Source: Granulosicoccaceae bacterium (lineage in GTDB: Bacteria > Pseudomonadota > Gammaproteobacteria > Granulosicoccales > Granulosicoccaceae). From it: a stretch of 53,177 bases of DNA. The stretch lies in contig JAHDCO010000012.1 in assembly GCA_020629835.1 (NCBI GenBank), positions 1 through 53,177 on the forward strand, written 5' to 3'. Position 1 is the first letter of the stretch; each line of letters starts with the position of its first letter. The translations under genes and the position numbers were made by a program. The notes beneath the pieces were generated by a model, which was not told the origin of the DNA, ran no database searches, and was given only the letters and a program-made list of their open reading frames with translations. Below are positions 1 to 53,177 of this stretch, one piece after another.

Positions 1-872
1 GCGTGTCGCGCTACGGCATGATTGCGTTTGCTTCGAGTTTGGACCAGGGCGGTGTTATTGCCGCAACTGCGGAAGATTGCGCAATGATGCTGACCGCCAT
101 GTCCGGTTTTGATGAGCGCGACAGTACCAGTGCCGATGTTGCGGTACCGGATTTTGCAGCTGACTTAAACCAGCCCATTGACGGTCTAAGGGTTGGGATT
201 CCGGATGAGTATTTTAAGGAAGGCCTGGACGCAGAAGTCGGCGCTGCGGTTGAAGCGGGCATCAAAGAACTCGAACGCTTAGGGGCTGTCATCAAGCCGC
301 TGTCACTGCCAAATCAACACCTGTGTATACCCGCGTATTACGTTGTAGCACCGGCGGAAGCGTCCAGTAACCTTTCGCGCTTTGATGGGGTTCGGTTTGG
401 TCATCGATGCGAAAACCCCACTGATTTAGAAGACTTGTATAAGCGATCTCGTGGTGAAGGGTTTGGCAGTGAAGTAATTCGCCGCATAATGATTGGCACT
501 TATGTGTTGTCCGCCGGCTACTACGATGCTTATTACAAAAAAGCACAGCAAATTCGGCGTTTGATAAGCGATGACTTCGCCAACGCATTTGAAACGGTGG
601 ACGTCATCGTTGGCCCTACCACGCCATCCACCGCCTTTAAGCGTGGAGCAAAAACGGATGACCCGGTGGCCATGTATTTGAACGACCTGTACACCGTTTC
701 TGCGAATTTAAGCGGGTTGCCCGGCGTGTCCATACCGTGTGGTTTTGCAGGCGGTATGCCGGTCGGAATGCAAATCGTCGGTCAGGCGTTTGATGAAGCA
801 CGCTTGCTATCTGTGGCCCATCAATTTCAACAATCTACAGACTGGCATCAACAGATGCCAGCGTCGGTGTGA
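1..872 (+). CDS. gatA: Glutamyl-tRNA(Gln) amidotransferase subunit A, C-terminal part
   Basis: Amidase subunit of the GatCAB complex, which turns Glu-tRNA(Gln) (and often Asp-tRNA(Asn)) into the amidated form; GatA releases ammonia from glutamine. The reading frame is open from the left edge. The first visible residues ([14 protein letters not shown]) are the conserved block just after the catalytic Ser-cisSer-Lys triad, so the triad lies outside the window. The C-terminal part has the expected [13 protein letters not shown] segment. The stop overlaps the extreme 5' end of the gatB open frame, consistent with a gatCAB operon. The gene is cut by the window edge, not biologically truncated as far as can be seen. 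Confidence 0.96.
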
Positions 873-880
873 GAGTAGCC

Positions 881-2317
881 ATGGCTTGGGAAGTGGTTAT
901 AGGCTTAGAAATACACGCACAGCTTGCAACGCGCAGCAAGATTTTTTCGGGTGCCTCAACGGCATTCGGTGCAGACCCTAACTCGCAAGCCTGCGCAGTG
1001 GACTTAGGGTTGCCCGGGGTATTACCGGTTATGAACGAACGTGCGATGGAAATGGCCGTGAAGTTCGGGCTTGCAACGGATGCGCAGATTAATCAGCGTT
1101 CGGTATTTGCGCGCAAGAACTATTTTTATCCTGATTTACCAAAGGGGTATCAAATCTCTCAAATGGCCATTCCTGTGGTTGGGGAAGGGCAGGTGTCTGT
1201 GGTTCAAACCGATGGCAGCGAACAGGTAGTGCGTTTAACGCGTGCGCATTTAGAAGAAGATGCCGGGAAGTCTGTTCACGATCAGTTTACCGATGCCACC
1301 GGTATTGATTTGAACCGAGCAGGAACGCCGCTACTGGAAATTGTTTCAGAGCCGGACATGCGCAGCGCAGCTGAAGCGGTTGCCTATGCCAAACACATGC
1401 ATGCTCTAGTGCGTTATATCGGTATCTGTGACGGCAATATGCAGGAGGGGTCGTTCCGCTGTGACGCTAACGTATCGATACGCGAACGTGGTGATACCGA
1501 ACTGGGTACGCGTACCGAGATTAAAAACGTTAATTCGTTTCGCTTTCTGGAGCGCGCCATTGAATTCGAAATTGAGCGACAGATTGATGTTATCGAAAGT
1601 GGTCAAAGCGTTGTACAGGAAACGCGCCTGTATGATGCGGACAACGATGAAACTCGATCGATGCGCAGTAAGGAAGAAGCCAACGACTATCGCTATTTTC
1701 CTGACCCGGATCTACCGCCTCTGGTTATTGAGGACGAATACATCGAAGCGGTAAAAAAGTCGATGCCTGAGTTGCCTCAGGCCAGACGTACTCGCTTTGT
1801 TGAATCCCTGGGTTTACCGGTTGCGGACGCTACCGCACTAACCGCCGATCGGCAAACTGCGGATTACTTTGAGGCTATGTTAAGTGATGCGTTTAAACCA
1901 CGCCTGGCAGCAAACTGGATGCAAGGTGAGTTGTTTGCACGCATGAATAAGGACGATGTGGCTTTAAATGATGTGCCTATAACGCCGGTGCAACTGCAAG
2001 GGCTGCTGGTACGCATTGAAGACGGCACCTTGTCGGCTAAAAGTGGAAAGCAGGTGTTTGATGAGCTTTGGATGGGTGCAGAAAATGCCGATGCGGTAAT
2101 CGAAGCCAAGGGACTTAAACAGATCAGTGACTCGGGTGCGCTTGAAGCCATGGTAGATGAAGTGTTGGCAGCAAACCCCAGTCAAGTGGCTGAGTTTCGG
2201 GCGGGTAAGGAGAAACTCATGGCGTTTTTTGTTGGGCAGTTGATGAAAGCCTCAAAGGGCAAAGCAAACCCGGCTCAGCTGAATGCGCTACTAAAAGAGA
2301 AACTCAAAGGTGACTGA
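881..2317 (+). CDS. gatB: Aspartyl/glutamyl-tRNA amidotransferase subunit B
   Basis: GatB binds the misacylated tRNA and performs ATP-dependent activation and transamidation with ammonia tunnelled from GatA. The 478-aa product opens with [13 protein letters not shown], the family signature, carries the central [16 protein letters not shown] block and ends in the helical YqeY-like tRNA-binding tail. The frame is open four codons further up, to a GTG overlapping the gatA stop, but ATG 881 has a GAGAG element about 6 nt upstream and matches the usual family N-terminus. It is directly downstream of gatA, so translational coupling is likely. Confidence 0.96.
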
Positions 2318-2452
2318 TTTTTTCGCCTGGGGTTGCAAGGTTTATTATCTCAAGCGTGTCTTAGGTGTCACGCGGCTGAACAATCCGCTTGCCTTACACT
2401 AACCTAGCATCGGTAAACCGCCGCTGCACTGTTTTTAGTTTTGGAGTTATTT

Positions 2453-2770
2453 ATGAATCGTCGTAACGCTATTCGAACTGTTCTGGCTGCTGCTGGCGTA
2501 ATCGCATTATCTGGCTGCCGCGGTTTTGTAGCACCGTCACCCGGTGGGCGACGTGGCGGTGATGGTAAGCCTTTGTCATTGGCTGTGCAGAACGCCTTTC
2601 GAAGCGACGCTGAAACCAGCTTAATGCAAATTGAAGTTTACTCTACGGATGAAGGTGTGGTGGTTCTTAAAGGGATAGTCGGCACAGAAGCTGAATTACA
2701 CGCCGCTGAACGGGTTGCGCTGACTGTAGATGGCGTAAGACGAGTTGACAATACACTTTACGTTCGATAA
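2453..2770 (+). CDS. BON-domain lipoprotein
   Basis: Small 105-aa predicted lipoprotein. A twin-Arg/hydrophobic N-terminus is followed by the lipobox ALSGC near residue 21, predicting lipidation and export. Residues from about 40 form one BON-like module (EVYSTDEGVVVLKGIVGTEA ... VDGVRRVDNTLYV), a fold found in OsmY and phospholipid-binding envelope proteins. ATG 2453 is chosen over an in-frame TTG at 2441 because a GGAG element lies about 6 nt upstream. It sits alone between gatB and hslO. The exact function is unknown; maintenance of the envelope is inferred from the domain. Confidence 0.8.
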   Translation: MNRRNAIRTVLAAAGVIALSGCRGFVAPSPGGRRGGDGKPLSLAVQNAFRSDAETSLMQIEVYSTDEGVVVLKGIVGTEAELHAAERVALTVDGVRRVDNTLYVR

Positions 2771-2787
2771 CACGGTTACCATCATCA

Positions 2788-3687
2788 GTGAGTAAAGCCA
2801 ACGATATACGGCAACGGTTTTTGGTTGAATCGTGTGATGTGCGGGGCCAGTACATTGCGTTAAACAGCACGTGGCGAACCGCTTGCGAACGCATTGACTA
2901 CCCTGACACGGTCACCACCGTACTTGGAGAAGCGTTCGTAGCGGCAGGGTTACTTGCTGCAACCATTAAGTTTGATGGCAAGCTAACGCTGCAAGTGCGT
3001 GGCTCGGGCAACATCAATATCCTCGTTGTGCAGGTAACTAACGAAGGCCATATGCGTGGTCTTGCGCGTTGGAACGATGTGCCAGCGGACACATCGCTGG
3101 AGTCTCTGTTTGGCAGTGACGCCCAGCTCACTATCGCCATTGAGGCTACTCGGGGTGCCGAGCCGTATCAGGGTATCGTTGCGCTAGAGGGAGAATCGCT
3201 CGGTGATGCTATTCGCCAGTACTTTGAATTTAGTGAGCAGTTAAAGACGCATTTGCAAATAGCGGTGTCAGCCGAGCAAGCCTGTGGGTTATTGCTGCAA
3301 GCGCTGCCAGCAGAGCAACAGATGCAGATGGACGAGGATGGTTTTGATCGAGCCGTTGCGTTAGCGGGATCCTTTAGCCCAGAGGAGCTTTTAAGCGAAC
3401 CACTAGAGCGCTTATTGCACCTGGCTTATCACCAGGAGCAAGTGCGTTTATTCGAAAGCGAACCGGTAAGCTTTCGTTGCAGTTGCAGCCGTGAACGCAT
3501 TGATGGCATGTTGCAGGGCATGGGGGTGGCAGAAGTAAACGACATCCTTGAGGAGCAGAAGCAAATTGAAGTTACGTGCGAATTCTGTAACGAACAGTTT
3601 CGTTACGATCGCGTTGATGCTGAAGCGTTGTTCTCAGCCACGCCAGGGTATGAACATACCGAAGAGCATTCTGATCGTAGCCACTAG
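2788..3687 (+). CDS. hslO: Hsp33 redox-regulated chaperone
   Basis: Cytosolic holdase activated by oxidative unfolding. The 299-aa length is normal. The C-terminal redox switch is visible as C231-x-C233 and C264-x2-C267, the zinc-binding CxC...CxxC set of Hsp33. The N-terminal domain has the usual VLGEAFVAAGLLAATIKF block. Translation starts at GTG 2788, 17 nt after the preceding lipoprotein stop, with only a weak ribosome site. It ends 21 nt from the convergent moeB gene. Confidence 0.95.
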   Translation: MSKANDIRQRFLVESCDVRGQYIALNSTWRTACERIDYPDTVTTVLGEAFVAAGLLAATIKFDGKLTLQVRGSGNINILVVQVTNEGHMRGLARWNDVPADTSLESLFGSDAQLTIAIEATRGAEPYQGIVALEGESLGDAIRQYFEFSEQLKTHLQIAVSAEQACGLLLQALPAEQQMQMDEDGFDRAVALAGSFSPEELLSEPLERLLHLAYHQEQVRLFESEPVSFRCSCSRERIDGMLQGMGVAEVNDILEEQKQIEVTCEFCNEQFRYDRVDAEALFSATPGYEHTEEHSDRSH

Positions 3688-3708
3688 TCTTAACCGCGTG
3701 TTGCTAAG

Positions 3709-4455
3709 CTAGTTCTGCCCACAAATCGGGCAGTCTGGAGAAGGAGCCAGCGTAATTTCGTTCCACTCCATCGCAAGCCCATCAAACAGAACCAATCGTC
3801 CGCTGAGGTCGCTGCCTATATCGGCAATAACCTTTAGCGTTTCGATGGCTTGCACACAACCCACCATACCCACCACCGGACCCAGGATCCCGGTTTGGGC
3901 GCAGGTCTCTACGGTTTCGTCGCCGTCTTTGTATAAACAGCGATAACACGGGGTATCTGGTTTATCGGGTCTAACCACCATTATTTGCCCATCAAAGCGT
4001 ATAGCAGCGCCAGTGATGAGCGGCACTTTGTGTTCGACGCACGCGGCATTGACCGCAAAACGGGTGGGGAAGTTATCACTGCAGTCCACAACAGCCGTGC
4101 ATTGCGGTACCAATTCGGCTAAATCATCTTCGTCTAAGCCGTGGTTAATGGTATCGATGGTGACACTCGGGTTAATCGCTAAACACTGTGTTTTGGCGGA
4201 ATCGGTTTTTAATTCGCCGACTCGGTCGGTTGTATGAGCAATTTGCCGTTGTAGGTTCGATACTTCGACGGTATCAAAGTCAGCAAACGTTAACTTACCG
4301 ACACCAGCGCCGGCTAAATATAAGGCCACCGGCGAACCCAGGCCGCCTAGGCCCACCACCAACACATGTGCAGACTGGATGCGTTGCTGTCCCGCTTCGC
4401 CTAGCTGGGGTAGGGTGAGATGGCGACTGTATCGCTCTACGGTTTCGGTATTCAC
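3709..4455 (-). CDS. moeB: MoeB/ThiF-family adenylyltransferase
   Basis: E1-like enzyme that adenylates the C-terminal glycine of a ubiquitin-like sulfur carrier (MoaD or ThiS) for molybdopterin or thiamine synthesis. The 248-aa product has the nucleotide-binding loop VVGLGGLGSP, the NLQRQIAHT segment that grips ATP, and two zinc CxxC pairs (CYRC and CPIC). No rhodanese domain follows, so it is MoeB-like rather than MoeZ-like. Start is GTG 4455. The gene order hemA-prfA-prmC-moeB is common in gammaproteobacteria; here acpH and ppx intervene. A MoaD-like protein and a pterin enzyme are encoded later in the window and could be clients. Confidence 0.9.
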   Translation of the reverse strand: MNTETVERYSRHLTLPQLGEAGQQRIQSAHVLVVGLGGLGSPVALYLAGAGVGKLTFADFDTVEVSNLQRQIAHTTDRVGELKTDSAKTQCLAINPSVTIDTINHGLDEDDLAELVPQCTAVVDCSDNFPTRFAVNAACVEHKVPLITGAAIRFDGQIMVVRPDKPDTPCYRCLYKDGDETVETCAQTGILGPVVGMVGCVQAIETLKVIADIGSDLSGRLVLFDGLAMEWNEITLAPSPDCPICGQN

Positions 4456-4567
4456 AGATCGTTTGCGCTTATTATTGGGTTATTGAGTCGCATCGGCTTT
4501 TGTGTACAAGCAGATGGCGACTTGGACAATGTAACCCGACACGCCGTTCAAGACCATGGGACCATGA

Positions 4568-5137
4568 GTGAATTTTTTAGCACATTCCTTATTTGCAGAT
4601 GGCGACAGTGAACGGCTGGCTGGGCAGTTCGCCGGTGATTTTGTGCGCGGGAAGGATCTGTCATCGTTTAGCGAAGGAATGCAAATCGGCATTCGCAGGC
4701 ATCGTTTTATCGATCATTACACCGATCATCACCCCGCTACCGTTCGTGTGCGGGCCTTGTTTCCGAAGCCGGTTCGGCGGTTCGCTGGTATCGTGACGGA
4801 CGTAGTCTTTGATCACTATCTTGCGAGGGATTGGCCTGAGTACAGTTCGGTGCCGCTACAAGAACACATTGATCATGTGTACGCGTCCTTACGACTGCAT
4901 TACCACGAACTGCCGGAGGGATTGCAACGTTTTTCGCGCTTTATCGAACGTGAACGCGTTTTGGAAAGCAACCGGTCGTTCCACGGGGTGGAGCAAACGC
5001 TGAACCGCTTAAGCCATCGCTCTGCGCGCTTTCAGCCGATCGCCGACGGTGCTGAGATTGCCAAGGCTTACGAAACCGAGCTTGTGGCTGCGTTTAATGA
5101 ATTTTTTCCGCAGTTACTGCGCGATGCGTTTGATTAA
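4568..5137 (+). CDS. acpH: Acyl-carrier-protein phosphodiesterase
   Basis: AcpH-type HD-related hydrolase that removes the 4'-phosphopantetheine group from acyl carrier protein. The 189-aa product starts with the family's MNFLAH signature and keeps the GDFVRG, GIRRHRFIDHYTD and VFDHYLARDW blocks, rich in metal-binding His and Asp. GTG 4568 is preferred because the MNFLAH motif begins exactly there; an ATG four bases upstream is in another frame. It is divergent from moeB and converges on ppx with a 12-nt gap. Confidence 0.9.
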   Translation: MNFLAHSLFADGDSERLAGQFAGDFVRGKDLSSFSEGMQIGIRRHRFIDHYTDHHPATVRVRALFPKPVRRFAGIVTDVVFDHYLARDWPEYSSVPLQEHIDHVYASLRLHYHELPEGLQRFSRFIERERVLESNRSFHGVEQTLNRLSHRSARFQPIADGAEIAKAYETELVAAFNEFFPQLLRDAFD

Positions 5138-5149
5138 CCAGCGCGACGA

Positions 5150-6661
5150 TCAGTTGGGTATTGAGCTGGTTTTCAATGTAACGTCAATGAGTGCCAATCG
5201 AGGTGCCTCAGACTCTAACGCCGCATGGGTAAGTGGTAGCTCCTCAATCCAATCGGATTGCAATGAAAAGGTCAGTTCGCTGCCTTCAACACCCAATGTC
5301 ACGCGAGACAAGTCATCATCGTGACGACCGCGATGCAGCAGCGCCGCAAGCCGTAGTAGGGCGGTAAGTTTTAGCAATCGGGTGCGTTCTTGTTCGGGCA
5401 AAACGCTAAAGGCGTCCAAATCAATCTTGCGACGGTGAAACCTCACCATCATTGACAACGCATTTTGTTCCGCTTTAGAAAAACCGAATAAATCGCAATG
5501 CTGAACGATGTACGCACCGTGCTTGTGATACTGCGAATGGGCGACGCCCATACCGATCTCATGCAGCCGTGCCGCCCAGCACAATAAACCTGCGTCGTTA
5601 TCTTCGTCTAACTGCCAGTCTTTTTTCACCTGGTTGAACAGTTGTATGGCCGTTGATTCAACACGTTTAGCCTGCGCTTCATCAATGGAAAATCGCCTGT
5701 TGAGCGTGCTAAGTGTTTCTTGTTGCATATCGGTGTGCTGGCGCTTACCCAACATGTCAAAGATGATGCCCTCGCGCAGGGCGACCTGAGACACCAGCAT
5801 GGTGCTGATTTTCATCGATCGCAGCACCGCGGTGAGTACCGCAATTCCGCCGACGATAACTTGAGCACGCTCTTGGGTGATGCTGGATAAATTCAGTGGC
5901 TGTACGCCACCTGCAGCGATTATTTTTTGCCGTAACGCTTTTAAGCCTTTGCGGGTGATGACGCCATCGGTAATGCCAAGCTCAGCCAGAATTCGCCCGG
6001 TGGCTTTAATCGTGCCAGAGCAACCAATCGCGGTAGACCAATCACTGTGGTAGTACGCCTGCTTTAGGGGTTGCAGTTCGAGTTCGGCGTACGTAATGGC
6101 TTTGTTGAAGAGTTTTTCTGTGGGAGCTTGCGAACCGAAAAACTCGTTCATCACGCTGACACAACCCATGTTGACGCTTTCCATCAGACGCGGTTTTAAC
6201 CCATGGCCAACGATTAATTCGGTACTGCCACCACCAATGTCACAGACCAGGCGTTTGTGTTCTGGATCGGGGTGCGTGTGCGCCACTGCAGCGTAAATTA
6301 AGCGCGCCTCTTCACGGCCGGAAATAATCTCTACGTTTTTACCCAGTATCTCGCGGGCCTGATGCATAAAATCGTCAGCGTTTTTGGCTCGCCGAAGTGT
6401 GTTGGTGCCCACCACCCTAAATTGCTTACGAGGCACTTCACGCAGGCGTTCTGCAAACAGTTTTAACGTTTCCAGCCCACGGTCAAACGTGTCCTGCGTC
6501 AGGCGTTTTTTATCGTCTAAACCAGATCCTAACCGCACGCTAACGCGCAAGCTGTCGATGATGCGAATGGAGTCTCCTTCAGGCTCTGCGACCACCATGT
6601 GGAAGCTGTTTGACCCTAAGTCGATGGCTGCATAGGAAGGCTTGTGTTGCTGATCGTTCAT
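5150..6661 (-). CDS. ppx: Exopolyphosphatase / guanosine pentaphosphatase family
   Basis: Ppx/GppA phosphatase that processively hydrolyses polyphosphate; the family can also act on pppGpp. The 503-aa product has the ASKHA nucleotide-binding start AIDLGSNSFHMVVAE and the second phosphate loop CDIGGGSTELIVG. The long C-terminal half is the HD-like helical domain of Ppx (WAARLHEIGMGVAHSQYHKH), as in E. coli Ppx of about 513 aa. It is the last gene of the hemA-prfA-prmC-ppx run, 21 nt after prmC. Confidence 0.92.
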   Translation of the reverse strand: MNDQQHKPSYAAIDLGSNSFHMVVAEPEGDSIRIIDSLRVSVRLGSGLDDKKRLTQDTFDRGLETLKLFAERLREVPRKQFRVVGTNTLRRAKNADDFMHQAREILGKNVEIISGREEARLIYAAVAHTHPDPEHKRLVCDIGGGSTELIVGHGLKPRLMESVNMGCVSVMNEFFGSQAPTEKLFNKAITYAELELQPLKQAYYHSDWSTAIGCSGTIKATGRILAELGITDGVITRKGLKALRQKIIAAGGVQPLNLSSITQERAQVIVGGIAVLTAVLRSMKISTMLVSQVALREGIIFDMLGKRQHTDMQQETLSTLNRRFSIDEAQAKRVESTAIQLFNQVKKDWQLDEDNDAGLLCWAARLHEIGMGVAHSQYHKHGAYIVQHCDLFGFSKAEQNALSMMVRFHRRKIDLDAFSVLPEQERTRLLKLTALLRLAALLHRGRHDDDLSRVTLGVEGSELTFSLQSDWIEELPLTHAALESEAPRLALIDVTLKTSSIPN

Positions 6662-6682
6662 GTTGGCAAAGGGTAGCAGTGA

Positions 6683-7516
6683 TTACGGGGCGAAGGCGAA
6701 GGTGACTCGATCGTTACCGGTTAAGTCCTGAACGCAGGTGATGTTTTGCAAGCCAGCTTGTGCGAACACGGTGTTCACAGCATCGCGTTGGTCATAGCCA
6801 TGCTCAACAGCCAGAGCACCTCCGCGCACCAGAACACGGCTTGCATCCTTTGCTAAACGTTGAATATCGTCCAGGCCAGTTTTGCCGGACACAAGCGCAT
6901 GCTGGGGTTCGTGTTGAAGGGCCGTAGCTTCTAAATGTGGATCCTGCGCAGCAATGTAAGGCGGGTTGGACAGCAGCAATCGAACAGATTGTGCAGCGAA
7001 AGCACTGAGCCAGTTTCCACACACCAAACTGACCTGCGCGTCCGCGTGTTTTTCCACATTACGTTTTGCAATTACCAATGCTTTTCGTGAACGATCGATG
7101 GCGATGATCGGTGTGTGCGCTTCGGTACTGAACGCAATGGCCACGGCACCCGAACCTGTGCCTGCATCGACTACCACACCCGATTCGTTAATCTGCTTGT
7201 TTAACGTTAAAGCCACTTCAACTAAACACCCAGTATCGTCACGAGGAATTAGCACATCCGGGTTTACCTCAAATTCTAATGACCAGAATTCAGCTTTACC
7301 CGTGATGTAGGCCACAGGCTCACCAAGCGAGGCACGACGAGTTACTTCGCTTAACGCATGCTGTTGTTCCGCGGTGAGTAACTGGTCCGCGTGCGAGAAC
7401 AGGTAACTGCGAGGTCTACTTAACACGTGGCAAAGTAAAACCTCAGCATCGATTCGATCAAGGGATGATTGCCGCAACCACTGGCCGATGCGGGTGTTTG
7501 GCGGCGTAGGGATCAA
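6683..7516 (-). CDS. prmC: Release-factor glutamine N5-methyltransferase
   Basis: Methylates the glutamine of the GGQ motif in RF1 and RF2 using SAM. The 277-aa product has an N-terminal helical domain, the SAM motif VVDAGTGSGAVAIA and the catalytic NPPY motif (LLSNPPYIAAQDP). It lies 17 nt after prfA, its substrate gene, in the standard hemA-prfA-prmC order, so co-transcription is expected. Confidence 0.95.
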   Translation of the reverse strand: MIPTPPNTRIGQWLRQSSLDRIDAEVLLCHVLSRPRSYLFSHADQLLTAEQQHALSEVTRRASLGEPVAYITGKAEFWSLEFEVNPDVLIPRDDTGCLVEVALTLNKQINESGVVVDAGTGSGAVAIAFSTEAHTPIIAIDRSRKALVIAKRNVEKHADAQVSLVCGNWLSAFAAQSVRLLLSNPPYIAAQDPHLEATALQHEPQHALVSGKTGLDDIQRLAKDASRVLVRGGALAVEHGYDQRDAVNTVFAQAGLQNITCVQDLTGNDRVTFAFAP

Positions 7517-7533
7517 TGGTTTTTAGGGTAACG

Positions 7534-8616
7534 CTAGTCGCCCAACTCGGCCAGTAAATCCGCCTGATGTTCGGCTATGAGCGGTTCAACCACGTCATCC
7601 AAACTTCCGGCCAGTACATCATCCAGTTTGTACAGCGTGAGATTGATGCGATGGTCGGTTAAGCGACCCTGTGGAAAATTGTAGGTGCGTATACGCTCAG
7701 ATCGGTCACCAGAACCCACTTGCAACTTACGTGACTCAGATTCTTCGGCATGCTGACGAGAAGTTTCAACATCCAGTAAGCGGGCCTGCAGCAACGCCAT
7801 CGCTTTTGCGCGGTTTTTGTGTTGCGACCGTTCGTCCTGACACTCCACCACAATGCCACTGGGTTCATGGGTTAAGCGAATGGCTGAATCGGTTTTGTTT
7901 ACGTGCTGGCCTCCAGCGCCAGACGCTCTAAACGTATCCACACGCACATCGGCGGGATTGATATCAATGGCTTCCACCTCAGCAACCTCTGGCAAAATTG
8001 CTACCGTGGCCGCGGAGGTGTGCACGCGACCTTGAGACTCCGTCTCTGGTACGCGTTGCACCCGATGCGCACCAGACTCAAACTTTAGCCGTGAGAACAC
8101 ACCGTCGCCGCTGATTCGGCAAACCACTTCTTTATAACCGCCATGATCGCCTTCGCGTTCAGAAATGATTTCGGTTTGCCAACGCTGATTTTCAGCGTAG
8201 CGCAGGTACATTTTTAATAAGTCACCAGCGAATATGGCGGCTTCATCGCCTCCGGTGCCGGCACGAATTTCCAAAAACGCGTTGTATTCATCGCGAGGGT
8301 CACGCGGTAGTAATAGCGTGCGTAAGCTCAATGTTAGGGAGTTGAGCTTCTCTTCCAATTCAGGCTGCTCTTCCAGTCCCATAGCGCGCATTTCCGGGTC
8401 AGGGTCTTCTGCTAATTCTTTAGCGCTGGCCAGGTTTTCCGTGGTGGCTTGCCATTCACTGAACGTTTTGACCACCGGCTCGAGCTGCGAGTACTCTTTG
8501 GATAAATCGCGAAACCGATTCTGATCGGCCATGGTGTCTGGATCGCCAAGTAGGTAACCAATCTCCTCGTGGCGTTCGCTGACGCTTTCTAAACGCGCCA
8601 GAATGGATGCCTTCAT
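7534..8616 (-). CDS. prfA: Peptide chain release factor 1
   Basis: RF1 recognises UAA and UAG and triggers peptide release. The 360-aa length is standard. The GGQ motif is present in [15 protein letters not shown], and the stop-codon-reading PxT tripeptide appears as PET in [14 protein letters not shown]. The start codon overlaps the hemA stop by 4 nt (8613-8616), indicating translational coupling. prmC, which methylates the GGQ glutamine, is next. Confidence 0.97.
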
Positions 8617-9872
8617 GATTTTTTGCGCAAGTCGAACAGTTCAGAAGCCGCGTCGATCAAATCGAGATTGCCATCCTCAGCCGCCTGTCGAAGTTTTGCG
8701 GTGGGGCTGTGCATCAACTTGTTTGTAAGCGTGTGAGCGAATTGTTCCAGCACCTCTTCGGGGCAGGTGCCAGCTTTCAATTGTCGCTGATATTTTTTCA
8801 ACATAAAGTCTTTGGTTTGTTCCACCGTTGTGCGGTACTCACGGATAGCTTGGTTGGCGTCCATCGCGCGGCGCCGGCGCATAAAGAGTTCCACCTGCCC
8901 ATGGATAATGGCCTCGGCCTGTTCGGCTGCTAATTGCCGCGAGCGTTGGTTGTCTTCGATGACGTTCTTCATATCATCGACGGTGTACAAGAACACATTT
9001 TCGAGTTCGGAAACTTGTGGTTCAACGTCTCGGGGCACCGCAATATCCACGATCAAAACTGGTTCGTAGCGACGAGCCTTTTGTGCGCGTTCAACTGAGC
9101 CCTTGCCCAAAATCGGTAATTGAGACGCCGTGGAGCTGACGATGATGTCAGCACTGGCCAAGTGCTCAGGAATATCTGCCAGCGCCATGGCTTGACCGTT
9201 AACGTCCGCTGCTAATTCCGCCGCTCTTTGCACGGTTCGGTTTGCAATGATGATACGACCGATGTTTTGCGCGGCCAGGTGTTTGGCGGCCAGTTGAATG
9301 GTTTCCCCAGCACCGATGAGTAGGGCTGTTCGCTCTGATAGATCAGCAAAGACTTGCTTGGCGACACTGACCGCGGCAAACGCCACAGAAACCGGGTTTG
9401 CGCCAATATCCGTGTCGGTACGAACCTGCTTGGCCACTGAAAAGGCCGACTCAAACATTGGCGTCAGGTTTTGCCCAACCGTACCCACATCGCTGGCGCC
9501 CCGATAGGCGGTTTTTATTTGCCCAAGGATCTGCGGTTCGCCCAGGATCATAGAGTCCAGACCACTGCAGACGCGCATCAAATGACGAACCGCGTCTTCG
9601 TCGGTGTAATGGAACAAATACGGCGAAATTTGATCTGGTTCAATATTCAGGTAGTCCCGAAGCCACTGAATGACAGGTGCGGGATCAGCTTCTTGAACAC
9701 CGCAGTAAAACTCGGTGCGGTTACAAGTGGACACAATCGCCGCTTCATGAACAGCAGCAACCTGCCGCAAGTTAGTGAGGGCATCCGACAATTGTGTCTC
9801 ATCAATAGCGACGCGTTCCCGAACATCCACCGGGGCCGTATGATGATTAAGACCGATAGCTAAAAGCGACAT
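8613..9872 (-). CDS. hemA: Glutamyl-tRNA reductase
   Basis: First committed step of C5-pathway tetrapyrrole synthesis: NADPH reduction of Glu-tRNA(Glu) to glutamate-1-semialdehyde. The 419-aa form begins [19 protein letters not shown], the family start, and has the active-site Cys in STCNRTEFY plus the NADPH motif [11 protein letters not shown]. The frame stays open 11 codons further up, but ATG 9872 fits the family. It is divergent from the TPR lipoprotein gene, with about 120 bp for two promoters, and heads the hemA-prfA-prmC-ppx run. Confidence 0.96.
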
Positions 9873-9992
9873 ACCCGTATGATACCAAACAGAAAGGGTG
9901 GCCAAACCAGCGAATTCGTCACGCGAACGTCGTCACGAAACCGATTCGTGGGCACTACACTGAAACAAGCAAAGATTCTTTTAGGAAATCCC

Positions 9993-11705
9993 ATGCAACT
10001 CAGTGGTGTTGGCGTTCTGCAGCGGCTAGGTTCTGGTTTGGTGGTGTTACTGCTGGTTGGCTGCAGCACGCTGCCGGTGGGTACACGACCTGCCAGCGCG
10101 CAGCAGCTACAAACCGAAGATCGGGGGCAATTACTGTTCGAGATCCTGGTCTCTGAACTTGCCATCCGTCGAGGCGAATTAGCGGTCGCTGCTGAAGGGT
10201 ACTTAAGAGCGACACAGCGCACGGACGATCCCAGGGTCGCTGAACGTGCCACGCAGCTTGCGGTGTACTACCAGCAATGGGACGCAGCAGAATCCACAGC
10301 CAAGCGTTGGCTGTCGCTTGACCCTGAATCGCTGAGCGCTCATGAGACCTTAGGTCAGATATACCTGCGACAGTCTGATGTTGAGGGCGCGGTCAGCGCG
10401 TTTGCCGAGTGGGTCGATGCGTCTGATGAGGTCGGTACTACCTTTTTGTCGATCAACCAGGTATTGCAGCGTGACCCCGATCGGGAACTGGCGTTCACCG
10501 TTGCCACTGAGTTATCCAAAAAGTATCCGGAGCAGCCTCTTGCGCATGTGGGTCGCGCACAGTTGGCGCTGGCGGTTAGTGAACGTGGCGATGCATTAGA
10601 AGCGGCTAATGATGCATTGACCTTGGACAGCACATTAGTGGAAGCCTTACTGGTTAAGGCACAAGTCCAGATTTCCCAGGGGCAATCGCCGGACGCCTTA
10701 AAGACTCTGCAAGCCGCGGTAACCGAACAACCGGATTCTTTGCCTCTGCATTTGGGGTACGCACAATTGCTGGTGGAGTCTGAGTTATACGATCGTGCGG
10801 TACCGGTTATCGAACGTGCCGGAGAACTCAGTGAGGGTGATGCCACTACGTGGTTGAGGCTGGGATTACTGTCGCTGACAGCGCGTCGCGATGAATTAGC
10901 AACCAAGTATCTTTCGGGTGTATTGAAAGACGATCCGTACAATGAGCGCGCCCATTTTTACCTGGGTCGAATCGCGGATCGTCGACGTGATTTTGACGCC
11001 GCGATTGGTCATTACGATGCGGTGCCACAGGGTGAGTTCTTTTTAAGTTCTCAAATTCGAGCAGCAGAACTCACCGCCGAGAGCGGTCGATTAAATGATG
11101 CGATAGAGCGCATCCGATCGTTAAGTCCCTTGGCGGCCGACTCAGCCTTGAAAGTACAGTTAGTGGCCGCTGAAAGCCGCATTTTGCAAGAAGCCGGGCG
11201 AGGGCAGGAAGCGGTCGATGTTCTGACCGCGGGGTTGGAAAAGCACCCCAACGATTCGGATCTTCTGTATGCCCGCGCCTTGATTTCGGAAAGCTTAGGT
11301 AATGATGATCAATTCGAAACTGATTTAACGACGCTGATTGAAGCCGAACCCAACAACGCTCATGCATTAAACGCCTTGGGTTATCACCTTGCGGTGAACA
11401 ACATTCGCTTGGATGAAGCTGAAGAGTTGCTGCTGGCAGCTAATGCGTTGGAGCCCGATGATGCGGCCATCATGGACAGTTTGGGTTGGTTGCGTTTTCG
11501 TCAAGGCCAGCTGGAGGAGGCGAAGCGGCTGTTGCAAATTGCTTACGTGCTGTATCCCGATGCGGAAATCGCTGCGCATTTAGGCGAAGTACTTTGGACC
11601 ATGGGCGACGAAGCGGGCGCACGCGATGTGTGGGAAAAAGCACTGGCAGATTCGCCGGATCATAAAGCGCTTAATGACGTGCTGAACCGTTTTGTTGAAA
11701 AGTGA
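9993..11705 (+). CDS. TPR-repeat lipoprotein
   Basis: Predicted envelope lipoprotein of 570 aa. ATG 9993 has an AGGAAA element 6 nt upstream and is followed by a hydrophobic signal with lipobox LLVGC. The rest is a near-continuous array of tetratricopeptide-like helical hairpins (for example ALNALGYHLAVNNIRLDEA and MDSLGWLRFRQGQLEEAKR). This protein is the usual neighbour of lolB and ispE and divergent partner of hemA in Pseudomonas-like genomes. It is probably an outer-membrane scaffold; the partner is unknown. Its stop overlaps the lolB start. Confidence 0.88.
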   Translation: MQLSGVGVLQRLGSGLVVLLLVGCSTLPVGTRPASAQQLQTEDRGQLLFEILVSELAIRRGELAVAAEGYLRATQRTDDPRVAERATQLAVYYQQWDAAESTAKRWLSLDPESLSAHETLGQIYLRQSDVEGAVSAFAEWVDASDEVGTTFLSINQVLQRDPDRELAFTVATELSKKYPEQPLAHVGRAQLALAVSERGDALEAANDALTLDSTLVEALLVKAQVQISQGQSPDALKTLQAAVTEQPDSLPLHLGYAQLLVESELYDRAVPVIERAGELSEGDATTWLRLGLLSLTARRDELATKYLSGVLKDDPYNERAHFYLGRIADRRRDFDAAIGHYDAVPQGEFFLSSQIRAAELTAESGRLNDAIERIRSLSPLAADSALKVQLVAAESRILQEAGRGQEAVDVLTAGLEKHPNDSDLLYARALISESLGNDDQFETDLTTLIEAEPNNAHALNALGYHLAVNNIRLDEAEELLLAANALEPDDAAIMDSLGWLRFRQGQLEEAKRLLQIAYVLYPDAEIAAHLGEVLWTMGDEAGARDVWEKALADSPDHKALNDVLNRFVEK

Positions 11706-12445
11706 TTAACCCAGTGACAAAGACGTCGTGGAAGTGCGCAGTTGCCTTTTTGTTCAGCGTGGGAGTGATGAGCACCGGGACCGGTTGCCAGACAAATTCT
11801 GCGCTTGCTGGTAACCCACAAAGTGCTGCGCAGACCGTAAGTAACGCGCAACGGGTAGCCGCCGCGACTGACGCTGCACCTTGGGATGTGCAGGCTAGCT
11901 TAGGCATCTGGACTGAACAAACCAGCACCACAGCAAAACAAAATATTACCGCGTCCATGCAATGGGCTGAAACACAGCAACAAAGAAACATCACCCTAAG
12001 AGGCCCGCTGGGGGTCGGTGAACTGCTGCTGACGGAAGGCACCGACAGCGCACGTTTGCAAAGAGGAACCTCAGTGCTGACTGGGAGAGACGGTTCTCGC
12101 CTTGTGCAACAGGCGTTGAATCTTGTAGTACCTGTACCTTTGGATGAGTTGTCTTCGTGGATTCGCGGATTGCCAGGCGCTGCAACAAAGGTTACCTACG
12201 ACGACGATGGTCGGGTGCAGTCTTTACGCTACGCCGATGAAGCGGGCGTACCATGGCAGGCGGTGGTTCAGCGTTACACAAAAGCCGGGGATGTGGAATT
12301 GCCAACATTGATAACGGCAAAAGGTGGTCCCTACAACGTTCGGCTGGTTTTACGAGACTGGCAGTTGGGTGACCCCGATATCGACATAAAACCTTCCATA
12401 AACGACCAGAAGGGTCGGTTGAATATTCCCGGCAAGTCCAGTTAA
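11702..12445 (+). CDS. lolB: Outer-membrane lipoprotein chaperone LolB
   Basis: LolB receives lipoproteins from periplasmic LolA and inserts them in the outer membrane. The 247-aa product has a signal segment ending at Cys in TGTGCQ, which is a poor lipobox match. It keeps the LolB-type blocks around MQWAETQQQRNITLRGPLG and the SSWIRGLPG segment. Start is GTG 11702, overlapping the upstream stop by 4 nt; GTG 11714 is an alternative. Identification rests on these motifs plus the strongly conserved position before ispE. Confidence 0.85.
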   Translation: MINPVTKTSWKCAVAFLFSVGVMSTGTGCQTNSALAGNPQSAAQTVSNAQRVAAATDAAPWDVQASLGIWTEQTSTTAKQNITASMQWAETQQQRNITLRGPLGVGELLLTEGTDSARLQRGTSVLTGRDGSRLVQQALNLVVPVPLDELSSWIRGLPGAATKVTYDDDGRVQSLRYADEAGVPWQAVVQRYTKAGDVELPTLITAKGGPYNVRLVLRDWQLGDPDIDIKPSINDQKGRLNIPGKSS

Positions 12446-12571
12446 GCCGCTCGCAGCGGCATAACGTTTGTGAAAACCACCGTTTGGTGGCGCATCAGCC
12501 TTTGAAATAAAGGGCGATGATCGCTACCATACACCTCCCGTACGTTTTCTCTTCCAAAGATTGGATCGCTC

Positions 12572-13414
12572 TTGACTGCTAGATGGTTGGCTCCGGCCAA
12601 AATCAATTTGTTTTTGCACGTCACCGGCCGGCGCGCCGACGGCTACCACACCTTGCAAACGGTGTATCAGTTCGTTGACCTTTGCGACGTCCTGACGTTT
12701 GCGGTGCGTGATGATAACGACGTAAAACTGACATCCTCATTTGCCGAAGTGCCTCCAGAGGAAAATCTGGTTGTGCGGGCTGCACGCGCGCTTCAGGCTC
12801 ATACGGGCACTCGTTCCGGTGCTGATATCGAACTTCTTAAGCACATACCTGCCGGTGGCGGTCTGGGCGGCGGCAGTTCCGACGCGGCTACCACGCTGGT
12901 CGCATTGAATGAATTCTGGCGCCTGGGCTTAAGCATCAAAGAGCTCGCCGAAATCGGCGTCACCGTCAGCGCTGATGTGCCCGTGTTTGTATACGGCCAA
13001 TCAATGTGGGCAGAAGGGATCGGGGACAAACTGACACCTGTGGCTCCCATCGAGCCGTGGTACCTGGTGGTAAACCCAGCCGTTCAGATTTCAACGGCAT
13101 TAATCTTCAATGTGCCTGAGCTCTCCAGAAACACTCAGCCAATCACCATCCGGGATTTTATGGATGGTCGCTGCATGAATGTCTTCGAGCCTATCGTTCG
13201 TGCGCGCTACCCGGAAGTGGCTGCGGCATTGGATTTGCTCAGAAAACTGAACCCAGAACGTCGGGCTAAAATGAGCGGTACAGGAAGTTGTGTTTTTACT
13301 GCGTGTCAAAGCGAAGAGCACGCGCAGGAATTATGCGCTCAACTTCCGCCTTCAATGACCGGATATGTCGTAAAAGGTCGAAATTTTTCCCCGCTGTACG
13401 ACTTTTCGGGCTAA
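12572..13414 (+). CDS. ispE: 4-diphosphocytidyl-2-C-methylerythritol kinase
   Basis: GHMP kinase of the MEP isoprenoid pathway, phosphorylating CDP-methylerythritol. The 280-aa product starts with a TTG codon but immediately shows the family signature LAPAKINLFLHVTGRRADGY. The ATP-binding GHMP loop is AGGGLGGGSSDAAT, and the third GHMP motif is MSGTGSCVF. A GGAT element about 7 nt upstream supports the TTG start. The order lolB-ispE-tRNA(Gln)-prs is classic. Confidence 0.95.
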   Translation: MTARWLAPAKINLFLHVTGRRADGYHTLQTVYQFVDLCDVLTFAVRDDNDVKLTSSFAEVPPEENLVVRAARALQAHTGTRSGADIELLKHIPAGGGLGGGSSDAATTLVALNEFWRLGLSIKELAEIGVTVSADVPVFVYGQSMWAEGIGDKLTPVAPIEPWYLVVNPAVQISTALIFNVPELSRNTQPITIRDFMDGRCMNVFEPIVRARYPEVAAALDLLRKLNPERRAKMSGTGSCVFTACQSEEHAQELCAQLPPSMTGYVVKGRNFSPLYDFSG

Positions 13415-13431
13415 TCTTCGCACTTCGTAAT

Positions 13432-13507
13432 TGGGCCGTCGCCAAGTGGTTAAGGCACCGGGTTTTGATCCCGGCATTCGTAGGTTCGAATCCTACCGGC
13501 CCAGCCA
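13432..13507 (+). tRNA. tRNA-Gln (anticodon TTG)
   Basis: A 76-nt cloverleaf with encoded CCA. The acceptor arms TGGGCCG and CGGCCCA pair fully, the discriminator is G, the anticodon stem CCGGG/CCCGG encloses the loop TTTTGAT giving anticodon TTG (13465-13467), and the T loop is TTCGAAT. It lies between ispE and prs, where many gammaproteobacteria keep tRNA(Gln). Confidence 0.97.
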
Positions 13508-13531
13508 TCCCCTTTAGATGCGTTGCAGCGT

Positions 13532-14485
13532 ATGCGCGATCCGAAATTGATGATCTTTGGCGGTAACGCCAACCCTCGCTTAACGCAATCCATTGCTGCT
13601 TATTTGCATAAGCCAATCGGCAAAGTGCACCTGTCGCGATTCAGCGACGGCGAAACCACCGTCGAAATTCTTGAAAACGTTCGCGGCTGCGACGTCTTCA
13701 TCGTGCAGCCTGTGTGTTTGCCCACCAACGACAATCTGATGGATCTGCTGTTAATGGTGGATGCGCTGAAACGTGCGTCAGCAGAGCGCATCACGGCCGT
13801 CATACCGTATTTTGGCTACGCCCGGCAGGATCGGCGAGTACGGTCGGCTCGTGTGCCTATCTCGGCGAAGCTGGTGGCCAATATGCTGGACGTCGCTGGC
13901 GTTAACCGCGTGTTAACGGTTGATTTGCACGCCGAGCAAATCCAGGGCTTTTTTGATATCCCGGTGGACAATGTGTACGCTTCTCCGCTGCTCATGGTGG
14001 ACATCTGGCGCAACAAGTACAAAGACCTGATTGTAGTGTCGCCTGATGTGGGCGGGGTCGTGCGCGCACGAGCGGTCGCTAAACAATTGGACGACGCTGA
14101 CCTTGCCATTATCGATAAACGCCGACCGCAGGCGAACCAGGCGCAGGTGATGCATATCATCGGTGATGTTAAGGATCGTACCTGCGTCATCATCGACGAT
14201 ATGGTCGATACCGCCGGCACACTGTGTAAAGCCGCTGAAGCGCTAAAACAGCATGGCGCAGAGCGAGTGGTCGCGTTGGCAACTCACCCGGTATTGTCAG
14301 GCCCAGCCATAGATAACATCACGAATTCTCAGTTGGATGAGCTGGTTGTGACCGATACCATTCCCTTATCGGAATCTGCCCGCACCTGCGGCCGAATCCG
14401 CCAATTGTCGGTAGCAGAACTGCTCGGTGAGACGGTACGTCGCATTCATGAAGACGAATCGGTGAGTACGGTTTACATGGAATAG
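13532..14485 (+). CDS. prs: Ribose-phosphate pyrophosphokinase
   Basis: Makes PRPP from ribose-5-phosphate and ATP for nucleotide, His and Trp synthesis. The 317-aa product has the RFSDGE start block, the flexible loop segment [10 protein letters not shown], the PRPP-type motif [13 protein letters not shown] and [14 protein letters not shown] 13532 is preferred over the in-frame TTG at 13523 because it gives the normal N-terminal length. It sits just after tRNA(Gln) and before rplY. Confidence 0.96.
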
Positions 14486-14610
14486 GGCGTCTGCCCAATT
14501 CTTGCGCGAAAATCGCTATACTTGATTGGCTTTGCCTGGTCGCGGGCAAAAGCAACGATTGCGGCTAATCCTGGCCCAGTCGCACAGCAAATATTTTAGG
14601 AGTTCCCGAC

Positions 14611-15273
14611 ATGTCAGACGACATTCAAGTCGCTGCAGCGTCGCGTACGGTATTCGGAAAAGGTGCGAGCCGCCGCCTACGTCGCGAAAATTTAGTTCCA
14701 GCCATTGTATATGGTGCTAATGAACAGCCGGAACCGCTGCAGCTGAAGCACAACGAAGTACTTAAGCACCTCGACAACGAATCCTTTTACTCGCAGCTAC
14801 TCATGCTGAGTGTTGATGGGAAAGAGCCTGTTCGCACGCTTTTACGTGATGTACAGCGCCACCCTTACCGCCAGCAGATCCTGCACCTGGATTTCCAACG
14901 CGTTGTGGCCGGCCAGGCGCTGCAAGTGACTGTTCCATTGAACTACCTGAACGAAGACACTTGCTACGGTGTGAAAACCGAAGGCGGCATGATCAACAAA
15001 ACTGAAATCGAAGTCACAGTAAACTGCCGACCTCGCGATATTCCTGAAAACATCGAAATCGATATGGCCGACCTGAAGATCGGCGATACCGTTCACTTAT
15101 CGGACTTGGTTATGCCAGCCGATGTTGAACTGGCTGATGAAGTTGAGAAAGGTGAAGATAGCGACCGCATTCTGGCTGCTGTTATCGCATCTCGCGCCAC
15201 TGTTGAAAGCGACGATGCTGATTCTGAAGGTGACGCATCAGCCGATGCCGCTGGTGAAGAATCTGGCGATTAA
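14611..15273 (+). CDS. rplY: 50S ribosomal protein L25, long CTC/TL5 form
   Basis: 5S-rRNA-binding ribosomal protein. At 220 aa it is the long form with a C-terminal beta domain, not the 94-aa E. coli form. It has FGKGASRRLRRENLVPAIVYG near the N-terminus and an acidic, Asp/Ala-rich tail. A TAGGAG ribosome site lies 8 nt before ATG 14611. A strong terminator hairpin follows. Confidence 0.95.
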   Translation: MSDDIQVAAASRTVFGKGASRRLRRENLVPAIVYGANEQPEPLQLKHNEVLKHLDNESFYSQLLMLSVDGKEPVRTLLRDVQRHPYRQQILHLDFQRVVAGQALQVTVPLNYLNEDTCYGVKTEGGMINKTEIEVTVNCRPRDIPENIEIDMADLKIGDTVHLSDLVMPADVELADEVEKGEDSDRILAAVIASRATVESDDADSEGDASADAAGEESGD

Positions 15274-15294
15274 TTAGCAATTAGTAACGACTTG

Positions 15295-15330
15295 AAAGCG
15301 CGCTCAGCTACTTGCAGGGCGCGCTTTTTT
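15295..15330 (+). terminator. Rho-independent terminator after rplY
   Basis: The stem AGCGCGC (15297-15303) pairs with GCGCGCT (15319-15325), and a run of six T follows. This separates rplY from pth, so pth probably depends on readthrough or its own promoter. Confidence 0.85.
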
Positions 15331-15348
15331 CGTTAAAGCGTGGCAAAC

Positions 15349-15945
15349 ATGGCGAATGACGAAATACAATTTCAGTTGATTGCCGGCCTTGGCAACCCGG
15401 GTGCTGAGTACGAAAACACACTGCATAACGCAGGCTTTTGGTATGTGGATCGTTTAGCGCAAGAGCTGGGTACCACCTTTACCAGTGACAAAAAAGCGTT
15501 TTCACATGTAGCTAAAGCACGCTTAGCCGGCCGTACCGTGTACTTGGTAAAGCCATGGAACTTTATGAACAACAGCGGCCAAGGCGTGGCAGCGGTAGCA
15601 CGGTTTTTTAAAGTTCCCGTTGAGAAAGTGCTGGTAGCGCACGATGAGATTGATTTGCCGCCGGGTGTTGTTCGTGTGAAACAAGGCGGTGGCCATGGTG
15701 GACACAACGGTTTACGGGACATCATTGCAAAGACCGGTAAGAAAGATTTTTGGCGTCTGCGTATCGGGGTAGGTCATCCCGGCCACAAAAGCGCGGTGTC
15801 GGGTTACGTACTGAAACGTGCACCGGGAACTATTGAAGCATCGGTTAATGAAGGATTGGACGTTGCTATTCGGCAGTCACTGACTTTGATCGACGGTGAC
15901 GTCAGAATTGCCACACAAAATATTCACACTCACAAACCCACCTAA
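15349..15945 (+). CDS. pth: Peptidyl-tRNA hydrolase
   Basis: Frees tRNA from prematurely released peptidyl-tRNA. The 198-aa product shows GLGNPGAEYENTLHNAGFW (catalytic Asn and His), the PWNFMNNSG segment, HDEIDLPPG with the catalytic Asp, and GGHGGHNGLRDI. Start is ambiguous between GTG 15340 and ATG 15349; neither has a strong ribosome site. It is directly followed by ychF in the standard order. Confidence 0.96.
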   Translation: MANDEIQFQLIAGLGNPGAEYENTLHNAGFWYVDRLAQELGTTFTSDKKAFSHVAKARLAGRTVYLVKPWNFMNNSGQGVAAVARFFKVPVEKVLVAHDEIDLPPGVVRVKQGGGHGGHNGLRDIIAKTGKKDFWRLRIGVGHPGHKSAVSGYVLKRAPGTIEASVNEGLDVAIRQSLTLIDGDVRIATQNIHTHKPT

Positions 15946-15968
15946 GCCTTTTTTAGGAAGCAAGCATC

Positions 15969-17060
15969 ATGGGATTTAAATGCGGCATTGTTGGATTGCC
16001 TAACGTTGGTAAGTCCACGCTATTTAACGCGCTAACCAAAGCTGAAATAGCCGCTGAAAACTATCCGTTCTGCACCATTGAACCCAACGTGGGCATGGTG
16101 CCCGTACCCGACCCACGACTGGATGCACTAGCGGCCATCGTGTCACCTGAGCGCATCATGCCAACCACCATGGAATTTGTGGACATCGCCGGTTTGGTGG
16201 CCGGTGCGTCCAAGGGTGAAGGTTTAGGTAATCAGTTTCTGGCTAATATCCGCGAAACTGATGCCATCGCACATGTGGTGCGTTGTTTTCAAAACGATGA
16301 CGTGATTCATGTGTCAGGTAAAGTTGATCCTATTGATGATGCCGCCACGATCAATACGGAATTGTTATTGGCGGATATGGAATCGATGGATAAGGTGGTG
16401 CAGCGATTAACACGCACAGCGAAGTCATCGAATAAAGAAGCCATTGCTGAAAAAGCGTTTGCAGAGAAAGTGGCAGCGCATTTAAACGATGGCAACCCCG
16501 CCAGAACGTTTGCAGCGAACGATATGGAGATGGGCTGGCTGAAGCTGTATCACCTGCTTACCATTAAGCCCACCATGTACATCGCGAATGTGGATGAAGA
16601 TGGTTTTGAAGACAACCCCATGTTGGATGCATTAATCGAGCATGCCGCATCAGAGAACGCCAGCGTTGTGGCTGTGTGTGCCTCGATTGAAGCTGAAATC
16701 ATTCAGCTGGACGACGAAGACCGTGCCGAATTTATGGCTGAAATGAATCTGGAAGAACCAGGGCTGAATCGTGTCATTCGCGCAGGTTACGCCCTGTTAG
16801 GCCTGCAAACCTTTTTCACTGCCGGTGAAAAAGAAGTCAGGGCCTGGACCGTAAAGGAGGGTGCCACCGCTCCACAAGGGGCAGGACGTATCCATACCGA
16901 CTTTGAAAAGGGCTTCATCCGCGCTGAAGTGGTGGGCTACGACGACTACATTGCAAATAGCGGTGAGGGCGGGGCCAAAGAAGCGGGCAAGTGGCGACTG
17001 GAAGGCAAAGACTATTTGATGCAGGAAGGTGACGTCGTGCACTTTCGCTTTAACGTGTAA
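15969..17060 (+). CDS. ychF: Redox-responsive ribosome-binding ATPase YchF (Obg family)
   Basis: Obg-family P-loop protein that hydrolyses ATP and binds the 50S subunit. The 363-aa length is standard. G1 is [10 protein letters not shown]3 is [16 protein letters not shown], followed by a coiled-coil domain, and the C-terminal TGS domain contains [18 protein letters not shown] lies 8 nt before ATG 15969. It is the last gene before tRNA(Met) and the integrated element. Confidence 0.97.
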
Positions 17061-17115
17061 GCATTCAGCTTGACAGATGGGTGAAAATTCCCCATCATGA
17101 GCGGCTGAAATTCGT

Positions 17116-17192
17116 GGCTACATAGCTCAGTTGGTTAGAGCACAACACTCATAATGTTGGGGTCCCTAGTTCGAATCTAGGTGTAGCCACCA
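17116..17192 (+). tRNA. tRNA-Met, elongator (anticodon CAT); integration target
   Basis: A 77-nt cloverleaf with encoded CCA: acceptor GGCTACA/TGTAGCC, anticodon stem CAACA/TGTTG with loop CTCATAA (anticodon CAT), T loop TTCGAAT. The body resembles E. coli elongator tRNA(Met) rather than the initiator or the lysidine tRNA(Ile). The 3' 46 bases plus 5 downstream bases are duplicated at 30503-30553, so the gene is the attachment target of the element and remains intact. Confidence 0.95.
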
Positions 17193-17197
17193 TTTTT
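17147..17197 (+). repeat. attL: tRNA-proximal copy of 51-bp direct repeat
   Basis: Runs from inside the anticodon loop of tRNA(Met), through the T arm and CCA, to five T residues beyond it. It is identical base for base to 30503-30553; identity stops at both edges (C versus A before, T versus C after). This is the typical core of a tRNA-targeting integrase. Confidence 0.92.
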
Positions 17198-17611
17198 TCC
17201 TTTTAAATCAACCATATAAGTTCAGATAAGATTTTTTCTGATACTTGCTTCTGAGCTGGGCCACCTATGGGCCACCAGCGAACAATCTCTTGTACTAGCC
17301 TAACGCCGCCATACTCAAAAGGTACTGTGAGAGCTAGGGCAGTAATTCCACAGTTTCCTCGCTCTGAATCGTTCGAGAGGTATAGCGGCTCTCAAACGTC
17401 CAGCCAGCCTGCCATCTAGGTCTAGCTATCCATTACTTCGCACCACCATTTATGAAACAGCTTAGATTATATGATTCGTGTTTCAGGCTAGAGCGATTAA
17501 AGTTCGATCCAAGGGCAGGTGTGCGGCTTGGTATGCAGATTTCCGTACAAAGTCCGTGGTGTGGCTCGGGGAGGGGGTAGTTCTATGTATCGCATTCAGT
17601 TACCCCGTGTT
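17198..17611. other. Non-coding left end of the element
   Basis: About 410 bp between attL and the first cargo gene stop. Apart from the arm-site repeats, I see no convincing gene: the plus-strand open frame at 17478-17669 lacks a ribosome site and any recognisable pattern. It probably serves recombination (attL arm region) and transcription end for the cargo operon. Confidence 0.5.
17257..17276 (+). repeat. Candidate integrase arm sites, attL side (TGGGCCACC x2)
   Basis: Two direct copies of TGGGCCACC at 17257-17265 and 17268-17276, 60 nt inside attL. Three more copies in the same orientation lie inside attR. Repeats shared only by the two element ends are what arm-type binding sites for the N-terminal integrase domain look like; the role is inferred. 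Confidence 0.6.
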
Positions 17612-18079
17612 TCAAACCACCTCTGTATCCGCAAACTCTCGTCTCAAAAACCTAACTGCCTGCCCGTAAGCAGGTCCCTCAAGCCCTGAAATCGTATGGT
17701 GCTCAATATCGATGTGGGTACCTAATTTACTTGTCCAATTGCCATTTGGAATTTGTCTAGAGGCGTGGGTAACAACATTTTCACTGGCATAAATGACAAC
17801 CTTTTCAATTCCAGCTTCATGCTCACCATCGGCACATTTCTCGTATCCGAGGCTTCTGAATAACTCTAAGAAAGCGTAAATTGTTGTACGTTTGGGGATT
17901 TCTGATGGCCAGTAATCAGTGGGTCTATCACCAGGCCACCACCATCGGGTGTCGTCTCCAGCAGCCCATGCGATGCAATTGTAACGATTTGTCATCGGGC
18001 TAGTTGCTAAATAGCCCTCGCTCATCAGATTCGGAAACGGTTTTGAAAACGAGTGTGCCGATGGTGGGCCGCTAGACAT
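17612..18079 (-). CDS. Cargo protein A: conserved unknown, possible papain-like fold
   Basis: The 155-aa product carries a dense conserved-looking core: YNCIAWAAGDDTRWWWPG, YWP, SLGYEKC, EAGIEKVVIYA, THASRQIPNGNWTSKLG and DIEHHTISGLEGPAYG. I recall this pattern from uncharacterised small proteins (DUF7689-like), but cannot confirm it. Cys35, His105 and Asp124/His127 are spaced like the Cys-His-Asp/Asn order of NlpC/P60-papain-type hydrolases; that is inference. It is last in a three-gene minus-strand operon, 9 nt after cargo protein B, at the tRNA-proximal cargo position of the element. Confidence 0.75.
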   Translation of the reverse strand: MSSGPPSAHSFSKPFPNLMSEGYLATSPMTNRYNCIAWAAGDDTRWWWPGDRPTDYWPSEIPKRTTIYAFLELFRSLGYEKCADGEHEAGIEKVVIYASENVVTHASRQIPNGNWTSKLGTHIDIEHHTISGLEGPAYGQAVRFLRREFADTEVV

Positions 18080-18088
18080 CTAGATGGA

Positions 18089-18565
18089 TTAACTCAGGTA
18101 GTTATTTTCTCTGGCCCAATCCAGCCAAATATCGGCAATGACATCGATTCTTCCGTAATCATCTTTACCGATCTCTGGAGGTTCTTGCCCGATGGAGCTC
18201 AAAATTGCTTCTATGGCTTGAAACCAGTGAGCTGAAGTCTGCTCCAGATCTTCGAATATCAAAGGAAGTGCTTCTTGACCCAATGCGATTATCGCGAGGT
18301 AATTCTGATCACTCAGTATTTCGTCTGAAGATGATGAGAACATCGTTTGCGCTTTCCAACTATCCGAAAGCTCAAGAAACTTTGTTTTTAGTGGGGTATC
18401 TGCAAAGTCCGCATACATGCCCGTACTGAACGCAAAACGTGGGCCAGAAACTGAGTGTGAGTTTCGAGCAACAGGAAACGAATTCAGCCCTGCGGGTACA
18501 GGTAGAGGTTGGTGTATCACGGTAGCTGTTTGTAGTATCAAAGCTGCATAACCATAACTATTCAC
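18089..18565 (-). CDS. Cargo protein B: conserved unknown
   Basis: The 158-aa product is not assigned to a function. The C-terminal 110 residues look like a compact conserved domain: FLELSDSWKAQTMFSSSSDE, YLAIIALGQEALPLIFEDL, HWFQAIEAI and a terminal WLDWARENNYL. The first 45 residues look like a poorly conserved extension and might indicate a later true start. Its start overlaps the stop of cargo protein C by 4 nt, so the two are translationally coupled. Confidence 0.75.
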   Translation of the reverse strand: MNSYGYAALILQTATVIHQPLPVPAGLNSFPVARNSHSVSGPRFAFSTGMYADFADTPLKTKFLELSDSWKAQTMFSSSSDEILSDQNYLAIIALGQEALPLIFEDLEQTSAHWFQAIEAILSSIGQEPPEIGKDDYGRIDVIADIWLDWARENNYLS

Positions 18566-18909
18566 GACTCACTTTCTATTTGTTTTTCCAAAGCATCGAT
18601 ATTCAAGCTGAGCCAATCCCTAAGCCCTCTGGCTGTTTGTAAATTCATTAAAATATCAGCCTCCACCTCTCTCACTATTCCATTTTTAGTCACGACTTTC
18701 TCGGGAGAATCACTCACGTGACCGTTATTGTCGATTTTGTGAACCGCTTGTTGAGGTAAGGCGGGTCTTTCGTTGTAAATAGACAGATGAATCAAGCCAG
18801 ATGGAGTGAGTCCACCGATACCACCGTCGGAGTGAATGGCACGAAAATGGTTGCTCTTAATATAGTGAAATGTGACAGACCTCTCTTCACCACTCATTGA
18901 GTCACTCAT
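18562..18909 (-). CDS. Cargo protein C: conserved unknown
   Basis: A 115-aa soluble protein without signal peptide or membrane helix. It shows FHYIKSNHFRAIHSDGGIGG, LTPSGLIHLSIYNERPALPQ and VREVEADILMN, with a helical C-terminal end. The beta-rich middle and acidic/hydrophobic patterns suggest a small folded domain; I do not know a function. It is first in the three-gene operon; an alternative start at the fifth codon (MSGEERS) is possible. The tight spacing of A, B and C implies they work together. Confidence 0.75.
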   Translation of the reverse strand: MSDSMSGEERSVTFHYIKSNHFRAIHSDGGIGGLTPSGLIHLSIYNERPALPQQAVHKIDNNGHVSDSPEKVVTKNGIVREVEADILMNLQTARGLRDWLSLNIDALEKQIESES

Positions 18910-18990
18910 ACAACTTCGCCGCCGTTATCTCCTTGTGGGGATTGTAGCACCCTGCTATGTACAAGGCGCTGGACCATTCAATAAAGAGGT

Positions 18991-19344
18991 TCATGCCCCA
19001 CCCGTCACCGTCCCAGCGGCCTCTACCGAAAAGAACTGATTACCCCGCCTTTCTAACAGCCCTTGCTTCCTGAGCTCATTCTGCAATTCACGGCATAGCT
19101 GAGCACCTACCCCATACCGTTTAGATGCCACCCTGATAGATAGCTGCTGAATGTCACCCGCCTTCAAATCTGCCTGCATCGCTTTAAGTGCCTTGTTGTA
19201 TCGCTTGCGTTCAGATGGCTTGTACTGACTTCGCCGCCCCTGCGTTACCTGACGGCTTTCAGAATGGCGGCTCGGTGCTTTTTTTCGGGTGCGCTCCCTT
19301 TTGCTGTAGAACGCTTCACCGAAGATGCCACTGTGCCACGCCAA
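18991..19344 (-). CDS. Winged-helix-like domain, probable -1 frameshift extension
   Basis: Open frame of 117 codons overlapping the end of the upstream membrane-protein gene by 100 nt. It lacks a credible own start: the first possible codon is a TTG without ribosome site, and the first ATG is at codon 55. From about residue 45 it reads like a winged helix (LSIRVASKRYGVGAQLCREL ... KQGLLERRG). The overlap holds a canonical A AAA AAG slippery site in exactly the frame needed to enter it (see 19233-19299). It is best read as the C-terminal 95 residues of a 338-aa transframe protein rather than an independent gene. Confidence 0.65.
   Translation of the reverse strand: MAWHSGIFGEAFYSKRERTRKKAPSRHSESRQVTQGRRSQYKPSERKRYNKALKAMQADLKAGDIQQLSIRVASKRYGVGAQLCRELQNELRKQGLLERRGNQFFSVEAAGTVTGGA
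19233..19299 (-). promoter_or_regulatory. Candidate programmed -1 ribosomal frameshift signal, dnaX-like
   Basis: Read on the minus strand: an SD-like AGGGAG (19294-19299), 9 nt, then the heptamer A AAA AAG (19278-19284) in the zero frame of the membrane gene (GAA AAA AAG), a 6-nt spacer, then GCCGCC (19266-19271) pairing with GGCGGC (19233-19238). Inside that stem is a second hairpin, CTGA/TCAG with a 6-nt loop. The zero-frame stop TAA (19245-19247) lies within the structure. These are the three elements of the E. coli dnaX frameshift site, with near-identical spacing. Confidence 0.75.
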
Positions 19345-20006
19345 GCCATCGCCCCAAACAGCATAGACAAGCTGATAGGTATGGCGCTCATCAGCACCCC
19401 AATACCGAACGCTAGATTACTTTGATTCAATCCGAATGGAAGCTCACGAAAAGCCTGCGCGGTGGTTGATACGTCCAGTGAGTTAAGTTCACGTTGATAC
19501 TGATTGAGCCTGCGTTCTGCGGTTGCAATATCCTGAACAACCTCTCTGCGTCTTTGGCCCCAATCCCCAGGCATACCGTTCAGAGTTGCCTGTAACGACT
19601 CTATGCTTCGTTCAGTGCGAGCGATGTTTCGTGCTAATTGCTGCGCTTGTGGGCTTTCATAGTTCTGGCTCTGGGTGGCTGTGAGCATGTTGCCGTTGAA
19701 TGACAATTGACTGGTGCTGATAGATGCCAGCTCGGTAAATACCACCACCGATAAGGCAACCAGAATGATAAACGGCGGCATCTTCGCCCGTATCGCCTGT
19801 GAGAGCGTCATTATCAGAACTTGGCTACCAATCAATGCCGATGCTACCCCCATTATCATCATTACCTTCAACATACCCTCGCCCATTGTTTCGTGGACAA
19901 ACATGCCGAACTGAGTGATTGAGGTAGCCAAACAAAGGCCCGAAACGATAAAACCCGCCGATGCTATGCCGGTGGATACACTACTGCTAGACTTGGAATT
20001 GCTCAT
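19245..20006 (-). CDS. Four-helix membrane protein with periplasm/cytosol helical domain
   Basis: A 253-aa zero-frame product with predicted membrane helices at about 12-33, 45-68, 77-97 and 197-222, and a charged helical region (118-178, with ARTERSIESLQ and ERRLNQYQRELN) between helices 3 and 4. There is no signal peptide and no family that I recognise; phage- and plasmid-borne membrane proteins often have this layout. The basic tail (KRSTAKGSAPEKKHR) contains the slippery codons. With a -1 shift after Lys243 the protein continues into the winged-helix-like frame for 338 aa in total. ATG 20006 has GGAT 9 nt upstream. Confidence 0.75.
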   Translation of the reverse strand: MSNSKSSSSVSTGIASAGFIVSGLCLATSITQFGMFVHETMGEGMLKVMMIMGVASALIGSQVLIMTLSQAIRAKMPPFIILVALSVVVFTELASISTSQLSFNGNMLTATQSQNYESPQAQQLARNIARTERSIESLQATLNGMPGDWGQRRREVVQDIATAERRLNQYQRELNSLDVSTTAQAFRELPFGLNQSNLAFGIGVLMSAIPISLSMLFGAMAWRGTVASSVKRSTAKGSAPEKKHRAAILKAVR

Positions 20007-20415
20007 AGATCACATCCGTATATGTGGTTGATTGGAAAGTCGCCCGATCCCGATTGCCGTCGGTATGAGCGCGTCTTTCATGGTGCAGACTTTGTGCCTG
20101 CCCTGTGATCTGTTTGCGGCCTGTGTTGGTTTTGGTTGAATCTCTCTTGCGGGTGTGTTGGTTAATTGTTTGCTAAAACAACGGCTTAAAGCATCACACC
20201 GCTTTCCAAATTTTCGGTGATTTGCAGGTAGGGTGCCGGTCTGTGTAGGCGCTTTTTACAGCCAAGTTCTGTGGCCTAATGACCTGAATCACAAATCTGT
20301 ATTCCACTTGCTAACTTGTAAATTCTTTTCTTTTATTCAACTAACTAACAGTTTTACTAGTTTGCCCCTGATCTGCTTGAATTAGACTGAAGCGGTCTCA
20401 TGGGGAGCTGAAACC
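20007..20415. other. Intergenic region between divergent element genes
   Basis: About 400 bp between the minus-strand membrane gene and the plus-strand gene at 20416. It becomes AT-rich toward the right side (20300-20370). It must hold promoters for both directions; I see no clear consensus boxes, iterons or RNA gene. Confidence 0.4.
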
Positions 20416-20790
20416 GTGGTAAGCGCAAGCGATATAAAACCTGCTGAAAAGAAAAGTCTAATCGGAACTTTTATATTGGTTTTTCTATTCGGTCCGCTCG
20501 GTGCTCTTTATGTAAGCGCTCCTTTCGCCGCAATTTATCTAGTGGTCGCAATTGGCGTTGCCTTGGTAACGGGTGGCTTCGGCGTTATTTTAGTTTGGCT
20601 GGTTTATCTTCTTTACGCGCCTGAGATGGTTAGTCGCCAGAACAAAGCTGAAAGAGAAAGAGTTCGTTTAGCCAAGCTGGAAATTGAAGAACAAGCGAAC
20701 AAACTGGCTCTAGAAGAAAAGCGTCATCAGGAGTTGCTTGATGCGGTGAAGCAGGGGAAAATCAAAAACATATCTGATATAGAATTTTGA
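20416..20790 (+). CDS. Small two-helix membrane protein with coiled-coil tail
   Basis: A 124-aa product with two hydrophobic helices (about 15-37 and 40-70, rich in Gly, Ala and Val) followed by a basic/acidic helix (NKAERERVRLAKLEIEEQ) likely to form a coiled coil. A GGGGAG ribosome site lies 9 nt before GTG 20416. No family recognised. It stands alone on the plus strand and converges with the gene at 20839. Confidence 0.7.
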   Translation: MVSASDIKPAEKKSLIGTFILVFLFGPLGALYVSAPFAAIYLVVAIGVALVTGGFGVILVWLVYLLYAPEMVSRQNKAERERVRLAKLEIEEQANKLALEEKRHQELLDAVKQGKIKNISDIEF

Positions 20791-20798
20791 AAGGTTCA

Positions 20799-20821
20799 GC
20801 CCCACCTGAGATGGCTGGGGC
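20799..20821. terminator. Hairpin between convergent genes
   Basis: GCCCCACC pairs with GG-C-TGGGGC around a TGAGAT loop, with one bulge. No T-run follows on either strand, so termination is suggested only by its place between two convergent stops. Confidence 0.4.
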
Positions 20822-20838
20822 CATACTTTCCGGTCGAA

Positions 20839-21393
20839 TCAGTGAGTAGGAATCTTTGCGAGTTCACTGATGCCCTTTATGACTCCGGCCTGAGTCCATA
20901 AGGCAAATGCGCCGCCCGACACTGTCTCATCACTGAGTCCAGCATCGTGCTCAATCGCTACTTCCAACACCCGCGCAACCGCTCTACATTGATCCAGCAT
21001 GTTTGAATAAAGATGTGCGGGTATAGCCGGAAGCTCTTTCTTACCCATCCACTCGCTGAGGTAATGATCCAAGAACTGCGGTTTATCCCGCTTTTCCTCA
21101 TCAGTATCAGCTTCCTGCAAATCACAAGCTAGATCATGCAATTCATCCAAAGCAACTCGGCAAGCCTTCACCAAATACAGAAACTTCTCTCTATCTCTTT
21201 CAATTGGCGCTGATGAAATGTTGGTGAGTTCGTCGGTCAGGTTAACCACTGTATTTATCTTTGCCCCAAACAACACCATCGCGTGGGTTGCGTCCCTGAG
21301 CGCAAGTTGCCCATCACCGGTACCCAATACATTAGGCAAACTCCTGTCATTGGTCTGGTTTTCCAATACAGGGTTACTGGATTCTATAGTCAT
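20839..21393 (-). CDS. Hypothetical element protein
   Basis: A 184-aa soluble, mostly helical product (MTIESSNPVLENQ... to AKIPTH). The frame is open to 21465, but ATG 21393 has a GAGAGC element and leaves a clean 22-nt gap to the upstream gene, so it is preferred. It contains an acidic helical stretch (HDLACDLQEADTDEEKRD). No motif recognised. It is second of a two-gene minus-strand operon. Confidence 0.65.
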   Translation of the reverse strand: MTIESSNPVLENQTNDRSLPNVLGTGDGQLALRDATHAMVLFGAKINTVVNLTDELTNISSAPIERDREKFLYLVKACRVALDELHDLACDLQEADTDEEKRDKPQFLDHYLSEWMGKKELPAIPAHLYSNMLDQCRAVARVLEVAIEHDAGLSDETVSGGAFALWTQAGVIKGISELAKIPTH

Positions 21394-21415
21394 GTCGTGT
21401 GCTCTCCGTGGTTCG

Positions 21416-21964
21416 TTATTGCTGCTGTGGTGATTGCTGAGCGTAGATACCGATGGCGTCATCAATCAGGTGGCCCACCGTCGAAACATGGCCGTCAACA
21501 CTGCACACGGCGTCGTATAACGTGCCTGCGGTTAGTGTCTGCGCTTCTGCCGCCAAAACAACATTAAGCAACTCAGTAACGGCGCTGGCTCGATCTAGCG
21601 TAGTCCCCACTAAGTCAGCATCGAACCCATGCCAAGTAAGTGCTTCGGCTCTATCTTTTATTAAATCCTCTGGACGATCCGGCCATGTGGAAGTCTGCCC
21701 ACCGATTGAACTGCACACGCCTTTCAATGCGCCTATCTCATTATTCAGCCGTGTGGTTAGCAGTTGCAGGTACAAACGGCATTCATCGCTTACAACTGCT
21801 TTAGTGCCTGCTTCGGTATCACAGGCATTCAGTAGCGGGTGCCGGATCTCTGCCAAAGTAGCGTCACAATCAACAACCATCTGTCTGGCTGTGGATAGCT
21901 TCGACGGCAAGTTAATTTCAGGCAGATTAAGACGGGCGGTTAATGCGGGTGATTGGTGTGTCAT
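21416..21964 (-). CDS. Hypothetical element protein
   Basis: A 182-aa soluble product with mostly helical, low-charge sequence (for example LLTTRLNNEIGALKG and ASAVTELLNVVLAAEA), ending in a Gln-rich tail. ATG 21964 is chosen because GGAGCACAAAAC precedes it. No family recognised. It is first of the two-gene operon; a terminator-like hairpin lies 110 nt upstream on the same strand. Confidence 0.65.
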   Translation of the reverse strand: MTHQSPALTARLNLPEINLPSKLSTARQMVVDCDATLAEIRHPLLNACDTEAGTKAVVSDECRLYLQLLTTRLNNEIGALKGVCSSIGGQTSTWPDRPEDLIKDRAEALTWHGFDADLVGTTLDRASAVTELLNVVLAAEAQTLTAGTLYDAVCSVDGHVSTVGHLIDDAIGIYAQQSPQQQ

Positions 21965-22383
21965 GTTTTGTGCTCCGATTAGTTTAGGTGCCAAGGGTGT
22001 TGATAATCTGCCAACAGACAGTCCCAGTTCCTCACGGATACCGGCACCCTCGACTCAAAATATCTTGCACAAAAAAACCGCATATCTTTCGTGTGCGGGT
22101 AACGCTGTTGGATTGGGTTATCAAGCCCTGACGAAACTATAGCCTACTGTTTGAGACTGTGTTGTACTGAATTTGAACAGTGCTCCAGGCGGTGAAAAGT
22201 CCGATACAAGATTGAGGGGTTTCGCAACTTGACCGAATCATTATGGTTGAACGCTACTGAGTCTCAAAATGGCAGATTACGGTTACTGCGGAGTGTGAAC
22301 AAATGTGACTCGGATTAATGCAGCTTAGTTTCTATGTTTCTAGATAGGCAGAATTTGGGACAAATTACGTTGAGACCAAGCCA
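21965..22383. other. Intergenic region with minus-strand hairpin
   Basis: About 420 bp between divergent genes. It contains the terminator-like hairpin at 22071-22098. The plus-strand open frame that crosses the neighbouring gene into this region shows no protein character and is rejected. Nothing else is supported. Confidence 0.4.
22071..22098 (-). terminator. Terminator-like hairpin upstream of the 21964 operon
   Basis: On the minus strand CCGCACA (22092-22098) pairs with TATGCGG (22078-22084; one G-T pair) around a 7-nt loop, and seven T follow. No minus-strand gene is seen just upstream, so it may end a small RNA, attenuate the operon leader, or insulate it from the train to the right. 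Confidence 0.6.
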
Positions 22384-22830
22384 GTGATTAAGAATTTCGC
22401 CACAACCTTTCTAGCTGTACTCCTCGTGACAGGCTGTGCCTCAAGTAGTAAACCAACCCCTAGCCCACAATACAAACCCCCAGTACGCGCCAAGCTAAAT
22501 CCTGTTTATAAACAGGTTCAAATTCCTCAAACAGAACACTTAATTGACAGAATTGAGTTAGGGATGAACCGCGAGCAAGTCAGAAAAATAATGGGTAAAC
22601 CAGACAAGATAGACCTATGTGGTTATTCTAATTGTGACAACCGTACTGACACCTGGACTTATAACACCATCAAGTGTTTTGCACCAGATACAAGACCATC
22701 TGTAAGAACCACTTACAGCGGTAGTTGTTCCATTGAAGTGAATCACGCTACGCAAAAAGTTGTTGCTTGGGATAAGGAACGAAGCAAAGCAATTGTTATG
22801 CAACGACAGTGCGTGGCCAACTGTCCATAA
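22384..22830 (+). CDS. BamE/SmpA-like lipoprotein
   Basis: A 148-aa product with signal and lipobox LLVTGC (Cys near residue 18), predicting a lipidated envelope protein. The block DRIELGMNREQVRKIMGKPD is the typical start of a SmpA/OmlA-like (BamE fold) domain. It has additional Cys residues (CGYSNCDN, KCFAPD, SCSIEV, RQCVANC) that could form disulfides in the periplasm. Start is GTG 22384 with weak GAGACC upstream. It lies within the mobile element; its role there is unknown. Confidence 0.75.
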   Translation: MIKNFATTFLAVLLVTGCASSSKPTPSPQYKPPVRAKLNPVYKQVQIPQTEHLIDRIELGMNREQVRKIMGKPDKIDLCGYSNCDNRTDTWTYNTIKCFAPDTRPSVRTTYSGSCSIEVNHATQKVVAWDKERSKAIVMQRQCVANCP

Positions 22831-22867
22831 AAATATAGAATTCTGAGTCAACAGTTAATGGAAAATT

Positions 22868-23074
22868 ATGAGCGAAAAAGACTTTAGTGACGAACTAAAA
22901 GAAAAAAAGAAACTTAGTGAAAAACGTATGCCTGAGGCGATGTTGATGGCTGGGCTAGCGCTAGGGATGTTATTTATCGGGCCGTTCGTTCACCCAATAT
23001 TTGCTTTATTAGGTTTCGGGTTATTGATCTGGTCGTTTTTGTGGGGAGATGGAGAGGTGGGGAAAAAAAAGTAA
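22868..23074 (+). CDS. Small two-helix membrane protein
   Basis: A 68-aa product: a highly charged N-terminus (SDELKEKKKLSEKR) followed by two hydrophobic helices (about 24-41 and 44-60) and a Lys tail. It follows the lipoprotein gene by 37 nt in the same direction, so the two may be co-transcribed. No family recognised. Confidence 0.6.
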   Translation: MSEKDFSDELKEKKKLSEKRMPEAMLMAGLALGMLFIGPFVHPIFALLGFGLLIWSFLWGDGEVGKKK

Positions 23075-23336
23075 GTTGAATAATTAACGTCAGCTGGGGT
23101 TAGTACGACATCAAATAACACAAATCCTCCAACGTTCCGAAATGAGAAGATCACTAAGTTGCAGTTCGTCAGAATAGCTCAAGTGGAGTAAAACCCATTC
23201 TCTCAACTCTAGCACTAAATCGGTTTGTAACTCAGAAAGGAGCAGAGGCAGTGATTAAACTTCCCATACGCAGTTAATCGGTATATCAGGTCTTTATTTC
23301 ATCTGACACTGTTTGTCGAATGAAGTCCAGATTTCT

Positions 23337-23555
23337 TCACATAAAAATTTCTTCACATAAAAATCGCTCATAGGCTTTCGATTCTAAGCCTACGACAACT
23401 CGGTAAATCTTCCGAATACTGTGCAATGAGTTTACTGTGCATTCGGATAAGTTGAGTTTTTCAGCAGCAGCTCTTAACACTTTCTGCAAATTTTCAGAAG
23501 ATTCTAAATCTGTTCTGACTCCCTGCTCAAGATTGGCAATCTTCGCAGCCACCAT
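23337..23555 (-). pseudogene. Remnant of ParB-like protein, HTH part
   Basis: A 72-codon fragment. MVAAKIANLEQGVRTDLE ... AAAEKLNLSECTVNSLHSIRKI matches the central part of phage/plasmid ParB-like proteins, where an AAKIANL helix precedes an HTH that ends in SxxTVxxxxxI. The usual nuclease/ParB N-terminal domain and the long C-terminal part are missing. Together with the fragment just upstream it suggests a decayed partition- or plasmid-like locus. It may still be translated, but I consider it a remnant. Confidence 0.55.
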
Positions 23556-23572
23556 TCCGCGCTACGATTCGT

Positions 23573-23992
23573 TTATATGGCGTCTACGGGGTTAAGCGAC
23601 AACACAAAACTTAAAGCGACGTAGCCAATGGCTTCGGCTTGCTTGCCTGCGCGTTCTACTGTGGCGCGACTGGTGCCGTGTTCCGCAGCGATTGATTCAG
23701 CCGTAGATTGCTTTTCAATTCCCTCATTTTGAGGTGTTTGAATGGCGCGATTATCGTTGCCTACAGGCGCGCCCTGAGCTTTCTTCCGCGAGTTATACAA
23801 CCGCCCAACAAACAACCGGAAGTCATCAGGCGATAAATTCCGCCGACCTAGCTGGTTAACTAGCATCCAGTCGATGACAGCCTCGCGATTGGGGAAAGCC
23901 TTGTGCTCAGTCTCGAACGGCAAGTCATGTTCTGTGCATATATTGTGGCGGTTATGGCCGTCGATGAGAATGTCACCCCAAAGAATAAGAGG
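23573..23992 (-). pseudogene. 5'-truncated ParB/partition-like protein
   Basis: The frame is open from 23992 (just after an in-frame TAA) but has no ATG or GTG; TTG 23923 would cut into a conserved motif. The translated start ILWGDILIDGHNRHNIC is the strongly conserved ParB-like core (DGHNR), followed by EAVIDWMLVNQLGRRNLSPD and an HTH (SIAAEHGTSRATVERAGKQA). The normal N-terminal 40-60 residues before the DGHNR motif are absent in all three frames upstream, so a rearrangement probably removed the 5' end. Confidence 0.65.
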
Positions 23993-24277
23993 TTAAACGC
24001 GGCTTGCCTCGGGACTAAAAAAAGTCTTGGTTTTACCAAATGTGTCGGTAGGTATTTGGATACTACCGACGGACGATAGCCCTGAAAGCCTGTTATACAT
24101 GCCTGACAGCCGACATGAAATTGGTGTTGCAAATATCTCTCACAAAAAGCTCCTCGCAAATCACCCCGATCAGATACCCCCGGGGGGGGAGTACCTTTTA
24201 TTTTTTTACAGGCAGCCATCAAAGCTAAACGGGTGAGGTAATCAGTAGCGGGGCAGGGTGTGAAGAAAAGCGGCCAG
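23993..24277. other. Non-coding segment with inverted repeat and C5G8 tract
   Basis: It separates the ParB remnant from the gene at 24278. It holds a perfect 8-bp inverted repeat, GTCGGTAG-N11-CTACCGAC (24044-24070), overlapping a second repeat, CCAAAT-N12-ATTTGG (24036-24059), and a C5G8 homopolymer junction near 24176-24188. The plus-strand open frame 24027-24236 is not convincing as a gene. Confidence 0.5.
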
Positions 24278-24622
24278 TCATCCAGCCGCAACATTCCAGA
24301 TCGCTGATGACCAACTCTCGCCAGCCTCAACCCGCCATATAACCCGTTGGGAAAGCCTGCGGTAATCGGCCCTTAATTTGCCTCGGTGATCGAGCAAACG
24401 AGCATCACGCGCTTCACCCAACAGTCGTACCGTGTTCATCTGTCTTTGCATCCTAGACAGCCCGCGCGGTTTGTATTGCGGCATAGACAGCGTGTGAAGC
24501 TCGACAGCGATAGTTAACCGTTGAGCCTCACTCATATGATGCGCACCCCCAACAGCGTCCATGCTGTCAGGGAATACGATGCGGTGGTTAAACTCGTGTG
24601 CCATTAGCAAACGCTCGCTCAT
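24278..24622 (-). CDS. Hypothetical element protein, paralogue-like of its neighbour
   Basis: A 114-aa soluble product. The C-terminal part, DHRGKLRADYRRLSQRVIWR ... GESWSSAIWNVA, matches in spacing the C-terminal part of the next upstream gene (DNGTLKPDYQLIYDRAVLDL ... GKSPEQVIAQAL), suggesting a shared small domain. Start may be ATG 24622, inside the upstream gene, or ATG 24604. No function recognised. Confidence 0.6.
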   Translation of the reverse strand: MSERLLMAHEFNHRIVFPDSMDAVGGAHHMSEAQRLTIAVELHTLSMPQYKPRGLSRMQRQMNTVRLLGEARDARLLDHRGKLRADYRRLSQRVIWRVEAGESWSSAIWNVAAG

Positions 24623-24875
24623 GCAATTCTTTGGCGGTTGCTTCTGGTGCCAATGCCTGGGCGATTACCTGTTCAGGACTTTTGCCAATCTTCAAATCTA
24701 AAACGGCGCGATCATAAATTAGCTGATAATCCGGTTTTAACGTGCCGTTATCTAAAATGTCGTGATCGTTGGCGGCATCTTTCGCCGCCACTGATTCCGC
24801 CACGCTTGTTTTTCCAGATTGGTGATTGCCGTACTGGATAATGGCAGCGAGTTTACTTGTTGATAATGTGGTCAT
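24588..24875 (-). CDS. Hypothetical element protein
   Basis: A 95-aa product with an Ala/Asp-rich N-terminus and a short helical C-terminal domain (TLKPDYQLIYDRAVLDLKIG, SPEQVIAQALAPEATAKELH). It overlaps the following gene by 35 nt. HQSGKTS superficially resembles part of a P-loop, but the context does not support an ATPase. Confidence 0.6.
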   Translation of the reverse strand: MTTLSTSKLAAIIQYGNHQSGKTSVAESVAAKDAANDHDILDNGTLKPDYQLIYDRAVLDLKIGKSPEQVIAQALAPEATAKELHERAFANGTRV

Positions 24876-24946
24876 TATGTTCTCGTGATATTTAATAAGT
24901 AATTGGTGAGTAGGTGGGCATCGTTGCCCGACAACTTTATCCGGCT

Positions 24947-25486
24947 TTACGCCGCATCTTCTAGCAGTCCTCTTGCTTCAAAGATTTCGGATGGTTCGAT
25001 CGGATCATCAATCCACCAATCGAGTTCTTGAACCGCTTTCGTGTACTCATCACGTCTAGGCTCATAGCCAATTAAGTCGATGAGGGTTGAATCCCAGTAG
25101 CCACCATTCAATGCACTCATTGCTGCCAATTGTTTTCTAACTAAGGCCCAATCAAGTTCATCTTTGAGCTTGGCATATAACTGCCTGCGCTCGGTGTTAG
25201 CGTCACGCTCAGCCTGCCTGTGCTGCTCAATTGCATAAGCATGGCCTTGCTTTAGTTTCTCCGTCAACGCTGCAATCCGGCGCTCGGTTGATTTCAGCTC
25301 AAAGTTGCATCGTTCGAGTGATTCGGCAATGACGCCCGATTGCTTTTGAAACTTTTCAAAGCTCAAATCGGTGTTGGCTTCGAGTTCAACTAATTGGCTT
25401 TCCGCTGCGTCTTTTTTTTCCTGCAAAGTTTGAAGGGCCTCAGTGGTTTCGTGATGTTGTTGAATTAAATCTTTTAAGGTGCTCAT
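24947..25486 (-). CDS. Coiled-coil element protein
   Basis: A 179-aa product. Residues about 1-110 form a long coiled coil (QQHHETTEALQTLQEKKDAA, LKSTERRIAALTEKLKQG), followed by a small C-terminal domain with LNGGYWDSTLIDLIGYEP and WWIDDPIEPSEIF. Start ATG 25486 (MSTLKD) is preferred over 25522 because of the AAGAG element and to avoid overlap with the preceding gene. Function unknown. Confidence 0.7.
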   Translation of the reverse strand: MSTLKDLIQQHHETTEALQTLQEKKDAAESQLVELEANTDLSFEKFQKQSGVIAESLERCNFELKSTERRIAALTEKLKQGHAYAIEQHRQAERDANTERRQLYAKLKDELDWALVRKQLAAMSALNGGYWDSTLIDLIGYEPRRDEYTKAVQELDWWIDDPIEPSEIFEARGLLEDAA

Positions 25487-25506
25487 ATTTTTTATTTCTC
25501 TTGTGG

Positions 25507-25755
25507 TTAGGCGGCGCGGCATATTTCAGCCGTGAACGCATAGGTGCCAGGTACAGGGGGTTTTACATAAGCCTCAAGTGCAAATTTGTTGAGGAATTTC
25601 ACGTCTGTTGCTCGGATTGATTCTGGGAAAATAATCACTTTCCATTCAATCATTAGGACGCCCGTGGGATCTTCGAGTTTTAGCAGATGCCAATACGGGC
25701 CATTGAGACATAAGGCGTCAAAGCCATCGGAAGGGCTAACAATTGTGTTGTTCAT
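25507..25755 (-). CDS. Hypothetical element protein
   Basis: An 82-aa product with beta-rich composition (GPYWHLLKLEDPTGVLMIEW, KVIIFPESIRATDVKFL). No motif recognised. It lies in the minus-strand gene train between the coiled-coil gene and the docking-domain gene. Confidence 0.6.
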   Translation of the reverse strand: MNNTIVSPSDGFDALCLNGPYWHLLKLEDPTGVLMIEWKVIIFPESIRATDVKFLNKFALEAYVKPPVPGTYAFTAEICRAA

Positions 25756-25827
25756 TTAATACTCACTTTTCTGTTAGTAGTTAGGCGCGGCGACGGGATT
25801 GCCACCGCTTGTCATTGCCTGAAGAAA

Positions 25828-26037
25828 TCACTGGATTAGCTCTTTATTTGGTTTGCAAAGTATTTCGGCATCCACTGCGTCAGCCGCTTTGATGTCTGCG
25901 ATTAGCGCTGGCTTGTTTCTGATAATCCATTGCTTGAGTTCATCATCAAGCTTTGAGAACTGGACAATCTCAATGCGGTCATCGTCCAGCACCGTTAGCT
26001 GGAATCCCCATTCACGAAGAGTCTGTGCGGCGTTCAT
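25828..26037 (-). CDS. TubC N-terminal docking-domain-like protein
   Basis: A 69-aa product whose pattern (AAQTLREWGFQLTVLDDDRIEI ... LDDELKQWIIRNKPALIADIK in outline) is that of the TubC_N docking fold: a short helix, two strands, then ELKxxIxxxKxxLIxxL. In phages and plasmids such small proteins sit before replication ATPases. Its start overlaps the stop of the DUF3631 gene by 4 nt, so the two are translationally coupled and may interact. Confidence 0.7.
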   Translation of the reverse strand: MNAAQTLREWGFQLTVLDDDRIEIVQFSKLDDELKQWIIRNKPALIADIKAADAVDAEILCKPNKELIQ

Positions 26038-27530
26038 AGGGCACCTGCGTCTTGTTTTTTACTTTCACCGGCATTTACTGTCTCAAAGTCCGGCACAACG
26101 TCACAAGCCCCGTCGTTACTGGCTCTCAGCGTTTTTAAGTCCGGCACATTCCTGTCATTTGTGCCGGATTGAATTTGGCTGATAGGTTGATCTGCTGCGG
26201 GTTGTGCCGGTGTGCCGGATAATTTGGGGGTATCGACACAATATCTTTGATACACCTCGTCAAACTTGTCTTTTTTGTACCCTTTGGCTGTCGCTTTACT
26301 GTTTGAAAATCGGCGTGATCCTGATACCAATGAAAACGGTTTAAGAAACTTGCTCAATGTGTAAGGGTTGATCCCTTTATCGCCACGCATTGAGGGCCAA
26401 GGTTTATCTGATAGGTCATTAAGTGCTTCGCAAAGATCTTTACTGAATATCGTTTTATTCCACTGCCTATCTGTCGCAATCTGGTTAATGTCTTTCAGCA
26501 GGGTCAGAGCCAAATCGTCATCATTACTATCTGTGTTCGTCAACACCTTCGCTGCGGTCCTTGCCAATTCGGGCCACTCTCCACCAATCACGTCAGCAAT
26601 CGTTATGAGTGCCCGCCAGTTGTCCTCGGCGCGGTCATTATTCAAGCAAGGCACGGCTGGGTCACATTCGAGAATCGCCGCTCTATTGTCCTCATGCCAG
26701 CGGACGCATTGACGGCGTAGCTTTTGATTATCTGCTCGTATGTCAATGGGCAACCGTTCTACAGTCTCGCTCGATAACTTGCGCATGAGCGGTACTGTGA
26801 TGCTCCGGTCTTGAATAGTCGGACTGAACGTACCGATCCTAAAAAGTGCCATCGGCGTCCAGGTTGAAAACATGGTCGGCTTGCGGTTGCCTGCATCGCC
26901 TTCAACACGTAAAACTGTGGCACCCGATCTTGTATGCCCACAATTGATGATGCCGCCAAGTTCAGAATTGCCATCAACAAAGGTATCGCACTCATCAATT
27001 AGTAATGTGGGCTGGCAATCATCTATCACCCGAAACAGCACCGCTGCCGTGACATTACTTGCGCTGAGAACTCTATTAGCAATTGCCGCCAGAACTTCGA
27101 GCAGTGTGGTCTTGCCGCATCGTGGTTGCGGCGACACTACCGATAGTTTTGGGAATAATCGGTGCTCATTAATGGTATATGTTGCAATCGCCCACAAAGT
27201 AAGCGCAACGTCTGCATAAGGTGGCAATGAACAGTAGCGGTTGAACAAACGTTTAATCGAGAATGCCAGCTCATCACCTGCAACCGGATCGGCCCACGCT
27301 GCTATACCGTCCAGCATTTCGCTTGAGCAATCAGTAACATCAGTGCTTTGTTCTTTAGCTCTCGCTCTATCTTTAACAAGTTTATCTAGCGCCGTAACTG
27401 ATATATCAATCTGTTTGGCTAGATCACTTCTCTCGCGCTGATACTCTATTGGATGCAAACCAGCGGCACGACTTATTAAACGATCAGCCTCATCTATTGC
27501 TAGCAGCGGCTTTGATTCAGATTCACTCAT
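26034..27530 (-). CDS. DUF3631-type P-loop ATPase (replication-associated)
   Basis: A 498-aa product. Walker A is PQPRCGKTTLLE (about 135-146) and Walker B is TLLIDECDTF (175-184), followed by GGIINCGHTRSGATVLRV and FSTWTPMALFRIG, the arrangement of DUF3631 proteins found at the C-terminus of phage and plasmid primase/helicases. No primase polymerase domain is fused in front; the first 100 residues are helical. It may need a separate primase or act as an element helicase or regulator. It overlaps both neighbours by 4 nt. Confidence 0.8.
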   Translation of the reverse strand: MSESESKPLLAIDEADRLISRAAGLHPIEYQRERSDLAKQIDISVTALDKLVKDRARAKEQSTDVTDCSSEMLDGIAAWADPVAGDELAFSIKRLFNRYCSLPPYADVALTLWAIATYTINEHRLFPKLSVVSPQPRCGKTTLLEVLAAIANRVLSASNVTAAVLFRVIDDCQPTLLIDECDTFVDGNSELGGIINCGHTRSGATVLRVEGDAGNRKPTMFSTWTPMALFRIGTFSPTIQDRSITVPLMRKLSSETVERLPIDIRADNQKLRRQCVRWHEDNRAAILECDPAVPCLNNDRAEDNWRALITIADVIGGEWPELARTAAKVLTNTDSNDDDLALTLLKDINQIATDRQWNKTIFSKDLCEALNDLSDKPWPSMRGDKGINPYTLSKFLKPFSLVSGSRRFSNSKATAKGYKKDKFDEVYQRYCVDTPKLSGTPAQPAADQPISQIQSGTNDRNVPDLKTLRASNDGACDVVPDFETVNAGESKKQDAGAL

Positions 27531-27724
27531 GCAGCCGACTCCAACAAAACCGCATCATCCATTCGCAGGGCAATCAGCTCGCAACGAATGTCGTGCAGCG
27601 ATTCAGGCTCAAGATTGAAAGCAGCTTCATTCAGTAATCGAGCGCGGGTCGTATCGTTGGATACGTGGGCAAACTCAGCTAAAAACATCACTAAGCGGTC
27701 GTAATTGGCTTGAAGGCGACTCAT
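27527..27724 (-). CDS. Hypothetical element protein
   Basis: A 65-aa helical product (MSRLQANYDRLVMFLAEFAH). It is coupled by 4-nt overlaps to the gene on either side, which supports its being real. No function recognised. Confidence 0.6.
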   Translation of the reverse strand: MSRLQANYDRLVMFLAEFAHVSNDTTRARLLNEAAFNLEPESLHDIRCELIALRMDDAVLLESAA

Positions 27725-28065
27725 TGACGACCACCAATTAAAGTGGTTGAACGAACGCCGTACTTATCAACGGATGCCATCACTCCGGTTGATAGGTCAA
27801 TGACGATTGCACGCAAGTCTGGAATTACTAACAAGGCCAGCGAATCAACACCGTGCAGTTTCTTACCCTGCAATTGATAGAGTTGACCTGGCTCAATGTG
27901 GGCTGGAGGTTCGCCCCTCATGTCTCTAACGAGTTGAATCGCCAAGCCTGTTAATGGTTTGCGTTTTTTATAAAGACGCTGCATTGATTTGATCTGCGCG
28001 TCAGTGGTTTGAGCTTTGTCTGATTTTGTGAACGGCACAGAAAGCCGTGTGTTATCATTCGACAT
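27721..28065 (-). CDS. Hypothetical element protein
   Basis: A 114-aa product with a basic N-terminal half (SMQRLYKKRKPLTGLAIQLV) and a beta-rich C-terminal half (LLVIPDLRAIVIDLSTGVMA). No family recognised. It starts the tightly coupled block that leads into the DUF3631 gene. Confidence 0.6.
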   Translation of the reverse strand: MSNDNTRLSVPFTKSDKAQTTDAQIKSMQRLYKKRKPLTGLAIQLVRDMRGEPPAHIEPGQLYQLQGKKLHGVDSLALLVIPDLRAIVIDLSTGVMASVDKYGVRSTTLIGGRQ

Positions 28066-28090
28066 ATATTGAATACCTTTATATGTAAAC

Positions 28091-28128
28091 GCCCTGCAAG
28101 CTCTGGTCAGCTTTTGGGGCTTTTTTTT
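28091..28128 (+). terminator. Plus-oriented terminator-like hairpin in a minus-strand gene train
   Basis: GCCC...GGGGC (28091-28094/28116-28120) encloses AAGCT/AGCTT with a 6-nt loop, followed by eight T on the plus strand. The flanking genes all run on the minus strand, so it may block antisense transcription, or the structure may act in the minus-strand leader of the gene at 28065. Confidence 0.45.
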
Positions 28129-28146
28129 GGGTGAGGGGTTTAGGCT

Positions 28147-28425
28147 TTAAGCCGCGGTTTGTGGCAGTTGAACTGAGGCCATACGGTGCGCAATGGCTGA
28201 TTCAGTTGCCACTTCAAAACGTCGTCCACGCTTAATCCAGACAAGGTTATGCCTGCCTGTGCATTTCCAAACATTGAGAGTCTTGGGGTTTTCAATTCCG
28301 AAGAATTTTTGGGCTTGCTCTAAGGAAAGGCTAGCCGGTAGGGTTTCTGCCTCGCATTCGCACAGCTGAGCTAGTTCGCGACGGGTGGCTGATTCAATTG
28401 CACTTAAATAATCGTTGCTTGTCAT
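28147..28425 (-). CDS. Small DNA-binding protein, AlpA/excisionase-like
   Basis: A 92-aa product. LSLEQAQKFFGIENPKTLNV, then WKCTGRHNLVWIKRGRRFEVA, then an acidic/Ala C-terminus. This reads like a winged-helix MerR/Xis-type domain, in which a helix-turn-helix is followed by a short wing with basic residues. Its place two genes from the integrase suits an excisionase or a regulator. The assignment is tentative. Confidence 0.55.
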   Translation of the reverse strand: MTSNDYLSAIESATRRELAQLCECEAETLPASLSLEQAQKFFGIENPKTLNVWKCTGRHNLVWIKRGRRFEVATESAIAHRMASVQLPQTAA

Positions 28426-28476
28426 TCGTTTGTTCCGAGTTAATTCTCAGGACAAACGATAAATACTCGTTAAACC

Positions 28477-29016
28477 TCAGTCACCGTCAACAATCAATCC
28501 CATTATTGAAGGCAAATGTTTTGGGTTGTTATCTATTGATGCATCATTCGGAATTACCCCTTGGGCAATGTCATGCATATACTTGGCTTGTGCCCCATGT
28601 TTACGATAAGCGCGCTCCACTGTTGATTTCGACGCGCCCGTATCTTTAATCACTTGTTCTATGGCGTTGGTTTTATTTAATTTTTTGCGCCTCATTAGGC
28701 TTTCAACTGAGAATGCGATCTCCCTTAAATTGCCAGTTGTGCCTTTTGTGCGGCCTGATTTCCTACTTGTGATAGGTAGGTGCTTATTAATCAGCTTATC
28801 GCGGTTTGCGATGCCTCGTCCTTCGGATTGATTCACTTCTGCGAGTATGTCCTTAAATGACTGAGCAAGATATTCCATAGTCTCGGGTGCTTCGCGTCCA
28901 GACTCATGCGCACAGATGAATCGCCACATATGCCATAAGCCCTTGGGCATTTCATCGTCATATCCATTAGCGCGGTCAAATATATCTGGTTCGGCTGGTA
29001 GAGGCTCTTTGCTCAT
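28477..29016 (-). CDS. Helix-turn-helix element protein
   Basis: A 179-aa product. Near residues 120-155 there is a resolvase-like HTH (KTNAIEQVIKDTGASKSTVE, RAYRKHG). The N-terminal half is acidic and Trp/His-rich (MPKGLWHMWRFICAHESG) and unassigned. The start overlaps the integrase stop by 4 nt, so it is made with the integrase and may regulate it or help direct recombination. Confidence 0.65.
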   Translation of the reverse strand: MSKEPLPAEPDIFDRANGYDDEMPKGLWHMWRFICAHESGREAPETMEYLAQSFKDILAEVNQSEGRGIANRDKLINKHLPITSRKSGRTKGTTGNLREIAFSVESLMRRKKLNKTNAIEQVIKDTGASKSTVERAYRKHGAQAKYMHDIAQGVIPNDASIDNNPKHLPSIMGLIVDGD

Positions 29017-30311
29017 TTAACCGCCTCCAACTGGACTACCTTCTTATCCGTCCAATCAATACCGCCTAGTTCTAACAATTTGTCAGTAATTCGTTGCTGG
29101 TATTTTCGCTTCTGGTCGATTGGCAGTGCGGTGTAGTGTCTCGCCGTTACATCGTTCTTGTCGGGTGCGTGGTTCATCAGCGCCTTACGCATTGCATCAG
29201 GTATTTCACACTGCCATATGGCTAGATTGCTGAACGATCTGCGAAGGTCATGCACTGTGACGCTGGTTCCAGCTCGATCATTGACACTCGCGACCGCTTT
29301 TTTTGGTTCTTCAATGTGACCAGACCGACCAGTGCCAGGAAATACGAAATCCGTTGTATTCCCTTTGTTTCGATTGCCGATCAGTTCGAGCATGTAATCG
29401 CTCATCGGAATATCAATAGGCTTACCGTTTTTCGTATCGACCGAATCCAGACGAATAATGCGCCGCTTGATGTCGATTTGATCCCAGCGAAGTGAAGCCG
29501 CTTCACGCCGCCGCATACCAGTGAACAAAACCAGTTTCAGGTAATCGCGGGTGATTGGGCTTTGCAGCTCGTCAACTGCTGACAACCATGTAGCGATCTG
29601 GTCAGGCTCTAGGTATCCAGCTCGGGGCTTCTCTTCGACCATTTGAATGCCTGCAAACGGGTTGTAGATAAATTCGCCACTTTGCTGCTTTCGGCTTATC
29701 TCAATCTGGTGGGCGTAGGCAGCACCAAGACACCGTACCGCTGAGTTCGCGCTGCTTACTGAATACTTTGATGCTTTGGAGTACCACGATTCGACCATGC
29801 TGGAATCGAGAGACTTGGCAGCCTTTCCAGCCCAGCCCCGAGCGGGTTTTGTGTATCGCTTTCCATTTGGTTTGGGCTTAGGGGTGTCTGCGGAAAAGTG
29901 TATTGCGAATGAGCGTTCATAGTTTCGGCGGGTGGTTTCCCGTATAGGTTTCTTCGCTCTGTTGGAAGCATGGTCTAAATACTGACTAAACACTTCCTGC
30001 AAACTCAGGCCCTTGGCTCGTGCGGCCTTTTTTTCCTGATTCGGGTCGATGCCATCGTTAAACGCTGCAATTAGGTTTTGCGCTCTTTGCCGCGCTTGTT
30101 CGATTGGGTAGGGGTACGTGGCGATTCTTACGCGCCGCTTTGTGCCGTTGACTTTCTTTTCTAGGTAGAAGGTTTTCGACTGTTGGCCGACTCTTAGCAC
30201 CAGCCCTTTGACGCTGGCTCGTGCGCCTGAATCTTTGTAGCTCACACGCCCTTGCTCGGGGTACGGTAGTGCTTCTATCGCGCTTTTGGTGAAGTTCAAT
30301 TCAGTTGCCAT
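29013..30311 (-). CDS. Tyrosine recombinase/integrase, DUF4102 arm-binding type
   Basis: A full-length 432-aa P4-like integrase. The N-terminal DUF4102 arm-binding domain has YKDSGARASVKGLVLRVG and an AFNDGIDP segment. The catalytic set is complete: Arg267 (TGMRRRE), Lys293 (DTKNGKP), His353/Arg356 (VHDLRRSF), His380 (LMNHAP) and nucleophile Tyr392 (ARHYTAL). It is transcribed from the attR end inward and heads the minus-strand gene train. Such integrases typically use the 3' ends of tRNA genes, which agrees with the duplicated tRNA(Met) end. Confidence 0.95.
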   Translation of the reverse strand: MATELNFTKSAIEALPYPEQGRVSYKDSGARASVKGLVLRVGQQSKTFYLEKKVNGTKRRVRIATYPYPIEQARQRAQNLIAAFNDGIDPNQEKKAARAKGLSLQEVFSQYLDHASNRAKKPIRETTRRNYERSFAIHFSADTPKPKPNGKRYTKPARGWAGKAAKSLDSSMVESWYSKASKYSVSSANSAVRCLGAAYAHQIEISRKQQSGEFIYNPFAGIQMVEEKPRAGYLEPDQIATWLSAVDELQSPITRDYLKLVLFTGMRRREAASLRWDQIDIKRRIIRLDSVDTKNGKPIDIPMSDYMLELIGNRNKGNTTDFVFPGTGRSGHIEEPKKAVASVNDRAGTSVTVHDLRRSFSNLAIWQCEIPDAMRKALMNHAPDKNDVTARHYTALPIDQKRKYQQRITDKLLELGGIDWTDKKVVQLEAVK

Positions 30312-30331
30312 CGTTCATCCTGTCTATGCGC

Positions 30332-30361
30332 TGGGCCACCCTGGGCCACCAATGGGCCACC
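30332..30361 (+). repeat. Candidate integrase arm sites, attR side (TGGGCCACC x3)
   Basis: Three direct copies at 30332-30340, 30342-30350 and 30353-30361, immediately upstream of the integrase start and 142 nt inside attR. They have the same orientation and sequence as the two copies near attL. Binding there could also repress the integrase promoter. Confidence 0.6.
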
Positions 30362-30502
30362 GCTCGGATTAACCGGCATTGCGTGACGTTAAACAGAATT
30401 ATACTTTAAGTAACTGAAATGAATGGATAAAGGGGTGTTTTATTGTATTTGGTTAATTTCAGATAACCGCACGTAAGTTATTGATAATTAAATGAGCGTA
30501 AA

Positions 30503-30553
30503 ACTCATAATGTTGGGGTCCCTAGTTCGAATCTAGGTGTAGCCACCATTTTT
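30503..30553 (+). repeat. attR: distal copy of the 51-bp tRNA(Met) end
   Basis: Perfect copy of 17147-17197, covering half of the anticodon loop through CCA plus five T. The 5' half of the tRNA is absent, so this is not a functional gene. It marks the right boundary of the element; sequence beyond it should be the original flank of tRNA(Met). Confidence 0.92.
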
Positions 30554-30580
30554 CCCCTCCTTCTAAGCGAACCAATCTCA

Positions 30581-30596
30581 CTCTACACGTGTAGAG
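30581..30596. repeat. 16-bp perfect palindrome
   Basis: CTCTACACGTGTAGAG lies 28 nt outside attR. It could be a protein-binding site; no gene partner is evident. Confidence 0.5.
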
Positions 30597-30669
30597 TCGC
30601 GCGATTCTCTCCCCTTTAACGGCGTTACCCACTTAACGGGGAAACATACTCACTCGTTCTTCGTAGCTC

Positions 30670-30783
30670 GCCTCTGCGCAGTGGCAAACCCAGCCAGTGG
30701 GCGCCATGAATACGTCCATGTAGGCTTCGCGGCGGCATCCTTGCGGCCGAGACCACTGGCTGGGTTTACCAATACGCAGAGGC
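30670..30783. repeat. Long imperfect inverted repeat, REP/MITE-like
   Basis: Two 31-nt arms (30670-30700 and 30753-30783) are complementary at 27 of 31 positions, enclosing about 52 nt that includes GGCTTCGCGGCGGCATCC. Intergenic sequences with this kind of centre recur in marine gammaproteobacteria as I recall. It lies 3' of the lysR gene and may also serve as a terminator or a target for nested insertion. Confidence 0.65.
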
Positions 30784-30859
30784 TATTGAGTCACCGGGTT
30801 CGTTATTGAAAACTTCCCTTGAATTCTGATGTTGCCGGTTGAAAAGGAAGGGCCATAAC

Positions 30860-31774
30860 TTATGGCAGAAACGATTCCCAGCTTGGGTCGTTCGATAATC
30901 GATCTGCCAAGAAGTCAATGAAGCGTCGGGACTTTGCCGAAAGGAATCGGCTTTCAGGGTATACAACATAAATAGACGCTTCGAACCATTGGTACTCGGT
31001 TAGCACCGGTTGTAATAACCCCTGTTCGATTGCCGAATGCACGATGAAGCTGGGTTCACATAAAACACCCAAACCGGCAACTGCGGCTTCCCTTAACGAA
31101 TCGCCGTTTGTGGAAGTTAATCGTGTGTTGAGACTGACTTTGCCGTGACGCCCATTGGGGCTAACGAATTTCCACACGGATGAATTAGGAATATTTCCGT
31201 AACAAAGTCCGGGTAGTGCGGCTAAATCACCCGGTTTCGTCGGGTAACCATGTGCGTTAAAGAACGTAGGTGCGCCACACACCACATAGCGTACATCAAT
31301 TAACTTTCGTGCTTTGAGCGTTGAATCTTCCAAGGTTCCAATGCGGATAGCAAGATCGAACCCGTCTTCTATTAAGTTCACGCGTTTATCGTTTAGGTCC
31401 AGTTCGACTCGTATATCGGGGTACGCCACCATAAATTCTGACAGTGCCGGTGAGAGATGTGAGATACCGAAACTGAGCGGAGCGGCGACTCGTAATACGC
31501 CTTTTAACGACTGAGTTAACTGCGTGACTTCGGCTTTAGCTTCGTCCAACGCGCTGAGTATGCGTAGGCTTCTTTCGTAAAGGACCTGACCTTCTTCGGT
31601 AAGCTGCATGGAACGTGTGGTGCGCTTCAATAAACTCACGCCTAATCGGCTTTCCAGATCTTTCATACGTCGAGATATGCCGGAGACCGCAACGCCTCTC
31701 ACGCTGGCGGCGCGGGTTGCAGAGCCTGAGTCCACTAGTTGCACAAAGGTTCTGATCTCTTCAAGTTCACTCAT
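30860..31774 (-). CDS. LysR-family transcriptional regulator
   Basis: A 304-aa product. The N-terminal winged HTH (FVQLVDSGSATRAASVRGVA, SGISRRMKDLESRLGVSLLK) is followed by the effector-binding domain (LRVAAPLSFGISHLSPALSE). It is close to the subgroup that represses or activates divergently placed oxidoreductases. It is divergent from the azoreductase gene across 108 bp, where a clear inverted-repeat operator is seen, so regulation of that gene and of itself is likely. Confidence 0.92.
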   Translation of the reverse strand: MSELEEIRTFVQLVDSGSATRAASVRGVAVSGISRRMKDLESRLGVSLLKRTTRSMQLTEEGQVLYERSLRILSALDEAKAEVTQLTQSLKGVLRVAAPLSFGISHLSPALSEFMVAYPDIRVELDLNDKRVNLIEDGFDLAIRIGTLEDSTLKARKLIDVRYVVCGAPTFFNAHGYPTKPGDLAALPGLCYGNIPNSSVWKFVSPNGRHGKVSLNTRLTSTNGDSLREAAVAGLGVLCEPSFIVHSAIEQGLLQPVLTEYQWFEASIYVVYPESRFLSAKSRRFIDFLADRLSNDPSWESFLP

Positions 31775-31783
31775 AACTGGAAT

Positions 31784-31810
31784 ATTTCTGAAATACAGAA
31801 ATCAAATTTC
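31784..31810. promoter_or_regulatory. Probable LysR operator between lysR and azoreductase gene
   Basis: ATTTCTG-N5-CAGAAAT (31784-31802) is a perfect 7-bp inverted repeat of the LysR T-N11-A kind. It overlaps a second one, GAAAT-CAA-ATTTC (31798-31810). It is 9 nt from the lysR start and about 70-100 nt before the azoreductase start. Confidence 0.7.
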
Positions 31811-31882
31811 TATTATTGTCTGTTTTTTCTGAATGGTGAAATAATATAGCATTCGCTCATCCATTGAAAACAACACGAACCC

Positions 31883-32473
31883 ATGAGTAAAAAACTACTT
31901 TGTGTAAACAGCAGCATGCGGGTGGAAGCGTCCCGTAGTCGAGCGTTGACTTCATCTGTTGTGACACACCTGGCGCAGCGCCATACCGACTTATCTGTGA
32001 TTCAAAGAGATTTATCCGAAGGCATCGAATTCATAGATTCAAAGTGGATAGAGGCAAACTTCACCGCACCCGATGCTCGCTCACCGGAACATCAACAGAT
32101 ATTGTCGTACTCCGATGTACTGTTTAACGAATTGCAGGAAGCGGATTTTTTGGTCGTTGGTGCGCCCATATATAACTTCGGCGTGCCTGCGGCATTGAAG
32201 GCATGGATTGATATGGTCGTGCGGGCAAAAGAGGCGTTCACTTACACAGATAACGGACCGACTGGATTGTTAAAAGGGAAACGTGCCTACGTGGTTGTGA
32301 CGTCCGGTGGAACGAAAGCGGGTAGTGATGTTGACTATGCATGGCCGTATCTGAAACACATATTGAGCTTCGTTGGTATTACAGACGTCGTTTTAATCGA
32401 TAGTGATTTAGCAGGCATTGACGCCGCTACCGGTAATGCAAATGCGCTCAAGAAAATCGAGCAACTGACTTGA
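31883..32473 (+). CDS. azoR: FMN-dependent NADH-azoreductase / quinone reductase
   Basis: A 196-aa flavodoxin-like enzyme that passes two electrons from NAD(P)H to quinones or azo compounds. The phosphate loop for FMN is VNSSMRVEASRSRAL, and VVGAPIYNFGVPAALKAWID with FTYTDNGPTGLLKGK are family blocks that match AzoR. Expression is probably controlled by the divergent LysR regulator. Substrate in vivo is unknown; quinone/electrophile detoxification is likely. Confidence 0.88.
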   Translation: MSKKLLCVNSSMRVEASRSRALTSSVVTHLAQRHTDLSVIQRDLSEGIEFIDSKWIEANFTAPDARSPEHQQILSYSDVLFNELQEADFLVVGAPIYNFGVPAALKAWIDMVVRAKEAFTYTDNGPTGLLKGKRAYVVVTSGGTKAGSDVDYAWPYLKHILSFVGITDVVLIDSDLAGIDAATGNANALKKIEQLT

Positions 32474-32666
32474 GGTGTTTAAGTTAAACCACTAATGGCA
32501 CGTTGGATTTTGTATATATATGACTGTAATCAATTCGCAATTCTGGCAATACCAATTTCTTAGGAACAAGTTTGTAAACACAAATCGTCTGAGCCTTTTT
32601 TAGCATAGAGAAAAGTGCTACAACGCAGTCTATTGCAACAGTAGCAACCAAGCTTGACGGGTCTAG

Positions 32667-33644
32667 ATGAAACTCACCTCACAGCAAAAGCAAGATTTTG
32701 AACGCGACGGATTTCTGGTCGTCAATGACGTGCTGGATGAAGCCAGTCGACAACCCTTGTTCAATGAATACGCTCAAGTGGTTAACGAGGTTGCTCGTAA
32801 CCGTGGTTTGATGACTGAGGACTGGTCGTCAATGAGTTTTGAACAGCGCTTTACGCACCTTGTGGCTAACGACCCGGACGCGTACGAATATTTGGACATT
32901 ACCTTACCGCTCAAAAACGATTTATCCATAGAGTCTGGAATGCACGCTGGGCCAGCTGTTTTTGGGCTACTGACTCATCCAGCGATTCTTGATATCGCTG
33001 AATCCATACTCGGTCCTGAGATAGTTTCTAATCCGGTTCAGCACGTTCGTATTAAACCGCCTGAAAGTGCTCTGAACGCCGCTGGCAAGGGCAATTCAAA
33101 TATGGGGCGAACGGGCTGGCATCAGGATGCCGCGGTTGTGCTGGAACATGCCGAAGTATCTCCCATACTGACTGTGTGGGTTGCCATGACGGATGCCACA
33201 CCGGAAATGGGATGTATGCAAGCGGTGGCTGGTAGTCATCAATGGAAGGACTTAGGAAAACACTGCCCGGGGCGTATGGGTAAGGGCGAAATTTATATTC
33301 CTCCTGCTTTGGTTGCAGACTACTCCACAGTAGATCTGGCAGTGCAGGCAGGCGGTGTGGTGTTGCTACACAGGAATACATGGCATGGTGCCGGGCCAAA
33401 CCTTACCGAAAACATCCGCTGGAGCTTTGATTTACGTTTCCAACCGCCCCAATACCCAACCGGTCGTGAATGCTTCCCTGAATTTCTTGCGCGTTCCAGC
33501 GCCCGCCCGTCTGAAGTCATGACATCGGTTCACGCGTGGCAACAGGAATGGCAGGAGGCTCGCGAGAGTATTGCATCTGGCCGAACCAAGGCCATCTTCA
33601 ATGAGCGCTGGGAAACGAATGGTCAGGATCCGTTATGCGCTTGA
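32667..33644 (+). CDS. Phytanoyl-CoA dioxygenase (PhyH) family enzyme
   Basis: A 325-aa 2-oxoglutarate/Fe(II) oxygenase. The iron triad is visible as His152-x-Asp154 (GWHQDAAVV) and His240 (RNTWHGAGPN), with Arg251 placed to bind 2-oxoglutarate. The N-terminal pattern FERDGFLVVNDVLDEAS is typical of PhyH proteins. The next gene encodes a MIOX/PhnZ-like HD protein, the partner arrangement of PhnY-PhnZ and TmpA-TmpB, which oxidise phosphonates. Hydroxylation of an organophosphonate is therefore a reasonable but unproven role; other PhyH substrates are possible. Confidence 0.85.
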   Translation: MKLTSQQKQDFERDGFLVVNDVLDEASRQPLFNEYAQVVNEVARNRGLMTEDWSSMSFEQRFTHLVANDPDAYEYLDITLPLKNDLSIESGMHAGPAVFGLLTHPAILDIAESILGPEIVSNPVQHVRIKPPESALNAAGKGNSNMGRTGWHQDAAVVLEHAEVSPILTVWVAMTDATPEMGCMQAVAGSHQWKDLGKHCPGRMGKGEIYIPPALVADYSTVDLAVQAGGVVLLHRNTWHGAGPNLTENIRWSFDLRFQPPQYPTGRECFPEFLARSSARPSEVMTSVHAWQQEWQEARESIASGRTKAIFNERWETNGQDPLCA

Positions 33645-33780
33645 TCGTATCTGCTTTACACTGATTCCCGCCAGATTGCTGGCGGTACGAATTGAAGACT
33701 GCTAGCGGTTATCCAGGAATTTTCGCGTTGTTAAAAATAGCCACTACAAAAACTTCAAAACTTCAAAACCGAGAAACCTG

Positions 33781-34350
33781 ATGGAAACCGTAAGCTTCAC
33801 CCGCATGCAAGATGGAACGCCTGCGGATTATGAGTTACTGGAAGAATTAGAAAAAGACTACGCGAAGGGCTTACCCGCGCGCATAGAAGCGACGTTGGAT
33901 AACTTAAAAAATTCGTTTAGTGGTTACAAAGTGACGCGACTTGAGCATTCGCTGCAATCTGCTACGCGCGCGCATAGAGATGGCCGGTCGGTAGATTATG
34001 TGGTAGCCGCATTGATACACGACATTGGGGATGAATTAGCTCCCTTTAGCCATAGTGAAATGGCGGCTGCGATCATCCGCCCCTACGTCAGTGAAAAACT
34101 GTACTGGATAATAAAAACTCACGGTGTTTTTCAGATGTACTATTACGGCGAACAATGTGGGATGGATAAGAACACACGCGATCGATTCAGGGATAATGCT
34201 TGGTTTGACGACGCTGTTGAATTTTGCGAAAAGTATGATGAGAACTGTTTTGATCCTGAATATCAAAGCGAGTCGTTGTCGTTCTTCCGCCCCATGCTGG
34301 AAGACGTGTTCACGCGGGAGCCGCTGTTTGGCGAACGCGATGTGCAGTGA
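33781..34350 (+). CDS. HD-domain protein, MIOX/PhnZ-like
   Basis: A 189-aa protein. Metal ligands are seen as His56 (RLEHSLQSA), His80-Asp81 (AALIHDIGDE), His91 (FSHSEM), His114 (IKTHG) and Asp143 or Asp144 (WFDDAV). The LEHSLQ and ALxHDxG blocks and the 24-residue spacing between the first two His match PhnZ, a mixed-valent diiron oxygenase that cleaves hydroxyphosphonates. A hydrolytic HD phosphatase is the alternative. It lies 136 bp after the PhyH gene in the same direction. Confidence 0.8.
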   Translation: METVSFTRMQDGTPADYELLEELEKDYAKGLPARIEATLDNLKNSFSGYKVTRLEHSLQSATRAHRDGRSVDYVVAALIHDIGDELAPFSHSEMAAAIIRPYVSEKLYWIIKTHGVFQMYYYGEQCGMDKNTRDRFRDNAWFDDAVEFCEKYDENCFDPEYQSESLSFFRPMLEDVFTREPLFGERDVQ

Positions 34351-34362
34351 TAATGCGTCGCA

Positions 34363-35634
34363 TTAAAAGTCTACGAAATCGCACGTAAAGTATTCGTCCG
34401 ACGGTTCTGACTCTGTATAGCTGCCGCATGTTGTACCGCAGTAGCTTCGCAGCATAATAAGCTCACGCACAAAGTAACCCTCTGTGCCGGTTCCAACCCG
34501 CCAATACTGATCATCAAGCGTCTTGCTGATCGTAACGGTGTAGTTGTCACTCGGTCCACGGTTACTGCGATTTGTTACCGTGAATGTACCGGCAATAGGT
34601 TCACACAACGAGGTGCCCGTGATTAAACGGCCAATCAAATTGCTGCTGGTTTCCCAGGTATCGGAGTAGGTTCCAATGTTGCTGCCTTCGCTTTCTTCAA
34701 CGAATGAACGTGTATTTGCATCTATGTAAGTCACTGTGTTTTTCACGGTGACTGCATGTGTGTAGTCGTCGTGCGCCCGTCGAGTGCCTTCCCAGGTCAC
34801 CGACTTTTCTGAGGTAGTCCGGATGCCGGTAATATTTAGAGAAGATGAGCCACCCCAGTAGTTATATTTGAGTGTTCCGTTGCCACCAGCATCAATATCA
34901 ACATCTGTGTAAATACCAGGGTATGTGGTAGGTTCAGTGGAGAGCACGCGACTATCAGGTCGGTTGTTTGTTAGATGGGATTCAAAATGCCGTGAGACAG
35001 ACATGCGCGACCATTGACTGAGGTTGATAGAGTCAATTATTGGTAGTAACGAAACCTCGTCCACGTATGGATCAGTTCCCGCTGCCAATTCGTCCAAATT
35101 ATTAATTCCATCTTCATCAGCATCAAACAAATTCGGGTCAAACTGATCTGCGGATATTTGTAGGGATTCGGCAGCGTTTAACCCCGTAGTGAAGTCCTGA
35201 CTGGACTGGGCTAATTCGATGTTTCCTTCAAAGTCATAAAACGTAACGGTTAGTAAATCTTGTATGCCGGTAGGCAGAGTTCCGGTTGCCGTCCAATATT
35301 CATCGCCTACCCATTGCGCTCTTAAATTGTGATCACCCCAATCCAGTTCAACACGCAGTTGGTTGGATTGGTAGGCCGGCACAGTAATCTGAAAAGTAAC
35401 TTCTGTGAAGTTCTCAACTGAAGGGTCTTGAACGACTGGGTTCAAACTTGGCACAGCTGGGTCCTGTGTATTGTTTGGTCTGTCATTCGATTGGACTTCA
35501 TTAAACGCATTCGTCTGTGCGTCGTAGTCATCAAGCGCAGGACTCTCGTTAGAGCCTGAGCATGCTGAAATCAATACAGTGATTAAACACTGAGTAATGA
35601 CCAATCGATTAATGCAACGCTTTGGTGTGTGCAT
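34363..35634 (-). CDS. Secreted lipoprotein with calcium-binding repeat
   Basis: A 423-aa product from ATG 35634 (GGAAC upstream), with signal and lipobox LISAC. It has a helical/beta N-terminal region, then one thrombospondin-3/EF-like calcium loop (FDADEDGINNLDELAAGTDP, about 170-190) and a beta-rich C-terminal domain with several Cys (SLCEPIAG, RSYCGTTCGSY, FTCDF). Low charge and many Thr/Ser suit a surface location. Function unknown. It converges on the HD gene with a 12-nt gap. Confidence 0.75.
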   Translation of the reverse strand: MHTPKRCINRLVITQCLITVLISACSGSNESPALDDYDAQTNAFNEVQSNDRPNNTQDPAVPSLNPVVQDPSVENFTEVTFQITVPAYQSNQLRVELDWGDHNLRAQWVGDEYWTATGTLPTGIQDLLTVTFYDFEGNIELAQSSQDFTTGLNAAESLQISADQFDPNLFDADEDGINNLDELAAGTDPYVDEVSLLPIIDSINLSQWSRMSVSRHFESHLTNNRPDSRVLSTEPTTYPGIYTDVDIDAGGNGTLKYNYWGGSSSLNITGIRTTSEKSVTWEGTRRAHDDYTHAVTVKNTVTYIDANTRSFVEESEGSNIGTYSDTWETSSNLIGRLITGTSLCEPIAGTFTVTNRSNRGPSDNYTVTISKTLDDQYWRVGTGTEGYFVRELIMLRSYCGTTCGSYTESEPSDEYFTCDFVDF

Positions 35635-35910
35635 GTGGTTCCGGGAAAGGTACGGGTGAATGCCGCAGCGGTTCGTTGGGTAAGGGCCTAGGTCATCATA
35701 AGCTTTGAGCCATCTATTTGATTGGCACAATTAAAACTATGGTGTCGGTATAAATACCTTGTGTGAAATACCGCCGTAAACCCGCAACAAATTCAGGGCA
35801 AAACGATCGTCAAAAATCCAGCAACATTAAGATGTGACGCATTGCTTGCTAGTGTTCGGAAATTGTAGGAGTATTAACAAGGCGGAACTAACTTACATAG
35901 CGTCAAACCC

Positions 35911-36912
35911 TTGCGACTTTTAGCGGCTCATTTCATTGTTTTGTTGTTTTGCATCCAACCCGCGGTTGCGATAGCCAAAAAGCCACCCCAGTTCGTTTTA
36001 ATGTCTTTCGACGGGTCACGCGGCATCGACATGTGGGATGCCACGCTGGAGTTTGCGGCACAGCAGCACAACATTCGCTTTACTTACTTCGTAAGTGGGG
36101 TTTATTTCCTAGCTGACTCGCACCGTTTCATGTACTTCGAACCGTCTCAAGGATTGGGTCGAAGTGCTATTGGATTCGGTGGCACACCTACGGAAATTTC
36201 GGATCGGTTACAACGAGTTATTCAAGCGTTTAACAACAATCACGAAATTGCTTCCCATGGAAATGGGCATTTTGAGGGGTCTAAATACACCACGGCGCAA
36301 TGGGATTTTGAACATACGCAGTTCAAGCGATTTTTGAAAAAAGCGTGGCGTTACAGTGAAACTGAAAAGCCTTTTTGGTGGGACGATTTCGTTGATTATG
36401 AAATAGTGGGTTACCGAGCCCCGTTATTAGCCGCTGGCGAACCACTGAACAGCAGCCTAAAGCGATTGGGTTATGTCTATAACGCCAGCGGTAATGATAA
36501 ACCAAGCCGTTGGCCAGACGCGAATACAGCTCTTAAGCAGTACCCTTTAGCCTATGTGGAAAGATCTAATGGTGGCGGTACGGTGCTATCGATGGATTAC
36601 AACTTTTACGTGGCGCACTCCAATGCACGGCCTGGCAATTCAGAGGATTTAGATCGATTTGAGCAAGATATGCTAGAAACCTATAAAGCTTACTTCAACG
36701 ATAACTACAACGGTAATCGAGCACCGATTGACATAGGCCATCATTTTTCGTTGTGGAACGAAGGCATTTACTGGAATGCATTAAAGCGGTTCGCCGTATG
36801 GGCTTGCAATCAGCCAGACGTTATCTGTGGCACGTATTCTGAGCTAACGTACTATCTGAATCAGCAACAAAAAGAGGGCATGGTGAGTGAGTTGCACGCG
36901 GCTCAGTTCTGA
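35911..36912 (+). CDS. Secreted polysaccharide-deacetylase-like protein (NodB fold)
   Basis: A 333-aa product from TTG 35911; a stop lies in frame at 35875 and no ATG is available before residue 31, while the first residues form a good signal peptide (LLAAHFIVLLFCIQPAVA). NodB motif 1 is SFDGS (Asp34 kept, but the second Asp of the usual TFDDG is Gly), motif 2 is SHGNGH (His116, His120) and motif 3 is GYRAP (Arg169). Loss of one metal-ligand Asp may alter or weaken activity; some chitin-deacetylase-like proteins share this change. The 3' end overlaps the convergent gene by 10 nt. Confidence 0.8.
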   Translation: MRLLAAHFIVLLFCIQPAVAIAKKPPQFVLMSFDGSRGIDMWDATLEFAAQQHNIRFTYFVSGVYFLADSHRFMYFEPSQGLGRSAIGFGGTPTEISDRLQRVIQAFNNNHEIASHGNGHFEGSKYTTAQWDFEHTQFKRFLKKAWRYSETEKPFWWDDFVDYEIVGYRAPLLAAGEPLNSSLKRLGYVYNASGNDKPSRWPDANTALKQYPLAYVERSNGGGTVLSMDYNFYVAHSNARPGNSEDLDRFEQDMLETYKAYFNDNYNGNRAPIDIGHHFSLWNEGIYWNALKRFAVWACNQPDVICGTYSELTYYLNQQQKEGMVSELHAAQF

Positions 36913-37364
36913 CAGTCAGATCGTTCTATGGTGAAACGATTAATCAAGTTTCTATCAAAATCGTTGATGATGTAGGTAAGTATCAAACCTTGATTTAGAA
37001 TTTGGACTAAATCCGCCTGGGCGCATAACTCAGGCAATGTGGCTACTTTATTTGCTCCATGAGCTTTCACGTGTTCGCGTTCGATACGGTCCATACTGTG
37101 CAAAATGCGTTGAACGAATACGATGGTGGTATCACCTTCAGCGTAAATTTGGTCATAAAGATAGTCGTGCGCTTCGAAGGTATCTTTGATGCGATCGAGG
37201 TAGTTGGCCAGTTCCTGAACGCTGCACTGCGTTTGGCCGTTTCCGCAATCAAACGTTATTGCTTGCGCGTGAACGACCGCTGGTGACATCGTTATAAGTA
37301 AAACGACTGCTGTTACACCGGTGCGCACACATTGGTTTATGCGGCGCCACAATTGGATTGCCAT
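36903..37364 (-). CDS. Secreted hypothetical protein
   Basis: A 153-aa product from ATG 37364, with an Arg-containing N-terminus, hydrophobic segment (VTAVVLLITMSPAVVHAQA) and likely signal cleavage after AQA. The mature part is small, acidic and helical with four Cys (FDCGNGQTQCSV, ELCAQ, RSDCQN), which probably form two disulfides. No family recognised. It is convergent with the NodB-like gene and overlaps it by 10 nt. Confidence 0.65.
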   Translation of the reverse strand: MAIQLWRRINQCVRTGVTAVVLLITMSPAVVHAQAITFDCGNGQTQCSVQELANYLDRIKDTFEAHDYLYDQIYAEGDTTIVFVQRILHSMDRIEREHVKAHGANKVATLPELCAQADLVQILNQGLILTYIINDFDRNLINRFTIERSDCQN

Positions 37365-37740
37365 GAGGCGGTAAGTCCTACGTTGGAGTTGCAGATAAGC
37401 AGCGCAATTTATACACCGACTCACACTCAATCACTGTCACAGGCCTGTCAACATCTATGGCAGGCCTCAAAAGTGTGAGAGCTATATCTGTGTTTATACA
37501 GCGATTCTGCAACATAACGCTGCTGTGTCGAATGAATGGCGATTGCTAAGGTGATTTATTTTGCAGGATAACTGTCCATTTTGGTGCATTACCACGAATT
37601 GGCGGGCGTAATGTAAACCGATGTAAACGCGAGCGCTCAGACACAAGTTTTCACAAAAGCTGTGTTTATACTCAAGCTTCACGGCTGTACCTCTGTGTAA
37701 CAGCGCTGGTTAATCTCATGCGCTCACCTTCGGTAACCCT
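37365..37740. promoter_or_regulatory. Intergenic regulatory region with repeats
   Basis: About 375 bp between divergent genes. It holds AGGCCTG-N13-CAGGCCT (37441-37467), two copies of CTGTGTTTATAC (37488-37499 and 37660-37671), and tandem ATGTAAAC-N2-ATGTAAAC (37611-37628). The last has the 10-bp period used by OmpR-type regulators and lies about 115 nt before the OmpR-like gene, so autoregulation is possible. Confidence 0.5.
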
Positions 37741-38481
37741 ATGCAAGCCCGTCCGCAACAAATTGCGTTATTACACGCTCATTCGGAGGATGTACATCTA
37801 ATCAATCGGTTATTGTCCGATGAGCCTTTCGAAGTGGTGCCTCATACAGATTCGCTGAAACTACATGATGAGACAGCCGCAGCGATTATCGAGGCAAGCG
37901 ACACCTGTCCTTACGGTGTTGTTATTTGCGCAAGAAACGATGATCACCTCAATGACCTACCTGCGCACCAAGAGCGTGTTGAAGAAGAGATCACGCAGTT
38001 ACACGGTAAGTGCAAGCGCGTATTGGTGTTGGCAGAGTCAATGGACGAGTCCACCGTCTGCTCTTACCTATCGGCTGGAGCGCATCACGTTATCCCGTTA
38101 GCTGATTCACCGCGGCTTATGCGAGCACGCATTATTGCTGGTTTGAGAGAGCACAAGGAACCGGTGTTGAATGAATGGACCGTCGGGCAGTTTCAGTTTG
38201 ATGGGTCACGTCGCATGGTTTTGGTGGATGGTAAGTCCTTGGGTCTTAGCCCACGTGAGTTCGAGTTCGCGCAATTCATGTTTGAAAACAAAAATCGCAT
38301 CATCCCTACCACAGAAATATTGCAGTCGGTTTGGTCGCTACCGGCGCACGAGGATTCCCGACGTATCGATACGGCCGCGTGCCGATTACGCAAAAAAATG
38401 GGTTTAAACCAATACGGCCAGTGGCAACTGCAAAAATTACGAGGGCAGGGTTTCTTGCTTCGACAACTCGAACAGAGCTAA
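37741..38481 (+). CDS. OmpR-type regulator with degenerate receiver
   Basis: A 246-aa product. The C-terminal winged helix is clear (GLSPREFEFAQFMFENKNRI ... LRGQGFLL), with DTAACRLRKKMG as recognition helix. The N-terminal half has receiver-like length and hydrophobic rhythm, but the acidic pocket is replaced (LLHAHSED), the phosphoacceptor aligns with Ala64 (YGVVICARND) and the conserved Lys with Leu. It is therefore a pseudo-receiver, probably controlled by ligand, partner or abundance instead of phosphorylation. No kinase is adjacent. It converges on the RNase J-like gene with a 4-nt overlap. Confidence 0.8.
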   Translation: MQARPQQIALLHAHSEDVHLINRLLSDEPFEVVPHTDSLKLHDETAAAIIEASDTCPYGVVICARNDDHLNDLPAHQERVEEEITQLHGKCKRVLVLAESMDESTVCSYLSAGAHHVIPLADSPRLMRARIIAGLREHKEPVLNEWTVGQFQFDGSRRMVLVDGKSLGLSPREFEFAQFMFENKNRIIPTTEILQSVWSLPAHEDSRRIDTAACRLRKKMGLNQYGQWQLQKLRGQGFLLRQLEQS

Positions 38482-39857
38482 CTGGTTACCGCTGCTTTAA
38501 ACGCGATTTTTTCTAACGATTTCTTGCCTAAACCCAGGCGGCCTACCTTCGCGGCTGAACGTCTGATGGCCTTGTTTGGAGACAGCACAAACAAATCTCC
38601 ATTTTGGCCACTTAAACGCCTGCCGATACCGCAGGCCTTCGCGACGTCCACCTGGGCGTCCATATGAGTGGATTCGCCGTGTACCGGAATCACCACGTCA
38701 GGCTTCGTCCACTCGTACAACAGGGCAAGCTCGTCCTGCGCTGGATGGCCAGAGGCGTGTATGTCGAGTTCGGTGGTTTCAGGCCTAATGACATTCACGC
38801 CCATCATTGAAAAGCGTTCTAACATGCGGGCAATCTCCTGCTCATTGCCGGGTATTGCCCTTGCACTCAATATGACTAAATCACCGGGCGTCAGCGCCAG
38901 CTCGCGCAGCGATTCTCGACTCAACCGATCCAGTGCTGCACGACTTTCACCTTGGCTGCCGGTGGCGACAAGCAGCACGGCTTCGGGTGGTAAGTAACCC
39001 AGATGAGCCGCATCAATCTCGGCATCTTCATCCCACAAGCCTACAGTTCGCGCTGCACTGACGGTGTTGATTAATGAGCGGCCAAGAAGGCCTAGCTGGC
39101 GATCGGTTTCTTTTGCGATTTTAGAAAGCGTCTTGAGGCGTGCGATGTTGCTACCAAAGCAACCAACAACTACCCGGCCGGTGGCATTTTCGACGCACTG
39201 CTTCAAGCCTGGGTAAAGATCTGCTTCGGACAGCGAGTGCCCCTGTACGGGCGCACAGGTTGAATCACACACCATCACATCCACACCACTGTCGCCCAGC
39301 TCTCGATAAGTACTCTCGGCGTAGTGGTGACCTACCTGAGGCGCTGCATCAAGCTTCCAGTCAGCCGTGTGGAACACACGTAAATCGGGTGTTTCAATGA
39401 CCAGGCCGCATGGGTCTGGAATGGAATGGGTGTGTGCGACCCACTGAACATAGAAGCTGCCGATGCGGCGACGGTCTCCGGCTTCTACCAAATGCACAGA
39501 TACTTGGCGATCAAGCCCATGCTCGGCTAGCTTTCTACGCAGCATTTCAGCGGTAAAGGAAGTGGCAAAAATAGGGCAACGAAGCTGACGCCACAAATGC
39601 GGCACAGCGCCGATGTGGTCTTCGTGAGCGTGAGTCAGTACCAGCCCATGCAGGCTGTCTCGCCGCTCGGCGATGAACGCAGGGTCAGGCATCTGTACAC
39701 GGTAGCCTGATCGATTTGTGCCGTCCGGGTCGCGAAACGTTATTCCACAGTCCACCATCAACCAACTATCGTCATGACCGTATAGGTTCATGTTCATGCC
39801 GATTTCACCGCATCCACCCAGTGGCAAAAACCAAACGTCATTTTGCCCAGGCGTCAT
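38478..39857 (-). CDS. RNase J-like metallo-beta-lactamase ribonuclease
   Basis: About 459 aa from ATG 39857 (MTPGQND), or up to 470 aa from ATG 39890. It begins FLPLGGCGEIGMNMNLYG, the typical start of RNase J proteins, and has the metal motif THAHEDHIGAVPHLW plus later HTADWKLD, CDSTCA and VPVHGESTHMDAQ. The usual C-terminal domain of Bacillus RNase J (about 555 aa) is missing or reduced. Gammaproteobacteria mostly depend on RNase E, so an RNase J-like protein is notable. The internal start leaves room for promoters in front of the divergent transporter gene. Confidence 0.82.
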   Translation of the reverse strand: MTPGQNDVWFLPLGGCGEIGMNMNLYGHDDSWLMVDCGITFRDPDGTNRSGYRVQMPDPAFIAERRDSLHGLVLTHAHEDHIGAVPHLWRQLRCPIFATSFTAEMLRRKLAEHGLDRQVSVHLVEAGDRRRIGSFYVQWVAHTHSIPDPCGLVIETPDLRVFHTADWKLDAAPQVGHHYAESTYRELGDSGVDVMVCDSTCAPVQGHSLSEADLYPGLKQCVENATGRVVVGCFGSNIARLKTLSKIAKETDRQLGLLGRSLINTVSAARTVGLWDEDAEIDAAHLGYLPPEAVLLVATGSQGESRAALDRLSRESLRELALTPGDLVILSARAIPGNEQEIARMLERFSMMGVNVIRPETTELDIHASGHPAQDELALLYEWTKPDVVIPVHGESTHMDAQVDVAKACGIGRRLSGQNGDLFVLSPNKAIRRSAAKVGRLGLGKKSLEKIAFKAAVTS

Positions 39858-39955
39858 GCTGAGCATTCCGTCAGCAAGCGAGGAGCGCATGAACTACCAT
39901 GACCCAACAGGCCCGTTGGCCAATGCTTGCAACTGATTCGAGTGCTCATCGACCC

Positions 39956-41017
39956 ATGTACACCTTGCTCATTGTATTTTTCTTGGTATCTATCATTTTC
40001 TCTTTTCTTTGCTCAATCTGGGAGGCGGTGCTGCTAAGCATTACCCCCGCATTCACCGAGCGAAAAACGCAAGAAGGTGGCGATGTGGGCGAAACGCTGC
40101 AAGAGTTCAAATCGAATATCGACAGGCCTCTTGCTGCCATATTGACCCTTAACACCATAGCGCACACTGTCGGCGCTATTGGAGTTGGTGCTCAAGCCAC
40201 TGCCATATGGGGTGCCTCTATTATGGCCACACTGGTGGTACCTGTGGTCATGACGTTGGCGATTTTGTTGTTGTCCGAAATAATTCCGAAAACCATTGGT
40301 GCAAATTATTGGCAGGAGCTTGCTGGTTTTACGGTTAAGTGCCTCAAGTGGGTGATGGTGATACTGGCTCCGCTGGTGTGGGTCAGTCAGTTCATTACCA
40401 AGTCCATGAAGAAAGACAAAGAAGCCAGCGTGCTTAGTCGGGCCGACTTCACGGCAATGGCCGAGCTCGGGGCGCGAGAGGGCGTGCTGGATGAAGGTGA
40501 AACCAGCGTACTAAGAAGCCTGCTGCGTTTTAAGGATGTCAGGGCAGTTGATGTCATGACACCGCGCACTGTCGTGGTGAAAGCCGATCAAACGCGGACT
40601 TTGAAAGATTTTCACGATGAACACCCTACGTTGCGGTTTTCCCGCATTCCGTTGTACTCCAACAACGCAGATACCGTTACCGGTTACTTCTTAAAAGATG
40701 AAATGCTGACCCGTTTGGTGGCGAATCCCGATGACGAATCACCTCTGAGCGAGTTACGTCGGCCGCTGATCACCGTGCCCGAATCATTTCCTATTCCGCA
40801 GCTGTTTGATCGCTTCACAGCAGAACGTGAATACATCGCGTTGGTTGTGGACGATAAATTTGGGGGCACCCAAGGCATTGTGACCATGGAAGACGTGGTT
40901 GAAACCTTGCTGGGAATGGAAATTGTGGATGAGCTCGATCACGCCGAAGATATGCAGGCGTTAGCACGAAAAAACTGGGAACGAAGAGCCAAGGCTCGCG
41001 GTCTTATCGAACAGTGA
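39956..41017 (+). CDS. CNNM/CorC-family transporter (DUF21 + CBS pair)
   Basis: A membrane protein of 353 aa from ATG 39956 (MYTLLIVFF), or 372 aa from ATG 39899. The N-terminal DUF21 domain has three or four helices and the EAVLLSITPAF and SEIIPKTIGANYW segments. A CBS pair follows (RAVDVMTPRTVVVKADQT; VVDDKFGGTQGIVTMEDVVETLLG). Members move or regulate Mg2+ or Co2+. It lacks the C-terminal CorC_HlyC domain. It is divergent from the RNase J-like gene. Confidence 0.85.
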   Translation: MYTLLIVFFLVSIIFSFLCSIWEAVLLSITPAFTERKTQEGGDVGETLQEFKSNIDRPLAAILTLNTIAHTVGAIGVGAQATAIWGASIMATLVVPVVMTLAILLLSEIIPKTIGANYWQELAGFTVKCLKWVMVILAPLVWVSQFITKSMKKDKEASVLSRADFTAMAELGAREGVLDEGETSVLRSLLRFKDVRAVDVMTPRTVVVKADQTRTLKDFHDEHPTLRFSRIPLYSNNADTVTGYFLKDEMLTRLVANPDDESPLSELRRPLITVPESFPIPQLFDRFTAEREYIALVVDDKFGGTQGIVTMEDVVETLLGMEIVDELDHAEDMQALARKNWERRAKARGLIEQ

Positions 41018-41039
41018 TCGAGAAAACCAGAGGTGCAAC

Positions 41040-41459
41040 GTGAAAACAGGGCTTAGATATCTCCTGGCGAGTGCATTGCTTGCTCCTGCAGCAGCAATCG
41101 CCGAAGTAACTAACATTACCAATGCCCAACTGGCAGAAATGAGTGCGCAAAACATCACCATTATCGATGTGCGCCGTCCGGATGAGTGGCGTCATACGGG
41201 TACCATTGAAGGCAGCCACCCGATTATGTTCTTTGATAAAAAAGGCGCTTATGACGTGCGGGCCTGGCTGGATGAGCTGAGTAAGGTGGCGGACAAGGAT
41301 CAGCCGATCGCGCTCATTTGTGCGGCAGGCGTGCGCAGTTCGTCCATCGCGAACCTTTTGGATAAAAGGCTGGGGTTCAGCGCGGTGTTTAATGTGACCG
41401 AAGGCATGAATCAGTGGGTTGAAGACAAGCGGCCTGTGGTCCAGTGGCCCACGCCTTAA
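41040..41459 (+). CDS. Periplasmic rhodanese-like protein
   Basis: A 139-aa product from GTG 41040. A signal peptide (LRYLLASALLAPAAAIA) exports a single rhodanese domain: DVRRPDEWRHTGTIEGSHPI, with catalytic Cys in LICAAGVRSSSIA. It may carry sulfur or act on thiosulfate or other sulfur compounds in the periplasm; the substrate is unknown. It follows the CNNM gene by 22 nt, so co-transcription is likely. A strong terminator follows. Confidence 0.88.
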   Translation: MKTGLRYLLASALLAPAAAIAEVTNITNAQLAEMSAQNITIIDVRRPDEWRHTGTIEGSHPIMFFDKKGAYDVRAWLDELSKVADKDQPIALICAAGVRSSSIANLLDKRLGFSAVFNVTEGMNQWVEDKRPVVQWPTP

Positions 41460-41505
41460 AGCTAGATCCGGTTGTCGGGCTGGAAATCCTAAATTCAACA
41501 CAAAA

Positions 41506-41530
41506 AAAAGCCGGCTTGTTGCCGGCTTTT
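41506..41530. terminator. Bidirectional Rho-independent terminator
   Basis: AAAAGCCGGC (41506-41515), TTGTT loop, GCCGGCTTTT (41521-41530) forms a perfect 10-bp stem with A and T runs outside. It serves the rhodanese gene on the plus strand and the HiPIP gene on the minus strand. Confidence 0.9.
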
Positions 41531-41572
41531 TAGTCTTGTTTGGCGGCGTATGCTGCCGCTTCAACGAAGTAT

Positions 41573-41869
41573 TTACGCTTTCGGTGCGTAGGCACTGCAC
41601 CATGCGGTGGCGTGCACTTTTTTACCCTGGAACAGTGGGCACATACCGGCTTCTTCGTCGCCGTTGTACAAGGCGCAGGTCATGCAATTCTTGCCTTCCA
41701 TTTCGGTTTCTACAACGTACTGGAGCGCGGCAGCGGTAGGGTCTTCTGGGTTGACCATTTCCATATCGGCCGCATGGCTTGGCAATGTGCCGATCAGCGC
41801 TGAGACTGGTACGGCGACCGCTCCGGCACCTACGAAGGTTACGAACTTGCGGCGGTTGTTGTTGATCAT
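41573..41869 (-). CDS. High-potential iron-sulfur protein (HiPIP), Tat-exported
   Basis: A 98-aa periplasmic electron carrier with one [4Fe-4S] cluster. Twin arginines (NNNRRKFVTFVGAG) and a cleavage site after SHA show Tat export, as expected for a folded FeS protein. Cluster ligands are Cys62-x2-Cys65-x11-Cys77-x13-Cys91, with YNGDEEAGMCPLF and WCSAYAPK typical of HiPIP. ATG 41869 has GGAGAAATTG directly before it. HiPIPs usually link the bc1 complex to oxidases or reaction centres. Confidence 0.95.
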   Translation of the reverse strand: MINNNRRKFVTFVGAGAVAVPVSALIGTLPSHAADMEMVNPEDPTAAALQYVVETEMEGKNCMTCALYNGDEEAGMCPLFQGKKVHATAWCSAYAPKA

Positions 41870-41978
41870 CAATTTCTCCGATTGAGGGTATAACCACGAA
41901 TTGTGTAAGGTTATACGACATCGCCAATGATTGGATGATTCCCTTACATTTATTAACGTGGGTATTTTTTTGATATTC

Positions 41979-42010
41979 CCCGGGCAAAATCCAGGCTGGA
42001 GCCCCGGGGC
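41979..42010. repeat. GC-rich hairpin between coiled-coil gene and HiPIP gene
   Basis: CCCCGGGC and GCCCCGGGGC pair around the perfect mini-palindrome TCCAGGCTGGA (41990-42000). It is just after the coiled-coil gene and before HiPIP on the minus strand, so it may end the former. No T-run follows. CCGATCGG (42032-42039) is a further palindrome. Confidence 0.5.
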
Positions 42011-42066
42011 ACCAGGCGGACGAGGGGCCTGCCGATCGGGCTCAAATCCCCTCTGTCGACCCAATA

Positions 42067-43629
42067 CTACTTAGTGATACCCAGTCGACGCTCGTGCTCT
42101 GACAGCCTGTCCACCGCCTCTCTGGCGATGTTGATGGCCCGCTTTGCGGCCGTTTGTGTACGCTCGAGGTGTTGTTTTTCTTTATTCAACAGTCCGTTTA
42201 GCGCCTGTTTATCAGCAGCAGCTTTTCTGGCCAGCAAAGCCGCCTGGCGGGCCAGTCGACGTTGGTTGATGGCATCTTTTTGCAGTGCAGCCAGTGTGGC
42301 AAGGTCCTTCTTGCGTTGCTCGCCCATACTGCTGATTTGCGACGATAGTTTCGTCATGACGTCGCGCTGTGTATGGATCAAGTCTGACGCTGCCTGGCGA
42401 AAATTGCCTTCTGCATTAATTCGATCGTTTTGCTGCTGCAGCGCCTGGCCGGTTTTCAGCGTTGTAGCCCATGCATCCTGTTCCTGGGCATCTGCATGTC
42501 GTGACCAGACAGTCAACTTCTCGGCTAACGTATCGGTACTGTTTTTAAGTTGAACGACCGTGTTTCTTTGTTCCTGAAGAGCCGCATTCAACGAGTCAGG
42601 TTTTTGCACCGAACCATCGGGTGAGCCAGTTCCAGTTATTGGTTCAAGCTCGTCATGCTCAGCGGCTGGCTGCTCTGACAGTTCCATCAGCTCATCGGTA
42701 CTGGCGTCAATGTCCACAACCGGTTTGGCGTGGTCTATGTCCCCACTGATCGATAAAATCTCAGCATCAACGATTTCGTCGTCCATTGCGTCGGTTAGCG
42801 CGATATTCATCGCATCGTCCATATGCTCATGGGCATCCAACTCCCCGTCCAATGAGTCATTTAGCCAGCTTGGTTCATCGGGTAACTCTAAATCAGCCTC
42901 CGCTTCACGCATGGCTTGGTAAAGCTCTTCAGAATCCGATAAATCCAATGCGCCGGCTGCTCGATCGTCGTCGCGCTGAACCCGTCTGTCTGCCAGTGAT
43001 ACAACGTCGGCAGAGAGGTTGGTTGTCGTCAGTTCAGCCTCTACTGAAGGGTCAACCAGCGCCAGGTCTTCAATAACTTCGATTGTTAGTGATTGAGGTG
43101 TTTGTACATCTATGGTTAGCGAGTCCTCGGCGCTTGGCTCTGTGGTGGTTGCCGCGTCTGGGGTGCTCGCGTGTGTACCGGCGCTCAGCAGATGCATCAG
43201 CGCGTGCTTCTCCGAATGTGCGATGGACACGTTAGGATTGTTTGAAAGATCGATTGCAATAGGGTCGCGGCCAGCCTGGTCAGGCACGGCGTACTCGCCA
43301 ATGACAGCGCTCGGTGCCAGCTCAGCGGCGGAGTTGGGTGGTACTTCGATCTCATCAATAGAAGAGTTACTCACAGGTTGTAGCAACATCATGGTGAGTA
43401 AGGCCAAAAGCACCACGACGGCTGCGAGCATGAGGCTTTGAAACAGTTGGTATTGAGCGCCGCTTTCAACTAACCACAGCTGTGGCCAGCCTGTGAAGGC
43501 GACACCCGCCCCGGTTGCACAAGCGAGCGGCCATCGAATCCAGCGATCGCCTGGGCCAAGTGATGCGATGAGTAGCGCTGCGAGAAGTCCCAGGCTGCTC
43601 ATGATTAGTTGCACGGTTGCAATAGTCAT
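42067..43629 (-). CDS. Membrane-anchored coiled-coil protein
   Basis: A 520-aa product. Three hydrophobic helices at about 4-25, 31-48 and 63-84 are followed by a long acidic low-complexity region (100-340, with many Asp/Glu and DAMNIALTDAMDDEIVDAEI) and a basic C-terminal coiled coil (about 360-515, NTVVQLKNSTDTLAEKLTVW, QRRLARQAALLARKAAADKQ). No family recognised. The form resembles envelope- or cell-division-associated scaffold proteins, but that is only architecture. Confidence 0.75.
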   Translation of the reverse strand: MTIATVQLIMSSLGLLAALLIASLGPGDRWIRWPLACATGAGVAFTGWPQLWLVESGAQYQLFQSLMLAAVVVLLALLTMMLLQPVSNSSIDEIEVPPNSAAELAPSAVIGEYAVPDQAGRDPIAIDLSNNPNVSIAHSEKHALMHLLSAGTHASTPDAATTTEPSAEDSLTIDVQTPQSLTIEVIEDLALVDPSVEAELTTTNLSADVVSLADRRVQRDDDRAAGALDLSDSEELYQAMREAEADLELPDEPSWLNDSLDGELDAHEHMDDAMNIALTDAMDDEIVDAEILSISGDIDHAKPVVDIDASTDELMELSEQPAAEHDELEPITGTGSPDGSVQKPDSLNAALQEQRNTVVQLKNSTDTLAEKLTVWSRHADAQEQDAWATTLKTGQALQQQNDRINAEGNFRQAASDLIHTQRDVMTKLSSQISSMGEQRKKDLATLAALQKDAINQRRLARQAALLARKAAADKQALNGLLNKEKQHLERTQTAAKRAINIAREAVDRLSEHERRLGITK

Positions 43630-43796
43630 GGGAGCCAGTTTAAGGAACTGAAGCGGCCGCTCTGTAGCGCAGTCGTCAAAATCACTGCGAACGGTCCGAC
43701 ACTAAGGTGCGGATGTATTTATTTCGTGATGGTTATCACGGGTGGAGGGCCGGCCGCAGGGCCCCTAGGTCAGGTGGAAGAGGTGTTTGCGCCGGT

Positions 43797-43970
43797 TTAA
43801 CGCAATTGAGCCGCTAATCGATCGTGCTGGCGTTGAAAGTGCGCGATCAACTTCATCTGCTTTTTTACCGCGTCCGGGCCGTTGTGCTGGCGAATTGCCG
43901 GAAGCGCTTGAAACAAGTCATGCAACGCTCGGGCGATATTGCTTAGCTCTAATTGTGTGGCTGATTTCAC
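43797..43970 (-). CDS. Small helical protein
   Basis: A 57-aa product. GTG 43970 is preceded by a strong AGGGGG ribosome site 6 nt upstream, which decides the start over a TTG at 44006. It is fully helical and basic (IARALHDLFQALPAIRQHN, KKQMKLIAHFQRQHDRLAAQ). No family recognised. It may be co-transcribed with the coiled-coil gene, 167 nt downstream. Confidence 0.6.
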   Translation of the reverse strand: MKSATQLELSNIARALHDLFQALPAIRQHNGPDAVKKQMKLIAHFQRQHDRLAAQLR

Positions 43971-44104
43971 GGTTGTCCCCCTCCAAAACTTCTTTATAAC
44001 ACTCAAATATAGAGATCTTTGGTGGGTTTTCCAGTTGTTTACTATTGAAAGAGCGACTTCAGGCCGTTAACGAGCTGATACCAAAGAATTTTCCGAGGCT
44101 CAAG

Positions 44105-45985
44105 TTGAACCTGAATAAAACCCCTTGGCTAGCATTGCCCGGATTAGCGCTAGCCTGCTCATCCGCCCTCGCAGTGGACTACAACACGACTGCAGATTAC
44201 CTATCCATCAGCATTGAAGCCGAGGAATACATCAGTAAGGATGACCGATGGGTAATGACGGATGCGTCCACTCCGCAATTGCCTGCGGCAGAAGATCCTG
44301 ATGGCAACCATTCTGCATCGGCCAGTGGTGGGGTCTATTTTGAGCTGTTACCGGACGTTCGAGTCACTCACGCCGACCCGATGGGCCCACCAACAGCCTA
44401 TTGGGGGCAAGCTGGCACGGGCCCGCAAATGTCCTGGGCAATAAATTTCCCCGAAGCCGGGCGATATTACGTTCACGGACGCGCTTTCTCTACCGGTACG
44501 GAAGACAACGGTATTCACGTGGGTTTGGATGGCAACTGGCCCCCCTCCGCGCGCATGATGCAATTTTGCACAGCTGGCTCCAACGCTTGGAAGTGGTCAA
44601 GTGCCCAACGTGAAGCGGGCGGGGTTGGCTCTTGCGGGTTACAAAAAACGTTGTACCTGGATGTGGCGGCACCGGGTCCGGCTACGTTGAGTGTTTCAGC
44701 AAGGGAAGACGGTTTTGAGTTAGACCGTATCGTGCTGATAAAAGATTTAAGCGGAAACACTAAGACGTGTACACCGACGACGGCAACCGGTATCTCATGC
44801 ACAAACGGTGGTATCGAGATGGCCGATGGTCAAACTGATGTGGCCGTAACGCTAGAAACCACGCCCAATACGGTTATGACCGGACCGGATGAACTCAGTG
44901 AAGGCAGTTCGTTTACGGTGTCCGCCGTTATTGAAAATCACGATAAGTTTGATAACTCAGACGATATCGAAACCACGCTGACATTTGCCACAGGTTTAGA
45001 TGTCACTGCTGTGCCGTCTGATTGCAGCGTCGCTGGACAGGTTGTGACGTGTACTTTAGCGTCGTTACATCCCACCGCAGCGAATCAGAACCATACCCAC
45101 ACGATTGACGTTACGGTAGGTCAAAGTGGCAGTGCTTTGCGGTCTGTGGACGCGATGGTTCAAACCAGTGTTATGGAAACCAGTTACGCCAACAACGATG
45201 CCAGTTTTGATGTGTCGGTTTCGGGTGTGAATTTATCCACTGATGTGTCTGTGGCCGTTGCCTTACAGAAGGATGCAGGCGGGGACAACCTACAGTGGGA
45301 AACCTTTGAGCAAGGCACCTTGACGGTAACGGTTGAGAACACATCCGCACAGGATGCGGGCACTGTGGATGCCGACGTTACGTTAAGTGCCGGTGTCGAC
45401 GTTAACCTGATGCCTGGAGACTGTAGTGGCTCATCGCCCATTGTTTGCTCTTTGACCGATTTACCAGCCGGTAGCACTCACGATTTTGAGTTTGAGATAA
45501 CCGCTGACGATGAGGGTGCTCAGGTGATGACCGCTGCTATCGCAGTAGCCAACGACACGGACAGCAGCAACGACAGTGACACGCTGATTGCTGTCTTCGA
45601 AGAACCTGCACCGCCTGCCACCACTGGCGGGAGCGACGGCTCGGCGGGTGGCGCTTCGGGCGGAACAACGGCAGGTGCAACGGATGGTGGCACCGGCACA
45701 ACAACGGCCGGTTCAACCGATGGTGGTGCGGGAACCACGACAGCCGGGGGGACCGATGGTACAACCGGTGGTTCAACGACAGGTGGCACCGATGGCGGTT
45801 CCGGTAGCGCTGTTGATGGCGGCACCACACCGACAACAACCAGCAGTAGCGCTGACGCGGTAGAGCGCGGTGCATTGGGTTGGAAGACTCTGCTGGCGTT
45901 GTTGCTGTTAGTCTCAACCAGCGTGTATTGGCGGCATTACCGACAGCCTGTCGCCATTCGTCAGTGCTTGAAGCGCGAACTGTGA
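44105..45985 (+). CDS. DUF11-like repeat surface protein with sorting-like C-terminus
   Basis: A 626-aa product from TTG 44105 (GAGG 6 nt upstream, signal WLALPGLALACSSALA); the frame is open to 44045. It has a carbohydrate-binding-like N-terminal module (GRYYVHGRAFSTGTEDNGIH), then two or more DUF11-like beta-sandwich repeats (FATGLDVTAVPSDCS and LSAGVDVNLMPGDCSG), a Gly/Thr/Asp linker (about 520-590) and a C-terminal GALGWKTLLALLLLVST helix followed by Arg. The last part resembles GlyGly-CTERM tails cut by rhombosortase. It is probably exported to the cell surface. Confidence 0.78.
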   Translation: MNLNKTPWLALPGLALACSSALAVDYNTTADYLSISIEAEEYISKDDRWVMTDASTPQLPAAEDPDGNHSASASGGVYFELLPDVRVTHADPMGPPTAYWGQAGTGPQMSWAINFPEAGRYYVHGRAFSTGTEDNGIHVGLDGNWPPSARMMQFCTAGSNAWKWSSAQREAGGVGSCGLQKTLYLDVAAPGPATLSVSAREDGFELDRIVLIKDLSGNTKTCTPTTATGISCTNGGIEMADGQTDVAVTLETTPNTVMTGPDELSEGSSFTVSAVIENHDKFDNSDDIETTLTFATGLDVTAVPSDCSVAGQVVTCTLASLHPTAANQNHTHTIDVTVGQSGSALRSVDAMVQTSVMETSYANNDASFDVSVSGVNLSTDVSVAVALQKDAGGDNLQWETFEQGTLTVTVENTSAQDAGTVDADVTLSAGVDVNLMPGDCSGSSPIVCSLTDLPAGSTHDFEFEITADDEGAQVMTAAIAVANDTDSSNDSDTLIAVFEEPAPPATTGGSDGSAGGASGGTTAGATDGGTGTTTAGSTDGGAGTTTAGGTDGTTGGSTTGGTDGGSGSAVDGGTTPTTTSSSADAVERGALGWKTLLALLLLVSTSVYWRHYRQPVAIRQCLKREL

Positions 45986-46207
45986 AGGCTGAACTAAGGC
46001 GTCGTTAAGAATAACCAGCACGGCCATATTCGAGGGCAGACCGAGACGGTTTAAAACACTGTCGATGGTTATACCTTCGCTTATGGCCAGTGTCTGAGAT
46101 GTGTCTCGGTAGCTCTCATCCACTTTAGATAGAAGCCCACTGCCTAGCGATAACGTGATTTGCAGCGAGCCCTCTTCACTATCCAAGTGTGCATCACTCA
46201 TGGGCAT
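45914..46207 (-). CDS. MoaD/ThiS-like ubiquitin-fold protein
   Basis: A 97-aa product with the beta-grasp rhythm of MoaD (ITLSLGSGLLSKV, TIDSVLNRLGLP, VLVILNDALVQPS, LTNGDRLSVMPPIHAG). The C-terminus ends HAG instead of the diglycine GG needed for thiocarboxylation, so classic sulfur transfer may be impaired. It lies 12 nt after the aldehyde oxidoreductase gene and is probably linked to its tungsten cofactor. Its 3' end overlaps the convergent surface-protein gene by 72 nt. Confidence 0.75.
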   Translation of the reverse strand: MPMSDAHLDSEEGSLQITLSLGSGLLSKVDESYRDTSQTLAISEGITIDSVLNRLGLPSNMAVLVILNDALVQPSQFALQALTNGDRLSVMPPIHAG

Positions 46208-46219
46208 ATCAATCAGCGC

Positions 46220-48055
46220 TTATACAGCGTGTTCGTTTAAAGACAAGCGCGACAAGGTTTCTTGCGTTGGTATGCCGGTATCAGTCCATCCGCGAAGGCT
46301 GTAGTACTCCGGCAACATTTTATCTAATTCACATACTTTGCCTTTTGCCACGCCTTCAGGGGCAGGTGTTTCCAACAAGCGTGGGGGCAGTGTGTCATCA
46401 GCAGCAGTTAATCCGGCGTGCAAGTTAAACAAACGTTCTAAGTTCCAGGTTCTTTCGCCGGATTCCAGTAACTTTTCTCGCGTCCAGTCATCACCGCAAG
46501 CCGCCGCAATTTGGCGTTGAAAGGCGTCGGTGTCCCAAGCCGATGTTGTAAATAAACATAATCCGGTGGAATCAATCATTGCGATTTGGTCTTGCGAATT
46601 TTTACACGGCACGGCTTTGCCATCGCCGGATTGATCAGCCATGTCTTCGGCAAAAACGTCGTGCTTGAGATGACATGCACCGCGGTTACTGGTGGCGTAG
46701 CCTAAACCCATACCCTGTAACGCACGCGAGTCATAGCCTGCGAATTCTTGCCCCTTTACGACCATCGCCAGCTCTGGCCGTCCATACTTTTCACACAACA
46801 GTTTAGAGCCTAACCCCAGCTCTTTACCAAAACCTTCCTGTTTGCCCGTTTTCTCCGCCATGATCGTAAGCGCTTCAGCGTTACCAAAATTTAACGGCAC
46901 CCCATCGGTGTGTTCGTTGGTCAGGATGCCCAGCTCATATAACTCCATGGCGGCCGCTAACGTCACGCCGAACGAGATCGGATCCATGCCATGCTCGTTC
47001 ATCAAATAGCCGGCAAAGGTTAATGCGTCTATGTCATCTACACCAACAACCGGACCGAAGGCGTACGCGGTTTCGTATTCCAAACCACCGGACGCGTGGT
47101 GATAGTTTTCCCGGTTTCTTACCGACCAATGCTGTTTATCTATGTGTGCAATACGTCCGCACGCGATAGTGCAACCGAAACACGCTTTATTGGTTATTAA
47201 GTTTGTGTGGCCGTTTTCGTTGGGGGTTTTCATCGCCTCGGGATTGATATTTTTAGATCCCTCAAACGTCATTTTTAAAAAGTTATTGGTAGGCAATCCG
47301 CCAAACGCATGCATAGAATCAATCATGGCGTTGGTGCCAAATTCGGTCAGCTCTCGTCGGCCGTCACTGTCTTTGAGTAATTGATGCGTTTCTTTCGTCA
47401 CGGCCATAACCCGCTCGGGGTTTGCACAGGGCACACCGACAGTACCTCTGACGGCAACGGCTTTTAGATGCTTTGAACCCATTACCGCACCCACACCGGA
47501 TCGACCCGCAGCACGGTGTAAGTCGTTGACAACACAGGCGTACTTTACGCCTTGTTCACCGGCAACACCAATTGATGCGACTTTGATTTGTGGGTCTTTA
47601 TGTTTTTCTTTCAAAAACTCTTCCGTGTGCCAAACCGTGGTTCCCCATAGATCGTCAGCAGGCATTAGTTGAGCATTGCCGTCTTCAATTAATAAGTACA
47701 CCGGTTTTACAGCTTTACCAGTACAGATCAACAAGTCGTAGCCTGCGTACTTTAATTCTGCGCCAAACTTACCGCCGGAGTTCGAACAGGCGATTGCGTT
47801 CGTTAAAGGGCCTTTGGTCACGACACAGTAGCGACCACTGGTAGATGCCATAGTGCCGGTCATCGGGCCGGTTGCAAATATCAATACGTTCTCAGGCGAT
47901 AAAGCATCAGCCTTGGGGTTCATCATCTCGGTTAAGTAGCGTGTCGCCAGCCCACGCCCACCTAAATATTCATCTGCCCACGCCTGGTTCAACGGCTCAG
48001 TGCGAACGGTGTTTGCCGACAAATCAGCGATCAAGACTTTCCCATGCCAAGTCAT
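46220..48055 (-). CDS. aor: Tungsten-type aldehyde:ferredoxin oxidoreductase
   Basis: A 611-aa enzyme that oxidises aldehydes to acids, using a W-bis-pterin and a [4Fe-4S] cluster. Cluster Cys are Cys292-x2-Cys295-x3-Cys299 (ACFGCTIACG) and Cys500 (STGLCLFT), matching the P. furiosus AOR pattern. N-terminal family blocks include YLGGRGLATRYL and SNSGGKFGAELKYAGYD. Start ATG 48055 overlaps the ferredoxin-gene stop by 4 nt. Operon context (ferredoxin before, MoaD-like after) resembles the AOR system of Aromatoleum; no FAD subunit gene is next to it. Confidence 0.93.
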   Translation of the reverse strand: MTWHGKVLIADLSANTVRTEPLNQAWADEYLGGRGLATRYLTEMMNPKADALSPENVLIFATGPMTGTMASTSGRYCVVTKGPLTNAIACSNSGGKFGAELKYAGYDLLICTGKAVKPVYLLIEDGNAQLMPADDLWGTTVWHTEEFLKEKHKDPQIKVASIGVAGEQGVKYACVVNDLHRAAGRSGVGAVMGSKHLKAVAVRGTVGVPCANPERVMAVTKETHQLLKDSDGRRELTEFGTNAMIDSMHAFGGLPTNNFLKMTFEGSKNINPEAMKTPNENGHTNLITNKACFGCTIACGRIAHIDKQHWSVRNRENYHHASGGLEYETAYAFGPVVGVDDIDALTFAGYLMNEHGMDPISFGVTLAAAMELYELGILTNEHTDGVPLNFGNAEALTIMAEKTGKQEGFGKELGLGSKLLCEKYGRPELAMVVKGQEFAGYDSRALQGMGLGYATSNRGACHLKHDVFAEDMADQSGDGKAVPCKNSQDQIAMIDSTGLCLFTTSAWDTDAFQRQIAAACGDDWTREKLLESGERTWNLERLFNLHAGLTAADDTLPPRLLETPAPEGVAKGKVCELDKMLPEYYSLRGWTDTGIPTQETLSRLSLNEHAV

Positions 48056-48474
48056 ACCGTAAGCTCCTGAGGGTCGGCATACACAATTGCACCTGTCGGG
48101 CACGCGTCCGCGCACTTCGGGTCGCCGCTACATAAATTGCATTTGGTCACTTTGCCACTTTTTGCATTGTAGTTAATGGTGCCGTACGGGCAGGCCAGGG
48201 TGCATACTTTACAACCCACACATAAGTCCTCTATCACGTACTTAGTACCAAGCTCTAAGTTGATGGCAATGGCATTGGTTGGGCAGGCATGCAGACACCA
48301 AGCTTCATCACATTGAGTGCACGTGTATGGAATATTGCGTTTACCGTGCTCAAACTCAAACACTTTGATGCGTGAATAAGCCGGTGCAAACAAACCTTCA
48401 TGTTCCAGTGAACACGCGAGCTCGCACTGCAAGCAACTTGTGCATTTGTCGGCGTCTAAAATTAACTGTTTCAT
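48052..48474 (-). CDS. Four-cluster ferredoxin subunit of AOR
   Basis: A 140-aa polyferredoxin. Four Cys sets are seen: CTSCLQCELAC, CTQCDEAWCLHACP, CVGCKVCTLACP and CNLCSGDPKCADACP, enough for four [4Fe-4S] clusters. It is similar to HycB/AorA-type electron-transfer subunits. It is translationally coupled with the AOR gene and should carry electrons from it to an unknown acceptor. Confidence 0.92.
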   Translation of the reverse strand: MKQLILDADKCTSCLQCELACSLEHEGLFAPAYSRIKVFEFEHGKRNIPYTCTQCDEAWCLHACPTNAIAINLELGTKYVIEDLCVGCKVCTLACPYGTINYNAKSGKVTKCNLCSGDPKCADACPTGAIVYADPQELTV

Positions 48475-48525
48475 GGCACAGCCTTTGGTGAGTACTGAGG
48501 ATGTTTTGTGCGTAGCTGAGTTTAT

Positions 48526-49080
48526 TCAGCGCAGCATCGTTTTTGCCGCCAGCTTGAACACGTCATCCCATATGGACCCGTCTCTGTCCGAATCCAACAG
48601 AGAGGTTAGTAAGCCGCCCGAACTCGATGTCGGCGATACGCGAGTTGCGGGTTTGTTACCACCAAACACGCCTTTACTCAATGCACCCATGGCCAAAGTG
48701 GCTAACACCGGCAACATCTTCTTCAATACCGCGCTGCTCACACCCGATTTCTGGGAGGCACGATTAGCAACTTCACGGCTGACTTCTTTCGTGCCGAATA
48801 CGTGGCCCAAAATGTCGTTGCCATCTTGAGTGGTTTCCTTTTTTCCAAGCAAGCTGGGTTCGTCCATGTAGCGTTTATGTTCGCCGGTTCTCAGAGCCTC
48901 CAGTAGATCTTCCATGCCAGGGTTGTTAGACGCGTTATTTTTCATACCTCGACTAAGCGCTGGAATCAGCTCTTCTACCGCGGTGCGGGCCTGGGCTTCT
49001 GGCAAGTCGAACTGTTTGGCCAGTTCTTTCACGGTGCCGCCGTCGTTGTTTGACAACAGCATGTCTAAAATATTGGTCAT
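48526..49080 (-). CDS. DUF937 family protein
   Basis: A 184-aa product. It starts ILDMLLSNNDGGTVKELAKQ and continues with AVEELIPALSRGM, HVFGTKEVSREVANRASQKSG, and VLKKMLPVLATLAMGALSKG, the DUF937 (YidB-like) pattern. The C-terminus has a short Gly/Ser linker and DRDGSIWDDVFKLA. The family is widespread, but the role is unknown. Confidence 0.82.
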   Translation of the reverse strand: MTNILDMLLSNNDGGTVKELAKQFDLPEAQARTAVEELIPALSRGMKNNASNNPGMEDLLEALRTGEHKRYMDEPSLLGKKETTQDGNDILGHVFGTKEVSREVANRASQKSGVSSAVLKKMLPVLATLAMGALSKGVFGGNKPATRVSPTSSSGGLLTSLLDSDRDGSIWDDVFKLAAKTMLR

Positions 49081-49134
49081 GGGTTAGTACACGTTAGTTG
49101 GGGTAGGCGAGCCAAGCCTAGCAAATCCCGCGCA

Positions 49135-49587
49135 TCAGACGTGTATAGAATCGTCAAGGGGGTCTTCTTCGTCCAGAATGAAGGCCTCCCAATCTTCCAA
49201 TATCTCGCGAAAGTGTTTTAGCGTGGTGACGTAAGTGGTCTCGTCAGGGATTTCTTTGGAGTCTGCGGCAGCTGATGGGTCTACGGTGTCACCCGAGTTT
49301 GTCGTGTTGGCGCCTGCGTCGCCGGATTCATCTTTAGTTTCCTCAGCAATACTGCAGATGGTCACGCCGTCTGGGGTGATAACTGCACTATGCGCATTGC
49401 CAACGAATTCCCGAGTCGATACCGTTTCATCCTCCACAGCGGTTAAATCGTTCATGAGGTCGTGGCAAATGTATTCGCTGCCTTGCACATCGGTTTCGAG
49501 GAAGCTCATAAGTAGCCGCTCGCTGTGTTTCCCTCGAGCCCGGGGAACGCCGTGGTTATCGAAATAGAAGTTGAGATTCTTAGCCAT
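49135..49587 (-). CDS. Hypothetical acidic protein
   Basis: A 150-aa product from ATG 49587 (MAKNLNFYF). There is a folded N-terminal part (FYFDNHGVPRARGKHSERLL, FLETDVQGSEYICHDL), a disordered acidic middle (DESGDAGANTTNSGDTVD) and a C-terminal helix (LKHFREILEDWEAFILDEED). The ends are faintly like the UPF0231/YacL layout, but not enough to assign it. It is divergent from the response-regulator gene. Confidence 0.6.
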   Translation of the reverse strand: MAKNLNFYFDNHGVPRARGKHSERLLMSFLETDVQGSEYICHDLMNDLTAVEDETVSTREFVGNAHSAVITPDGVTICSIAEETKDESGDAGANTTNSGDTVDPSAAADSKEIPDETTYVTTLKHFREILEDWEAFILDEEDPLDDSIHV

Positions 49588-49723
49588 GACGGGAACAGTC
49601 AACCAACCGTTATAAGTGTGCTGATGAAGACTACCAAATTGTCAGTAAAATACCAGTCCTAATCGGGACTATTCAGGGTTCCCACGGCCTTCTGAGGTGG
49701 CTGCTGGGGCTATACTGGTACGT

Positions 49724-50389
49724 ATGCGTCTCCTACTCGTTGAAGATGATCCTGATTTGGCTGCACTCACCCGCACGGATCTCGTCAAGGCCGGCTTTGC
49801 TGTTGATGTGGCCGACAATGGCATCGATGCAGAGCATCTTGGTGACTACGAACCCTATGACGCGGTGATTTTGGACTTGGGGTTGCCGGGGAGGCCGGGG
49901 ATCGAGGTGCTGAAATCCTGGCGCGCAAAAAGCAATCGAGTGCCTGTTATCGTGCTCACCGCACGAGATCAGTGGTTCGAGCGGGTAGACGGCTTCAAGG
50001 CCGGTGCGGATGACTACCTGGGAAAGCCATTTCATATTGAGGAATTGATCGCCCGGCTCAGGGCGCTAATTCATCGCGAGCATGGTCGTAGCGCCAATGC
50101 CCTGGAAACCGCAACCGTTCGATTGGATGAGGACCTGCAGCAAGTTCAGGTAGCGAACGAACCACCACACAGCCTGACAGGCACGGAATTTCGGTTGTTG
50201 CGGTACATGATGTTGAACGCGGGCAAGATTCTGTCAAAACCACATCTGTCTGATCATGTATATGACCAGAATTCCGAACGCGACAGCAATCTTATCGAGG
50301 TTTATGTACGGCGGTTGCGTGAAAAGATTGGTGCTCACCGCATTGTGACAAAGCGTGGGCAGGGCTACGTGTTTAATGACCCCACCTAA
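49724..50389 (+). CDS. OmpR/PhoP-family response regulator
   Basis: A 221-aa two-component regulator. The receiver has acidic residues Asp8/Asp9, phosphoacceptor Asp51 (AVILDLGLPG), Thr79 and Lys101 (YLGKPFH). The C-terminal winged helix has LTGTEFRLLRYMML and RRLREKIGAHRIVTKRGQGY. It is close to the PhoP/QseB group. Start is ATG 49724; the frame is open to 49697, but the ATG gives the proper receiver start. No SD is seen, and TATACT lies 7 nt upstream, so a leaderless transcript is possible. The kinase gene follows. Confidence 0.9.
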   Translation: MRLLLVEDDPDLAALTRTDLVKAGFAVDVADNGIDAEHLGDYEPYDAVILDLGLPGRPGIEVLKSWRAKSNRVPVIVLTARDQWFERVDGFKAGADDYLGKPFHIEELIARLRALIHREHGRSANALETATVRLDEDLQQVQVANEPPHSLTGTEFRLLRYMMLNAGKILSKPHLSDHVYDQNSERDSNLIEVYVRRLREKIGAHRIVTKRGQGYVFNDPT

Positions 50390-50408
50390 CACTTGGGTTT
50401 AGGCGCGG

Positions 50409-51746
50409 GTGTCTTCTAAAAAAGCGCCCACCAGCGTGTGGCCATTCCAGCGGCGCTCGCTCGAACGTAGCTTGCAAAGCTCGTTGGTTATTAGTTTTCT
50501 CGCGCTGATGTTTGTCTTTTGGTGGGGAGGAACATTGACCTCCAGGCTATTAGCTGAAAGTGCTGTCTACGCACGGTTAGCAAAGGAAGGCCACGCGTTA
50601 TTTCACAGCGCCGCGGTCCTGGTAGATGCACCCAACAGTGTGAATGGATCTCAGCACATCGCACATCACAATCAACCACTGTTAGGGCGTTACTACCGAA
50701 TCGACTCCGCTGAACAGAATGTATTTCTGTCTGCTTCAAGCTCCCAAATCGATTTACCGTCCGGGCCTTTGCAGCCCGGTCAGCAAAAGCGTTTGTCATT
50801 TACCGGCGCGTCTGGTGAACCCTTATTAATGTGGCGTGGTGGCTTCCAAGCCGATGGTGATACGTTCACAGTGACAGTGGCTGAAGATGTCAGCCAAATT
50901 CAGGAGCGTTGGCAAGCCTTTCGGGTGCTGTTTGCGGTGTTGTCTGCGCTCTTACTGGTGGCTCTGGTGTTAGTACAAAGCTTGGTATTGCGTCATTTAC
51001 TGGCGCCAGTGGATGCCTTACGAGAAGACTTAAAGCGAATCGAGCGGGGAGAAATAAAATCGGTTGCTGAAAATGTACCTGCTGAAATCGCACCAATGGT
51101 GCAGGAATTCAATCGTTTATTAGCTCGCTTTGAACAACGCTTGCGTCAATCGCGTAATGCCGCGGGCAATTTAGCGCACGCGCTGAAAGGTCCACTTAAC
51201 TTGTTGATGCGCGGCGGCGAAGGGAGTCAGCACGCAGAGCGAATTGCGCAACTGATTGACAGTGAGTTGAAGCGTGCGCGATTAGCTGGCAGCGGCAGCG
51301 CGACACAGCGTTTGAACCTGTCAGACGAGTTGCCAGCGTTGTGTGGCTTACTGCAGCAGGTGTACGCGGATAAAACGGTGGATATTCGATACAACGTCCC
51401 GGATGACTTCGAATGGCCGCATGATCGCCAAGATATGCTGGAGATGATTGGCAACCTACTTGATAACGCCGTTAAGTGGGCCGAGGGTGTTGTTCTTCTG
51501 ACCGTACGTCGCGTAGACGGGATCCGCCTGGAAGTAGAAGATGATGGGCCGGGCGTGTCAGCTGAAAAGCTAAGGCAGCTTACCTTGCGTGGGGCTCGAT
51601 TTGATGAGTCCGTAGCGGGTCACGGCCTTGGGCTATCGATCGTTAAAGACATAGTCGACAGTTATCAAGGTTCTCTGACGTTTTCTCACTCACAGCGCCT
51701 GGGTGGTTTAAGCGTTACCGTTTTGCTGAACTCGAACGCTTCTTAG
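50409..51746 (+). CDS. Sensor histidine kinase
   Basis: A 445-aa partner of the response regulator, 19 nt downstream. A membrane helix at about 27-45, a periplasmic sensor of about 120 residues and a second helix around 172-195 are followed by HAMP, DHp and ATPase domains. The His box is GNLAHALKGPLNLL (His257), the N box NLLDNAVKW, G1 EVEDDGPGV and G2 GHGLGLSIV. It resembles PhoQ-like kinases. The 3' end overlaps yhbY on the other strand by 32 nt. Confidence 0.9.
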   Translation: MSSKKAPTSVWPFQRRSLERSLQSSLVISFLALMFVFWWGGTLTSRLLAESAVYARLAKEGHALFHSAAVLVDAPNSVNGSQHIAHHNQPLLGRYYRIDSAEQNVFLSASSSQIDLPSGPLQPGQQKRLSFTGASGEPLLMWRGGFQADGDTFTVTVAEDVSQIQERWQAFRVLFAVLSALLLVALVLVQSLVLRHLLAPVDALREDLKRIERGEIKSVAENVPAEIAPMVQEFNRLLARFEQRLRQSRNAAGNLAHALKGPLNLLMRGGEGSQHAERIAQLIDSELKRARLAGSGSATQRLNLSDELPALCGLLQQVYADKTVDIRYNVPDDFEWPHDRQDMLEMIGNLLDNAVKWAEGVVLLTVRRVDGIRLEVEDDGPGVSAEKLRQLTLRGARFDESVAGHGLGLSIVKDIVDSYQGSLTFSHSQRLGGLSVTVLLNSNAS

Positions 51747-52038
51747 CCTTTTTCTTCTGTTCGGGCTTTTGGCGATAGAGTACGGCGATATTGCCTATAC
51801 GCTGAATCACGGTCGAATTTGTGCGAGTTGCAAGATCAGCAATTATCGTATCGCGCGCGTCCCGGTCGCCGATGCCGACTTTAATTTTCAAAAGCTCATG
51901 ATGGTCCAGCGCAATCTCCAATTCAGCGAGTACCGCGTCGGTGACCCCGTGCTGGCCAACGCGTACAACGGGTTTTAAGGCATGGGCTTGTGATTTGAGC
52001 GCTCTAATAGATTGATTGCTCAAGGCAGGATTTGTCAC
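51715..52038 (-). CDS. yhbY: YhbY RNA-binding protein (CRM domain)
   Basis: A 107-aa product with the CRM domain: IRALKSQAHALKPVVRVGQ, GVTDAVLAELEIALDHHELL, KIKVGIGDRD and the GNIAVLYRQ strand. Members associate with pre-50S ribosomes. The C-terminus is a Lys/Arg/Ser tail. It is divergent from rlmE, the order known from E. coli. Confidence 0.92.
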   Translation of the reverse strand: MTNPALSNQSIRALKSQAHALKPVVRVGQHGVTDAVLAELEIALDHHELLKIKVGIGDRDARDTIIADLATRTNSTVIQRIGNIAVLYRQKPEQKKKAKKRSSSAKR

Positions 52039-52095
52039 GTCGGGCTACTACACTATGCGATCGGGACACGCAGTATACGGGCACACCAGAGGGTC

Positions 52096-52716
52096 ATGGC
52101 TGGGAATCGCAGCAAAAGCAGCAATCGTTGGATGAATGAGCACGTCACCGATGCACACGTGCGGCAGGCACAGGCGTCCGGCTATCGTTCGCGCGCTGCC
52201 TTCAAATTGCTGCAGTTGGATGAAAAGGACGATTTGCTCAAACCGGGTACTACGGTGCTGGAGCTGGGTTCGGCCCCGGGAGGGTGGACACAGGTCATTT
52301 CTGAAAAGCTAGGGCATGAAGGGCGCATCGTGGCGTCTGACATTCTGCCCATGGACGGCTTGCCCGGCGTTAACTTCATTCAGGGTGATTTTCATGAGCA
52401 GTCGGTGGCAGACGCTATTGCAGCAGCCGTTGCGCCCGGTGCAGACCTTGTTTTATCGGATATGGCGCCCAATATCAGTGGGGTTGCCGCCACGGATCAG
52501 GCGAAAGTGATGGCGTTGGCGGAATTAGCTGTCGAAATGGCTGTCGATGTGTTGAAACCGAATGGCGCGTATTGCGTAAAACTGTTTCAAGGGGCGGGAT
52601 TCGACGCCTATGTTGCAGATCTTCGTAAACGCTTTGTGTCGGTGAAATTACGAAAACCCCAAGCCTCGCGGGCTCGCAGCCGTGAGGTGTATGTGGTGGC
52701 AAGGAACTTGTTATAG
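52096..52716 (+). CDS. rlmE: 23S rRNA (uridine-2'-O) methyltransferase
   Basis: RlmE/FtsJ methylates U2552 of 23S rRNA. The 206-aa product from ATG 52096 begins MAGNRSKSSNRWMNEHVTD and has the SAM motif LELGSAPGGWTQV, plus VLSDMAPNISGV and the C-terminal KLRKPQASRARSREVYVVA. The frame is open to 52012, but this start has a GAGGG element and gives standard length. ftsH follows, as usual. Confidence 0.95.
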   Translation: MAGNRSKSSNRWMNEHVTDAHVRQAQASGYRSRAAFKLLQLDEKDDLLKPGTTVLELGSAPGGWTQVISEKLGHEGRIVASDILPMDGLPGVNFIQGDFHEQSVADAIAAAVAPGADLVLSDMAPNISGVAATDQAKVMALAELAVEMAVDVLKPNGAYCVKLFQGAGFDAYVADLRKRFVSVKLRKPQASRARSREVYVVARNLL

Positions 52717-52801
52717 TCATTGGGACTCGCGACGAGCCCATATCGCTGCGAAATAACGCGATTCTGGTGCGTGGTTGGCATGCACCTTCGAGAGGTAGAC
52801 C

Positions 52802-53177
52802 TTGAGCGACTTATTTAAGAACGTGCTGTTGTGGGTTGTAATTGCCCTAATTTTAATGACAGTATTCAACAACTTAGGTGGGCAGCGCCAGGCGGCGAAC
52901 ACCATTATGTACTCAGACTTCCTTGAGTCTGTGGAACGGGGTTCTGTCAGCCAGGTTCGTTTTAACGAAGGCGAAATCACCGGTATACGTGACGGCGCGG
53001 CTTTCACCACCATCAGCCCTGAGTCAGATAACAGCGCGTTGATCGGTGAGCTTTCCAAAGCTGGGATCAAGTTTGACAGCGCACCTCCTGAAAATCCCAA
53101 CATGTTGTTCAGCGTTCTGCTCAGCTGGTTCCCGATGATCTTGATCATCGGATTGTGGTTTTTCCTCATGCGGCAAA
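52802..53177 (+). CDS. ftsH: ATP-dependent zinc metalloprotease FtsH, N-terminal part
   Basis: The start of the membrane AAA+ protease that degrades LpxC, sigma-32 and misassembled membrane proteins. Translation opens at TTG 52802 with GAGAGG about 10 nt upstream: SDLFKNVLLWVVIALILMTV forms the first membrane helix, followed by the periplasmic domain (IMYSDFLESVERGSVSQVRF) and the beginning of the second helix (WFPMILIIGLWFFLM) at the right edge. The AAA and protease domains lie outside the window. Adjacency to rlmE confirms it. Confidence 0.93.
   Translation, partial: MSDLFKNVLLWVVIALILMTVFNNLGGQRQAANTIMYSDFLESVERGSVSQVRFNEGEITGIRDGAAFTTISPESDNSALIGELSKAGIKFDSAPPENPNMLFSVLLSWFPMILIIGLWFFLMRQ

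Follow-up and report, generated by a model that had tools for sequence, protein, structure and literature searches.

Programmed -1 frameshifting at the heptamer A_AAA_AAG has been described in dnaX and in IS elements (PMC5009743, PMC4066793, PMC3711429). What, then, is the same heptamer doing near the 3' end of a membrane protein gene in a mobile element, at the very point where a second open frame overlaps the first? The question arises in a stretch of 53,177 nucleotides from a marine Granulosicoccaceae bacterium (GenBank assembly GCA_020629835.1, contig JAHDCO010000012.1), the whole of which we call the window. From the comparison of related genes we propose a dnaX-like programmed -1 ribosomal frameshift, which would yield two isoforms of a phage or element membrane protein, with and without a tail domain, and to which we give a probability of about 0.85.

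The frame junction and its host element

The preliminary description, made from the letters of the window, had placed an in-frame A_AAA_AAG ten codons before the end of the gene, an AGGGAG 9 nt upstream of it, and a 6-nt spacer followed by a GCCGCC/GGCGGC stem with an inner hairpin; it gave 338 aa in place of 253 for the transframe product and no good start for the second frame. All of these stand (table 1). The zero-frame gene closes with GAA AAA AAG, ten codons and TAA, the spacer reads CACCGA, and the reading frames sum to 243 + 95 = 338 aa. Between the upstream stop and 60 nt past the zero-frame stop, the sole possible start in the -1 frame is a TTG lying 60 nt 5' of the heptamer. The hairpin is predicted to fold at -18.3 kcal/mol, with z scores of -2.4, -1.85 and -0.80 over 45, 60 and 80 nt, the three folding lengths tried. 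Folding at least as strong occurs at 3 of 352 sampled places of the stretch at 45 nt and at 21 of 347 at 60 nt.

Table 1. Features of the frameshift gene and of the element that carries it (window coordinates).
Feature	Position	Strand	Basis
Integrative element, 13.4 kb, between 51-bp direct repeats	17147-30553		identical repeats; left one overlaps tRNA-Met
Attachment-site repeat, left, inside 3' part of tRNA-Met (gene 17116-17192)	17147-17197		51 bp identical
Attachment-site repeat, right	30503-30553		51 bp identical to left
Integrase-like protein (presumed), 432 aa, adjoining right repeat	29013-30311	minus	ORF and translation
DUF3631 protein of the element	26034-27530	minus	PF12307, E 2.9e-35
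Zero-frame membrane protein, 253 aa, ATG start	19245-20006	minus	ORF list
SD-like AGGGAG, 9 nt 5' of heptamer	19299-19294	minus	sequence
Slippery heptamer A_AAA_AAG, in frame	19284-19278	minus	sequence; phase and heptamer common to 6/7 copies
Predicted stimulatory hairpin, outer stem GCCGCC (19271-19266)/GGCGGC (19238-19233), inner helix	19233-19271	minus	fold
-1 frame extension, 95 codons + stop	18991-19278	minus	open frame; related -1 tails in five other copies
Winged-helix domain, tail residues 21-88	19015-19218	minus	AF2 model and VIA-align

The mobile-element setting, also part of that description, is seen in the identical repeats that enclose the gene. It lies toward the end of the element opposite the gene for a protein which, from its sequence features, we take to be integrase-like. 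The DUF3631 protein is presumably a replication-type ATPase. Other features of the window were recorded on reading: a DUF7689 protein (17612-18079, E 2.9e-41) between the frameshift gene and the left repeat; a 16-bp unit in 2.1 tandem copies within an ORF-poor stretch (23331-23364), which could be an iteron-like or regulatory site; and, upstream of the frameshift gene on the plus strand, opposite to it (20416-20790), a short protein that has membrane segments and ends in a charged tail. Two of the related loci described below (L008 and L017) likewise have a small gene of membrane type immediately before their frameshift gene, in these cases on its own strand. PADLOC gave no result with ten window proteins.

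Conservation of the junction in related genes

All 48 genomes from the order, a single family of six genera, were searched with one profile for the membrane domain and one for the tail. Seven copies were recovered from six genomes, which belong to two genera: the window gene, L002 and L004 (both in genome G014), L003 (G010), L008 (G042), L016 (G040) and L017 (G036). Every copy comes from draft genomes of one family. A search of 143 related genomes with the single window protein, its own genome included, gave three matches besides the window, in two genomes. L004 is broken, with a stop codon within the membrane domain, a shortened A run and two parts that lack the -1 relation, and is treated as a seventh copy outside the count of six. 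This broken copy (L004/L013 1605-2694, G014:C173) lies near a tRNA-Thr gene, and its tail frame is intact. Matches L005-L007, L009, L014, L015, L018, L026-L031, L036 and L037-L039 are the same places again and were dropped from the counts. Among further matches, L019, from the order search, was rejected on reading as a long coiled-coil protein. Tail-profile matches L032-L035, from four Granulosicoccaceae genomes (L032 and L034 were read), and L071 were rejected as presumably IF-3-like, IF-3 being also the top match in one search. Another tail-profile match, L070, is a single, unrelated-looking ORF.

The preliminary description had pointed to homologues as the place where the signal should recur, and it does. 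In six of the seven copies an A_AAA_AAG lies in frame 8-10 codons before the zero-frame stop, with the tail domain in the -1 frame. In the order window, L002, L003, L008, L016 and L017, which we keep hereafter, the zero-frame tails measure 10, 8, 10, 9, 8 and 10 aa and the -1 tails 95, 85, 90, 135, 122 and 153 aa. Besides the window gene four are complete, and their membrane domains share 28, 28, 21 and 19% identity with that of the window; L016 has lost most of its membrane domain and kept the junction.

How often would such a heptamer be expected? Mechanical ORFs of at least 150 aa in the window and six loci, the family included, hold 13 in-frame A_AAA_AAG in 38,289 codons; with up to 12 codon places per gene this gives a chance of ~0.004 per gene and ~1e-12 for the five further genes. 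Furthermore, A_AAA_AAG encodes 14 of the 118 Lys-Lys pairs in the ORFs of the window and seven loci, five of these being the family's own sites; a control that takes the Lys-Lys pair as given (9/113 elsewhere) yields ~3e-6 for five further genes. Mechanical ORFs on both strands were counted, spurious ones included, and the chance figures are guides rather than exact probabilities, because the copies are related by descent.

The make-up of the A run bears on another way to the same protein outcome, namely transcriptional slippage, in which some mRNAs would be one base shorter or two longer. Runs of 6-7 A offer some ground for this, and the gamma product of Thermus dnaX is reported to arise by slippage on nine A (PMC3711429). 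Here, however, the run is just six A long in five of the six copies, and in every copy a G follows and the reading phase is unchanged, which is what slippage of tRNA-Lys on the ribosome requires. Since most runs are this short, G and phase are invariant, and an SD-like site and a hairpin would be purposeless in transcription, we regard transcriptional slippage as unlikely.

The second frame might otherwise be a separate overlapping gene, whose product, a small protein of DNA-binding type, would be made by re-initiation or translational coupling with no frameshift at all. At L016 and L017 an ATG of the -1 frame does overlap the zero-frame stop (ATGA), and at L008 one lies 51 nt after the heptamer start, shortly past that stop; because of these ATGs a free tail could be made by re-initiation from the three genes. 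In L002 and L003, however, the -1 frame is closed by a stop two codons 5' of the heptamer, and from that stop to 60 nt beyond the zero-frame stop it offers no ATG, GTG or TTG; in the window it offers the TTG alone. Coupling also leaves the conserved, in-phase A_AAA_AAG unexplained, and relatives elsewhere are single-chain fusions (below). We therefore hold coupled translation of two genes to be very unlikely as the general explanation. At L017 three products would be possible, since ATGATG overlaps the zero-frame stop. This locus (G036:C102; L023 9565-10511) encodes a membrane protein that has no coiled-coil hairpin, and its heptamer, RNA hairpin and tail are kept.

A programmed -1 frameshift would be expected to come with stimulatory signals, and SD-like motifs, picked after looking, occur 8-13 nt upstream of the heptamer in all six copies: AGGGAG (9 nt), AAGGG (9), AAGGAGG (13), AGAGG (10), GGAG (11) and GGGAG (8). 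Random places of the same stretch equal or exceed the strength of their anti-SD energies (-7.6 in the window) in 6.7, 4, 0.7, 22, 10 and 1.7% of cases, so that the signal is clear in three (L002, L003, L017), marginal in the window and weak in L008 and L016. The stem and its spacing, whose conservation the preliminary description had named as a check, recur in part. The main helix begins 6-7 nt after the heptamer in four of the six copies (6, 7, 6 and 6 nt in the window, L002, L008 and L016), 4 nt after it in L017, and is missing from L003; hairpin sequences differ between copies. Over 45 nt the z scores are -2.4, -2.6, +0.9, -3.5, -3.9 and +1.4, and the L017 hairpin appears only over at least 60 nt (z -3.0 at 60 nt). 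L003 has no hairpin and the weakest fold of 585 sampled places (45 nt), yet the strongest SD-like site. With copies treated as independent, the combined rank p is ~3e-5 (45 nt) and ~1e-4 (60 nt) for local folding, and ~2e-4 for anti-SD energy. PMC4066793 gives a usual distance of 5-8 nt for downstream structures and of 6-17 nt for upstream SD sites.

The two protein parts and their relatives in other arrangements

In the AF2 model of the window tail (seven rows), three helices are followed by a beta-hairpin (H-H-H-beta-hairpin), with a mean pLDDT of 75 and 83-90 in the core. VIA-align superposes 64 residues on the DNA-bound GntR-family repressor VanR (6za3) with Z 9.6 and rmsd 1.5, in agreement with the winged-helix-like tail of the preliminary description. 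A GntR protein also ranks top in Foldseek, where no E-value is below 0.001. By sequence, no Pfam match exceeded the cut-off, and a PDB sequence search gave GntR domain matches at E 0.19 or worse. An FtsK-gamma identity was considered as well and is not claimed, the Z of 7.2 for 2ve9 being below those of the best GntR rows. On the model, the tail has a GntR-like winged-helix fold, and we infer from this shape that it may bind DNA.

The tails are also comparable in sequence. Compared with the L008 tail over 75 residues, identity is 72% for L016 and 69% for L017; L016 and L017 agree with each other at 60 of 75 positions. For the four gap-free tail pairs, pN/pS is 0.29-0.35 in the -1 frame vs 1.3-2.8 in the two other readings. 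By this measure the tail is under purifying selection in the -1 frame.

Hydropathy gives the membrane protein four transmembrane (TM) segments in the window, L002, L003, L008 and the more distant L020 (below), and three above the cut in L017. In an AF2 model of low confidence (mean pLDDT 58.7, with 80-89 in the coiled coil), TM3 and TM4 are separated by a coiled-coil hairpin. Basic residues follow TM2 and TM4, as judged by eye; given these and the four TM segments, the tail should be cytosolic. Pfam and PHROGs returned weak matches only for the membrane protein, mostly over the coiled coil; one of them, to a PHROG with the name transposase (E 0.0022), is a weak match of the coiled coil in the first-frame protein and was set aside.

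We also looked for the two parts outside the family. The single window protein found no relative outside the window in a class sample of 369 genomes. A profile found three matches there, of which L020 was kept; L021 and L022 were rejected as chance matches of coiled coils, and we take them to be FliD-like and HemX-like, respectively. In L020 (genome G313, of another family) a single 323-aa frame holds both parts. Searched in one genome, L020 reaches E 2.3e-5 with the membrane profile; in an 18-protein search its E-values are 2e-8 for the membrane and 1.5e-5 for the tail profile, and hhalign probabilities are 79% and 62%. With L020 included in the profile, a phylum sample of 398 genomes led to G518, with three single-frame copies; L044 and L045, coiled-coil proteins, and L046, a short match out of place, were rejected on reading. 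Genomes around G518 have matches in 15 of 116, some at many places, where pieces of one gene are partly counted apart. Such many-place matches to the single-frame relative were noted in some genomes of the Microbulbifer-like group (G518 and G833), and the linkers vary between copies, including short basic repeats (L043, L047). A further single-frame protein is L064 (G864). Yet another relative of this kind runs across the numbering origin of NZ_CP098024.1, a Microbulbifer sp. MI-G plasmid with genes for a phage portal, capsid and terminase, and because of it the G518 group is probably Microbulbifer and kin.

The single-frame relatives (L020, L043, L047, L048, L064 and the Microbulbifer plasmid gene) are distant and lie outside Granulosicoccaceae. 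In the 18-protein search the E-values of the membrane profile run from 1e-13 to 1e-7 for the G518-group proteins, with 1e-3 for L064; in most of these proteins the tail profile falls weakly on the same place, and only L020 stands out. By eye, the Microbulbifer-type proteins and that of NZ_CP098024.1 have the same order of TM segments, coiled coil, linker and winged-helix-like C-terminus. They resemble the present family in the membrane domain but are encoded in one uninterrupted frame, and AAAAAAG is absent from the gene strand of L043, L047 and L048 and from the NZ_CP098024.1 gene. As judged from these open frames, such genes show that fusion elsewhere needs no frameshifting. For L062 (G850:C25) and L063 (G828:C2), in turn, tail matches in all frames of the locus, over ~1 kb or more downstream, stay at E 0.15 or worse; on that basis each is a membrane-only relative. 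Thus fused and membrane-only forms both exist, and in Granulosicoccaceae both would come from one gene. Several comparisons with mobile-element collections were negative: the window protein had no match in phages, plasmids or viral contigs, nor had the L008, L020 and L043 proteins in phages, the L020 protein in plasmids, or seven further queries in viral contigs.

Homologues in one uninterrupted frame had been taken in the preliminary description as a sign of a sequencing error or a mutation in the A run, and so as a refutation of the frameshift signal. Such relatives do exist, outside the family, and together with the broken L004 they lend something to the idea that the split in the window is an error or the mark of a decayed pseudogene. 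Being distant and outside Granulosicoccaceae, while the split form recurs in separate elements, they do not imply an error in the window. Moreover, six copies from six draft genomes are split in the same way at the same heptamer, and purifying selection acts on the -1 tail in each of the four pairs compared. We consider error or decay extremely improbable.

Proposed role and comparison with known systems

The other copies also lie in phage- or element-like surroundings. A second delimited element, in G036 (L017), spans ~8.6 kb, is likewise placed at a tRNA-Met gene and encodes a KilA-N/ANT antirepressor as well as an integrase; the far repeat follows closely on the end of its frameshift gene. 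In G042, genes for AlpA, a terminase small subunit, a head protease and a cold-shock protein precede the copy (L008), an arrangement like that of a phage or a phage satellite. For the G010 copy (L003), a gene of tail-fibre type lies upstream, and the region resembles a prophage and includes an O-like replication gene; ten large ORFs of its contig had no PHROG match. The element in G042 (L010 1-8880, G042:C40) has AlpA, terminase-small-subunit-like and head-protease-like genes, no other virion gene being recognised among those searched; it is possibly a phage satellite.

How might a frameshift serve such elements? On reaching A_AAA_AAG, the ribosome would be put under tension by the upstream SD-like site and, in most copies, by the downstream hairpin. 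Ribosomes that do not slip would meet the stop 8-10 codons on and release the short, membrane-only protein, and those slipping back one base would join the membrane domain to a domain of DNA-binding shape. Frameshifting would in this way set the number of copies with a cytosolic winged-helix tail, and the mixture of short and long subunits could hold the element DNA, or one of its control sites, at the inner membrane, which would serve replication or lysogeny control. The occurrence and frequency of slippage, DNA binding by the tail and the tethering of element DNA are what we infer in this scheme. We suggest, tentatively, a membrane anchor or sensor for element DNA, on four grounds: the fold of the tail, its predicted cytosolic location, the phage-type surroundings and, in two delimited elements, a gene position close to the far end. 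Equally speculative is the idea that recoding doses DNA-binding capacity: a four-TM coiled-coil assembly, a fixed share of whose subunits bear winged-helix arms, would act as an envelope-facing sensor or anchor holding the element DNA at the membrane, with a set ratio of arms to anchors. If true, this would be a membrane-tethered DNA-binding protein with its stoichiometry hard-coded by a recoding signal.

To our knowledge, few bacterial -1 frameshifts have been demonstrated by experiment other than those of dnaX, phage genes and insertion sequences. In the present family the signal is kept between proteins with 19-28% identity to that of the window, and fused single-frame and membrane-only forms exist elsewhere, which offers a natural comparison: why would an element need both isoforms? 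The copies also form a small set of cassettes for the trade-off between SD-like site and hairpin, with L003 (strongest SD-like site, no hairpin) at one extreme. Surveys report 146 (PMC3711429) and 69 (PMC4066793) candidate clusters, and PMC4066793 lists many further frameshift candidates. Text searches for a membrane protein that gains a DNA-binding or winged-helix part by frameshifting returned either no paper or general frameshift papers and unrelated ones. A listing in the supplements of the surveys is possible, though the hosts of the present family are mostly uncultured.

For the tentative role as anchor or sensor, the nearest likeness is phi29 p16.7, a phage integral membrane protein described as binding terminal protein and DNA and organising replication (PMC4974454). 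The analogy concerns a membrane-bound phage protein only, and no relation by sequence or fold is claimed. We know of no frameshift in p16.7. As for the recoding signal, E. coli dnaX has A_AAA_AAG with an upstream SD-like site and a downstream hairpin, as here (PMC3711429). In E. coli dnaX, however, slipping gives the shorter product, whereas here it would give a longer one with an added domain. Window proteins gave no match to the DnaX/AAA+ clamp-loader family (E up to 1). In two-ORF dnaX genes and the OrfA-OrfB pairs of IS3 and IS1, a frameshift joins the first frame to a second that holds a separate domain, as proposed here; their products are clamp-loader subunits or transposases, and the second-frame protein matched neither, with no transposase family for it in Pfam or PHROGs. 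In E. coli copA, a -1 frameshift within a membrane protein gene yields a copper exporter and a copper chaperone from one gene. Like copA, the gene described here would be a frameshifted membrane protein gene with two products of different roles, but whereas the copA slip trims a transporter to a soluble chaperone, the slip proposed here would add a winged-helix domain.
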